From Alphaproteobacteria bacterium (GTDB taxonomy: Bacteria; Pseudomonadota; Alphaproteobacteria; Micavibrionales; Micavibrionaceae), in NCBI GenBank assembly GCA_024275825.1, contig JAJRYK010000037.1:1-37079 (forward strand): DNA of 37,079 nt, written 5' to 3'. Both the position numbers and the translations under genes were made by a program. Within the stretch, counting starts at the first letter, position 1; every line of letters begins with the position of its first letter. Positions 1 to 37,079 of this stretch are shown here, piece by piece. The notes beneath the pieces were generated by a model that was given only the letters and a program-made list of their open reading frames with translations, ran no database searches and was not told the DNA's origin.

Positions 1-1
1 G

Positions 2-124
2 CCTTTGCCACCTTACAGCCCGGACTTTAACCCCATAGAACAAAGCTTTGGTAGCCTAAAAAGGCGACGGCAATTTTTACCGCTTGGCACGCCATTGGAC
101 GATTTATTTATGTGCAATTATTAA
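2..124 (+). pseudogene. IS630-family transposase, C-terminal fragment (cut by window edge)
   Basis: Reading from base 2 gives 40 residues beginning PLPPYSPDFNPIEQSFGSLK. The block YSPDFNPIE is the hallmark of the last catalytic motif of the IS630 DDE transposase (the final acidic residue is the E of NPIE). The frame stops at TAA 122-124, inside the terminal inverted repeat, as is usual for compact IS630 elements. It is incomplete only because the window begins here; the gene itself may be intact upstream. Confidence 0.85.
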
Positions 125-138
125 TTGGAATAACTATA
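109..138 (+). repeat. IS630 right terminal inverted repeat
   Basis: This 30-base end pairs with 36941-36970 (27/30 identical after reverse complementing). It also overlaps the last codons and stop of the transposase. Its outer 22 bases match one end of the small element at 35374-35523 at 20 of 22 positions. Confidence 0.85.
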
Positions 139-386
139 TTAGTTGCGTTCTTTCACGTGATCATGTCCATATGTTCGTTGAAATACCGCAGCATATTGCT
201 GTGTCTGCGTTTGTTCAACGCGTTAAGGGCCGTTCTTCACGTAAGATACAGCAGGAATTTCCGGAGCTTCGTAAGCGTTACTGGGGCAGGCGGTTTTGGG
301 CGCGCGGCTATTTCTGTACGACAAGCGGGAATATTACAGATGAGGTAATCTTGAAGTACCTTGAGAACCATAAAGAGCCACACTAA
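139..386 (+). pseudogene. IS200/IS605-type TnpA (Y1 transposase), 5'-truncated
   Basis: About 82 residues of an HUH single-strand transposase remain. Visible are the metal-binding HUH motif (DHVHMFVEIP), the conserved RYWGRRFWARGYF block, and the C-terminal helix with the nucleophile tyrosine in ILKYLENH, 63 residues after the second His of the HUH pair. The family is normally about 130-155 residues, so roughly the first 50-70 are missing. Homology begins near base 141, directly after the IS630 inverted repeat, so the IS630 insertion cut the gene. An ATG at 84 would open this frame but lies inside IS630 and is an artefact. The protein is unlikely to be functional. Confidence 0.85.
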
Positions 387-410
387 AGCGGCTTCGAGCC
401 TCTCACGATC

Positions 411-431
411 CTACCGGCCTCCGGCCGGTAG
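411..431. repeat. 9-bp stem hairpin downstream of the IS200-like gene
   Basis: CTACCGGCC and GGCCGGTAG form a perfect 9-bp stem with a three-base loop, 24 bases after the TnpA stop. IS200/IS605 elements carry subterminal hairpins that TnpA recognises, so this is probably the right-end hairpin of the truncated element. It could also terminate transcription, being followed by GTGGTTCAGTTTTTCTTTT. Confidence 0.6.
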
Positions 432-446
432 TGGTTCAGTTTTTCT

Positions 447-550
447 TTTGCGATCTTTGCGAATAAACTTGGCGCTCTTTGCGTGAACCCCTTATTTCAC
501 CTGTGTTCATCTGCCTGTCCTCCGAAGCTTGCAAAAGCGAAGGGGGATGG
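447..550. repeat. Decayed dispersed-repeat pieces before thiD
   Basis: 447-486 read in reverse contains two CGCAAAG units, as in the palindromes at 9013, 13865 and 22413. 493-512 carries the GTGTTCATCTG core seen at 24175-24195. 516-550 is an imperfect GC-rich palindrome of REP type. No TPP riboswitch elements are recognisable in 387-562, although the next genes are thiamine genes. Confidence 0.45.
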
Positions 551-562
551 TTAAAAATATCT

Positions 563-1354
563 ATGATTCCAAACCTTCTCACTATTGCTGGCTCAGACCC
601 ATCTGGCGGCGCGGGGATTCAGGCTGATCTCAAAAGTTTTGCCGCACTGGGCACACATGGGATGAGCGTGATTACCACGCTCACTGCGCAAAATACGACG
701 GGCGTCAGCGCTATTCATGACGTACCCGCAACCTTCGTGCGTGAACAAGTTGATCAAATCTTCACAGACATCGATGTGCACGGCGTCAAGATCGGTATGC
801 TCGGCGATCCCAAAACCATCGAAGTGATTGCTGCGGCTTTGGAGCGCCACAACCCCGCCCACATTGTGCTCGACCCCGTTATGATTTCGCAAAGTGGACA
901 TCGCTTGATTGAAGCGGCGTCTATCGATGCGCTCAAAAAATATCTGATCCCGCGCGCCACCATCATTACGCCCAATATGCCCGAAGCCGAAGAGCTACTC
1001 GGCACGGTTTACAATCCCGATGACATGATAGAAAATGCCAAGGCGCTCAACCAAATGGGCGCCCGCGCGGTCTTGCTCAAGGGCGGGCATGGAAGTGGTT
1101 CGCAGAGCATAGACATCTTTGCGCAAGGTGATCACACTGAAGAGCTCACCGCGCCGCGCATCGACACCACCAATAATCACGGCACTGGCTGTACATTATC
1201 CTCCGCCATTGCTGTATATCTGGCGAAAGGCCTAGAACTGCCAGAGGCCTGCCGTGCCGCCAAAACCTACATCACTGCCGCGCTCCAGGGCGCAGATCAG
1301 CTCAATGTCGGCAAGGGTCACGGCCCGGTGCATCATTTTTATGATCTATGGTAA
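563..1354 (+). CDS. thiD: Hydroxymethylpyrimidine / phosphomethylpyrimidine kinase
   Basis: This is a 263-residue ribokinase-fold enzyme that phosphorylates hydroxymethylpyrimidine twice to give HMP-PP for thiamine synthesis in the cytosol. The N-terminus TIAGSDPSGGAGIQADLK is the family signature. A glycine-rich GGHGSGS and the C-terminal NNHGTGCTLSSA anion-hole motif (Cys near residue 210) are present. The length matches the usual 260-270. The frame is open from 479, but the first 28 codons there come from repeat DNA and have no homology to the family, so ATG 563 is preferred; a clear Shine-Dalgarno is lacking. thiL follows after 9 bases, so the two are probably co-transcribed. Confidence 0.93.
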   Translation: MIPNLLTIAGSDPSGGAGIQADLKSFAALGTHGMSVITTLTAQNTTGVSAIHDVPATFVREQVDQIFTDIDVHGVKIGMLGDPKTIEVIAAALERHNPAHIVLDPVMISQSGHRLIEAASIDALKKYLIPRATIITPNMPEAEELLGTVYNPDDMIENAKALNQMGARAVLLKGGHGSGSQSIDIFAQGDHTEELTAPRIDTTNNHGTGCTLSSAIAVYLAKGLELPEACRAAKTYITAALQGADQLNVGKGHGPVHHFYDLW

Positions 1355-1363
1355 GATAGGCAT

Positions 1364-2362
1364 ATGAACGAGTTCGACATCATCGCGAAATATTTTGCGC
1401 CGCTCACTATGGGCCACGGCGCGCTGGATAATGATGCGGCGGTGCTTGAAATTCCGCCGGGGCAAGAGTTGATCGTCACCACCGATACGCTCAATGAAGG
1501 CACGCATTTCCTCAAAAGCGCCAGCGCAGCAGATATTGCGCATAAGGCCCTGCGCGTCAGTCTCTCTGATCTTGCCGCGATGGGCGCGCATCCGCTCTCC
1601 TATCAATTATCTTTAGCGCTGCCTGACCGGCCTTCAGCACAATGGCTCACGGATTTCACCGATGCCCTTATGCGCGTTCAAGAGGCGTTCAACATTTTCT
1701 GTTCCGGCGGCGATACCACGGGTATTAAGGGTCCGCTCTCTATTTCTATCACTGCCATGGGCTGCGTACCGACGGGCGGCGCGCTCACGCGCAGCGATGC
1801 GCAGGAGGGCGATGCGATTATCATGACCGGCCCCGTTGGCGATGCCTATATCGGCCTGCATTTATTGTCGTTTCTCTCGCCCGACCTAACATTCTTCCCT
1901 GCCGCGGCCGTCAATGATTTTGGCGAGGGCGCAGAAAGCTATTTCATTGAGCGCTATTACAAACCGCAGCCGCGCCTTGATTTGATCGATCTCATGCGCA
2001 CATATGCACATGCCGCGATTGATATCTCCGATGGGTTGCTCGCGGATTTGTCTCATATCTGTCAGGCCTCAAACCTTAAGGCCGAAATACATATGCATGA
2101 CACGCTGTTTTCGCCGCAAGCGCAAAAGATGATTACCGGCGGTCTCGTACCTGCGCAAGAGCTCTTAAGCGGCGGTGATGATTATCAGCTCTTATGTGCT
2201 GTCGCGCCAGAGAACGCCGAGGCCTTTCTCGCCGCTGCGCCGGGCGCTGTACAGATCGGCCACTTCACTGGCGCTCTTACCGAAGGTGAGCCGCCTGTCA
2301 CACTCCTCGACAAAGACGATCAATCGCTCCCCATAAAACATACCGGCTGGTCGCACTTTTAA
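1364..2362 (+). CDS. thiL: Thiamine-monophosphate kinase
   Basis: This 332-residue enzyme makes the cofactor thiamine diphosphate from thiamine monophosphate and ATP. It belongs to the PurM/AIR-synthase-like superfamily. Visible motifs are NDAAVLEIPPGQ with TTDTLNEGTHF near the N-terminus (Mg/ATP-binding aspartates), GGDTTGIKGP, DISDGLLADLSHI and LLSGGDDYQLL. The length is normal. It starts 9 bases after thiD. ThDP made by this pair is the cofactor of the E1 subunit of 2-oxoglutarate dehydrogenase, whose E2 gene follows; sucA itself is not in the window. Confidence 0.93.
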   Translation: MNEFDIIAKYFAPLTMGHGALDNDAAVLEIPPGQELIVTTDTLNEGTHFLKSASAADIAHKALRVSLSDLAAMGAHPLSYQLSLALPDRPSAQWLTDFTDALMRVQEAFNIFCSGGDTTGIKGPLSISITAMGCVPTGGALTRSDAQEGDAIIMTGPVGDAYIGLHLLSFLSPDLTFFPAAAVNDFGEGAESYFIERYYKPQPRLDLIDLMRTYAHAAIDISDGLLADLSHICQASNLKAEIHMHDTLFSPQAQKMITGGLVPAQELLSGGDDYQLLCAVAPENAEAFLAAAPGAVQIGHFTGALTEGEPPVTLLDKDDQSLPIKHTGWSHF

Positions 2363-2560
2363 GCATCCTAAGCGCACTCCACCCTTGCCTTCTGTCCTCT
2401 GTCCCGCTACCTTTTCTCTATAAGTCACGCTGCTTCAAAAGCACTGCCAAGAGGCATCGCCCACAAAGGTTGCGTTATATAAAATTAAGAAAGAGAGTGA
2501 AGCACGCGATATGTAGTGGATGTGTGCTTTAAGTCTCAAAAAAACAAAGCGAGATAAATC

Positions 2561-3862
2561 ATGGCTGAGATCAAAGTTCCAACACTGGGTGAATCTGTTA
2601 CCGAGGCAACTGTCGCGCAGTGGCTCAAGAAAGAGGGCGAGGCCGTGAAGGCGGATGAGGCGATTGTCGAGCTGGAAACTGATAAAGTCACACTCGAGGT
2701 TAATGCGCCCGAAGATGGCGTGATTGCAAAGATTACAGTGGGCGAGGGCGAGACCGTAGAGGTCGGCGCCATTCTCGGTCAGATGGATATTGGCGGCGTA
2801 GCGAATGATACGCCTGTGGCTCCCGTAGCCGAACCAGAAGCGCCGGTGGCTGAAATTGCGCCGGCGCCCGCACCAGTCGAAGCTGCACCAGCCGCATCAG
2901 TCGAAGCCGCACCTGCTCCCGCAGTCGCAGCGGGCGAAGCAAAAACCTCTCCCGCCGTGCGTAAAATGCTCGCGGATAATAATCTCGACGCCTCTCAAGT
3001 GCCCGCCAGCGGCGATCGCTTGACCAAGGATGATGTACAGAAATATCTGGATGCGCAGGGTGGTGGATCTGCCCCTGCGCCCGCCGCGGCTCCCGCTCCT
3101 GCGCCAGCGCCGAAACCAGCCGCCGCTGCGCCAGCGCCGACCCCGCTGCAAGAGGCCGGCCCGCGTGAAGAGCGCGTCAAAATGACCAAGCTGCGTAAAG
3201 TGATAGCGTTCCGCCTGAAAGAAGCCCAAAATACGGCCGCCATCCTCACCACCTTTAACGAGGTCGACATGACCGCGGTGATGGAGCTGCGTAAAGCATA
3301 CCAAGATCAGTTTGTGAAAAAGCACGGCGTCAAGCTCGGTTTCATGAGCTTCTTCGTCAAGGCCGCCATTCAGGCGCTGCAAGAATTCCCAGCCGTAAAT
3401 GCTGAGATCCAGGGCGAGGAATTGGTCTATAAAAACTACTACGATATCGGCGTTGCCGTTTCTACGCCGCAGGGCCTCGTGGTGCCCGTCATCCGTGATG
3501 CGGATAAAATGAATATGGCGAGCATCGAAAACAAAATCATCGATCTGGGCACGCGCGCCAAGGATGGCAAGCTGTCCATGGATGAAATGATGGGCGGCAC
3601 GTTCACCATCACCAATGGCGGTATTTTCGGCTCGATGCTCTCAACCCCGATCCTGAACACCCCGCAATCCGCGATTTTGGGGATGCACAATATCGTGCAG
3701 CGCCCGGTTGTCATGCCCGATGGCTCAATCCAGGCCCGCCCGATGATGTATCTGGCGATGTCCTACGATCATCGCATCATCGATGGTCGCGAAGCCGTAA
3801 CAAGCCTCGTGCGCATCAAACAAGCGATCGAAGATCCGCAGCGGTTAGTGCTGGACGTTTAA
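2561..3862 (+). CDS. sucB: Dihydrolipoyllysine succinyltransferase (E2 of 2-oxoglutarate dehydrogenase)
   Basis: This 433-residue protein is the core of the 2-oxoglutarate dehydrogenase complex of the TCA cycle. An N-terminal lipoyl domain (residues 1-77) has the lipoyl-lysine K42 in ETDKVTLEV. Then come an Ala/Pro linker, a peripheral subunit-binding domain (about 129-163), a second Ala/Pro linker, and the acyltransferase domain (about 205-433) with [13 protein letters not shown] carrying catalytic H404 and D408. [19 protein letters not shown] favours the succinyl rather than the acetyl enzyme. The 3' end overlaps the convergent deaminase-like gene by 18 bases. lpd, its E3 partner, lies downstream in the same direction. 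Confidence 0.93.
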
Positions 3863-4792
3863 AATTTTCGATTGAGTTAATTGCCCCAGCGCTATCGGCC
3901 CAAACGCATCGCGGGATTTCTCCGCCTCGCCGATGGATAGAGCGCTTAACTCCGCTCCCACAAAATTCACCAACTCCCGCGCTGTCGGTGTGATGCTCGC
4001 AAATACAAAGCCATCTTCAATTTTTAAACCCTCCCGCGCGGCGATCATCAAAACGCGGTTCAGGGGGCGCTGGGTGAAGCTGTATTTACTATCCGTACTC
4101 TCAATCGTGTGCGAGGTATAGCCGATCACCGGATGCGATTGTGCGGAGATTAGGAACTGCGCGCCATCTGCATTCATGCCCAGCGCAACGCTATAGGCTG
4201 CCTCGCCGTAAACGCGATCTTTATCGGCGGCCAGCTCGATAAATTCTACGGCGTCAATCTCGCGTTCCAGCAGTGTCAGGCGCGCGGGGCTTTCTAGCGT
4301 GGGCTCAAACCCCTCCGGCACCTCCCAAATCACCTCTAGCCGCGCGTCCTTGCGGAAAATCTTATAAACACTAATCCCGGCCTTCTGACAGATACGCAGG
4401 GACATATGCTCAAAATCATCACCGCGGCGGAGGGCAAAATCTTTGTCGAATCCTTTATGATCGATATAGAGCGCGGTCACTCCGGCCTCGGCGATATTTT
4501 TCGCGCAGTTGGGGCAGGGCAGGTCGGTGATATAGAGCGCGCCGTCATTGGTCGCGCGGCCCGCCGTCATAGCCGCGAGCAAGCACGCCGTTTCCGCATG
4601 AATGGTGCCGCTGGAATTGCCGATATCTGTGTCATGCTCGAAATGCTGTTCAATGGCTGCGGGCCAGTAATTTGTCCGGCTGATAATAAAATCACCAGCT
4701 GCCAGCGTCGCAGCGATTTTATTATCAGGGTGCGGGCTGGTTTCGACAATATCGACCGCGCGCTGCATAAGATCAAAGGGGGAATGGGGCAT
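3845..4792 (-). CDS. Tandem cytidine/dCMP deaminase-fold protein, second domain degenerate
   Basis: This 315-residue protein has a zinc-dependent deaminase domain in its first half: HAE at residues 65-67 (zinc His plus catalytic Glu) and PCPNC at 92-96 (zinc cysteines), as in dCMP deaminases. The second half (about 190-290) looks like a duplicate of the same fold with the active site lost. The segment [16 protein letters not shown] at 262-277 aligns without gaps to the PCPNC region, with both cysteines replaced by Thr and Glu, and the HAE site is replaced by LNR. The substrate is unknown; nucleotide or RNA deamination is only a family-level guess. The gene sits opposite to and between odhB and lpd. 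Confidence 0.8.
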
Positions 4793-4881
4793 GAATTTAA
4801 ACTGTATGAGGGCTTGAGTTTTGGAGCATTTCTAGTACTTTAAACGTACAACAGGATCTTGAATAAAGGAAGAACTCCCTC

Positions 4882-6273
4882 ATGTCAGAAAACAAATACG
4901 ATGTTATTATAATTGGTGCCGGTCCCGGCGGCTATGTTTGCGCCATTCGCTGTGCGCAGCTGGGGATGAAAACCGCGATTGTTGAAAAGCGTGAAACGCT
5001 GGGCGGCACATGCCTGAACATCGGCTGTATTCCCTCCAAAGCATTGCTGAGCGCGTCTGAGAAATATGAGGAGGCGCAGCACCATTTCGCCGATATCGGT
5101 ATCGATGTGAAACCATCCCTGAACCTCAAGAAAATGATGAGCTTCAAAGACGAAGTCGTCGAGGCCAATACCAAGGGCATCGAATTTCTGATGAAGAAAA
5201 ACAAAATTGATCATCTAAAGGGGCTGGGCGAAATTCTTGAGGCCGGCAAGGTTAAGGTTGGCGATAACACTTACGAGGCTGAGAATATCATCGTCGCGAC
5301 AGGCTCTGATGTGATTTCGCTGCCGGGCATTGATATTGATGAAAAACGCATCGTCTCCTCCACCGGCGCGCTAGAGCTGGATAAAGTGCCTAAAACCATG
5401 GTCGTTATAGGCGGCGGTGTGATCGGTCTAGAGCTTGGCTGTGTTTGGAGCCGCCTGGGTGCCAAAGTCACAATTGTAGAATTCATGGATAACATCCTGC
5501 CCGGCATGGATGAGGAAGTGCGCAAAGAATCGCTTAAAATCTTTAAAAAGCAAGGCATGGACTTCAAGCTTTCCTCGAAGGTCACGAGTGCAAAAACCTC
5601 AGCCAAGGGCGTTGATCTTTTGGTTGAGCCCGCCGCTGGCGGCGCTGCAGAGAAAGTAAGCGCGGATATCGTTCTGATGGCCGTGGGCCGCAAGCCCTAT
5701 ACCGAAGGTTTAGGCCTGGGTAATGTCGGCGTTAACCTCGATGATCGCGGCCGCATTGCGGTTGATGAGTTTTTCGAAAGCTCCGTTGAGGGAATATACG
5801 CGATTGGCGATGTGATCGCCGGCCCGATGCTGGCGCACAAGGCGGAGGATGAAGGCGTGATTCTCGCCGAATTGCTCGCGGGCGAGAGCGGCCACATCGA
5901 CTATAACCTGATCCCCGGCGTGGTTTATACCTGGCCAGAAGTCGCCAATGTCGGCAAGACTGAAGCGCAATTGAAGGAAGAGGGCACAGCCTATAACGCC
6001 GGTAAATTCCCCTTCATGGCCAATGGCCGCGCTCGCGCGATGGGCATGGTTGACGGTTTTGTAAAAATCCTGGCCTGCGCCACCACCGACCGCATCCTGG
6101 GTGGCCATATCATTGGTCCCGGCGCTGGTGATCTGATCCAAGAAATCGTCTCCGTCATGGAATTCCAAGGCACCGCCGAAGATATAGCCCGCACCTGTCA
6201 CGCTCACCCGACCTTGACTGAGGTCGTGAAAGAGGCTGCGCTCGCGGTGCATAAGCGGCCGTTGCATGTATAA
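4882..6273 (+). CDS. lpd: Dihydrolipoyl dehydrogenase (E3)
   Basis: This 463-residue flavoprotein reoxidises dihydrolipoyl groups of 2-oxo acid dehydrogenase complexes with NAD+. It shows the N-terminal FAD-binding GAGPGGY, the redox disulfide in GGTCLNIGCIPSK (C44 and C49), the NAD-binding VVIGGGVIGLELG, the second FAD motif YAIGDVIAGPMLAHKAEDEG, and the C-terminal HPTLTE with catalytic H442 and E447. A Shine-Dalgarno AAGGAAG lies about 9 bases before the ATG. It completes the odhB-lpd pair, although a divergent gene separates the two, so it probably has its own promoter in 4793-4881. Confidence 0.96.
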   Translation: MSENKYDVIIIGAGPGGYVCAIRCAQLGMKTAIVEKRETLGGTCLNIGCIPSKALLSASEKYEEAQHHFADIGIDVKPSLNLKKMMSFKDEVVEANTKGIEFLMKKNKIDHLKGLGEILEAGKVKVGDNTYEAENIIVATGSDVISLPGIDIDEKRIVSSTGALELDKVPKTMVVIGGGVIGLELGCVWSRLGAKVTIVEFMDNILPGMDEEVRKESLKIFKKQGMDFKLSSKVTSAKTSAKGVDLLVEPAAGGAAEKVSADIVLMAVGRKPYTEGLGLGNVGVNLDDRGRIAVDEFFESSVEGIYAIGDVIAGPMLAHKAEDEGVILAELLAGESGHIDYNLIPGVVYTWPEVANVGKTEAQLKEEGTAYNAGKFPFMANGRARAMGMVDGFVKILACATTDRILGGHIIGPGAGDLIQEIVSVMEFQGTAEDIARTCHAHPTLTEVVKEAALAVHKRPLHV

Positions 6274-6274
6274 G

Positions 6275-6303
6275 TTGACATAAGGCGCTTTTGTCTTTAT
6301 AAA
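6275..6303 (+). promoter_or_regulatory. Sigma70-type promoter for the orphan gene at 6338
   Basis: TTGACA (6275-6280), 17 bases, then TATAAA (6298-6303). This is one base from consensus and begins directly after the lpd stop. Transcription would start near 6310, leaving a leader of about 28 bases. Confidence 0.75.
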
Positions 6304-6337
6304 TTCGCGGATAATAACATTCCGTGAGGATTTCCCC

Positions 6338-6904
6338 ATGTTGCTTGAAGGCTTTAATCTTAGAGATACTTTTGATCGATGGCGCTTTTATGACGGCCTA
6401 GCAAACAAAACAATAAATAAGTTTCTTATGGTTGGCGCATTTTTGGATGAAGAAGAGCTCTCGTTACAGGATGAAGACTATTTAAAAGGTGTTTTGACTT
6501 CGCTAATGGAACGCAAAGTTACGGTGGCCAATGATTGTACAATCGAAATCGTAAACCTTGAATATGACGAAGATTTTTTGGATGGAAACTACGATGCTGA
6601 CGCCATTATTCTTTGCAATCTCTATAACCCCAATCCTGATAGGCCAATGAGAAAAGTAAGCCATTGGTGTGAATCATATCATTCGCTTAGTCAAAATCAT
6701 TATGATGAAAATGTATGGTATGAAGCAATTATGCGCACAGGTGCTGGGATGGTTTTTGTTACAGACTACGGCGGTCCGGAAGATTTTGGGTGGAATATGG
6801 TCAAAGGGGAGGAGCTTGTTTTTATTCCGTCTGAAAGGGATTGTCTTCGTTTGCTTGTACGCAAAGGCGGTCATTTTGACGTGCCAAAGCCTTTTGTGTC
6901 ATAG
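6338..6904 (+). CDS. Hypothetical protein (orphan)
   Basis: I do not recognise this 188-residue protein. It is soluble-looking, acidic and rich in aromatic residues, with no signal peptide or membrane segment. Notable stretches are NLYNPNPDRP and DYGGPEDFGW. TGAGGA lies about 8 bases before the ATG and a strong promoter sits at 6275-6303, so it is very likely expressed by itself. Base composition is clearly more AT-rich than the flanking lpd and xerC, suggesting acquired or lineage-specific DNA. A pure TC tract begins immediately after its TAG stop. Confidence 0.7.
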   Translation: MLLEGFNLRDTFDRWRFYDGLANKTINKFLMVGAFLDEEELSLQDEDYLKGVLTSLMERKVTVANDCTIEIVNLEYDEDFLDGNYDADAIILCNLYNPNPDRPMRKVSHWCESYHSLSQNHYDENVWYEAIMRTGAGMVFVTDYGGPEDFGWNMVKGEELVFIPSERDCLRLLVRKGGHFDVPKPFVS

Positions 6905-6938
<34 letters not shown>

Positions 6939-7006
6939 CGTGCATGTATAAGCGATTTTTGTGTGCTGTAAAGTAATTTTTTGTGTATAAAATGTATTTT
7001 TTTATG

Positions 7007-7035
7007 TTGACTTTTGTGTTTCTATATTGTATATA
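7007..7035 (+). promoter_or_regulatory. Promoter for the 53-residue gene
   Basis: TTGACT (7007-7012), a 17-base spacer and TATATA (7030-7035) lie in a very AT-rich stretch. Predicted start is near 7042, about 40 bases before the ATG at 7083. Confidence 0.65.
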
Positions 7036-7082
7036 TTTCTCACCAAATGGTGACTTGGTTAATTAAATAAACGGAGAATGAA

Positions 7083-7244
7083 ATGAATAGTACGGTTAAG
7101 TCTGGCGGTTTAGTTGAAGCTTTTAAAGGCATAGGCCCGACCTTGGCACGTATACCAGGAGATGTGCTTGATATGTTTAAAGATGCAAAGTTTGGTCCGT
7201 CGATACCTTCATCGTCTGCTTCTTATCCGGCACCAGGAAAATAA
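7083..7244 (+). CDS. Small hypothetical protein, 53 residues
   Basis: An ATG frame encodes MNSTVKSGGLVEAFKGIGPT followed by a region with LARIPGDVLDMFKDAKFG and a Ser/Pro-rich tail. Support comes from layout: a promoter at 7007-7035, a good Shine-Dalgarno (CGGAGA, about 7 bases from ATG), and a Rho-independent terminator 27 bases after the stop. Together this is a complete one-gene transcription unit. There is no signal peptide and no clear membrane segment; the middle could form a short amphipathic helix. I recognise no family and propose no function. Confidence 0.65.
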   Translation: MNSTVKSGGLVEAFKGIGPTLARIPGDVLDMFKDAKFGPSIPSSSASYPAPGK

Positions 7245-7270
7245 CTGATAAATGGTAAATATAGAGTGTG

Positions 7271-7301
7271 AAAAGGCTGACCTCCGGGGCGGCCTTTTTT
7301 G
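7271..7301 (+). terminator. Rho-independent terminator after the small gene
   Basis: AGGCTGACC pairs with GGGCGGCCT (one mismatch, one G-T wobble) around a TCCG loop, followed by six T residues. It separates the small gene from the convergent xerC. Confidence 0.85.
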
Positions 7302-7312
7302 TTAGGGCGATC

Positions 7313-8266
7313 TCAAGCCCGCGGATGTGCATTCTTATACACGCGCATCAGCTCTTCTGCATTAATCTCCGTATAGCGCTGGGTTGTACTCAGGCTCGCA
7401 TGTCCCAGCAATTCCTGAATTTCCCGCAAATTCGCGCCGTTTTGCAGCAAGTGCGTGGCGAAGCTGTGGCGCAATGCGTGCGGCGTAGCGGTTTCGGGCA
7501 GGCCGATACTCACGCGCAGCTCGCGCATCGCTTTTTGCGCAACGCCTTGATTGAGCCGTCCGCCGCGCACGCCGCGGAAAATGGGTTCATGACCCTCCGC
7601 ACTAAACGGGATCATCGCCACATAATTCAGCAGCGCCTTCTCTACAATATCCATCACCGGCACTTGGCGCTCTTTACTGCCCTTGCCCATCACCCGCAAA
7701 AAGCCATCACGCGGCATGTCACCGATGTTCAGCTGCAGCGCCTCATCAATGCGCAACCCGCAGCCGTAAAGCAGCGTAAACAGCGCCTTATCCCGCGCCT
7801 CTATCCAGTCTTCCTTGGCCAGCAAGCCCGCATTCTCCAGCACTTTCATCGCTTGCCCCTCCGCCAGCGGGCGCGGCAATTTGTGCGGCAATTTCGGCGT
7901 GCGCACGATATTAATCGCCGGATTATGCATGATGCCTTTTTTATCCAGCCAGCTCAGCAAGCTCTTCACGCCAGAAAGCGAGCGCGCACGGCTGGCATTC
8001 CCCGCGCCGTCCATGCTCTTGCGCGACAGCCACGCACGGAAGTCACGAAGTCCAACATCGCCCAGCGCATCCAGCCCCGGCGAGGCCCCTAAATGATTGT
8101 TCAAAAATGTAATGAAATGCGTCACATCACTGCTATAGGCCCGCAGCGTATGTTTCGATACCTGCTTTTCATGGCGCAAAAAATCTTGCCATTCACGCAG
8201 ACGCACTTCAAGGTCGGGGGCACAGAGGGCTAATAGCTCATCTTTTAGGCCGGGAGGTGTAGCCAT
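7313..8266 (-). CDS. xerC: Tyrosine recombinase XerC
   Basis: This 317-residue site-specific recombinase resolves chromosome dimers at dif together with XerD. The N-terminal SAM-like DNA-binding domain (about 20-110) is followed by a catalytic domain containing R172 (GCGLRIDEAL), K195 (GKGSK), H263 and R266 (HALRHSFATH), H289 (LGHASLSTTQRY) and the nucleophile Y298. The frame is open to a GTG at 8278, but ATG 8266 is preceded by AGGTG at a good distance. The start lies inside the DUF484 gene (22-base overlap), so the two are translated from one message. XerC rather than XerD is inferred from the DUF484 neighbour. Confidence 0.92.
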   Translation of the reverse strand: MATPPGLKDELLALCAPDLEVRLREWQDFLRHEKQVSKHTLRAYSSDVTHFITFLNNHLGASPGLDALGDVGLRDFRAWLSRKSMDGAGNASRARSLSGVKSLLSWLDKKGIMHNPAINIVRTPKLPHKLPRPLAEGQAMKVLENAGLLAKEDWIEARDKALFTLLYGCGLRIDEALQLNIGDMPRDGFLRVMGKGSKERQVPVMDIVEKALLNYVAMIPFSAEGHEPIFRGVRGGRLNQGVAQKAMRELRVSIGLPETATPHALRHSFATHLLQNGANLREIQELLGHASLSTTQRYTEINAEELMRVYKNAHPRA

Positions 8267-8958
8267 GTGCGAAAGCACCTTTCGATCACCCGTGCCAGGA
8301 ACAGGATTTGATCCGTTGCTTGTCCCTCATGGAACATATCGGGGTTGCGGCTGCCAAACGCCAGCAGGGCCGGAGGCGTGTCCATTGATATGCCGATGCG
8401 CAGCAGAATTTGTGAGCGCACGAGGGTCGCGCCGCCGCCGTAAATCGCCTCAATCCCGCTGATATTATCCTGCAACAATACGTCTTTTCCAGCCATCCAC
8501 TGATCGCTCGTCCCCTCGGGGATGATCCGAATGCCGCTGGTTTGGATATGCGGGATCGCATTGCCATCGGCTTCGACCACCAGCACCGCAACATCAACAT
8601 CCAGCATCGGCGCTAAATCCATCGTGATCGATTGGATGAAATCATCAAAATTATTGGTCTCCAGCATGCGCAGCACGGCGGCGTAGACGCGCTGTTGGTT
8701 GCTCATATTCGCGCGGCTATTTTCGACTAATTCCTGCGTGGTGGTGGCGATATGCTCCTTATCGGCCTTTAGGCGCTCAATCATATAGGCCTGAAAATCT
8801 GCCACATCGCCTTTCTTCGGGCGTTTCTTTTCCGGCAGCATCAGCTCAATCGCTTCAGGATGCTCCTGCGCGAAATCGGGATTGTCTCTCAGAAAATTCA
8901 GAACATCATCGGGGGTCATGGTGGGGGAGTCTTTTGAGGTGGTTAGTGCATCAGTCAT
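8245..8958 (-). CDS. DUF484 family protein
   Basis: This 237-residue protein belongs to the DUF484 family, a GAF-like domain protein commonly encoded beside xerC in proteobacteria. The N-terminal DDVLNFLRDNPDFAQEHPE is the typical family opening. A coiled region rich in charged residues (about 50-100) and a GAF-like C-terminal half (LDVDVAVLVVE onward) follow. Its role is not established. It is the first gene of a two-gene unit with xerC. An internal ATG at 8919 is a possible alternative start; neither start has a strong Shine-Dalgarno. Confidence 0.85.
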   Translation of the reverse strand: MTDALTTSKDSPTMTPDDVLNFLRDNPDFAQEHPEAIELMLPEKKRPKKGDVADFQAYMIERLKADKEHIATTTQELVENSRANMSNQQRVYAAVLRMLETNNFDDFIQSITMDLAPMLDVDVAVLVVEADGNAIPHIQTSGIRIIPEGTSDQWMAGKDVLLQDNISGIEAIYGGGATLVRSQILLRIGISMDTPPALLAFGSRNPDMFHEGQATDQILFLARVIERCFRTWLHLPA

Positions 8959-8976
8959 GTAAGTAATTTACCATGA

Positions 8977-9113
8977 ATGAGCGCGAATAAACACGGATTT
9001 TAAAAATTTCACCGCAAAGTAAAACGAAGTTAGACAAAGTTTTAAAAAATAAAAAGAACTTTGTTTTACTTTGTCTAACTTTGCGTTTCAAAATCCGTGT
9101 TTACTTGTGGTTT
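8977..9113. repeat. Nested palindromic repeat between DUF484 and the aldolase gene
   Basis: Outer arms TAAACACGGATTTT (8988-9001) and AAAATCCGTGTTTA (9090-9103) enclose inner arms 9013-9040 and 9059-9085. The inner arms are built of CGCAAAG plus two similar decamers, TAAAACAAAG-like and TTAGACAAAG, in swapped order on the two sides. The right end runs into CTTGTGGTTTT, the terminal motif shared with the other repeats of this family (13858, 22411, 24013). Confidence 0.85.
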
Positions 9114-9123
9114 TGAAAAACGT

Positions 9124-9777
9124 CTAAAGAATGCTCTGCCCGGAATTTTTCCAGTCTTCCACAAATGCCGCCAAACCGCTATCGGTCAGCGGGTGTTTAT
9201 AGAGCTGTTTGATCACGCTTGGCGGGCTGGTCATGACATGCGCGCCCATTTTTGCGGCCTCAATGATATGCATCGGGCTGCGCACAGAGGCGACCAGGAC
9301 TTCGGTATCAAAATTGTAATTCTCATAGATCAGACAGATATCCTGGATCAGCGCGAGCCCATCACTGGAAATATCATCCAGCCGTCCAACGAACGGCGAG
9401 ATAAAGCTCGCGCCGGCCTTCGCCGCCAGCAGCGCCTGCGCCGCAGAGAAGCACAGCGTCACATTCACCATCGTGCCTTCATCGGTGAGTGCCTTACAAA
9501 CGCGCAGGCCATCGGGCGTTAGGGGAACCTTGATCGCCACATGATCGGCGATTTTGCGCAAGATTTCGGCTTCCTTCATCATGGTGTCGAAATCAGTTGC
9601 GGCCACTTCTGCGCTGACCGGGCCATCTACGATGTCGCAAATTTCTTTGATCAGCGGAATGAATTCCTGTCCGCTTTTCGCAATAATAGACGGGTTCGTC
9701 GTCACCCCATCCAAGAGGCCCGTCGCGGCCAGCTCTTCAATTTCTTTCAGGTCTGCAGTATCAACAAAAAATTTCAT
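9124..9777 (-). CDS. Transaldolase / fructose-6-phosphate aldolase-like protein
   Basis: This 217-residue protein has the short (subfamily 3B) transaldolase form, a single TIM barrel. [17 protein letters not shown] and [13 protein letters not shown] are family signatures. The Schiff-base lysine lies in [12 protein letters not shown], and [10 protein letters not shown] and VLVASVRSP are also typical. It acts either as transaldolase in the pentose phosphate pathway or as fructose-6-phosphate aldolase; sequence reading alone does not decide this. AAAGGA precedes the ATG. Its place between DUF484/xerC and priA-atpHAGDC is a common alphaproteobacterial order. Confidence 0.92.
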
Positions 9778-9810
9778 GTGTGTTTGTCCTTTGATTTAAT
9801 TTATTTTTTC

Positions 9811-9908
9811 TACCACAGAGATCACAGAGATCACAGAGGTTTCACAGAGAAAGCTTATAATAAAAACTCTGTGTTTTTTCTCTGTGATCTCTGTGATCTC
9901 TGTGGTTA
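9811..9908. repeat. Long palindrome with perfect 27-bp arms before priA
   Basis: 9812-9838 and 9880-9906 are perfect inverted repeats of 27 bases, built of the unit ACAGAGATC repeated and ending in the family terminus ACCACAGAG. The loop is 41 bases. It occupies the whole gap between the divergent aldolase and priA genes and ends 4 bases before the upstream candidate start of priA, so it can affect transcription or translation of both. Confidence 0.95.
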
Positions 9909-9910
9909 AA

Positions 9911-12247
9911 ATGCAAACCATGTCTCAGGAATCATTATTTGAAGAGGAGGAAGCGCCGCCCACACCGGGTGCGGATCAGTGCAGGCGTATTCTCGTGCCT
10001 TTTCCGGTGGGCAAGGCCTACGACTATATCGTGCCGGATGATCTCGCTGTGCAGGATGGCGACTATGTCTGCGTGCCGTTAAGCGGGCGGGAGATCCCGG
10101 GCGTGGTCTGGGGGACGGCGGCGGGTGATGTTTCGCCGAAAAAACTCAAAAGCGTGATCTCCAAATACCCTCTCAAACCCATGCCGAAAATTCAGCGTGA
10201 TTTTATCGATTGGGTCGCCAATTACACGCTCGCGCCGAAGGGCTCTGTCCTGAAAATGAGCCTCAGCGTCGCTGCTGCGCTCCATAAACCAAAGCCTGCG
10301 GCGGGTTACCTCTCTGTCACGCTCAGCGAAAAACAGCAAAAGGGCTTAACGCCGCAAAGACGTAAAGTGATGGAGATCATGCAAGATGGTCAAATCCGCC
10401 GTGCCTCTGAAATCGCGGCGGAGGCGGGCTGTTCGTCGGGCGTGGTCAAGGGTATGGCGAATAAGGGTCTACTCGAAGAAACGCCGATCTTCAATCCCGC
10501 CCCATGCCGCAAACCTGACCCGCATCGCGATGGCCCGAAACTCTCCGCTGATCAGCAAGAGGCTGCCGGTCACATGAAAGACTACGTCATCAAGGGCGCT
10601 TTCCACGCTGCGCTTCTTGACGGCGTTACTGGTGCAGGAAAGACCGAGACGTATTTCGAGGCCGTTGCCGAAGCCCTCAAGCAAAATAAGCAGGTCCTGA
10701 TCCTCCTCCCCGAAATCGCGCTGTCCAACGCTTTTATGGAGCGCTTTAAATCCCGCTTTGGCTGCGCTCCTGCGTTGTGGCATTCTCATCTAACCCCTGC
10801 GCAGCGCCGTACAAGCTGGCGCGGGATAGCCCAGGGGCACTCCAAGGTTGTCGTCGGCGCGCGCTCGGCCCTTATGCTGCCCTATCAAAATCTCGGCCTG
10901 ATTGTGGTGGATGAAGAGCATGATCCGGCCTATAAACAGGAAGACGGCGTCATCTATCATGCCCGCGATATGGCTGTTGTGCGCGCGCATCTGGGCCAGA
11001 TCCCGATCGTCCTCGTCTCTGCCACGCCCTCGCTAGAGACGATCCATAATGCGTGGAATGGCCGCTATGACCATCTTCACCTCACCGATCGCTTCGGCGG
11101 CGCGCGTCTGCCGGATATTGAGATCATCGATATGCGCGCCGATAAACCAGAGCGCGGAGAGTTTATATCACCGCCCCTGCGTCACGCTGTCGCCGAAACC
11201 ATCCAGCGCGGGGAGCAGGTTTTGCTCTTCCTCAATCGCCGTGGCTACGCGCCGCTCACGCTGTGCCGCACTTGTGGTCACCGGATGAATTGCCCGCGCT
11301 GCACCGCGTGGCTGGTGGAGCATAAGGCCGGGGCCTTGTCGCGCCATAGTCCTGCGAAGGCGGAGCGTTTGCAGTGCCATCATTGCGGTTTCCATCAACG
11401 CCCGCCGCAGCACTGCCCCGAATGCGATGACACAGACTCCTTCGCCGCTTGCGGTCCGGGCGTGGAGCGTATTCATGAGGAGGTCAAAACCTATTTCCCT
11501 GATGCGCGCACGATGGTTTTGGCGAGCGACACCGCCGAAGACAACGAAGCCCTGCGCGCCATGCTTGATGACATCCATGCGGGTAAAGTCGACATCATTA
11601 TCGGCACGCAAATTATCGCGAAGGGCCATCATTTTCCAAACCTGACCTGTGTTGGCGTCATCGATGCCGATTTGGGCCTGCAGGGCGGGGAGCTGCGCGG
11701 TGCGGAGCGCACCTATCAAATGCTGCACCAAGTCTCAGGCCGGGCCGGGCGAGAAGCCAAAAAAGGCCACGTCTATCTCCAAACCTTCATGCCCGACCAC
11801 CGCATCATGCAGGCGCTGGCGCACAGCAATACCCCCTCTCCCCCCCTTACCCCCCCGCAAGCGAGGGGGCGTGAGCGAAGCGATGGGGGGGATAAAACCA
11901 CAAGCCGCGACATGTTCCTCCAAACCGAAGCCGCCGAACGTGAGGCTGCCCACATGCCGCCCTATAGCCGTCTTGTCGCCATCATCATTGCTGGGCGTGA
12001 AGAATCTGATGTCCTCCATGTCGCCAAAGAACTCGGTCGCACCGCCCCGCAAGGGCCAGAAATTCAAACCCTCGGCCCCGCCCCAGCGCCGTTTGCCCGC
12101 CTGCGTGGTCGCTACCGCTATCGCCTGTTGGTGCGCGCCAATAAAGAGGTCAATGTCCAAAAAACTGTCGCCGCCTGGGTCGCTGGCGTAAAAACGCCCT
12201 CCACCGTGCGTGTTTATATTGACATAGACCCGCAAAGTTTTCTCTAA
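9911..12247 (+). CDS. priA: Primosomal protein N' (replication restart helicase PriA)
   Basis: This 778-residue 3'-5' helicase reloads the replisome at stalled forks. It shows an N-terminal DNA-binding domain, Walker A GVTGAGKTETYF, DEEH in VVDEEHDPAYKQ, the zinc-binding cysteine region (LCRTCGHRMNCPRC and LQCHHCGF...HCPECDD), and helicase motifs GTQIIAKGHHFP and QVSGRAGR. The frame is open from 9884, but those codons belong to the upstream palindrome; ATG 9911 or ATG 9920 is the likely start, and neither has a good Shine-Dalgarno. About 20 residues (11831-11891, PSPPLTPPQARGRERSDGGD) interrupt the conserved stretch before SRDMFLQTEAAERE and are encoded by a palindromic repeat. Confidence 0.94.
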   Translation: MQTMSQESLFEEEEAPPTPGADQCRRILVPFPVGKAYDYIVPDDLAVQDGDYVCVPLSGREIPGVVWGTAAGDVSPKKLKSVISKYPLKPMPKIQRDFIDWVANYTLAPKGSVLKMSLSVAAALHKPKPAAGYLSVTLSEKQQKGLTPQRRKVMEIMQDGQIRRASEIAAEAGCSSGVVKGMANKGLLEETPIFNPAPCRKPDPHRDGPKLSADQQEAAGHMKDYVIKGAFHAALLDGVTGAGKTETYFEAVAEALKQNKQVLILLPEIALSNAFMERFKSRFGCAPALWHSHLTPAQRRTSWRGIAQGHSKVVVGARSALMLPYQNLGLIVVDEEHDPAYKQEDGVIYHARDMAVVRAHLGQIPIVLVSATPSLETIHNAWNGRYDHLHLTDRFGGARLPDIEIIDMRADKPERGEFISPPLRHAVAETIQRGEQVLLFLNRRGYAPLTLCRTCGHRMNCPRCTAWLVEHKAGALSRHSPAKAERLQCHHCGFHQRPPQHCPECDDTDSFAACGPGVERIHEEVKTYFPDARTMVLASDTAEDNEALRAMLDDIHAGKVDIIIGTQIIAKGHHFPNLTCVGVIDADLGLQGGELRGAERTYQMLHQVSGRAGREAKKGHVYLQTFMPDHRIMQALAHSNTPSPPLTPPQARGRERSDGGDKTTSRDMFLQTEAAEREAAHMPPYSRLVAIIIAGREESDVLHVAKELGRTAPQGPEIQTLGPAPAPFARLRGRYRYRLLVRANKEVNVQKTVAAWVAGVKTPSTVRVYIDIDPQSFL
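11831..11891. repeat. GC-rich palindromic repeat inserted in frame in priA
   Basis: C-tracts and matching G-tracts (CCCCCCCTTACCCCCCC ... GAGGGGGC ... GATGGGGGGG) form a palindromic module of about 60 bases. It keeps the reading frame and adds a Pro/Arg/Gly-rich loop where other PriA proteins run straight from MQALA to RDxFL. Confidence 0.8.
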
Positions 12248-12332
12248 ACTCTTTCCACCTGCGCGGGTGACAATGGTGAGGTGGCAGTGATGCTGCTCGA
12301 CTTCGCTCATAATGCTCATTAAGCTAACCCCC

Positions 12333-13139
12333 ATGATCAACCCTTTACCCAAAGAAATAACCGCCTACGATCTTCTCAAAACCTTCGCGCTGATCACGAT
12401 GATCGTGGATCATGTTGGGTTTTATTTCTTTCCGGATATGCTCTGGTGGCGCTGCGTCGGCCGGTTATCGGCGCCGGTATGGTTCTTCTTGGTGGGCTAT
12501 GCGCGCGGGCGCGATGTGCCGCCGGCGCTGTTGCTCGGTGGGCTGGTTCTTATATTAGGCAACATCGTTACGGGCATGTCTGTGTTTGCGATTAATGCGC
12601 TGTTCACCATTGGTATTATCCGCCTCAGTCTCGATCCCGTTATGCGTTTTGCGCTGCGCAGCAGGCGGCATTTATGGACACTTTCGGCGTTGCTCTTTAT
12701 CTGCATCATTCCCAGCTATTTTCTAACAGAATACGGCACACAAGCCCTGATCATCGCCATGTTCGGATATTTCGTGCGCCATAAACAAGATGCGATCACT
12801 GCGCTAAAGGACGAGCGCATTGTCCTCCATTATATGCTTTTTGCGCTGCTGAGTTTTATTGTGATGCAGCACATTATCTTTGGTTTTACACCCGCACAAT
12901 TCGTCCTCATGGCTGCGGGCACGTCGCTGGTGTGGCTCACCCTCTATTATTTTGAACCCAGGACCCTCCCTAAAATCACCGCCGCAACGCCGCGTCCGCT
13001 GGTCTGGATTACCCAGCTCTGCGGCCGCAGAACGCTCGAAATTTACGTCCTGCATCTTCTGGCATTCAAGGTCCTGGCGATGGTGGTGGGGCTAGAGGGC
13101 TTTGGTCTGTTCGATTGGTCATGGTTTGAGGTGAAATAA
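12333..13139 (+). CDS. TraX-like integral membrane protein
   Basis: This 268-residue protein resembles the TraX family. The opening YDLLKTFALITMIVDHVGFY is characteristic, and GRLSAPVWFFLVGYARGR also fits. There are about seven to eight hydrophobic segments. TraX of F plasmid is linked to pilin N-acetylation, and the family is related to acyltransferase-like membrane proteins, but chromosomal copies have no settled role. The frame is open from 12312; ATG 12333 directly before the conserved start is preferred. It lies 85 bases after priA and may be co-transcribed. No conjugation genes are nearby. Confidence 0.75.
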   Translation: MINPLPKEITAYDLLKTFALITMIVDHVGFYFFPDMLWWRCVGRLSAPVWFFLVGYARGRDVPPALLLGGLVLILGNIVTGMSVFAINALFTIGIIRLSLDPVMRFALRSRRHLWTLSALLFICIIPSYFLTEYGTQALIIAMFGYFVRHKQDAITALKDERIVLHYMLFALLSFIVMQHIIFGFTPAQFVLMAAGTSLVWLTLYYFEPRTLPKITAATPRPLVWITQLCGRRTLEIYVLHLLAFKVLAMVVGLEGFGLFDWSWFEVK

Positions 13140-13164
13140 TATCGAATAAGGCGCTGATAGCCCC

Positions 13165-13193
13165 TTGCAAAGCGTTATCCGCTATGCTATTTC
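13165..13193 (+). promoter_or_regulatory. atpH: Possible promoter of the atp operon
   Basis: TTGCAA (13165-13170), 17 bases, TATTTC (13188-13193). It is placed about 40 bases before the GTG start of atpH. The -10 is weak, so this is tentative. Confidence 0.35.
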
Positions 13194-13232
13194 ATGCGCC
13201 AACAAAGATTTAATAACCAAGGGTTAATATTC

Positions 13233-13829
13233 GTGGCAAACTCTCAAAAAGCCTCTTCCGCTGTGGCGGGTCGATATGCCAAGGCCTTGATTGAGCTGGC
13301 GGAAGAGAAAAAAGCGCTCGATAAAGTCGCGCAGGATCTTCAGGATTTGAGCGCGATGATCGCGGGCTCCCAAGATTTAAAACTATTGATTCGCTCGCCC
13401 ATGATTAATGGTACGAAAAAAGAGGCGGCGATAGGCAGTTTGGTTGACCAAGCCAAGTTTCAGGACATCACAAAAAACTTCCTCGGCGTACTCTCGCGAA
13501 ACCAGCGCTTGCAGGATGTTGAGAGCATTATCGCAGCCTTTAGCGCAGCCCTGTCCAAGCGCCGCGGTGAGATCGCTGTGAATGTTGTGACCGCGCAGGA
13601 TATGAGCGCAAAGCAGAAAAAAGATCTGGAAGCTGCCATTTCAAAGGGCGTAAATGCCAAAGTCACCGTGCAAGCCAAAGTTGAGCCTTCAATTCTCGGC
13701 GGCATGATCGTCACTGTCGGCTCGCACATGATCGATGACTCGGTCGCCCGCAAGCTAGAGCGTTTGAAGGCCGCAATGAGCAAAGAATCAAACGAAAATA
13801 CCGGGACAGATTTGAAAGAGGTTGGTTAG
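13233..13829 (+). CDS. atpH: ATP synthase F1 subunit delta
   Basis: This 198-residue subunit connects the F1 head to the peripheral stalk of ATP synthase. SAVAGRYAKALIELAEEKKAL is the conserved N-terminus, and the C-terminal third has PSILGGMIVTVGSHMIDDSV followed by RKLERLK, the family signature. The start is taken as GTG 13233, because the longer frame from ATG 13194 adds 13 residues with no homology. The C-terminus has an extra polar tail. First gene of the operon atpH-A-G-(GxxExxY)-D-C. Confidence 0.93.
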   Translation: MANSQKASSAVAGRYAKALIELAEEKKALDKVAQDLQDLSAMIAGSQDLKLLIRSPMINGTKKEAAIGSLVDQAKFQDITKNFLGVLSRNQRLQDVESIIAAFSAALSKRRGEIAVNVVTAQDMSAKQKKDLEAAISKGVNAKVTVQAKVEPSILGGMIVTVGSHMIDDSVARKLERLKAAMSKESNENTGTDLKEVG

Positions 13830-13857
13830 TTTTTTCGTATCAATAAATATAGTGAAA

Positions 13858-14036
13858 TTTGAAACGCAAAGTAAAACAAAGTTAGACAAAGTTTTTAATA
13901 GTAAGAATTAAGTTATTTTTTGAAGAAATGAAAGTTAAATAAGGATGTGAGCGTAATTTTAGATACAAAGGTACTTCGTTTTACTTTGTCTAACTTTGCG
14001 TTTCAAAAATATTCACGTTCATTCGTGGTTAAAAAA
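13858..14036. repeat. Long palindromic repeat between atpH and atpA
   Basis: Left arm 13861-13892 and right arm 13973-14004 carry the CGCAAAG / TAAAACAAAG / TTAGACAAAG units, as at 9013 and 22413. The loop of about 80 bases is AT-rich and codes for nothing visible. The right side continues into ATTCACGTTCATTCGTGGTTAA, whose complement has the family terminus TTAACCACGAATGAACGTG. It leaves only about 30 bases for the ribosome-binding region of atpA. Confidence 0.9.
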
Positions 14037-14065
14037 ACAAGACTACATAAAGAGAAGAGAAAAAC

Positions 14066-15613
14066 ATGGAAATCAAAGCAGCAGAAATTTCAAATATTCT
14101 AAAGAAGCAAATCGCCGATTTTGGCGCGCAGGCTGATGTGGCAGAGGTGGGTGAAGTGCTCTCCGTTGGTGATGGTGTGGCCCGCGTGTATGGCCTTGAT
14201 AATGTGCAGGCTGGTGAAATGGTTGAATTTCCAGGCGGGATTAAGGGCATGGCGCTTAACCTCGAGGCTGACAATGTTGGTATTGTGATTTTCGGTGATG
14301 ACCGCGACATTAAAGAGGGCGACATCGTACGCCGTACTGGTGAGATTGTTGAAGTGCCAATTGGTAAGGAACTTCTGGGCCGCGTTGTTGATGGCTTGGG
14401 TAACCCAATTGATGGTAAAGGCCCGCTAAAGGCCAAGCAGACGCGCCGCGTTGAGATGAAAGCGCCAGGTATTATTCCACGTCAATCCGTGCACGAGCCA
14501 ATGCAGACTGGCCTTAAAGCCGTTGATGCGCTTGTGCCTATTGGTCGTGGCCAGCGTGAGCTGATCATTGGTGACCGTCAGACCGGTAAAACCGCCGTGG
14601 CCGTTGATACGATCATCAACCAGAGAACAATCAACAAAGATCCGGATGAGAGCAAGCATCTCTATTGTATCTATGTGTCCATCGGTCAGAAGCGCTCCAC
14701 CGTGGCGCAGCTGGTGAAGGAATTGGAAGAGCAGGGCGCGATGGAATATTCTATCATTGTGGCTGCGACAGCCTCTGATCCTGCACCGATGCAGTATTTG
14801 GCGCCTTATACCGGGGCCTCCATGGGTGAATATTTCCGCGATAATGGTTTGCACGCATTGACGATTTACGATGACCTATCAAAACAGGCCGTTGCGTATC
14901 GCCAAATGTCGCTTCTTCTTCGTCGTCCGCCGGGCCGTGAAGCCTATCCGGGTGATGTTTTTTACATCCACTCCAGACTGTTAGAGCGCGCCGCTAAGAT
15001 GAGCGAACAACATGGTTCTGGCTCTTTGACCTCCTTGCCGATCATTGAAACGCAGGGCGGCGATATCTCGGCTTACATCCCAACAAACGTGATTTCGATC
15101 ACCGATGGTCAGATTTTCCTTGAGGCTGGTTTGTTCTATAAGGGTATTCGCCCGGCGATTGATGTTGGTGCATCTGTTTCGCGAGTGGGTTCTGCAGCGC
15201 AGATCAAGGCGATGAAACAGGTTGCGGGCAGTATCAAGCTAGAGCTTGCGCAATACCGCGAAATGGAAGCCTTCGCGCAGTTTTCATCGGATCTCGATCC
15301 GGCGACGCAGCGTCTCTTGGCGCGCGGTGCACGTTTGACCCAGCTTTTGAAACAGCCACAATATTCACCTCTCGCGGTGGAAGAGCAGGTCTTCGTGATC
15401 TATGCTGGCACCAAGGGGTATCTGGATGATGTGCCTGTGGATCAGGTGAATGAATATGAATCCCGCTTCCTCGACGATATCCGCGCCAATGCGACGGATA
15501 TTCTAGACACAATCCGTGAAGAAAAAGCGCTGAATGAAAAGCTTGAGGGTAAAATGAACAAATTCCTCGATAAATTCACCAAGAGCTTTGCCGGAGCAAA
15601 AAAGGCAGCTTAA
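14066..15613 (+). CDS. atpA: ATP synthase F1 subunit alpha
   Basis: This 515-residue subunit is the non-catalytic nucleotide-binding partner of beta in the F1 hexamer. The P-loop GDRQTGKT is at residues 169-176. [20 protein letters not shown] and the later [18 protein letters not shown] are family signatures. Length is standard (about 510). A purine-rich AGAGAAGAG precedes the ATG. Codon use in this gene favours T-ending Gly and Val codons compared with priA or uvrB, as expected for a highly expressed gene. Repeat elements flank it on both sides. Confidence 0.97.
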
Positions 15614-15619
15614 AATAGA

Positions 15620-15730
15620 TTTAACCACAGAGATAAAAGAGAAAAAATAAAGAGGTTAAAGAGTATTTTATTTAAAAGATTTAAAACTCTTTTATCTCAT
15701 TCTTAACGCCTTAAACTCTGTGGTTTAAAA
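15620..15730. repeat. Palindromic repeat between atpA and atpG
   Basis: TTTAACCACAGAG (15620-15632) pairs with CTCTGTGGTTTAAA (15716-15729), and ATAAAAGAG (15633-15641) pairs with CTCTTTTAT (15687-15695). The right half contains an extra unpaired stretch of about 20 bases. It shares the TTAACCACAGAG terminus with the palindrome before priA. Confidence 0.85.
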
Positions 15731-15751
15731 AGAAGGTAACGAACTAGAAAA

Positions 15752-16669
15752 ATGGCAAGTTTACGCGATTACAGAGACCGGATTAAATCGGTCACATCGA
15801 CTCGGAAGATCACCTCGGCCATGAAGATGGTTGCGGCGTCTAAGCTGCGTCGGGCGCAGGAACAAGCCGAGGCAAGCCAGCCTTACGCGCAGAGCATGGC
15901 TGATATGCTGGCACGCGTGGCTGCGAATGTGACGGTGAATGCGTCTAGCTCTAAGCTGCTTGCGGGCACCGGGTCTGATCAAACCCATTTGATTGTGGTT
16001 GTGACGGCCGATCGCGGCCTTTGCGGCGGCTTTAACGGTAATTTAGCCAAAGCGGCGCTGAAAATGGCGCGCGACCTTATCGCGCAGAAAAAAGATGTGA
16101 AGTTTATCTGTGTTGGCCGCAAGGGTCAGGTGCTGGTCCAGCGCGAAATGCGCGAGCGTATGTGGGAAAGCTTCACCGGCCTGTTCGGTAAGTCCCGCGT
16201 TGATTTCGCCGCGGCGGATGAGGTCACAAGCTATATTCTTGATAAATTCGATGCTGGTGAGTTCGACGTTTGCACCTTGCTTTATAACGAGTTCAAATCC
16301 GTGCTGACTCAAACACCAACCGCGCAGCAATTAATCCCCTTCAAACTGCCCGAAATGCAGGATAATGAAGAGCAGGACAAGGGCGACAGCGCTGCATCCG
16401 AAGGCGGTCCGTCTTCCCCATATGATTTCGAGCCAGAGGAAGAAGAGATCCTAAACGCTTTGCTGCCCCGTAATTTGGGGGTGCAAATCTTCCGCGCTTT
16501 CCTTGACAGCGCTGCCGGCGAGCACGCCGCGCGCATGACCGCAATGGATAACGCCACCAGAAACGCCGGCGAAATGATCGACGATCTCACATTGCAATAT
16601 AACCGCGCCCGCCAGGCCTCTATCACAAAAGAACTGATCGAGATTATCAGCGGGGCTGAGGCGCTGTAA
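15752..16669 (+). CDS. atpG: ATP synthase F1 subunit gamma
   Basis: This 305-residue central rotor shaft of F1 has the conserved N-terminal helix SLRDYRDRIKSVTSTRKITS with AMKMVAASKLRRAQ, the middle motif TADRGLCGGFNGN, and the C-terminal helix (ARMTAMDNATRNAGEMIDDL then YNRARQASITKELIEIISGA). It is slightly longer than the usual 285-295 because of an acidic insertion around residues 205-235 (DNEEQDKGDSAASEGG and FEPEEEE). AAGAAGG lies about 12 bases before the ATG. The stop TAA is directly followed by the ATG of the GxxExxY gene. Confidence 0.96.
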   Translation: MASLRDYRDRIKSVTSTRKITSAMKMVAASKLRRAQEQAEASQPYAQSMADMLARVAANVTVNASSSKLLAGTGSDQTHLIVVVTADRGLCGGFNGNLAKAALKMARDLIAQKKDVKFICVGRKGQVLVQREMRERMWESFTGLFGKSRVDFAAADEVTSYILDKFDAGEFDVCTLLYNEFKSVLTQTPTAQQLIPFKLPEMQDNEEQDKGDSAASEGGPSSPYDFEPEEEEILNALLPRNLGVQIFRAFLDSAAGEHAARMTAMDNATRNAGEMIDDLTLQYNRARQASITKELIEIISGAEAL

Positions 16670-17125
16670 ATGGAACCGCAGATGAACGCAGATACACGCA
16701 GATTAAGTAAGATAGATTATCCCTACCAGGATTTGACGTTTGCTATCAATGGTTGTGCGATGTCGGTGTTGAATGAAATTGGGCATGGGTTTCATGAGAA
16801 AATTTATGAGAAGGCTCTAGCTTTGGCGCTTGACAGCAAGGGTTTGAAGTACGAACAACAGAAAGCGTATAATATTTTGTTCCAAGGGGAGGTCGTTGGC
16901 ACGTTTATTCCCGATTTTGTCATTGAGAACAAAATTATTGTTGAATTAAAAACAATTGATCACATCGGAAATAATGAAAAAGGTCAGGTTCTGAATTATT
17001 TGCGGGCAAGTAATTTAGGGCTGGGTCTTATTTTCAATTTTAAAAATCAAAAACTGGAGTGGCAGCGCCTCGTATTGTCTGAAAATATCAGCGTCAATCA
17101 GCGTTCATCTGCGGTTAATAATTAA
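16670..17125 (+). CDS. GxxExxY protein (PD-(D/E)XK nuclease-like), inserted in the atp operon
   Basis: This 151-residue protein carries the name motif GFHEKIY at 40-46 (G40, E43, Y46) and a PD-(D/E)XK-type core: P81-D82, then E92-x-K94 in VELKT. The GxxExxY family is assigned to the PD-(D/E)XK nuclease superfamily, and its cellular role is not established. The N-terminal MNADTRRL and C-terminal NQRSSAVN are not part of the fold. They are translations of inverted repeats at 16674-16703 and 17087-17116. The gene begins on the base after the atpG stop and lies 26 bases before atpD, so the operon stays transcribable. No ATP synthase role is expected; it looks like a mobile passenger. Confidence 0.88.
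   Translation: MEPQMNADTRRLSKIDYPYQDLTFAINGCAMSVLNEIGHGFHEKIYEKALALALDSKGLKYEQQKAYNILFQGEVVGTFIPDFVIENKIIVELKTIDHIGNNEKGQVLNYLRASNLGLGLIFNFKNQKLEWQRLVLSENISVNQRSSAVNN
16674..16703 (+). repeat. Left terminal inverted repeat of the GxxExxY element
   Basis: Thirty bases starting AACCGCAGATGAACGC. They match the reverse complement of 17087-17116 at 26 of 30 positions, with the outer 16 identical. They encode codons 2-12 of the GxxExxY protein. Confidence 0.9.
17087..17116 (-). repeat. Right terminal inverted repeat of the GxxExxY element
   Basis: Partner of 16674-16703. It encodes the last residues of the GxxExxY protein. The sequence GCGTTCATCTGCGGTTA is a close variant of GTGTTCATCTGTGGTTA at the end of dinG. 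Confidence 0.9.
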
Positions 17126-17133
17126 AAACTTAA

Positions 17134-18588
<1,455 letters not shown>

Positions 18589-18598
18589 TACCACCACC

Positions 18599-18651
18599 TG
18601 TCACCCCCGCGAAGGCGGGGGGCCAGATGCCCATATAAAGCGGGCATGACA
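18599..18651. repeat. REP-like repeat between atpD and atpC
   Basis: CCCCCGC-GAAG-GCGGGGG forms a strong hairpin, followed by ATGCCC-ATATAAAGC-GGGCAT. The outer ends TGTCA and TGACA are also complementary. It belongs to the second (GTCA...TGAC) family of dispersed repeats in this window. Confidence 0.85.
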
Positions 18652-18664
18652 AAGAGGATTTAAA

Positions 18665-19093
18665 ATGACCGACACACAAACAATCAATTTCGAGCTAGTC
18701 TCCCCCGAAGAAAAGCTAATCGAGGAGCCTGTGAAAATGGCCGTCATTCCCGGTACGGAGGGTGAGCTAGGTGTGGGCGCGGGTCATAGCTCTTTCGTTG
18801 TGGCGCTTAAGCTCGGCGTGGTGCAGCTTTATAAGCAAGAAGGTGACACGGACCCACAAAAAATCTTCATCGCCGGCGGTTTTGCCGATGTGACGGGACA
18901 GCAATGCACCGTCCTGGCCGAGCAAGCCACCAACGTCAATGATCTCGACCAAGCCGCGCTAGAGCAAGAGCTAGCCGACCTTACCGAAGATCTCGATCGC
19001 GCCGCAGATGCGGCAGAAACACTGCGCGCGGAAAGTGCCATGGTGCTTGTAAAGGCGAAATTGTCTGCGGTGACGGGAGCATTAGTCGTTTAA
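18665..19093 (+). CDS. atpC: ATP synthase F1 subunit epsilon
   Basis: This 142-residue subunit of the F1 central stalk can inhibit ATP hydrolysis. NFELVSPEEKLIEEPVKMAVIPGTEGELGV is the conserved beta-sandwich start (here residues 7-36), and FIAGGFADVTGQQCTVLAE follows. The C-terminal helices are acidic. AAGAGGA stands about 8 bases before the ATG. Last gene of the ATP synthase operon; the F0 genes and atpI are not in the window. Confidence 0.94.
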   Translation: MTDTQTINFELVSPEEKLIEEPVKMAVIPGTEGELGVGAGHSSFVVALKLGVVQLYKQEGDTDPQKIFIAGGFADVTGQQCTVLAEQATNVNDLDQAALEQELADLTEDLDRAADAAETLRAESAMVLVKAKLSAVTGALVV

Positions 19094-19297
19094 ATGAGTA
19101 GTGTATCCCATCTTTTTGACCCGGAACATGCAAAGGCTGTGTCTAAAAGACATGAAGCCGGGAAGAGGTTTGCTGATGAATGGGTTGCTCGCAGTCTTCC
19201 TTCTCATCCAAAATCCGCTCCAAAATCGCCAGGATGCCTTGTTGCATTAAGGCCTCTTCCACTATCGGAAGATGATATTATGGTTGATCTACCCTAA
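19094..19297 (+). CDS. Possible small protein after atpC, 67 residues
   Basis: A frame opens with ATG on the base after the atpC stop and gives a hydrophilic 67-residue product beginning MSSVSHLFDPEHAKAVSKRH. I recognise no family. There is no close Shine-Dalgarno of its own, so translation would depend on coupling to atpC. It ends where a REP-like repeat begins. The frame may be real but unimportant, or a remnant. Confidence 0.4.
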   Translation: MSSVSHLFDPEHAKAVSKRHEAGKRFADEWVARSLPSHPKSAPKSPGCLVALRPLPLSEDDIMVDLP

Positions 19298-19336
19298 TCG
19301 TCATTGCGAGGAGGCGTAGCCGACGCGGCAATCCAT
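19298..19336. repeat. REP-like repeat supplying a start codon
   Basis: CGTCATTGCGAGGAGGCGTAG followed by CCGACGCGGCAATCCATG is a dispersed palindromic repeat of the type common in alphaproteobacteria. The final ATG (19335) is the only plausible start for the membrane protein that follows. Confidence 0.8.
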
Positions 19337-19877
19337 GCAAACATTAAGCCTTGATCTCACTGATCCCTATATCCTAATCACACAAGCCATCGGCGTTGTC
19401 GCGTTTGGCCTTTTTACCCTCTCATACCAAATCCTAAAGCCGCGCCATACAATTTTGCTGCAATCACTGGCCCACGCCATCCTTACCATTCATCTTTTTA
19501 TGCTCGTGCAATTTGGCTTTATCACCTTTGTTGCCTTTTTTGCGATGTTCAGAGATTTAGGCTCGGCCTTGCTAGAAAGACGCCGGGATCAAATGATTGT
19601 TCTGGGCGCGTTTGCTGTGGTGATTGGCGCTGCCGCACTGTTTCTTGCACAGGAGATAAGTGATATATACGCGCTTATCGGAATCAGCTTCGCAACAATA
19701 GCGCAAGTTTTCCGCGAGCGGTTCTATATCTATCGCTTTTGCACCCTTGTCCATCAGGTATTTTGGCTGCTTGTCTACATGATGGTGAGCAGTATTCCGG
19801 GCATTATATTTCTAAGCATGATCCTACTGTCCAATATTATCGGCATCACCCGCTACGCTTTAAAGTCTAGGAGTTGA
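19335..19877 (+). CDS. YgjV-like inner membrane protein
   Basis: This 180-residue, very hydrophobic protein has six or seven membrane segments. The pattern (QAIGVVAFGLFTLSYQ, then ILLQSLAHAILTIHLFML, and a C-terminal LSNIIGITRYALKS) resembles the YgjV family of bacterial inner membrane proteins, whose function is unknown. The ATG lies in the repeat at 19298-19336, with no Shine-Dalgarno, so the repeat has probably replaced the original translation signals or the true start is a non-ATG codon slightly downstream. Confidence 0.65.
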   Translation: MQTLSLDLTDPYILITQAIGVVAFGLFTLSYQILKPRHTILLQSLAHAILTIHLFMLVQFGFITFVAFFAMFRDLGSALLERRRDQMIVLGAFAVVIGAAALFLAQEISDIYALIGISFATIAQVFRERFYIYRFCTLVHQVFWLLVYMMVSSIPGIIFLSMILLSNIIGITRYALKSRS

Positions 19878-19978
19878 GGTATTGCGCAGAAAGCTATGGC
19901 TTAACATAAGATTGGCACTTTAAGCAGTTTCATGCGATGTGCTGGATTAATAGTATATACATATAACAGAGCAAGCCT

Positions 19979-20197
19979 ATGACCGATCAAAACCCTACTG
20001 AAAAGCCGTACGCTCCTAACGCCGAAGACCGCGCAGAGGTCGATGCAGAGATTGTAAGATATCTTGTCCGGCTTAATTCCGCTTCCCCCATTTCTCCACA
20101 TGTAAATCAATCTCCACATGCTCCTGCACCGATAATTTTTGGCGCAATGTCTCTTCATCCGCATCACTATCAAACAGTGTCAAACATTTCTGCGTGA
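19979..20197 (+). CDS. Doubtful ORF, 72 residues
   Basis: An ATG frame gives an acidic N-terminal part (MTDQNPTEKPYAPNAEDRAE) that looks protein-like, but the second half overlaps the 3' end of the opposite LOG gene and is Pro/His-rich antisense sequence. It may be the 5' remnant of a gene whose 3' part has been lost. GAGCAAG before the ATG is a poor ribosome site. Confidence 0.25.
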   Translation: MTDQNPTEKPYAPNAEDRAEVDAEIVRYLVRLNSASPISPHVNQSPHAPAPIIFGAMSLHPHHYQTVSNISA

Positions 20198-20966
20198 TGA
20201 AATGCTCTGTCCCTGCGCTGTCGATCCAGCGGAGCAAATCATTAAACCGGCCATCCTTATTCAAAAAACCAATGCCGCGTTTATGCTTGCCGAGCTGTTT
20301 TAGGCCCAGCGCGCAGACAGCAAAATACGTGTTCTCCACATTCGCACGATCGACAATGATCGGCATGGCGGTATCGCGGGTGATCTCGTCCTCGAAATGC
20401 GGTAGATGCTGCGGCACCTTCACATGCGCCAAGCCGTCGAAATTCTCCAGCGCCGGAAGCGCGTCCTCCACCCGATCAACCACCACCAAAAAGCGCTCAT
20501 CAAAATCGGGCAGGCCGCGTAAATAGGTAATCAGCGGTGACCAATAGCCCTCAATATTCACCAGCACCAACGGCTTCGCATGCATCCCAAGCCCGCCCCA
20601 ATACAGCGCTTCCAAACTCTCATCCAGCGTGCCAAACCCGCCGGGCAGCGAAATCACTGCATCAGCCATCAGGAACATTTGTTTCTTACGGTCGCACAGA
20701 TCCTGCACCATGATGGTCTCGTCCAGGCCTTTTAAGATGCGTTCGCTATCTTTAATTTTCTGCGGAATAATTCCCGTCACGTGCGCGCCCGCCGCCAGCG
20801 CGCTAGAGGCCAAAATGCCCATCAGTCCTGCATCCATCCCGCCATAAACCAGATGCTTTTTCCGCTCGCCAATCAACGTACCAAGCGCTTTCGCTGCGTC
20901 CTTAAACACAGGCCGCGCATAGCCGGAAGAGCCAAGATAAACGGTGAGCATATTGATGTTATTCAT
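20073..20966 (-). CDS. LOG-family protein with C-terminal extension
   Basis: This 297-residue protein has a LOG-type (TIGR00730, lysine decarboxylase-like fold) domain in residues 5-190: VYLGSSG, YGGMDAGLMG and PGGFGTLDE at 108-116, the nucleotide-binding and catalytic signature of cytokinin-riboside-monophosphate phosphoribohydrolases. Typical LOG proteins have about 180-200 residues. Here about 100 further residues follow (LNKDGRFNDLLRWIDSAGTE region) that I cannot assign. In bacteria these enzymes usually hydrolyse AMP-like nucleotides to base and ribose 5-phosphate. It starts 5 bases after pabC and is probably the last gene of the pab unit. Confidence 0.85.
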   Translation of the reverse strand: MNNINMLTVYLGSSGYARPVFKDAAKALGTLIGERKKHLVYGGMDAGLMGILASSALAAGAHVTGIIPQKIKDSERILKGLDETIMVQDLCDRKKQMFLMADAVISLPGGFGTLDESLEALYWGGLGMHAKPLVLVNIEGYWSPLITYLRGLPDFDERFLVVVDRVEDALPALENFDGLAHVKVPQHLPHFEDEITRDTAMPIIVDRANVENTYFAVCALGLKQLGKHKRGIGFLNKDGRFNDLLRWIDSAGTEHFITQKCLTLFDSDADEETLRQKLSVQEHVEIDLHVEKWGKRN

Positions 20967-20971
20967 GATGT

Positions 20972-21778
20972 TTAGTCTATATAAAAATGGTGAGGAATGT
21001 CTAAAGATGGCGCTGGGATATCCGCGCCATCAAACGATACCACAGGCACAACCCCGCGGATAGAGTTGGATAAATAAAGGCCCTCCGCCCCGCGCAGATC
21101 ATCTTCGGTCAAGCTCTGTTCCTGCGCATGTCCGCCCTCAAGCAGCAAGCCGCGCACCACCCCATCAATCACCCCGTCGCTTAGCGGCGGAGTCAGCAGC
21201 TTTCCACCCTTTAGCACAAATAAATTCCCTGTCGTGGTGCAGGCCAGCGCGCCGGCAGTGCTCAGCATAACCGCATCATTCGCGCCGCGTTCCTCGGCCT
21301 CCATCTTCGCGAGAATATTATCGGCATAATGCAGCGATTTGATTTGCGAGAGCGGTGAGCACTCATTTCGCTGCGTGCTGCGCGCGATGACAAGGCTTGG
21401 CGGCGGCATGTTCTCTGGCGCAGGCAAGCCGCTCGTGCACATTACCACCTGAATCTCCGGCGCGTCCGGCACCGCAATGCCGCGAAAGCTCGGCCCGCGC
21501 GTGACGATGGTGCGAATAAGGGCGTGGCCAGTCTTTTTCTCCAGCTGCGTCAGGCTTTTCTGCGCCACATCAATCAAGTCCGAAACGCTATAGGGGATCG
21601 TAATCTTCAATATCGCCGCATGGCGATGTAGCCGTTCAAAATGTCGCTCCACATGCTGCAAAACGCCATCCACCGCGCCCATTGTATCAAACACGCCATC
21701 GCCCAGCCGCACACGATCATTAGCGGAAAATACCGGGCCGTCCTCTATGAATGTACCGTTGTGCCACAGCGTGCTCAT
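20972..21778 (-). CDS. pabC: Aminodeoxychorismate lyase (class IV aminotransferase fold)
   Basis: This 268-residue PLP enzyme converts aminodeoxychorismate to p-aminobenzoate and pyruvate for folate synthesis. Family features are the N-terminal WHNGTF...DRVRLGDGVFDTM, the PLP-lysine K147 in QIKSLHYADNILAKMEAEE, and the phosphate-binding TTTGNLF and DGVIDGVVRGLLL. Start choice is firm: ATG 21778 overlaps the pabA stop as ATGA, so the two are translationally coupled. The frame extends 9 codons further but this overlap is diagnostic. The call rests partly on context, since the fold is shared with D-amino acid and branched-chain aminotransferases. Confidence 0.88.
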   Translation of the reverse strand: MSTLWHNGTFIEDGPVFSANDRVRLGDGVFDTMGAVDGVLQHVERHFERLHRHAAILKITIPYSVSDLIDVAQKSLTQLEKKTGHALIRTIVTRGPSFRGIAVPDAPEIQVVMCTSGLPAPENMPPPSLVIARSTQRNECSPLSQIKSLHYADNILAKMEAEERGANDAVMLSTAGALACTTTGNLFVLKGGKLLTPPLSDGVIDGVVRGLLLEGGHAQEQSLTEDDLRGAEGLYLSNSIRGVVPVVSFDGADIPAPSLDIPHHFYID

Positions 21779-22368
21779 GCCACTCTCCGATTTTGCCCAT
21801 GCCATGCGGTTGCCAGCGCCGTGAAGTTCTCAATCATCTGATGTCCATGCTCGGTCAGCACGGACTCTGGATGAAACTGCACGCCGTAAACGGGGTGCGT
21901 TTTATGCTGGAGGGCCATAATCTCATCACCGCAGCGCGCCGTGATCTCCAGCGCGCTCTCATTGGGCAGGGTGGTGGTCAGCGAATGATATCGCCCCACC
22001 ACCATCGGGTTAGGAATATCCTTGAATAACAGGCTTTCATTGTGAGAAATCTCAGATGGTTTACCATGAACAGGGGCGGGGGCACGTACTGTTTCCCCGC
22101 CATAGCCTTGCGCAATCGCCTGATGCCCCAAACACACACCCAAAATAGGCGTTAAGGCCCCAAAGCGCCGAACAGCCTCCACACAAATTCCGGCCTCCGC
22201 CGGCGTGCACGGCCCCGGCGAGAGCGCGATTGCGGTGGGTGCCATCGCTGCAATCTCCGCCAGCGTGATCTCATCATTACGCACAACCTCATAACGCCAT
22301 CCCGCCAATGCGAAATACCGCGCCAGATTATGCGCAAAAGAGTCGTAATTATCGATAACGAGTAACAT
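21775..22368 (-). CDS. pabA: Aminodeoxychorismate synthase glutaminase subunit
   Basis: This 197-residue class I glutamine amidotransferase supplies ammonia to PabB. VIDNYDSFAHNLARYF at the N-terminus, the nucleophile C79 in GVCLGHQAIAQGYGG and the catalytic His/Glu in GVQFHPESVLTEHG are all present. The open frame reaches 22437, but its first 23 codons run through the repeat arm at 22411-22440, so ATG 22368 before LLVIDNYDS is chosen. It overlaps pabC by 4 bases. TrpG function (shared with anthranilate synthase) cannot be excluded. Confidence 0.92.
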   Translation of the reverse strand: MLLVIDNYDSFAHNLARYFALAGWRYEVVRNDEITLAEIAAMAPTAIALSPGPCTPAEAGICVEAVRRFGALTPILGVCLGHQAIAQGYGGETVRAPAPVHGKPSEISHNESLLFKDIPNPMVVGRYHSLTTTLPNESALEITARCGDEIMALQHKTHPVYGVQFHPESVLTEHGHQMIENFTALATAWHGQNRRVA

Positions 22369-22410
22369 GGGGGGACTATAGCGAATGAAGTAAAGGTTAA
22401 AAAGGTTTTT

Positions 22411-22487
22411 AACGCAAAGTAAAACAACGTTAGACAAAGTTTTTTTCGTATAAAAAGGACTTTGTTTTACTTTGTCTAACTTTGCGG
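22411..22487. repeat. Palindromic repeat between pabB and pabA
   Basis: Left arm 22413-22440 and right arm 22459-22486 have the same architecture as the copy at 9013-9085: CGCAAAG, then the TAAAACAAAG-like and TTAGACAAAG decamers in swapped order in the two arms. The loop is 18 bases. It splits the pabB-pabA transcript and could act as a processing or attenuation site. Confidence 0.9.
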
Positions 22488-22504
22488 TTCAAAAAATAAA
22501 GAGA

Positions 22505-23950
22505 CTATTCCGCCGCAAACCCCGCCATTGCCGCCAGATAATCTTCTTCAATCTCATAGGCTAAATCTTCAAAGCTGCGGAACATCGCATCGGCCTTATC
22601 AAATGTCTCCTGATACTCGCTATCCGCATTGGAATCCGCCACGATCCCGCTGCCGGCATGCAGGCTCACGCTATCGCCCTGATAGACCAGCGTGCGGATC
22701 AGGATCGAGCTATCCATCGTGCCGTTAAAACCGATATAGCCGATTGAGCCGGTATAGGGCCCGCGCCGCTGGCCTTCCATTTTCTCAATAATCTCCATCG
22801 CGCGAATTTTCGGTGCGCCGGTGATCGAGCCGCCTGGGAAGCACGCGCGCAGAAGGTCAATCGCGCTCTTACCCTCTTGCAAGCGCCCGCGCACGGTCGA
22901 AACCAAATGATGCACGCTGGCAAAACTCTCCAGCTCGCACAGGCCTGTCACCCCAACGCTCTCCGGGGTGCAGATTTTCGATAGATCATTGCGCATCAAA
23001 TCCACAATCATCACATTTTCCGCGCGGTCTTTTTCGCTGCTCAGCAATTCTTCGCGATAGGTTTTGTCCATCATTTCATTATGTGCATGCGGGCGCGTGC
23101 CCTTAATCGGCCGCGTTTCAACCGCGCCATCTTGCATAGTCAAAAAGCGCTCCGGCGAGGCGGATGAAATTTTGATATCGCCCAAATTAAAATAACTCGC
23201 AAACGGCGCAGCGTTCATTTTTCGCAGGCGACAATAATGCGTGAATGCATTAAAGTTTGCAGGAAGGTCGGCGGTAAAGCGCTGCGCGATATTGGCCTGA
23301 AAAATATCACCCGCATGAATGTATTTAATGACACGCTCGATCGCCTGAATATATTCATCGGCTTCAAAGCTTGATGTCCAATCTAGTGATAGCGGCGAAA
23401 ATGGTGCAGGCATCGCGGCGTTTTCCAGTGCGCGCAGAATGGTGCGTTGCTTGATCGCAGCCTCGGTTTCATCTGTAGCGTGGGTGATGATCCAGGCTTT
23501 ATCAAGCTTGTGATCAAAGGCGATCACCTGATCATAAATCCCCACGGCCATGTCTGGCATATCAAGGTTTTGGCGCGCCGTATCAGGCAGGCTTTCCAGC
23601 GCGCGCCCAAGGTCATACCCAAACAGCCCCGCCGCCCCGCCTTGAAAGGGGGGCAGGTCGGGCAGTGTTTGCGCATTATCTGTGAAGGTCGCAAGGCGCG
23701 CCTCTAAAACGGCAAAGGGATCACCAGTAAAGCGCTCTTCGCCTTTGAGGCTGCTTACTTTTGTCCCATTGCCAGCGCCGCCCCCTTCAGTCTCCACTAC
23801 TTTAATTGGGTTATGTAATATATAGCTATAGCGTGCAGCGGGATGTTTGTGGTCGGCGCTGTCGAGCAATAGGGCATAGGGCAAATGATGCACAGCTGAA
23901 AATATCCGCAAAGGATCAGTTTCACTCAGTTCGATAACAAAAGGATGCAT
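22505..23950 (-). CDS. pabB: Aminodeoxychorismate synthase component I
   Basis: This 481-residue chorismate-utilising enzyme aminates chorismate, with ammonia from PabA, to aminodeoxychorismate. The C-terminal half shows the chorismate-binding signature: IKGTRPHA, SSEKDRAENVMIVDLMRNDL, and FPGGSITGAPKIRAMEIIEK. The SITGAPK form and the pab neighbours favour PabB over TrpE. Length is near the usual 450-480. pabB, pabA, pabC and the LOG gene run in one direction. The gap of 136 bases to pabA is filled mainly by a palindromic repeat. Confidence 0.93.
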   Translation of the reverse strand: MHPFVIELSETDPLRIFSAVHHLPYALLLDSADHKHPAARYSYILHNPIKVVETEGGGAGNGTKVSSLKGEERFTGDPFAVLEARLATFTDNAQTLPDLPPFQGGAAGLFGYDLGRALESLPDTARQNLDMPDMAVGIYDQVIAFDHKLDKAWIITHATDETEAAIKQRTILRALENAAMPAPFSPLSLDWTSSFEADEYIQAIERVIKYIHAGDIFQANIAQRFTADLPANFNAFTHYCRLRKMNAAPFASYFNLGDIKISSASPERFLTMQDGAVETRPIKGTRPHAHNEMMDKTYREELLSSEKDRAENVMIVDLMRNDLSKICTPESVGVTGLCELESFASVHHLVSTVRGRLQEGKSAIDLLRACFPGGSITGAPKIRAMEIIEKMEGQRRGPYTGSIGYIGFNGTMDSSILIRTLVYQGDSVSLHAGSGIVADSNADSEYQETFDKADAMFRSFEDLAYEIEEDYLAAMAGFAAE

Positions 23951-24012
23951 CTATCTTTCCGGTTTGTTTTGATCTTCTTTTTATAGGGCGGCATGTTAGA
24001 ACATGCAAAGAA

Positions 24013-24206
24013 TTTTTAACCACAGATGAACACGGATTTTATTCTTTGGTAAAAACGTCATTCCGAACCCTCGCCTTCGCGGGGGCAGGCTGCTGTGAGG
24101 AATCTTACCAAGCACCAACCGGGTAAGATTCCTCGTCGCTGCGCTCTGTCGGAATGACGGGTAAAAAATAATCCGTGTTCATCTGTGTTCATCTGTGGTT
24201 AAAAAC
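24013..24206. repeat. Palindromic repeat overlapping the 3' end of dinG
   Basis: Left arm TTTTTAACCACAGATGAACAC... (24013-24040) pairs with 24168-24206, whose sequence ends TTCATCTGTGGTTAAAAA and carries one additional TGTTCATC unit. The right arm supplies the last six codons (TTDEHR) and the stop of dinG on the minus strand. A REP-type repeat is nested inside (24056-24159). Confidence 0.92.
24056..24159. repeat. REP-type repeat nested within the previous repeat
   Basis: CGTCATTCCGA (24056-24066) and TCGGAATGACG (24149-24159) form the outer stem. An inner stem pairs GAGGAATCTTACC with GGTAAGATTCCTC. It lies wholly inside the loop of the 24013-24206 palindrome, so one repeat family has inserted into the other. 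Confidence 0.9.
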
Positions 24207-27139
24207 CCTTTAATCGCCTCAACCGTATCCTTCAGTCCAGTTTTCTCCACCTGTGCCTCCGCCGGGAACGCATTATGCAGGCGGCTGGGCAGCATTGAGT
24301 CGAGCATCACAAATACGCCCTTATCATCGCCGTGACGGATCAGTCGACCAAAGGCTTGCTTCAGCTTTAATCGCGTAATCATCTCATCATATTGCCGCCC
24401 GCCAAAGGCCGCCCGCCGTGCCTTGTGCAAAATGCTGGGCCGTGGCCAAGGCACCCGGTCAAACACGATCAGCCGCAGGCTTTCCCCCGGCACATCAACC
24501 CCGTCGCGCACGGCGTCCGTGCCCAGCAAGCACGCATGTGTATCATCGCGGAACATATCGACCAGCGTGCCGGGATCGATCTCGTCCACATGCTGCGCGT
24601 AAAGCGATAGCCCGTTTTCCTCCAGCTCCATGGCGATCTTTCCATGTACTGCGCGCAGGCGCGAAATCGCGGTAAACAGCCCCAGCGCGCCGCCGCCGCT
24701 CGCCTCGAACAGCGCCCGATACGCGCCCGAAACTTGCCCCAAATCATTTTTGTTCACGTCATTAATGATGAAAATCTTCGTCTGCGCGCCGTAATCAAAG
24801 GGCGAACTAAAGCCCACCTGCGTCGCCGCACTGCTCAGGTAATTCGCCCCGGTACGCGCGCTGGCGGTGGCCCAATGCTCCTCATCACTGCTATCGCGCA
24901 GCGTCGCCGACGTCACCGCCATCCCTTGCACATGCGGCTTGATTGCCGCGGCAAATGGCTCCATCGGATCGGTATGGTGACGATATAGCCCCACATCAAC
25001 TGCGCGACCGCCCGTGCGCTCAATGGCCATCCAGTCCACATAGCTCTCGGGGGAGGTGCCCTTATCCAAATCCTCCAACATCGCGCCCCATGCGCTCAAC
25101 GTCATCACTGCGCGCTTTTCCAGCGATCCGGCAACCGCGTCCAGCCGTTTGCGCATATCGCTCTCCATCATCCCTTGATCCTCCGCCAATCGTTTGCGGA
25201 AAATTTTTGCCAGCTCTTTCATTGGCTTTTGCAGCTTCATCAGCGCCGCGCGCAGAGTTTTTGCCTTGGCCATCACCTCCGGTAGCGCCGGATACGTCTC
25301 GGTTTCCAGCGAATACGGCCCATCGCGTCCTTGCGCCCGCGCATAAACCTGCCCATGCACCAGCGCCAGAAATTCCTCGCACGGCCCGCTCGGCGCGCTG
25401 TCCTTCAGCCGCCGCGTCCAGCCCTCCGCCGTCAGGCACGTGGCCTCATGCACCACGGCCAGCAGCGCCTTTTCCGCCTCGGCATGGCCTGCCGCCAAAT
25501 CCTCCGCCCGGCGTTTCAGCCCGCGCGCGCGCGACCTGCGCCCGCCTTCTGCGCCCAAAATCCAGCGCCGTAAATCTCGCGTTTCCTGCGCCGTTAAATG
25601 CGCAGCAAAGGCGCTGTCGGCGGCATCAAACAAATGATGTCCTTCATCGAAAATATAGCGGCTCGGCATGTCCTCTCCCGGTGAAGACAGCGCTGCGCTG
25701 ATCATCACCAGCGCATGATTGGCCACCACAATCCGGCTGCGCGCCGCCTTACGCACGGAATGCTCCACAAAGCAGCGAGAGTAATGATCGCAGGCTGAAT
25801 AAATGCACTCCCCCCGCCGATCTGCCAAGCCTAAACTGTTCTGATAGCCTAAAATCCCCGACAGCCAGCCCGGAAAATCCGCGCCGGTTAAATCGCCATC
25901 CTTGCTGGCCGCAACCCAGCGCGCCATAATTCCCGCCGCGATTGTGCCATCGACGGAACGCGCGGTCGCCACCGCCGCGGCCGCATCCTCCATATTCAGC
26001 AGGCACAAATAGTTCTCCCGCCCTTTACGCACCGCGATATGCGCCTCCTTCAGCGCCGGGTTGGGGTAGAGCTTATCCAGCTCTTGATCAATTTGCCGCT
26101 GTAAATTCTTGGTATAGGTCGAAATCCAGACCGTGCCCTTATTCTTCTCTGCCCAGACGCTGGCCGGAGCAAGATAGCCGAGCGTTTTGCCCACGCCCGT
26201 CCCAGCCTCAGCGAGGATGATGTGGGGGTGATGCGGATCTCCATCACCGCTCCCCCTCTCAATCCCCCCCGCATGCGGGGGGGAGGAAAGAGGCGCAGGG
26301 ATTGTAGTATCGCCCTCAAATGAATCCCCTCTCCCCTCGGGGAGAGGGCTAGGGTGAGGGGGCAATGATGAAGCGTGAGGCGGTGATTGTTCTGAGGCCT
26401 GCCCCCCCACCGGCGCAAACGCGCCCGCAACCGCCTTGGCGTAGTCTATCTGAGACTCGCGCACTTCCGCGCCCGCGCCGCGCAGCTGCTCCAGCCGTTC
26501 CTGCGTTTCCTCCGCGCTCACCCCATGATACGATGGCGGCGGCTCCGGCGCTTCTTCCGCCCATTCCGGCAGGTTTTTCCACACATTCAGCGCGGCTTTG
26601 GAATTAATCGGGATAGACGGCTCATATGTTTCCCCCAGCGCGTCAAACACAAACGGGCTCCACGCCCAGCCTTGCCCTTGCGCCCCCATCACGCCTGCAA
26701 TCTCCAGCGGCGGCGCTTTCGCGCTCCATGGATCATTCTGCAAATCACTCAGCAGCGCCTTGGTAATGTCCATCAACGCCATTGGATAATCCTCAAAGCT
26801 CTCCGGCGGCACCATCCCCAGCGCAACGGCCAGCCCATGCGGCGTCGGCACACAAAACTTCGCCGGATGCACGAATGCAAACAGCTCCAGCACATCAAAC
26901 GCCAAAAACGAAGCATCATCGCCCAGCCGTCCGCGCATATATGGCCCATGACACACCAGCACCGACTGCCCCTGAATCAACCTCTTCGCCTCCCTATGTG
27001 AAACCGTCTTCAGCTCTCCCTCATCCGTCAACAGATAGGCAAGGCGCGCATTAACACTGAGCGCCGGAATATCGGGCAGGGTGATACAGGCTTTATCAAC
27101 GGCAGCGGCGGCGGTGGTGGAGATAGATTCGGAACTCAT
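24179..27139 (-). CDS. dinG: DinG/Rad3-type iron-sulfur DNA helicase
   Basis: This 986-residue XPD-like 5'-3' helicase has Walker A in EAGTGVGKTLGYLAP (near residue 310) and the DEAH box as FDEGHH. Four cysteines that fit the Fe-S cluster are present: NYLCLLN and ECIYSACDHYSRC. Motif VI is QAFGRLIRHGDDKG. It is longer than E. coli DinG because of an N-terminal extension of about 230 residues and because about 40 residues just before Walker A are encoded by palindromic repeats (26249-26364). The start is ATG 27139; the longer frame runs into REP DNA. The C-terminal TTDEHR comes from another repeat. Confidence 0.9.
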   Translation of the reverse strand: MSSESISTTAAAAVDKACITLPDIPALSVNARLAYLLTDEGELKTVSHREAKRLIQGQSVLVCHGPYMRGRLGDDASFLAFDVLELFAFVHPAKFCVPTPHGLAVALGMVPPESFEDYPMALMDITKALLSDLQNDPWSAKAPPLEIAGVMGAQGQGWAWSPFVFDALGETYEPSIPINSKAALNVWKNLPEWAEEAPEPPPSYHGVSAEETQERLEQLRGAGAEVRESQIDYAKAVAGAFAPVGGQASEQSPPHASSLPPHPSPLPEGRGDSFEGDTTIPAPLSSPPHAGGIERGSGDGDPHHPHIILAEAGTGVGKTLGYLAPASVWAEKNKGTVWISTYTKNLQRQIDQELDKLYPNPALKEAHIAVRKGRENYLCLLNMEDAAAAVATARSVDGTIAAGIMARWVAASKDGDLTGADFPGWLSGILGYQNSLGLADRRGECIYSACDHYSRCFVEHSVRKAARSRIVVANHALVMISAALSSPGEDMPSRYIFDEGHHLFDAADSAFAAHLTAQETRDLRRWILGAEGGRRSRARGLKRRAEDLAAGHAEAEKALLAVVHEATCLTAEGWTRRLKDSAPSGPCEEFLALVHGQVYARAQGRDGPYSLETETYPALPEVMAKAKTLRAALMKLQKPMKELAKIFRKRLAEDQGMMESDMRKRLDAVAGSLEKRAVMTLSAWGAMLEDLDKGTSPESYVDWMAIERTGGRAVDVGLYRHHTDPMEPFAAAIKPHVQGMAVTSATLRDSSDEEHWATASARTGANYLSSAATQVGFSSPFDYGAQTKIFIINDVNKNDLGQVSGAYRALFEASGGGALGLFTAISRLRAVHGKIAMELEENGLSLYAQHVDEIDPGTLVDMFRDDTHACLLGTDAVRDGVDVPGESLRLIVFDRVPWPRPSILHKARRAAFGGRQYDEMITRLKLKQAFGRLIRHGDDKGVFVMLDSMLPSRLHNAFPAEAQVEKTGLKDTVEAIKGFLTTDEHR
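26249..26364. repeat. Two palindromic modules inserted in frame in dinG
   Basis: 26263-26284 is a C-tract/G-tract palindrome around GCATGC. 26325-26364 contains CCCCTCTCCCC-TC-GGGGAGAGGG followed by CTAGGGTGAGGGGGC, a widespread bacterial repeat type. Both remain in the helicase reading frame, giving a Pro/His/Ser/Gly-rich stretch directly before Walker A. Confidence 0.85.
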
Positions 27140-27190
27140 CCAAAATAAATAGCACAATTCCCCCCGTGCCGTCATCCCAAACCCCACCCC

Positions 27191-27267
27191 TGTCATCCCG
27201 GACTTGATCCGGGATCCATCGTGTCTTCATCTATTCATAATGGATCCCGGCCTTCGCCGGGATGACG
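27191..27267. repeat. REP pair upstream of dinG
   Basis: TGTCATCCCGG ... GGGATCCAT (27191-27219) and ATGGATCCCGG ... CCGGGATGACG (27240-27267) are inverted copies around a 20-base loop. The region 27140-27353 otherwise holds only promoter-like sequence. Confidence 0.9.
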
Positions 27268-27293
27268 ATAAGGGGAGTCACACAAGATTTTTC

Positions 27294-27323
27294 TTGCCAT
27301 AACTTGAATTATTGTGGTACTTT
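27294..27323 (+). promoter_or_regulatory. Possible promoter for the 27354-28281 gene pair
   Basis: TTGCCA (27294-27299), 18 bases, TACTTT (27318-27323), about 30 bases before the start at 27354. Moderate match. Confidence 0.35.
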
Positions 27324-27353
27324 ATGCGACATTTAAATTACAGGAGTATTGAG

Positions 27354-27692
27354 ATGAGTGTATTTAGCAGTTTAGCAGGAAAAGCGTTTAAGGCCGTTGC
27401 TAACTCTTTTATAGGCAAGGAGATTAAAGAATGGGTGCTTTTAAGCGCCGCTGAGATTAACGCAAAAAAGGCTCTTGAAGCTCTTGGGAGGGCTAAAAAG
27501 GGCTATGAATATGATGCTTTTGCGGAATGTTTTGTTTCAAAATATAAGGTGGGAACGCCGCAATGCCGCAATTTCATAAAAAAAATGCAAACAGAATATG
27601 AGGAAGCTGTTAAAAACTATGAAACGCTTTCTGCTGGCGAGATAATTCCGACATCTGTAGCTGATGTTTATGGGCGTGATATAGCCGCCTAA
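27354..27692 (+). CDS. Hypothetical protein, 112 residues
   Basis: I do not recognise this small basic/helical protein, which begins MSVFSSLAGKAFKAVANSFI and has an Ala/Lys-rich middle (AEINAKKALEALGRAKKGYE). ATG 27354 is preceded by AGGAG at 7 bases, which decides the start against the longer frame from 27312. The next orphan gene follows 37 bases downstream with its own Shine-Dalgarno, so the two probably form one unit. The pair is more AT-rich than lysS and dinG beside it. Confidence 0.65.
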   Translation: MSVFSSLAGKAFKAVANSFIGKEIKEWVLLSAAEINAKKALEALGRAKKGYEYDAFAECFVSKYKVGTPQCRNFIKKMQTEYEEAVKNYETLSAGEIIPTSVADVYGRDIAA

Positions 27693-27729
27693 ATTGGCGT
27701 GATTTAATAGCGTAAAAAAGGAAAGTACT

Positions 27730-28281
27730 ATGAGCGAAGAATCTCAATTCGAAGATATGTATAAAGAAATGATAAAGACATATAGGCCTTCAACAGGTGC
27801 TTTGGCTGAGGAGCAAAAAGCGGCCTTTGAGGCCTTAAAAGAACCTATAGAGAATGATTATGAAGCTCGTGAACGGTTTGACCGTTGGTGTGCTACCTCT
27901 TTACCTCGTGATCCAACAATTGGCCAAGACCCAACGGAAGAAGCTTTTTCACGTGCTGTTTTGACTGAGCGTGGTCATGAAATGTTTAGGAGCGCTTTTG
28001 AGGATGATGTTCTGCTCAGGGCTTTTTTTGAGGAATACGCTTCTTCTGATAAAGAAATAAGGGGAGGCGCACGTGGCTTTATGTTGGGCCTTGCGATGTG
28101 TGGGAAAGTTGAAAAAAAATTGTTTCGTGAGTTTGTTTCGCGTTTAAGTGATTTAAACATTGAGGGGTTAAATATCAAGCATATTACTCGCCCAATGGCG
28201 TTGTGGGCAGCTGTTAATGTCTATAAACGCAAGCGCGATGAAGGCTCTCAGCCGCCAAAGCCCGGCCCCGGCCTTGATTAA
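27730..28281 (+). CDS. Hypothetical protein, 183 residues
   Basis: Unrecognised soluble protein, rich in Glu/Lys/Arg, beginning MSEESQFEDMYKEMIKTYRP, with a helical composition and a Pro/Gly-rich C-terminal tail (QPPKPGPGLD). AAGGAAA lies about 8 bases before the ATG. It follows the 112-residue orphan and is convergent with lysS, 33 bases away. No signal peptide, membrane segment or known motif is visible. Confidence 0.65.
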   Translation: MSEESQFEDMYKEMIKTYRPSTGALAEEQKAAFEALKEPIENDYEARERFDRWCATSLPRDPTIGQDPTEEAFSRAVLTERGHEMFRSAFEDDVLLRAFFEEYASSDKEIRGGARGFMLGLAMCGKVEKKLFREFVSRLSDLNIEGLNIKHITRPMALWAAVNVYKRKRDEGSQPPKPGPGLD

Positions 28282-28283
28282 TA

Positions 28284-28310
28284 ACTCTTAGTGTCTTCGT
28301 GGTTCAAAAA
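28284..28310. repeat. Single arm of the AACCAC repeat family
   Basis: The minus strand reads TTGAACCACGAAGACACTAAG, the same text as 35328-35348 apart from small changes. No partner arm is seen nearby, so it is a solo remnant. It fills the gap between the converging orphan gene and lysS. Confidence 0.6.
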
Positions 28311-28314
28311 CTCC

Positions 28315-29940
28315 CTAAGCCGCCACCTTCAAAAATTTCCCATCCAGCGCATCGCGGATAAGCGCTGCCGTATCGGCCACGCCATACAGCTTTACAAATG
28401 ACCCAAAGCGTGGCCCTTGTGATTGCCCCAGACACACCTCGTAAATTGCTTGAAACCATTCGCGTAACTCGCTCTTATCATAGCCATTTTCCTTGCCTGC
28501 GCTGAAGACTTCAGTCATATAGGCTTCCGATTCCAGCCCATTATCCATTGCCTCAAGACGCGCTGCTAAGTCATTGAGAGCCTTAGACTCTCGATCGTCC
28601 GGCGCGCGGTAAACCTTTTTCGGTAAAATAAAGTCCTGATAGTACCGAATAGCATAGCCCACCAGCCGGTCTAAAAATGGCGCACTGTTGGGCGTCGCAC
28701 CTGGCGCATATTGCTTGATAAAACCCCACAGCACCGCCGGATCATCCGTATTGGCCGCGTTCACTAAATTCAGCAGCAGCGCGAAATTAATCGGCGTATA
28801 TTGCGCGTTCGGGATAGAGCCACCATGAATGTACCATGCCGGATTTTCCAGCTTTTTACCCGGTTCTTGCTCGCCCATTTTCTCCATGAATGAAATATAC
28901 TCATCCACGGCCTTCGGGATCACATCAAAATACAGCTTTTTGCCGGAGGAGGGGCGCTGCCAAACGTAATAGCTCAAACTCTCATGCGGCGCATAGGTCA
29001 GCCATTCATCCATGGAAATCCCGTTGCCCTTTGATTTAGAGATCTTCTGGTTATGCTCATCAAGGAATAATTTGTAATGGAAGCCCGCCGGTTTACGCCC
29101 GCCCAAAATTTGCACGATATCGCCCGCGACCTTGGCGGAGCTTTCCAGATCCTCGCCCGCCATCTCATAATCCACATCCAGCGCATGCCACCGCAGCGCC
29201 CAATCGGCGCGCCATTGCGCCTTACATTTTCCGCCCGTAACCTCTTGCTCAATACGCGTGCCGTCCTCGTCCTCAAACACAATTGTGCCGGCCTTCGGAT
29301 TTGTCTCTAAAATAGGAACCTGCAGCACTTTTCCGCTTGATGGAGAGAGGGGCATGAATGGCGAATATGTGCTCGCGCGCTCTTCACCCAAAATAGGAAT
29401 AACCGCGCGCTTAATATCCTCGTACCGCGACAGCATTTTCAGCAGTGTTTCGTCGAACTTTCCACTGGTGTAAGTTTCCGTGGAGGACACAAACTCGTAA
29501 TCAAACCCAAACTGGTCCAAAAAATCGATTAAACATGCATTATTATGAGCGGCGAAACTGTCATGATTCGAATCAAAAGGGTTAGGAATTTTTGTCAGTG
29601 GCATGCCAATATGTTTTTCCAGCATCTCTGGATTGGGAACATTGCCCGGCACTTTGCGCAAACCATCCATGTCATCGGAGAAGCAAATCAGCTTCGTTGG
29701 AATGTCCGGGTGCAATGTTTTAAATGCCTGCATCACCATGCTCGTGCGCGCGACTTCCTGAAATGTACCAATATGCGGTAAGCCGCTTGGGCCGTAGCCT
29801 GTCTCGAATAAAACATAGCCCTTTGGGCCCGCTTTTATCTCTCCACGATTAACTGCGCGCAATCTTTTGATCACGTTTTTTGCTTCTTCAAATGGCCATG
29901 CGCGGCATTTTTCCGCGACGCCTTTTTCTGTTTCAGTCAT
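28315..29940 (-). CDS. lysS: Lysyl-tRNA synthetase, class I
   Basis: This 541-residue Rossmann-fold (class I) LysRS charges tRNA-Lys. The HIGH-type motif is PHIG in GPSGLPHIGTFQEVAR and the KMSKS-type motif is KISKSKGNGIS. Class I LysRS is the archaeal type and is also found in alphaproteobacteria and spirochaetes, in place of the class II enzyme. ATG 29940 (MTETEKGVAEKC) fits the family N-terminus. The frame stays open to a TTG at 30015, adding 25 residues that look like a membrane helix (IIIFSFLFIVLIGAFLLFI); this is unlikely to be used. The gene is divergent from the H1-like gene. Confidence 0.93.
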   Translation of the reverse strand: MTETEKGVAEKCRAWPFEEAKNVIKRLRAVNRGEIKAGPKGYVLFETGYGPSGLPHIGTFQEVARTSMVMQAFKTLHPDIPTKLICFSDDMDGLRKVPGNVPNPEMLEKHIGMPLTKIPNPFDSNHDSFAAHNNACLIDFLDQFGFDYEFVSSTETYTSGKFDETLLKMLSRYEDIKRAVIPILGEERASTYSPFMPLSPSSGKVLQVPILETNPKAGTIVFEDEDGTRIEQEVTGGKCKAQWRADWALRWHALDVDYEMAGEDLESSAKVAGDIVQILGGRKPAGFHYKLFLDEHNQKISKSKGNGISMDEWLTYAPHESLSYYVWQRPSSGKKLYFDVIPKAVDEYISFMEKMGEQEPGKKLENPAWYIHGGSIPNAQYTPINFALLLNLVNAANTDDPAVLWGFIKQYAPGATPNSAPFLDRLVGYAIRYYQDFILPKKVYRAPDDRESKALNDLAARLEAMDNGLESEAYMTEVFSAGKENGYDKSELREWFQAIYEVCLGQSQGPRFGSFVKLYGVADTAALIRDALDGKFLKVAA

Positions 29941-30023
29941 AGGGGAAATGAATAGCAGAAAAGCCCCAATTAAGACAATGAATAAAAACGAAAAAATTAT
30001 TATGCGTTTAGTCAAAAACGCGG

Positions 30024-30029
30024 TATAAT
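30024..30029 (+). promoter_or_regulatory. Possible -10 box for the histone-like gene
   Basis: A perfect TATAAT lies 143 bases before the ATG at 30172, without a good -35 hexamer at the right distance. The divergent region 29941-30171 must also hold the lysS promoter. Confidence 0.3.
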
Positions 30030-30171
30030 CTTATTCGTAAATGCGTTTTCTCGCGTTTTTTCACGTATATATTTTTTAGCGTTTTACGCCTGCGTATCCC
30101 CTCCTTTGTGGCCGTTCGGTCACGTCACATCTAACCTTCCTTTTAACGTCTTAAATCAATGGAGATTTATC

Positions 30172-31035
30172 ATGTCTACAATCACGAAAAAAACGGCGCT
30201 TAAGGCTGTAAGGCCTGTCGTCAAAAAAGCAGCGGTAAAGAAAAAACCAGCTGCGAAAAAGAAAGCCACAGCGAAGAAAAAGAAGCCGGCTGTAAAGTCA
30301 GTTTCAGCAGCAGCCAAAGCAGCAGCAGCGAAAAGAAAAGCCGCCGCCGCCGCAAAGAAAAGAGCCGCCGCTAAAAAGACAGTAAAGAAGAAAACAGCCA
30401 AAAAAACCGCACCAAAGAAAAGAGTAGCAGCTAAGAAGAAGCCAGCCGCCAAAAAGAAAGTTACAGCCAAGAAAAAGAAAGTTGTAACGAAAAAGAAGAC
30501 GGTAACAAAGAAAAAGTCAGTGGCTAAAAAGAAAACAACCGCTAAAAAAGCAGCACCTAAGAAGAAGGTTGCGGCTAAAAAGACAGTGAAGAAAAAAGTG
30601 GCTAAGAAGAAAACAACAGCTAAAAAAGCGGCGCCTAAGAAAAAGGTAGCAGCCAAGAAAAAGCCCGCGGCTAAAAAGAAAGTTACAGCTAAGAAAAAAA
30701 CGGTAGCGAAAAAAGCTGTAAAGAAAAAGGCAACGGCTAAGCGGAAAAAGCCGGTGGCTAAAAAGAAGCCAGCCTCTAAAAAGGCCGCACCAAAAAGAAA
30801 GACAGCCGCTAAGAAGAAGCCGGTTGCCAAGAAAAAGGTAGCACCAAAGAAGAGAGTAGCGGCTAAGAAGAAGCCCGCTGCGAAGAAAAAGGTTGCTGCT
30901 AAAAAGAAGCCAGTGGCTAAAAAGAAAGTAGTGAAAAAGACAGTAGCGAAGAAAAAGCCGGCGGCCAAAAAGAAGGCCCCAGCCAAGAAGAAAACAGCTG
31001 CTAAGCGTAAAACAACAGCACGTAAAAAGAAGTAA
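30172..31035 (+). CDS. Histone H1-like Lys/Ala-rich DNA-binding protein
   Basis: This 287-residue protein consists almost entirely of Lys, Ala, Pro, Val, Thr and Arg. It is built from AAKKKPAAKKK-, VAKKKTTAKKAAPKK- and KKTVKKK-type repeats, as in the C-terminal tail of eukaryotic H1 and bacterial H1-like (HU-tail or AlgP-like) proteins. It should bind DNA without sequence preference and help compact the nucleoid. It has no folded domain. GGAGA stands 7 bases before the ATG, and a strong terminator follows at 31064. Repetitive AAG/AAA-GCT coding makes it prone to repeat-number change; two near-identical blocks are visible around 30525-30570 and 30597-30640. Confidence 0.88.
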   Translation: MSTITKKTALKAVRPVVKKAAVKKKPAAKKKATAKKKKPAVKSVSAAAKAAAAKRKAAAAAKKRAAAKKTVKKKTAKKTAPKKRVAAKKKPAAKKKVTAKKKKVVTKKKTVTKKKSVAKKKTTAKKAAPKKKVAAKKTVKKKVAKKKTTAKKAAPKKKVAAKKKPAAKKKVTAKKKTVAKKAVKKKATAKRKKPVAKKKPASKKAAPKRKTAAKKKPVAKKKVAPKKRVAAKKKPAAKKKVAAKKKPVAKKKVVKKTVAKKKPAAKKKAPAKKKTAAKRKTTARKKK

Positions 31036-31063
31036 TTAAGCTCACACAGCACTTACCTCATAC

Positions 31064-31101
31064 AAAACGCCGCTTATCAGGACGATAGGCGGCGTTTTTT
31101 T
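31064..31101 (+). terminator. Rho-independent terminator after the histone-like gene
   Basis: ACGCCGCTTATC pairs with GATAGGCGGCGT (12 bp, one G-T wobble) around AGGAC, followed by seven T residues. It lies about 30 bases after the stop codon. Confidence 0.93.
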
Positions 31102-31171
31102 AAGTTTTTTGAGTCAAACAAATTTAGTTTTTGCCTAGGCGCGAGAAGAGCAGTGACGCCAAAGGGTAAAT

Positions 31172-32104
31172 TTACCACTCATACCCAATCTTAATCGCAT
31201 ACGTCGTATCATCTTCCTTAACCCCCACCTCCGGGGCGTTATCCCACTCAAAGTCAACTTCCGCCGTGCCAACAATTCCGGCGCGGATGGGCAGGCGCAG
31301 GCCGGTTTTGCTGTCGAATAGGAACGCGTCTGTGTTGTCCGTTGGCATCAAAATTTCATGTTCGTGGAATGTCTGGAACAGGCCGTCGGCAAACATTTGG
31401 TCGTATTCCAACGCCCAGCGCGCGGCCAAGCTGTCCTCGCTATCGCCATCCTCAAATTTCGTGCGCAAATATGATGGCCCGAAGACGTATTGCAAGTTCA
31501 GCGTCTCGTCCTCAAACGCCTGATGCCCAATGCCCAGGCCAAAGTTAGAGCGCAAATCAATCTTGTCGATGTCATCCTGCTCCAACGACAGGGACGTATT
31601 CATGAACCAGTTTTCACGGAAAAAGTAATCATACATGCCGCTCAGCTTGCGGTTGTCTTCGGTGATGCGCCCGTCACTTTCCTCGCGGTGATACTCCGCC
31701 TTCAGGCTCGCGCGGTGCGCGGGGGCGCTCTCACCGCCCCATTTGGCCTTTGTGCTGGTATCAAGACTCAGCGTGTTGCCTTCTGTATTACCGCTCTGCA
31801 AGCGCGCCCCGGCATTGGCCCGCCCGCTCCACATCGCGCCCCAAAGCCCGGCATCGGCGACGGGCGATGTCGGGGGCGTCGCCGCCGGCTCATTGCCCTG
31901 CGCCTGCGCTGTCATATCCGCCGCGCCGCTATCCTGCGCCGTATCTAACACCGGACCACCCCAGCCGGAAAACGCAGCCCCCGTATAGCTCGTCAGTCGC
32001 GGTGCATAAGAATATACAGCCTCTTGCGCCGTTGCGCCTTGCGCCAAAAACACCACCATCAAAGCCATCAACGCAGCAAAAAATACGCTCAATTTCTGTA
32101 TCAT
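31172..32104 (-). CDS. DUF481 outer-membrane protein
   Basis: This 310-residue protein has an N-terminal signal peptide (KLSVFFAALMALMVVFLAQG, cleavage probably near ATAQ-EA), then a low-complexity region (about 30-85), then a beta-rich DUF481 domain. Typical elements are SGRANAGARLQSGNTEGNTL, alternating aromatic/polar strands such as YDYFFRENWFMNTSL, and a final strand ending in Trp (IKIGYEW), as expected for a barrel inserted by BamA. The function of DUF481 proteins is not established. It is convergent with the histone gene. Confidence 0.85.
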   Translation of the reverse strand: MIQKLSVFFAALMALMVVFLAQGATAQEAVYSYAPRLTSYTGAAFSGWGGPVLDTAQDSGAADMTAQAQGNEPAATPPTSPVADAGLWGAMWSGRANAGARLQSGNTEGNTLSLDTSTKAKWGGESAPAHRASLKAEYHREESDGRITEDNRKLSGMYDYFFRENWFMNTSLSLEQDDIDKIDLRSNFGLGIGHQAFEDETLNLQYVFGPSYLRTKFEDGDSEDSLAARWALEYDQMFADGLFQTFHEHEILMPTDNTDAFLFDSKTGLRLPIRAGIVGTAEVDFEWDNAPEVGVKEDDTTYAIKIGYEW

Positions 32105-32228
32105 GAGGCGGTTTTAGCAAATTTTGGGTGAGAGGGGAAGAGTAGTTTGGCCCCATATTATTTATAGTTATGACTTTGTTAACGTTTTTCCCATAGAGTG
32201 TTTATGTATAACTATATAAAAGGGGGGC

Positions 32229-32978
32229 ATGAGCATGTCTAACATTGTTAGAGCGGTAAATGAGCACATAGAGAGCTTGCCTGCGCCAGAAGGTGATCAC
32301 AATCCTGACCTTTATAGGCAGATGATGAGTGATGATATTGGGCGTTACATATCAATTAAAGCGCTGTTGGCGGAGCAAAATGGTGAAATGTTCGGGCTTG
32401 AACAGGTTATGCAGGAGCTTGCGGCCTTACCGAGTGATCCTAATGCAATACGCAATATGTCGATGAATATTGGTAATTCGGATGAGGCTGCACGCCAGCA
32501 GCTTATTCGAGGTGATGAGTTGATTGAGCTTGGTGTCGGTCACAGAACATTGAAAAATATAACGGAACAAGAACTTGACGCGATAAAGAATAGAACAGAC
32601 GATCCGCAAGCTTGGGCTGAAAATAATCGCCGTGCTGCCGCTGGTGAATGTTTAAATAGTGAAATGGTGGAGAAGTTACACAATCTTCATGAGGCTGGCG
32701 CTGCACTGAACTTTTTAGCATATGATATTCAGAGCGCTGAACTGAACGCGATAGCGTTTATCGAGAGTGAACAGGGGCAGGAGGCATTAAAAACAGTACA
32801 AGATTATGCCGATTATTCTGGTGTCAGTGTTGATGAGGCTATAAGGCATTTTGAGCTTTCGCATCTTCAGGAAATTCCAGAATATTTTGAGGCAGCACTT
32901 GCAGTTCAATCAGAGGCTATTCTGCCGGAGGTGAAGCTTGAGCTTGCTGCTGTCCCCGGTGGGCCGTCTGGTATGTGA
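32229..32978 (+). CDS. Hypothetical protein, 249 residues
   Basis: Unrecognised acidic, soluble, mostly helical-looking protein beginning MSMSNIVRAVNEHIESLPAP. There is no signal peptide. ATG 32229 follows a GGGGGG run that may serve as the ribosome site; ATG 32235 is an alternative. It is more AT-rich than uvrB, which begins 57 bases after its stop, and resembles the other orphan genes here in style. No function is proposed. Confidence 0.65.
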   Translation: MSMSNIVRAVNEHIESLPAPEGDHNPDLYRQMMSDDIGRYISIKALLAEQNGEMFGLEQVMQELAALPSDPNAIRNMSMNIGNSDEAARQQLIRGDELIELGVGHRTLKNITEQELDAIKNRTDDPQAWAENNRRAAAGECLNSEMVEKLHNLHEAGAALNFLAYDIQSAELNAIAFIESEQGQEALKTVQDYADYSGVSVDEAIRHFELSHLQEIPEYFEAALAVQSEAILPEVKLELAAVPGGPSGM

Positions 32979-32998
32979 TGTTTTCGTAGATAATTTCT

Positions 32999-33027
32999 TT
33001 GTCTTAAACCGATTTCCGTTCTATATA
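32999..33027 (+). promoter_or_regulatory. uvrB: Promoter of uvrB
   Basis: TTGTCT (32999-33004), 17 bases, TATATA (33022-33027). Only 7 bases separate the -10 from ATG 33035, so the transcript would start at or next to the start codon (leaderless). No GTTC-N7-GTTC LexA box is visible. Confidence 0.5.
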
Positions 33028-33034
33028 GCTCTCT

Positions 33035-35128
<2,094 letters not shown>

Positions 35129-35373
35129 TCATTATTGCGAGTAAGCCTGCCCCTCACAAGGCCATCCCGAGCCCCCTTAATGTCATCCCGAGCGAAGCCG
35201 AGGGATCTTATTTCTTAACGCAAAGACCGCAAAGCTCGCAAAGTTCTCCTCTCCTGTCATCCCCGCGGCGCGCATCGCGCGCTTAAACAGCGGGGATCCA
35301 CAAATCCGCGATAGCGACAAAGCTCTTTTAACCACGAAGTACACTAAGGTCATTAAGGCTTCACAAAATGATA
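35129..35373. repeat. Cluster of REP and AACCAC-type repeat fragments after uvrB
   Basis: No gene is visible here. 35181-35210 is a TGTCATCCCGAGCGAAGCCG-type repeat. 35255-35302 has TGTCATCCCCGC paired with GCGGGGATCCACA around a CGCGC-rich inner stem. 35215-35244 has three CGCAAAG-type units, and 35327-35363 has TTAACCACGAAG and following text of the other family. The patch is a landing site for several repeat types. Confidence 0.8.
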
Positions 35374-35523
35374 TATAGTAATTTAGATTAAGAATCGTAC
35401 AATTCATCCCCTTTCGTCATTGCACGATTTATTCGTGCAATCCATGCTGAATTGGATTACACGGACGGAGCCGTGTAATGACGGGGTTAGTAAAATGTCT
35501 CATTCTTAATTGGAATGACTATA
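35374..35523. mobile_element. 150-bp MITE related to the flanking IS630 element
   Basis: Terminal inverted repeats at 35374-35395 and 35502-35523 match each other at 18 of 22 positions. The right one matches the IS630 right end at 117-138 at 20 of 22. Both ends are TATA, as for TA-targeting IS630/Tc1 elements. The interior encodes nothing and contains two hairpins, ATTGCACGA-tttat-TCGTGCAAT and ATTACACGG-acgga-CCGTGTAAT, with an outer CGTCATT/AATGACG stem. It can probably be moved by the IS630 transposase. Confidence 0.82.
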
Positions 35524-35532
35524 AGCTATACC

Positions 35533-35829
35533 TTAGGCTAAAGAGTCTGCATCAGGCTTTGCTGAAGAGTCGTTTTGGGTAAATATAGCGCGTGCCCAAT
35601 GTTGTGGCTTTTCTTCATCTATCCATGCGACGGCCTCATTTTGTGCGCTCACCCAAAGCACAGTCATCATTCCTGCTGGATAATCGCTAGCAAGATCATT
35701 CCAGCGTCCATCCATTTCTTTATGTTTGGGCTTTAGTCTTTTCAAGACTTCCTCTGCTTGTTCCATAAATAAACCGTGGTTTTCCAGTCCATTAAGTAAC
35801 TTTTGTTCAAGTGTTTCGTTTGTAGACAT
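35533..35829 (-). CDS. Hypothetical protein, 98 residues
   Basis: Small acidic protein starting MSTNETLEQKLLNGLENHGL, with WNDLASDYPAGMMTVLWVSA and AVAWIDEEKPQHWARAIF. I cannot name a family. ATG 35829 has a perfect GGAGGG ribosome site 6 bases upstream, and a near-consensus promoter lies at 35858-35886. It is therefore probably expressed. It borders the MITE on one side and the higBA locus on the other, typical of accessory or phage-derived genes. Confidence 0.7.
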   Translation of the reverse strand: MSTNETLEQKLLNGLENHGLFMEQAEEVLKRLKPKHKEMDGRWNDLASDYPAGMMTVLWVSAQNEAVAWIDEEKPQHWARAIFTQNDSSAKPDADSLA

Positions 35830-35857
35830 AGCGCCCTCCATAGATTAGACTTTATGT

Positions 35858-35886
35858 AAAATATGGCTTGTTGGGTGTTTTGTCAA
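35858..35886 (-). promoter_or_regulatory. Promoter of the 98-residue gene
   Basis: On the minus strand TTGACA (35886-35881), 17 bases, TATTTT (35863-35858). Predicted start is about 20 bases before the ATG at 35829. Confidence 0.7.
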
Positions 35887-35959
35887 GTTTTATTGTTCTT
35901 CCGACACCTTCGCACTTAAAAATTAGTGTCCATTTGCGCCCTTTACGTTAAAAAACCCT

Positions 35960-35988
35960 TTGTCAAAAGTTAACAAATTTGTTAACTT
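35960..35988 (+). promoter_or_regulatory. Possible higBA promoter
   Basis: TTGTCA (35960-35965), 17 bases, TAACTT (35983-35988), overlapping the palindrome at 35969-35986 and leaving about 7 bases to the higB ATG. The -10 is weak. Confidence 0.4.
35969..35986. promoter_or_regulatory. 18-bp perfect palindrome, likely operator for HigA
   Basis: GTTAACAAATTTGTTAAC is a perfect palindrome, 9 bases before the higB ATG. Type II antitoxins of the HigA (XRE) class repress their own operon through such inverted repeats, so this is the natural operator candidate. Confidence 0.75.
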
Positions 35989-35995
35989 AATCTTC

Positions 35996-36315
35996 ATGAA
36001 ATGGACGGTATCATTTTATAGTGAGAAGGTGGAGCGTCAGGCTTTGAAGTTTCCGAAGTCTGTATTGGCGAACTTCCTTCACATTGTTGAAATGATTGAG
36101 GAATTGGGCCCTGATCTTGGTCGGCCGCACACGGCGCCGATGGGGGATGGATTGTTTGTGAAATCCGTGCCAAGGGCAAGGAAGGGATTGGTCGGTCGCT
36201 TTTTTGTATTGTTAAAGGCAAAGAAATTATCATCGTCCATTCCTTTGTCAAAAAGACCCAAAAAACGCCAAAGAAAGAACTGGATTTGGCACGTAAAAGA
36301 ATGAAGGAGATTTAA
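35996..36315 (+). pseudogene. HigB/RelE-type toxin (Gp49-like), frameshifted
   Basis: The first frame gives MKWTVSFYSEKVERQALKFP and continues to MGDGLF, a normal Gp49-like/HigB N-terminal half. After about 36157 the family sequence continues in another frame as EIRAKGKEGIGRSLFCIVKG, then IIIVHSFVKKTQKTPKKELD, ending at TAA 36313-36315, 3 bases before higA. A net shift (two extra bases, GT at 36158-36159, or loss of one) separates the halves. The unshifted frame ends at 36304 with a non-homologous basic tail. The toxin is therefore probably inactive, unless the shift is an assembly error or is bypassed by ribosomal frameshifting. Confidence 0.82.
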
Positions 36316-36318
36316 GCT

Positions 36319-36621
36319 ATGACACGTCCAACATTTAAGGATTTTAAAGATAAGGCATTGAAAGACAAGGCGGTTGCCAAGGAATATGATGCTTTGAAGC
36401 CGGAATATGCCTTGCGAGAGCAACTGATTAAGATGCGCCGCGCCGCTGGCCTGACGCAGGAGGAAATCGCCGAGCGCATGGGGACGAAGAAAACCAGCAT
36501 TTCACGCCTTGAAAGTGTTTCTGCTGATCACTCACCGCGTCTTGAGACGCTTGAAAAATATGCGCATGCGGCGGGCTATATGCTCGATATCCGTTTTAAG
36601 CGTGAGCGTGCGAGCACTTGA
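36319..36621 (+). CDS. HigA-type XRE antitoxin
   Basis: This 100-residue antitoxin has an XRE helix-turn-helix (about residues 33-70: LREQLIKMRRAAGLTQEEIA and AERMGTKKTSISRLES). It normally binds and neutralises the HigB-like toxin encoded just upstream and represses the operon. AAGGAGA at the end of higB is its ribosome site. The reading frame is intact although the toxin is frameshifted, the expected order of decay for a toxin-antitoxin pair. Its stop TGA overlaps the -35 box of the next gene. Confidence 0.9.
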   Translation: MTRPTFKDFKDKALKDKAVAKEYDALKPEYALREQLIKMRRAAGLTQEEIAERMGTKKTSISRLESVSADHSPRLETLEKYAHAAGYMLDIRFKRERAST

Positions 36622-36646
36622 CACTCAAGGAATAAATTCCTATAAT
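36618..36646 (+). promoter_or_regulatory. Consensus promoter of the phd-type gene
   Basis: TTGACA (36618-36623), exactly 17 bases, TATAAT (36641-36646): both hexamers match the sigma70 consensus. The ATG follows 6 bases after the -10, so the message is predicted to begin at the start codon (leaderless). Confidence 0.85.
36628..36641. promoter_or_regulatory. Inverted repeat in the promoter spacer, likely operator
   Basis: AGGAAT-AA-ATTCCT lies between the -35 and -10 boxes. Phd/YefM antitoxins repress their own promoters through such short inverted repeats. A protein bound here would block RNA polymerase. Confidence 0.6.
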
Positions 36647-36652
36647 GCTCGT

Positions 36653-36958
36653 ATGCCCAACCACACCCCAGAGTATCACACCACCACCATTCACGAGTTT
36701 AAGTCCAATATCGCCCGCTATATCCGCGCTTTAGAGGCGGGGCGGTATCGGGGGATTATTGTGAAGCGGTATCACGAGCCGGTGGGGGCCTTTATTTTGC
36801 ATCCTGATGCGGCGGCAAAGCGTGAGGCGCGCGAGGCGCAGGTGATTAAAAAGCACGAGGCCTCAAAAACCGGGCCAAATGGGTCCGCAATGGCTGAAAT
36901 GCTTGATATCATTAGTAATTCATCGGGCCCGGATGAACATTATAGTAATTCCAATTAA
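36653..36958 (+). pseudogene. Phd/YefM-type antitoxin, 3' end replaced by IS630
   Basis: The frame encodes a Phd/YefM-like N-terminal DNA-binding part (TTIHEFKSNIARYIRALEAG, then IIVKRYHEPVGAFILHPDA), which would pair with a Doc/YoeB/PIN-type toxin. The last five codons (YSNSN, stop 36956-36958) come from the IS630 terminal repeat starting at 36941, so the native C-terminus, where Phd proteins usually bind the toxin, is partly or wholly lost. No toxin gene is present before the IS. The protein may still be made and act as a repressor. ATG 36653 fits the family start; the longer frame from 36509 overlaps higA. Confidence 0.75.
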
Positions 36959-37079
36959 TAATTGCGCATGCTATGCTGCATGATGACTTATTCAATAGAC
37001 CTTCGTAAAAGAGTTGTTTCCTTTGTAGAATTTGGTGGTAGTAAAGTGGAAGCTTCGCATCGCTTTAGTGTATCTCGCC
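36941..37079 (+). mobile_element. IS630-family element, left end (runs off window)
   Basis: The terminal inverted repeat at 36941-36970 matches the end at 109-138 (27/30). It is followed after 9-12 bases by the start of the transposase gene. The insertion truncates the phd-type gene at a TA dinucleotide. Confidence 0.88.
36983..37079 (+). CDS. IS630-family transposase, N-terminal part (cut by window end)
   Basis: MTYSIDLRKRVVSFVEFGGS, then KVEASHRFSVSR, is the standard N-terminal helix-turn-helix of IS630 transposases. ATG 36980, one codon earlier, is an alternative start. Only 32-33 residues fall in the window. Confidence 0.88.
   Translation, partial: MTYSIDLRKRVVSFVEFGGSKVEASHRFSVSR

Follow-up and report, generated by a model that had tools for sequence, protein, structure and literature searches.

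GxxExxY nuclease genes and their flanking inverted word-arrays as a candidate REPIN-like genetic element, from an atp operon to many phyla

Homing endonuclease genes, which often lie in conserved genes, encode a nuclease that cuts the allele lacking the gene; repair then copies the gene in, and the allele at a fixed site is filled or replaced, together with its flanks, by recombination. In the REPIN/RAYT system, as described in the available part of PMC8049555, a single chromosomal RAYT gene is long retained and many gene-less palindromic cognate elements are dispersed in the genome, being commoner in the presence of the gene. REP elements carry a GTAG or CGTC tag at one end (PMC3733652, accessible portion), and in Thiomargarita nelsonii a gene of the PD-(D/E)XK_2 (YhgA-type) family was proposed to be the source of the hupL MITE (accessible portion of PMC4853749). 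The GxxExxY proteins are mentioned in passing in the excerpts available of PMC8934634 and PMC12085832, and the Pfam family PF13366 is mentioned in those of PMC9756366. In the open-access literature searched, as far as its texts were accessible, no description of arms around GxxExxY genes was found.

The stretch of DNA analysed here (37,079 nucleotides, hereafter the window) contains a GxxExxY gene in an ATP synthase operon. Profile matches and the fold prediction assign the 151-codon frame at 16670..17125 (plus strand) to the PD-(D/E)XK nucleases of TIGR04256 and PF13366, the domain covering residues 22-135. Its neighbours on the same strand are intact: upstream atpG (15752..16669, from the ORF list and a profile match) and downstream atpD (17152..18588, from the ORF list and its matches in relatives). 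As an earlier sequence-only reading of this DNA had stated, the frame starts right after the atpG stop (16669), ends 26 bases before atpD (17152) and is bounded by 30-nt inverted repeats (16674..16703 and 17087..17116) that are complementary at 26/30 positions (87%) with identical outer 16 nt. This match is beyond chance: in shuffles keeping the dinucleotides, the best 30-mer match averages 16.3 and never exceeds 22, so that 0/400 reached the observed 26. The repeat and word scan resolved the left arm (plus strand) into three copies of CGCAGAT with a 10-bp spacing, and the right arm (minus strand) into an inverted array of CGCAGAT, CGCTGAT and CGCTGAT. That reading had also proposed that the repeats lie in the reading frame and encode the ends of the protein, which is true at the window locus but does not hold as a rule. 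Indeed, the arms stand outside the ORF in many relatives (e.g. L001, L003 and L004), and the ends of the window protein that run through the arms are predicted to be disordered (pLDDT below 50 at residues 9-15 and 147-151), so that the coding of protein ends by the repeats appears to be a read-through. The protein end also traverses the right arm at L179 in Sphingomonas parapaucimobilis (NZ_CP155749.1), where the gene lies between fabD and fabG with CGCGAAG-type arms. Elsewhere in the window, a GC-rich palindrome (GTCACCCCCGCGAAGGCGGGGG), a repeat of another type, is found directly 3' of atpD at 18600-18625, and the ORF 30106-31035 encodes a repeat protein that resembles histone H1 and is very rich in lysine and alanine.

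The window protein scores 126.5 bits against TIGR04256 (cut-off 35) and 119.5 bits against PF13366 (PDDEXK_3, cut-off 22), and does not belong to PF01797. In an alignment (A2) of 66 sequences, made of the 61 open ones among 70 reference proteins checked and of five from the source genome, G40, E43, Y46, D82 and Y110 are invariant, residue 92 is E in 55 sequences and D in 11, and residue 94 is K in 65. The PD-(D/E)XK-like core (D82, E92, K94) and the GxxExxY motif, first spotted in the window protein by itself, are thus conserved across the 66 sequences, apart from the E/D exchange at residue 92 and one sequence without K94; the nuclease activity is predicted. The fold of the window protein is predicted as PD-(D/E)XK with a pLDDT of 86.3, and its solved structural relatives are general PD-(D/E)XK proteins only. 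The top match is the Cas4 protein SSO0001 (4ic1), with a Z of 10.6 but an rmsd of 7.8 (Foldseek E 2.6e-4), followed by 3ijm (Z 8.3, rmsd 3.3), and Hjc matches with a Z of 7.6, tied with many others. T7 endonuclease I ranks 43 and 48 in Foldseek and is not among the 50 VIA matches listed, which excludes nothing. By sequence, the sole PDB matches are weak ones to this same T7 enzyme, which cleaves four-way junctions (phmmer E 0.016-0.12, profile E 1.7), and the Pfam Phage_endo_I score of the window protein is 19.5 bits, below the cut-off of 29.1. Cas4 proteins use cysteines for an iron-sulphur cluster; the window protein contains one cysteine, C29. These matches suggest a kinship of GxxExxY proteins to Cas4 or to junction resolvases. 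Membership in a defence system was considered and rejected: PADLOC gave no match for the window protein, and for the two other GxxExxY proteins submitted it gave weak Cas4 matches, with one AbiEii and one restriction-enzyme match. Phage cargo was rejected as well, the one query used (the L004 protein) having no phage match and the PHROGs endonuclease matches being weak. GxxExxY was found in 8 of 72,556 plasmid records (7 with the window protein as query), and this rarity on plasmids, with the lack of phage match, is unlike most mobile genes.

The inverted repeats turned out to be no peculiarity of the window locus, as might have been thought from the window alone, but a property of the GxxExxY family. 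The source genome has five GxxExxY genes, all of them between inverted arrays of a 7-bp word that differs from gene to gene (CGCAGAT for the window gene; CACAGAG, CACAAAG, CACTAAG and CGCAAAG for the others). When at most 3 mismatches are allowed, the 16-nt end of the window element is found 40+40 times in this genome, against 2+4 times for the reversed control, and these coordinates yield 16 gene-less inverted pairs spanning 52-225 bp, several of which enclose other palindromic repeats. A second array pattern occurs 40+48 times, against 9+12 in the control; among the 11 elements listed for it, one spans 242 bp and the other 10 form hairpins of 73-101 bp, whose AT-rich loops are unlike each other. 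Two gene-less elements identified by the repeat and word scan, with no strand assigned, lie in the window. The element at 24018..24200 has arms of the word class of the window gene (CACAGAT/CACGGAT) with another palindromic repeat (GTCATTCCGA...) nested inside, and that at 9812..9907 has CACAGAG arms, the word of the source genome's own GxxExxY gene L001. The right arm of the former reaches into the end of a long minus-strand ORF (24179-27196), whose final codons it provides. More word pairs are present in the window, namely a CGCAAAG array at 35219-35243 and CACGAAG/CACTAAG at 35333-35348 and 28287-28301. By eye, no target-site duplication was seen in the AT-rich flanks of the source-genome elements inspected.

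Across phyla, 80 loci were kept out of 487 confirmed, and two of them were left out for too short flanks. An inverted array above threshold, set at the 99% level of single-base shuffles, was detected in the flanks of 57 of the 78 usable loci, 21 having no arms above it, whereas the same test placed elsewhere on the same contigs was positive in 4/408 control placements. The words include CACGAAT, CACGGAT, CGCGAAT, CACAGAG and CGCAAAG, as well as CGCCAAG, ACAGGAT, CGCAGAC and CACGAAA. The prediction that other GxxExxY genes would have matching inverted termini was thus borne out by all five genes of the source genome and by most loci across phyla. In ten further whole genomes, for which 26 of the 33 listed GxxExxY rows were examined (several being loci already in the cross-phylum scan), the arm score exceeds 26 in 23 genes and does not in 3, and paralogues mostly have different words. 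As judged from these scans, gene and array are paired and each gene has its private word. In addition, arm similarity tracks protein similarity with r=0.466 overall and 0.431 for between-phylum pairs only (0/5000 permutations), over the 63 of 86 loci that have an arm score above 26 and a protein of more than 60 aa, phyla being assigned by hand from record titles. This covariation of protein and word, established here by sequence comparison, indicates that gene and arms evolve together; alone it is no proof of recognition, and it may reflect linkage rather than recognition.

In the order of the source genome, the GxxExxY gene has a patchy distribution (20/58 genomes). Arrays of two word classes are present at least twice in 17 of the 20 genomes with the gene, against 6 of the 38 without it. 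One genome without the gene, G010, has 19 array matches of the AT class, so arrays can outlive the gene or be served otherwise, and in three genomes with the gene (G006, G019 and G039) neither of the two searched word classes was found. Dispersal was followed in G170, a single contig of 6.2 Mb, in which an arms-only query has 89 matches (each arm and each strand being counted separately). Twenty stretches were fetched, and in 67 of their 190 pairs at least 100 bp are shared with an identity of 90% or higher. Seven GxxExxY matches were obtained in G170, the seventh of which (E 3.9e-4) is a fragment. Among the six compared, only the gene at 759944-760279 has arms like the dispersed repeats (score 74 vs 21-26); of the other five, L351 lacks inverted arms and four are flanked by inverted arms built on other words. 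On these alignments, one gene-bearing copy in G170 has many gene-less relatives, documenting the dispersal of gene-less copies of the arms of one gene.

Turnover was followed in Flavobacterium at a single site, which has a 2OG-Fe(II) oxygenase-like gene on one side and a SUI1-family gene on the other, with 40 loci from 39 genomes (G080 is present twice, as L247 and L276). Both neighbours were found in 36 loci and one neighbour is missing in 4. The first 20 loci are the best matches to a gene-bearing query, and the share of loci with the gene is therefore no frequency. The site is empty in L268, L270, L266 and L259 (gaps of 73-82 bp), contains arms without a gene in L265, gene-less elements with other words in L258 and L263, and a decayed GxxExxY gene in L275. 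In L276, about seven tandem left-arm units precede one GxxExxY gene, which corresponds to a local amplification. Other loci at the site have gene and arms, and the site is held in many species. At least nine state changes are needed on the neighbour-gene tree (23 rows with the gene and 17 without), which is poorly resolved. Stops were found in 3 of 22 gene frames (broken copies), and the intact frames have a median dN/dS of 0.16 (126 pairs), a ratio from which the gene is under purifying selection. In 20 of these loci, left and right arms match each other better within a locus than across loci (45.2 vs 29.7; 0/20,000), establishing an arm-to-arm matching at the level of sequence. Such matching may also come from template switching at palindromes. 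L248 and L251 have flanks that are 90-97% alike and a gene and arms that are 67-80% alike; L248 and L253 have elements that are 91-98% alike, and the outer flanks of L253 are less like those of L248. From these identities, gene and arms were exchanged together, apparently by homologous replacement. The tract common to L248 and L253 overruns both arms: on the left it takes in about 90 bp of the gap, and on the right about 30-40 bp of the SUI1-family gene. This exchange, the only one with readable break points, fits homologous replacement over simple transposition. Presence, absence and exchange of the unit are thus documented in the aligned loci.

The atp operon was examined in relatives. An AtpD match was obtained in 57 of the 58 genomes of the order, and for the best 29 of the relatives the sequence of the atpG-atpD junction was inspected. 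Empty sites were found there, as the view of an insertion would predict, with gaps down to 23 bp. GxxExxY is present at this junction in 3 of the 29 (G033, G017 and G024), each time with arms of another word variant; relatives with the gene but without inverted arms, which would have counted against a mobile unit, are not among them. The remaining junctions have short gaps or other ORFs; the assorted other ORFs often found in this gap within the order (L067-L095) make it unusually permissive for part of a conserved operon. In the GxxExxY tree, the atpG-atpD copies of the source genome, G033 and G017 form a clade (97/91) and that of G024 lies elsewhere; the AU test of a single inherited insertion in all four genera gave p=0.055. 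A neighbour check revealed further copies at other gaps of the operon (L067, L210, L218, L229 and L230), between atpA and atpG in G017 and G029 and between atpD and atpC in G002, G028 and G036. In total, 9 of the 40 over-cut-off GxxExxY matches of the order belong to atp operons, where they occupy three different gaps; these genomes measure about 2 Mb, of which the operon takes up about 6 kb. This placement could reflect target choice, tolerance or function.

The sequence-only reading had seen in this locus a mobile unit with a nuclease acting on its own ends. In outline the idea of a mobile unit stands, given the empty sites, the inverted termini elsewhere, the dispersed gene-less copies and the joint turnover; simple transposition fits less well, the tract running past both arms in the one exchange with readable break points. 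On the comparisons above, we consider it quite likely that gene and arms form one co-evolving element that turns over. The explanation that we propose is that the GxxExxY gene and its two flanking inverted word-arrays would be a single genetic element, whose PD-(D/E)XK nuclease would recognise the word of its own arms, present in 3-4 copies per arm about one helical turn apart and differing between nuclease clades. The substrate of the nuclease would be the DNA of the paired arms, probably folded out as a hairpin or cruciform. The resulting break or nick would lead to low-frequency copying, gene-less arms being copied in trans and spreading along the chromosome, and the whole cassette would fill or replace the same site in other strains via recombination. 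The element would settle, and be tolerated, in short gaps between co-directional genes, including essential operons such as atp. We infer the binding, the cutting (including that of its own ends) and the role of cutting as the driver of copying. We lean towards this full explanation, in which a word-reading nuclease acts on its own arms and drives both the copying of arms-only elements and cassette replacement, with a confidence slightly lowered by the exchanged tract extending beyond both arms. This tract and the loci lacking arms are among the clearest points against it.

Another explanation could be that GxxExxY is a gene retained by the host for repair, defence or genome upkeep, with the arrays as binding or control sites, the cassette exchange as ordinary homologous recombination, and a nuclease that moves nothing. 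It would account for the conservation of the same site in many Flavobacterium species, the purifying selection, the overrun of both arms by the exchanged tract, the 9/40 copies in atp operons, and the rarity on plasmids without phage match. It accommodates poorly the near-identical gene-less copies scattered over a single chromosome, the patchy presence in 20/58 genomes, the several paralogues per genome with different words and the broken copies (3/22 frames), and we regard it as unlikely, although the strongest of the competing explanations. The paired arms, which are palindromic, intergenic and located in operons, could also be RNA hairpins such as terminators or stabilisers, with a nuclease acting on RNA. 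However, mismatches keeping a wobble pair are not in excess on the gene strand (64 vs 52, p=0.31; 28 vs 37, p=0.32), no Rfam match was obtained at window 16000-18000, and the PD-(D/E)XK fold is typical of DNA enzymes; an action at the RNA level is not favoured and seems quite improbable. Alternatively, the arrays could be spread by another transposase of the Y1 (IS200) type, as REPs are, GxxExxY being a passenger. A Y1 transposase ORF of 100 aa, perhaps truncated since its match is limited to the later portion of the family profile, lies at window 84-386, and RAYT spreads REPINs according to the available text of PMC8049555. Nevertheless, arrays are not associated with Y1 genes (9/17 genomes with Y1 vs 14/41 without, p=0.24), but they are associated with GxxExxY, whose sequence is followed by the word; Y1 was ruled out as the driver on this lack of association, and the passenger role appears still less probable than an action on RNA. 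Finally, coincidental repeats around a gene belonging to the mixed set of ORFs that many relatives have between atpG and atpD are ruled out as a serious option by the 0/400 shuffles and by the cross-phylum association against 4/408 controls.

Returning to an element whose nuclease reads its own arms, the link between gene and arrays supplies a testable substrate for a family that is widespread, owes its name to a motif alone and is not known to move DNA, and it explains the palindromic word-arrays that stand between genes in many phyla. The numerous natural pairs of protein and word also open the recognition code to testing. Should the nuclease drive copying, an enzyme class would be added to the short list of DNA movers, and the repeated settling in atp operons invites the question of how targets are chosen. 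The most specific version, REPIN-like elements found across phyla and powered by a lone PD-(D/E)XK nuclease, with private 7-bp words, arms-only copies mobilised in trans and co-evolution of word and nuclease, is put forward tentatively, as something less than probable. If it is true, the nuclease-word pairs would form a large natural set that could reveal the DNA-recognition code of the family. Even if the nuclease moves nothing, the gene-array pairing itself remains undescribed in the open-access literature searched.

Compared with known systems, the element resembles the MITEs of DDE transposons in its short non-autonomous copies with terminal inverted repeats and in having ends in common with a gene-bearing element, but it has no DDE transposase and no target-site duplication seen by eye. 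It resembles homing endonuclease genes in the empty and filled alleles at a fixed site and in the replacement with flanks; unlike them, it uses many sites and its repeats are also scattered without the gene. The window protein appears to have the broad fold of Cas4, archaeal Hjc and T7 endonuclease I, whereas its sequence similarity to them is of borderline significance or less and it contains only one cysteine. The hupL MITE, as presented in the accessible portion of its source, likewise ties a PD-(D/E)XK gene to a repeat element; it differs in involving another PD-(D/E)XK family, one genome and a 19-bp inverted repeat with 10-bp direct repeats, and neither word arrays nor a series of protein-repeat pairs are reported for Thiomargarita in that portion. 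As for REP tags, the window element, the one checked, ends in AACCGC on both sides, without GTAG or CGTC. Since the enzyme class and the word-array arms match no described moving or repeat system that we can name, we consider the element to be new. REPIN/RAYT is its closest working analogy, with an unrelated enzyme: GxxExxY arrays too are dispersed cognate palindromes that are commoner in gene-bearing genomes, as far as REPINs are described in the text available, but RAYT is a Y1 (HUH) tyrosine transposase and GxxExxY a predicted PD-(D/E)XK nuclease, whose arms are arrays of a 7-bp word with the gene itself between them, and several such genes with different words reside in one genome.
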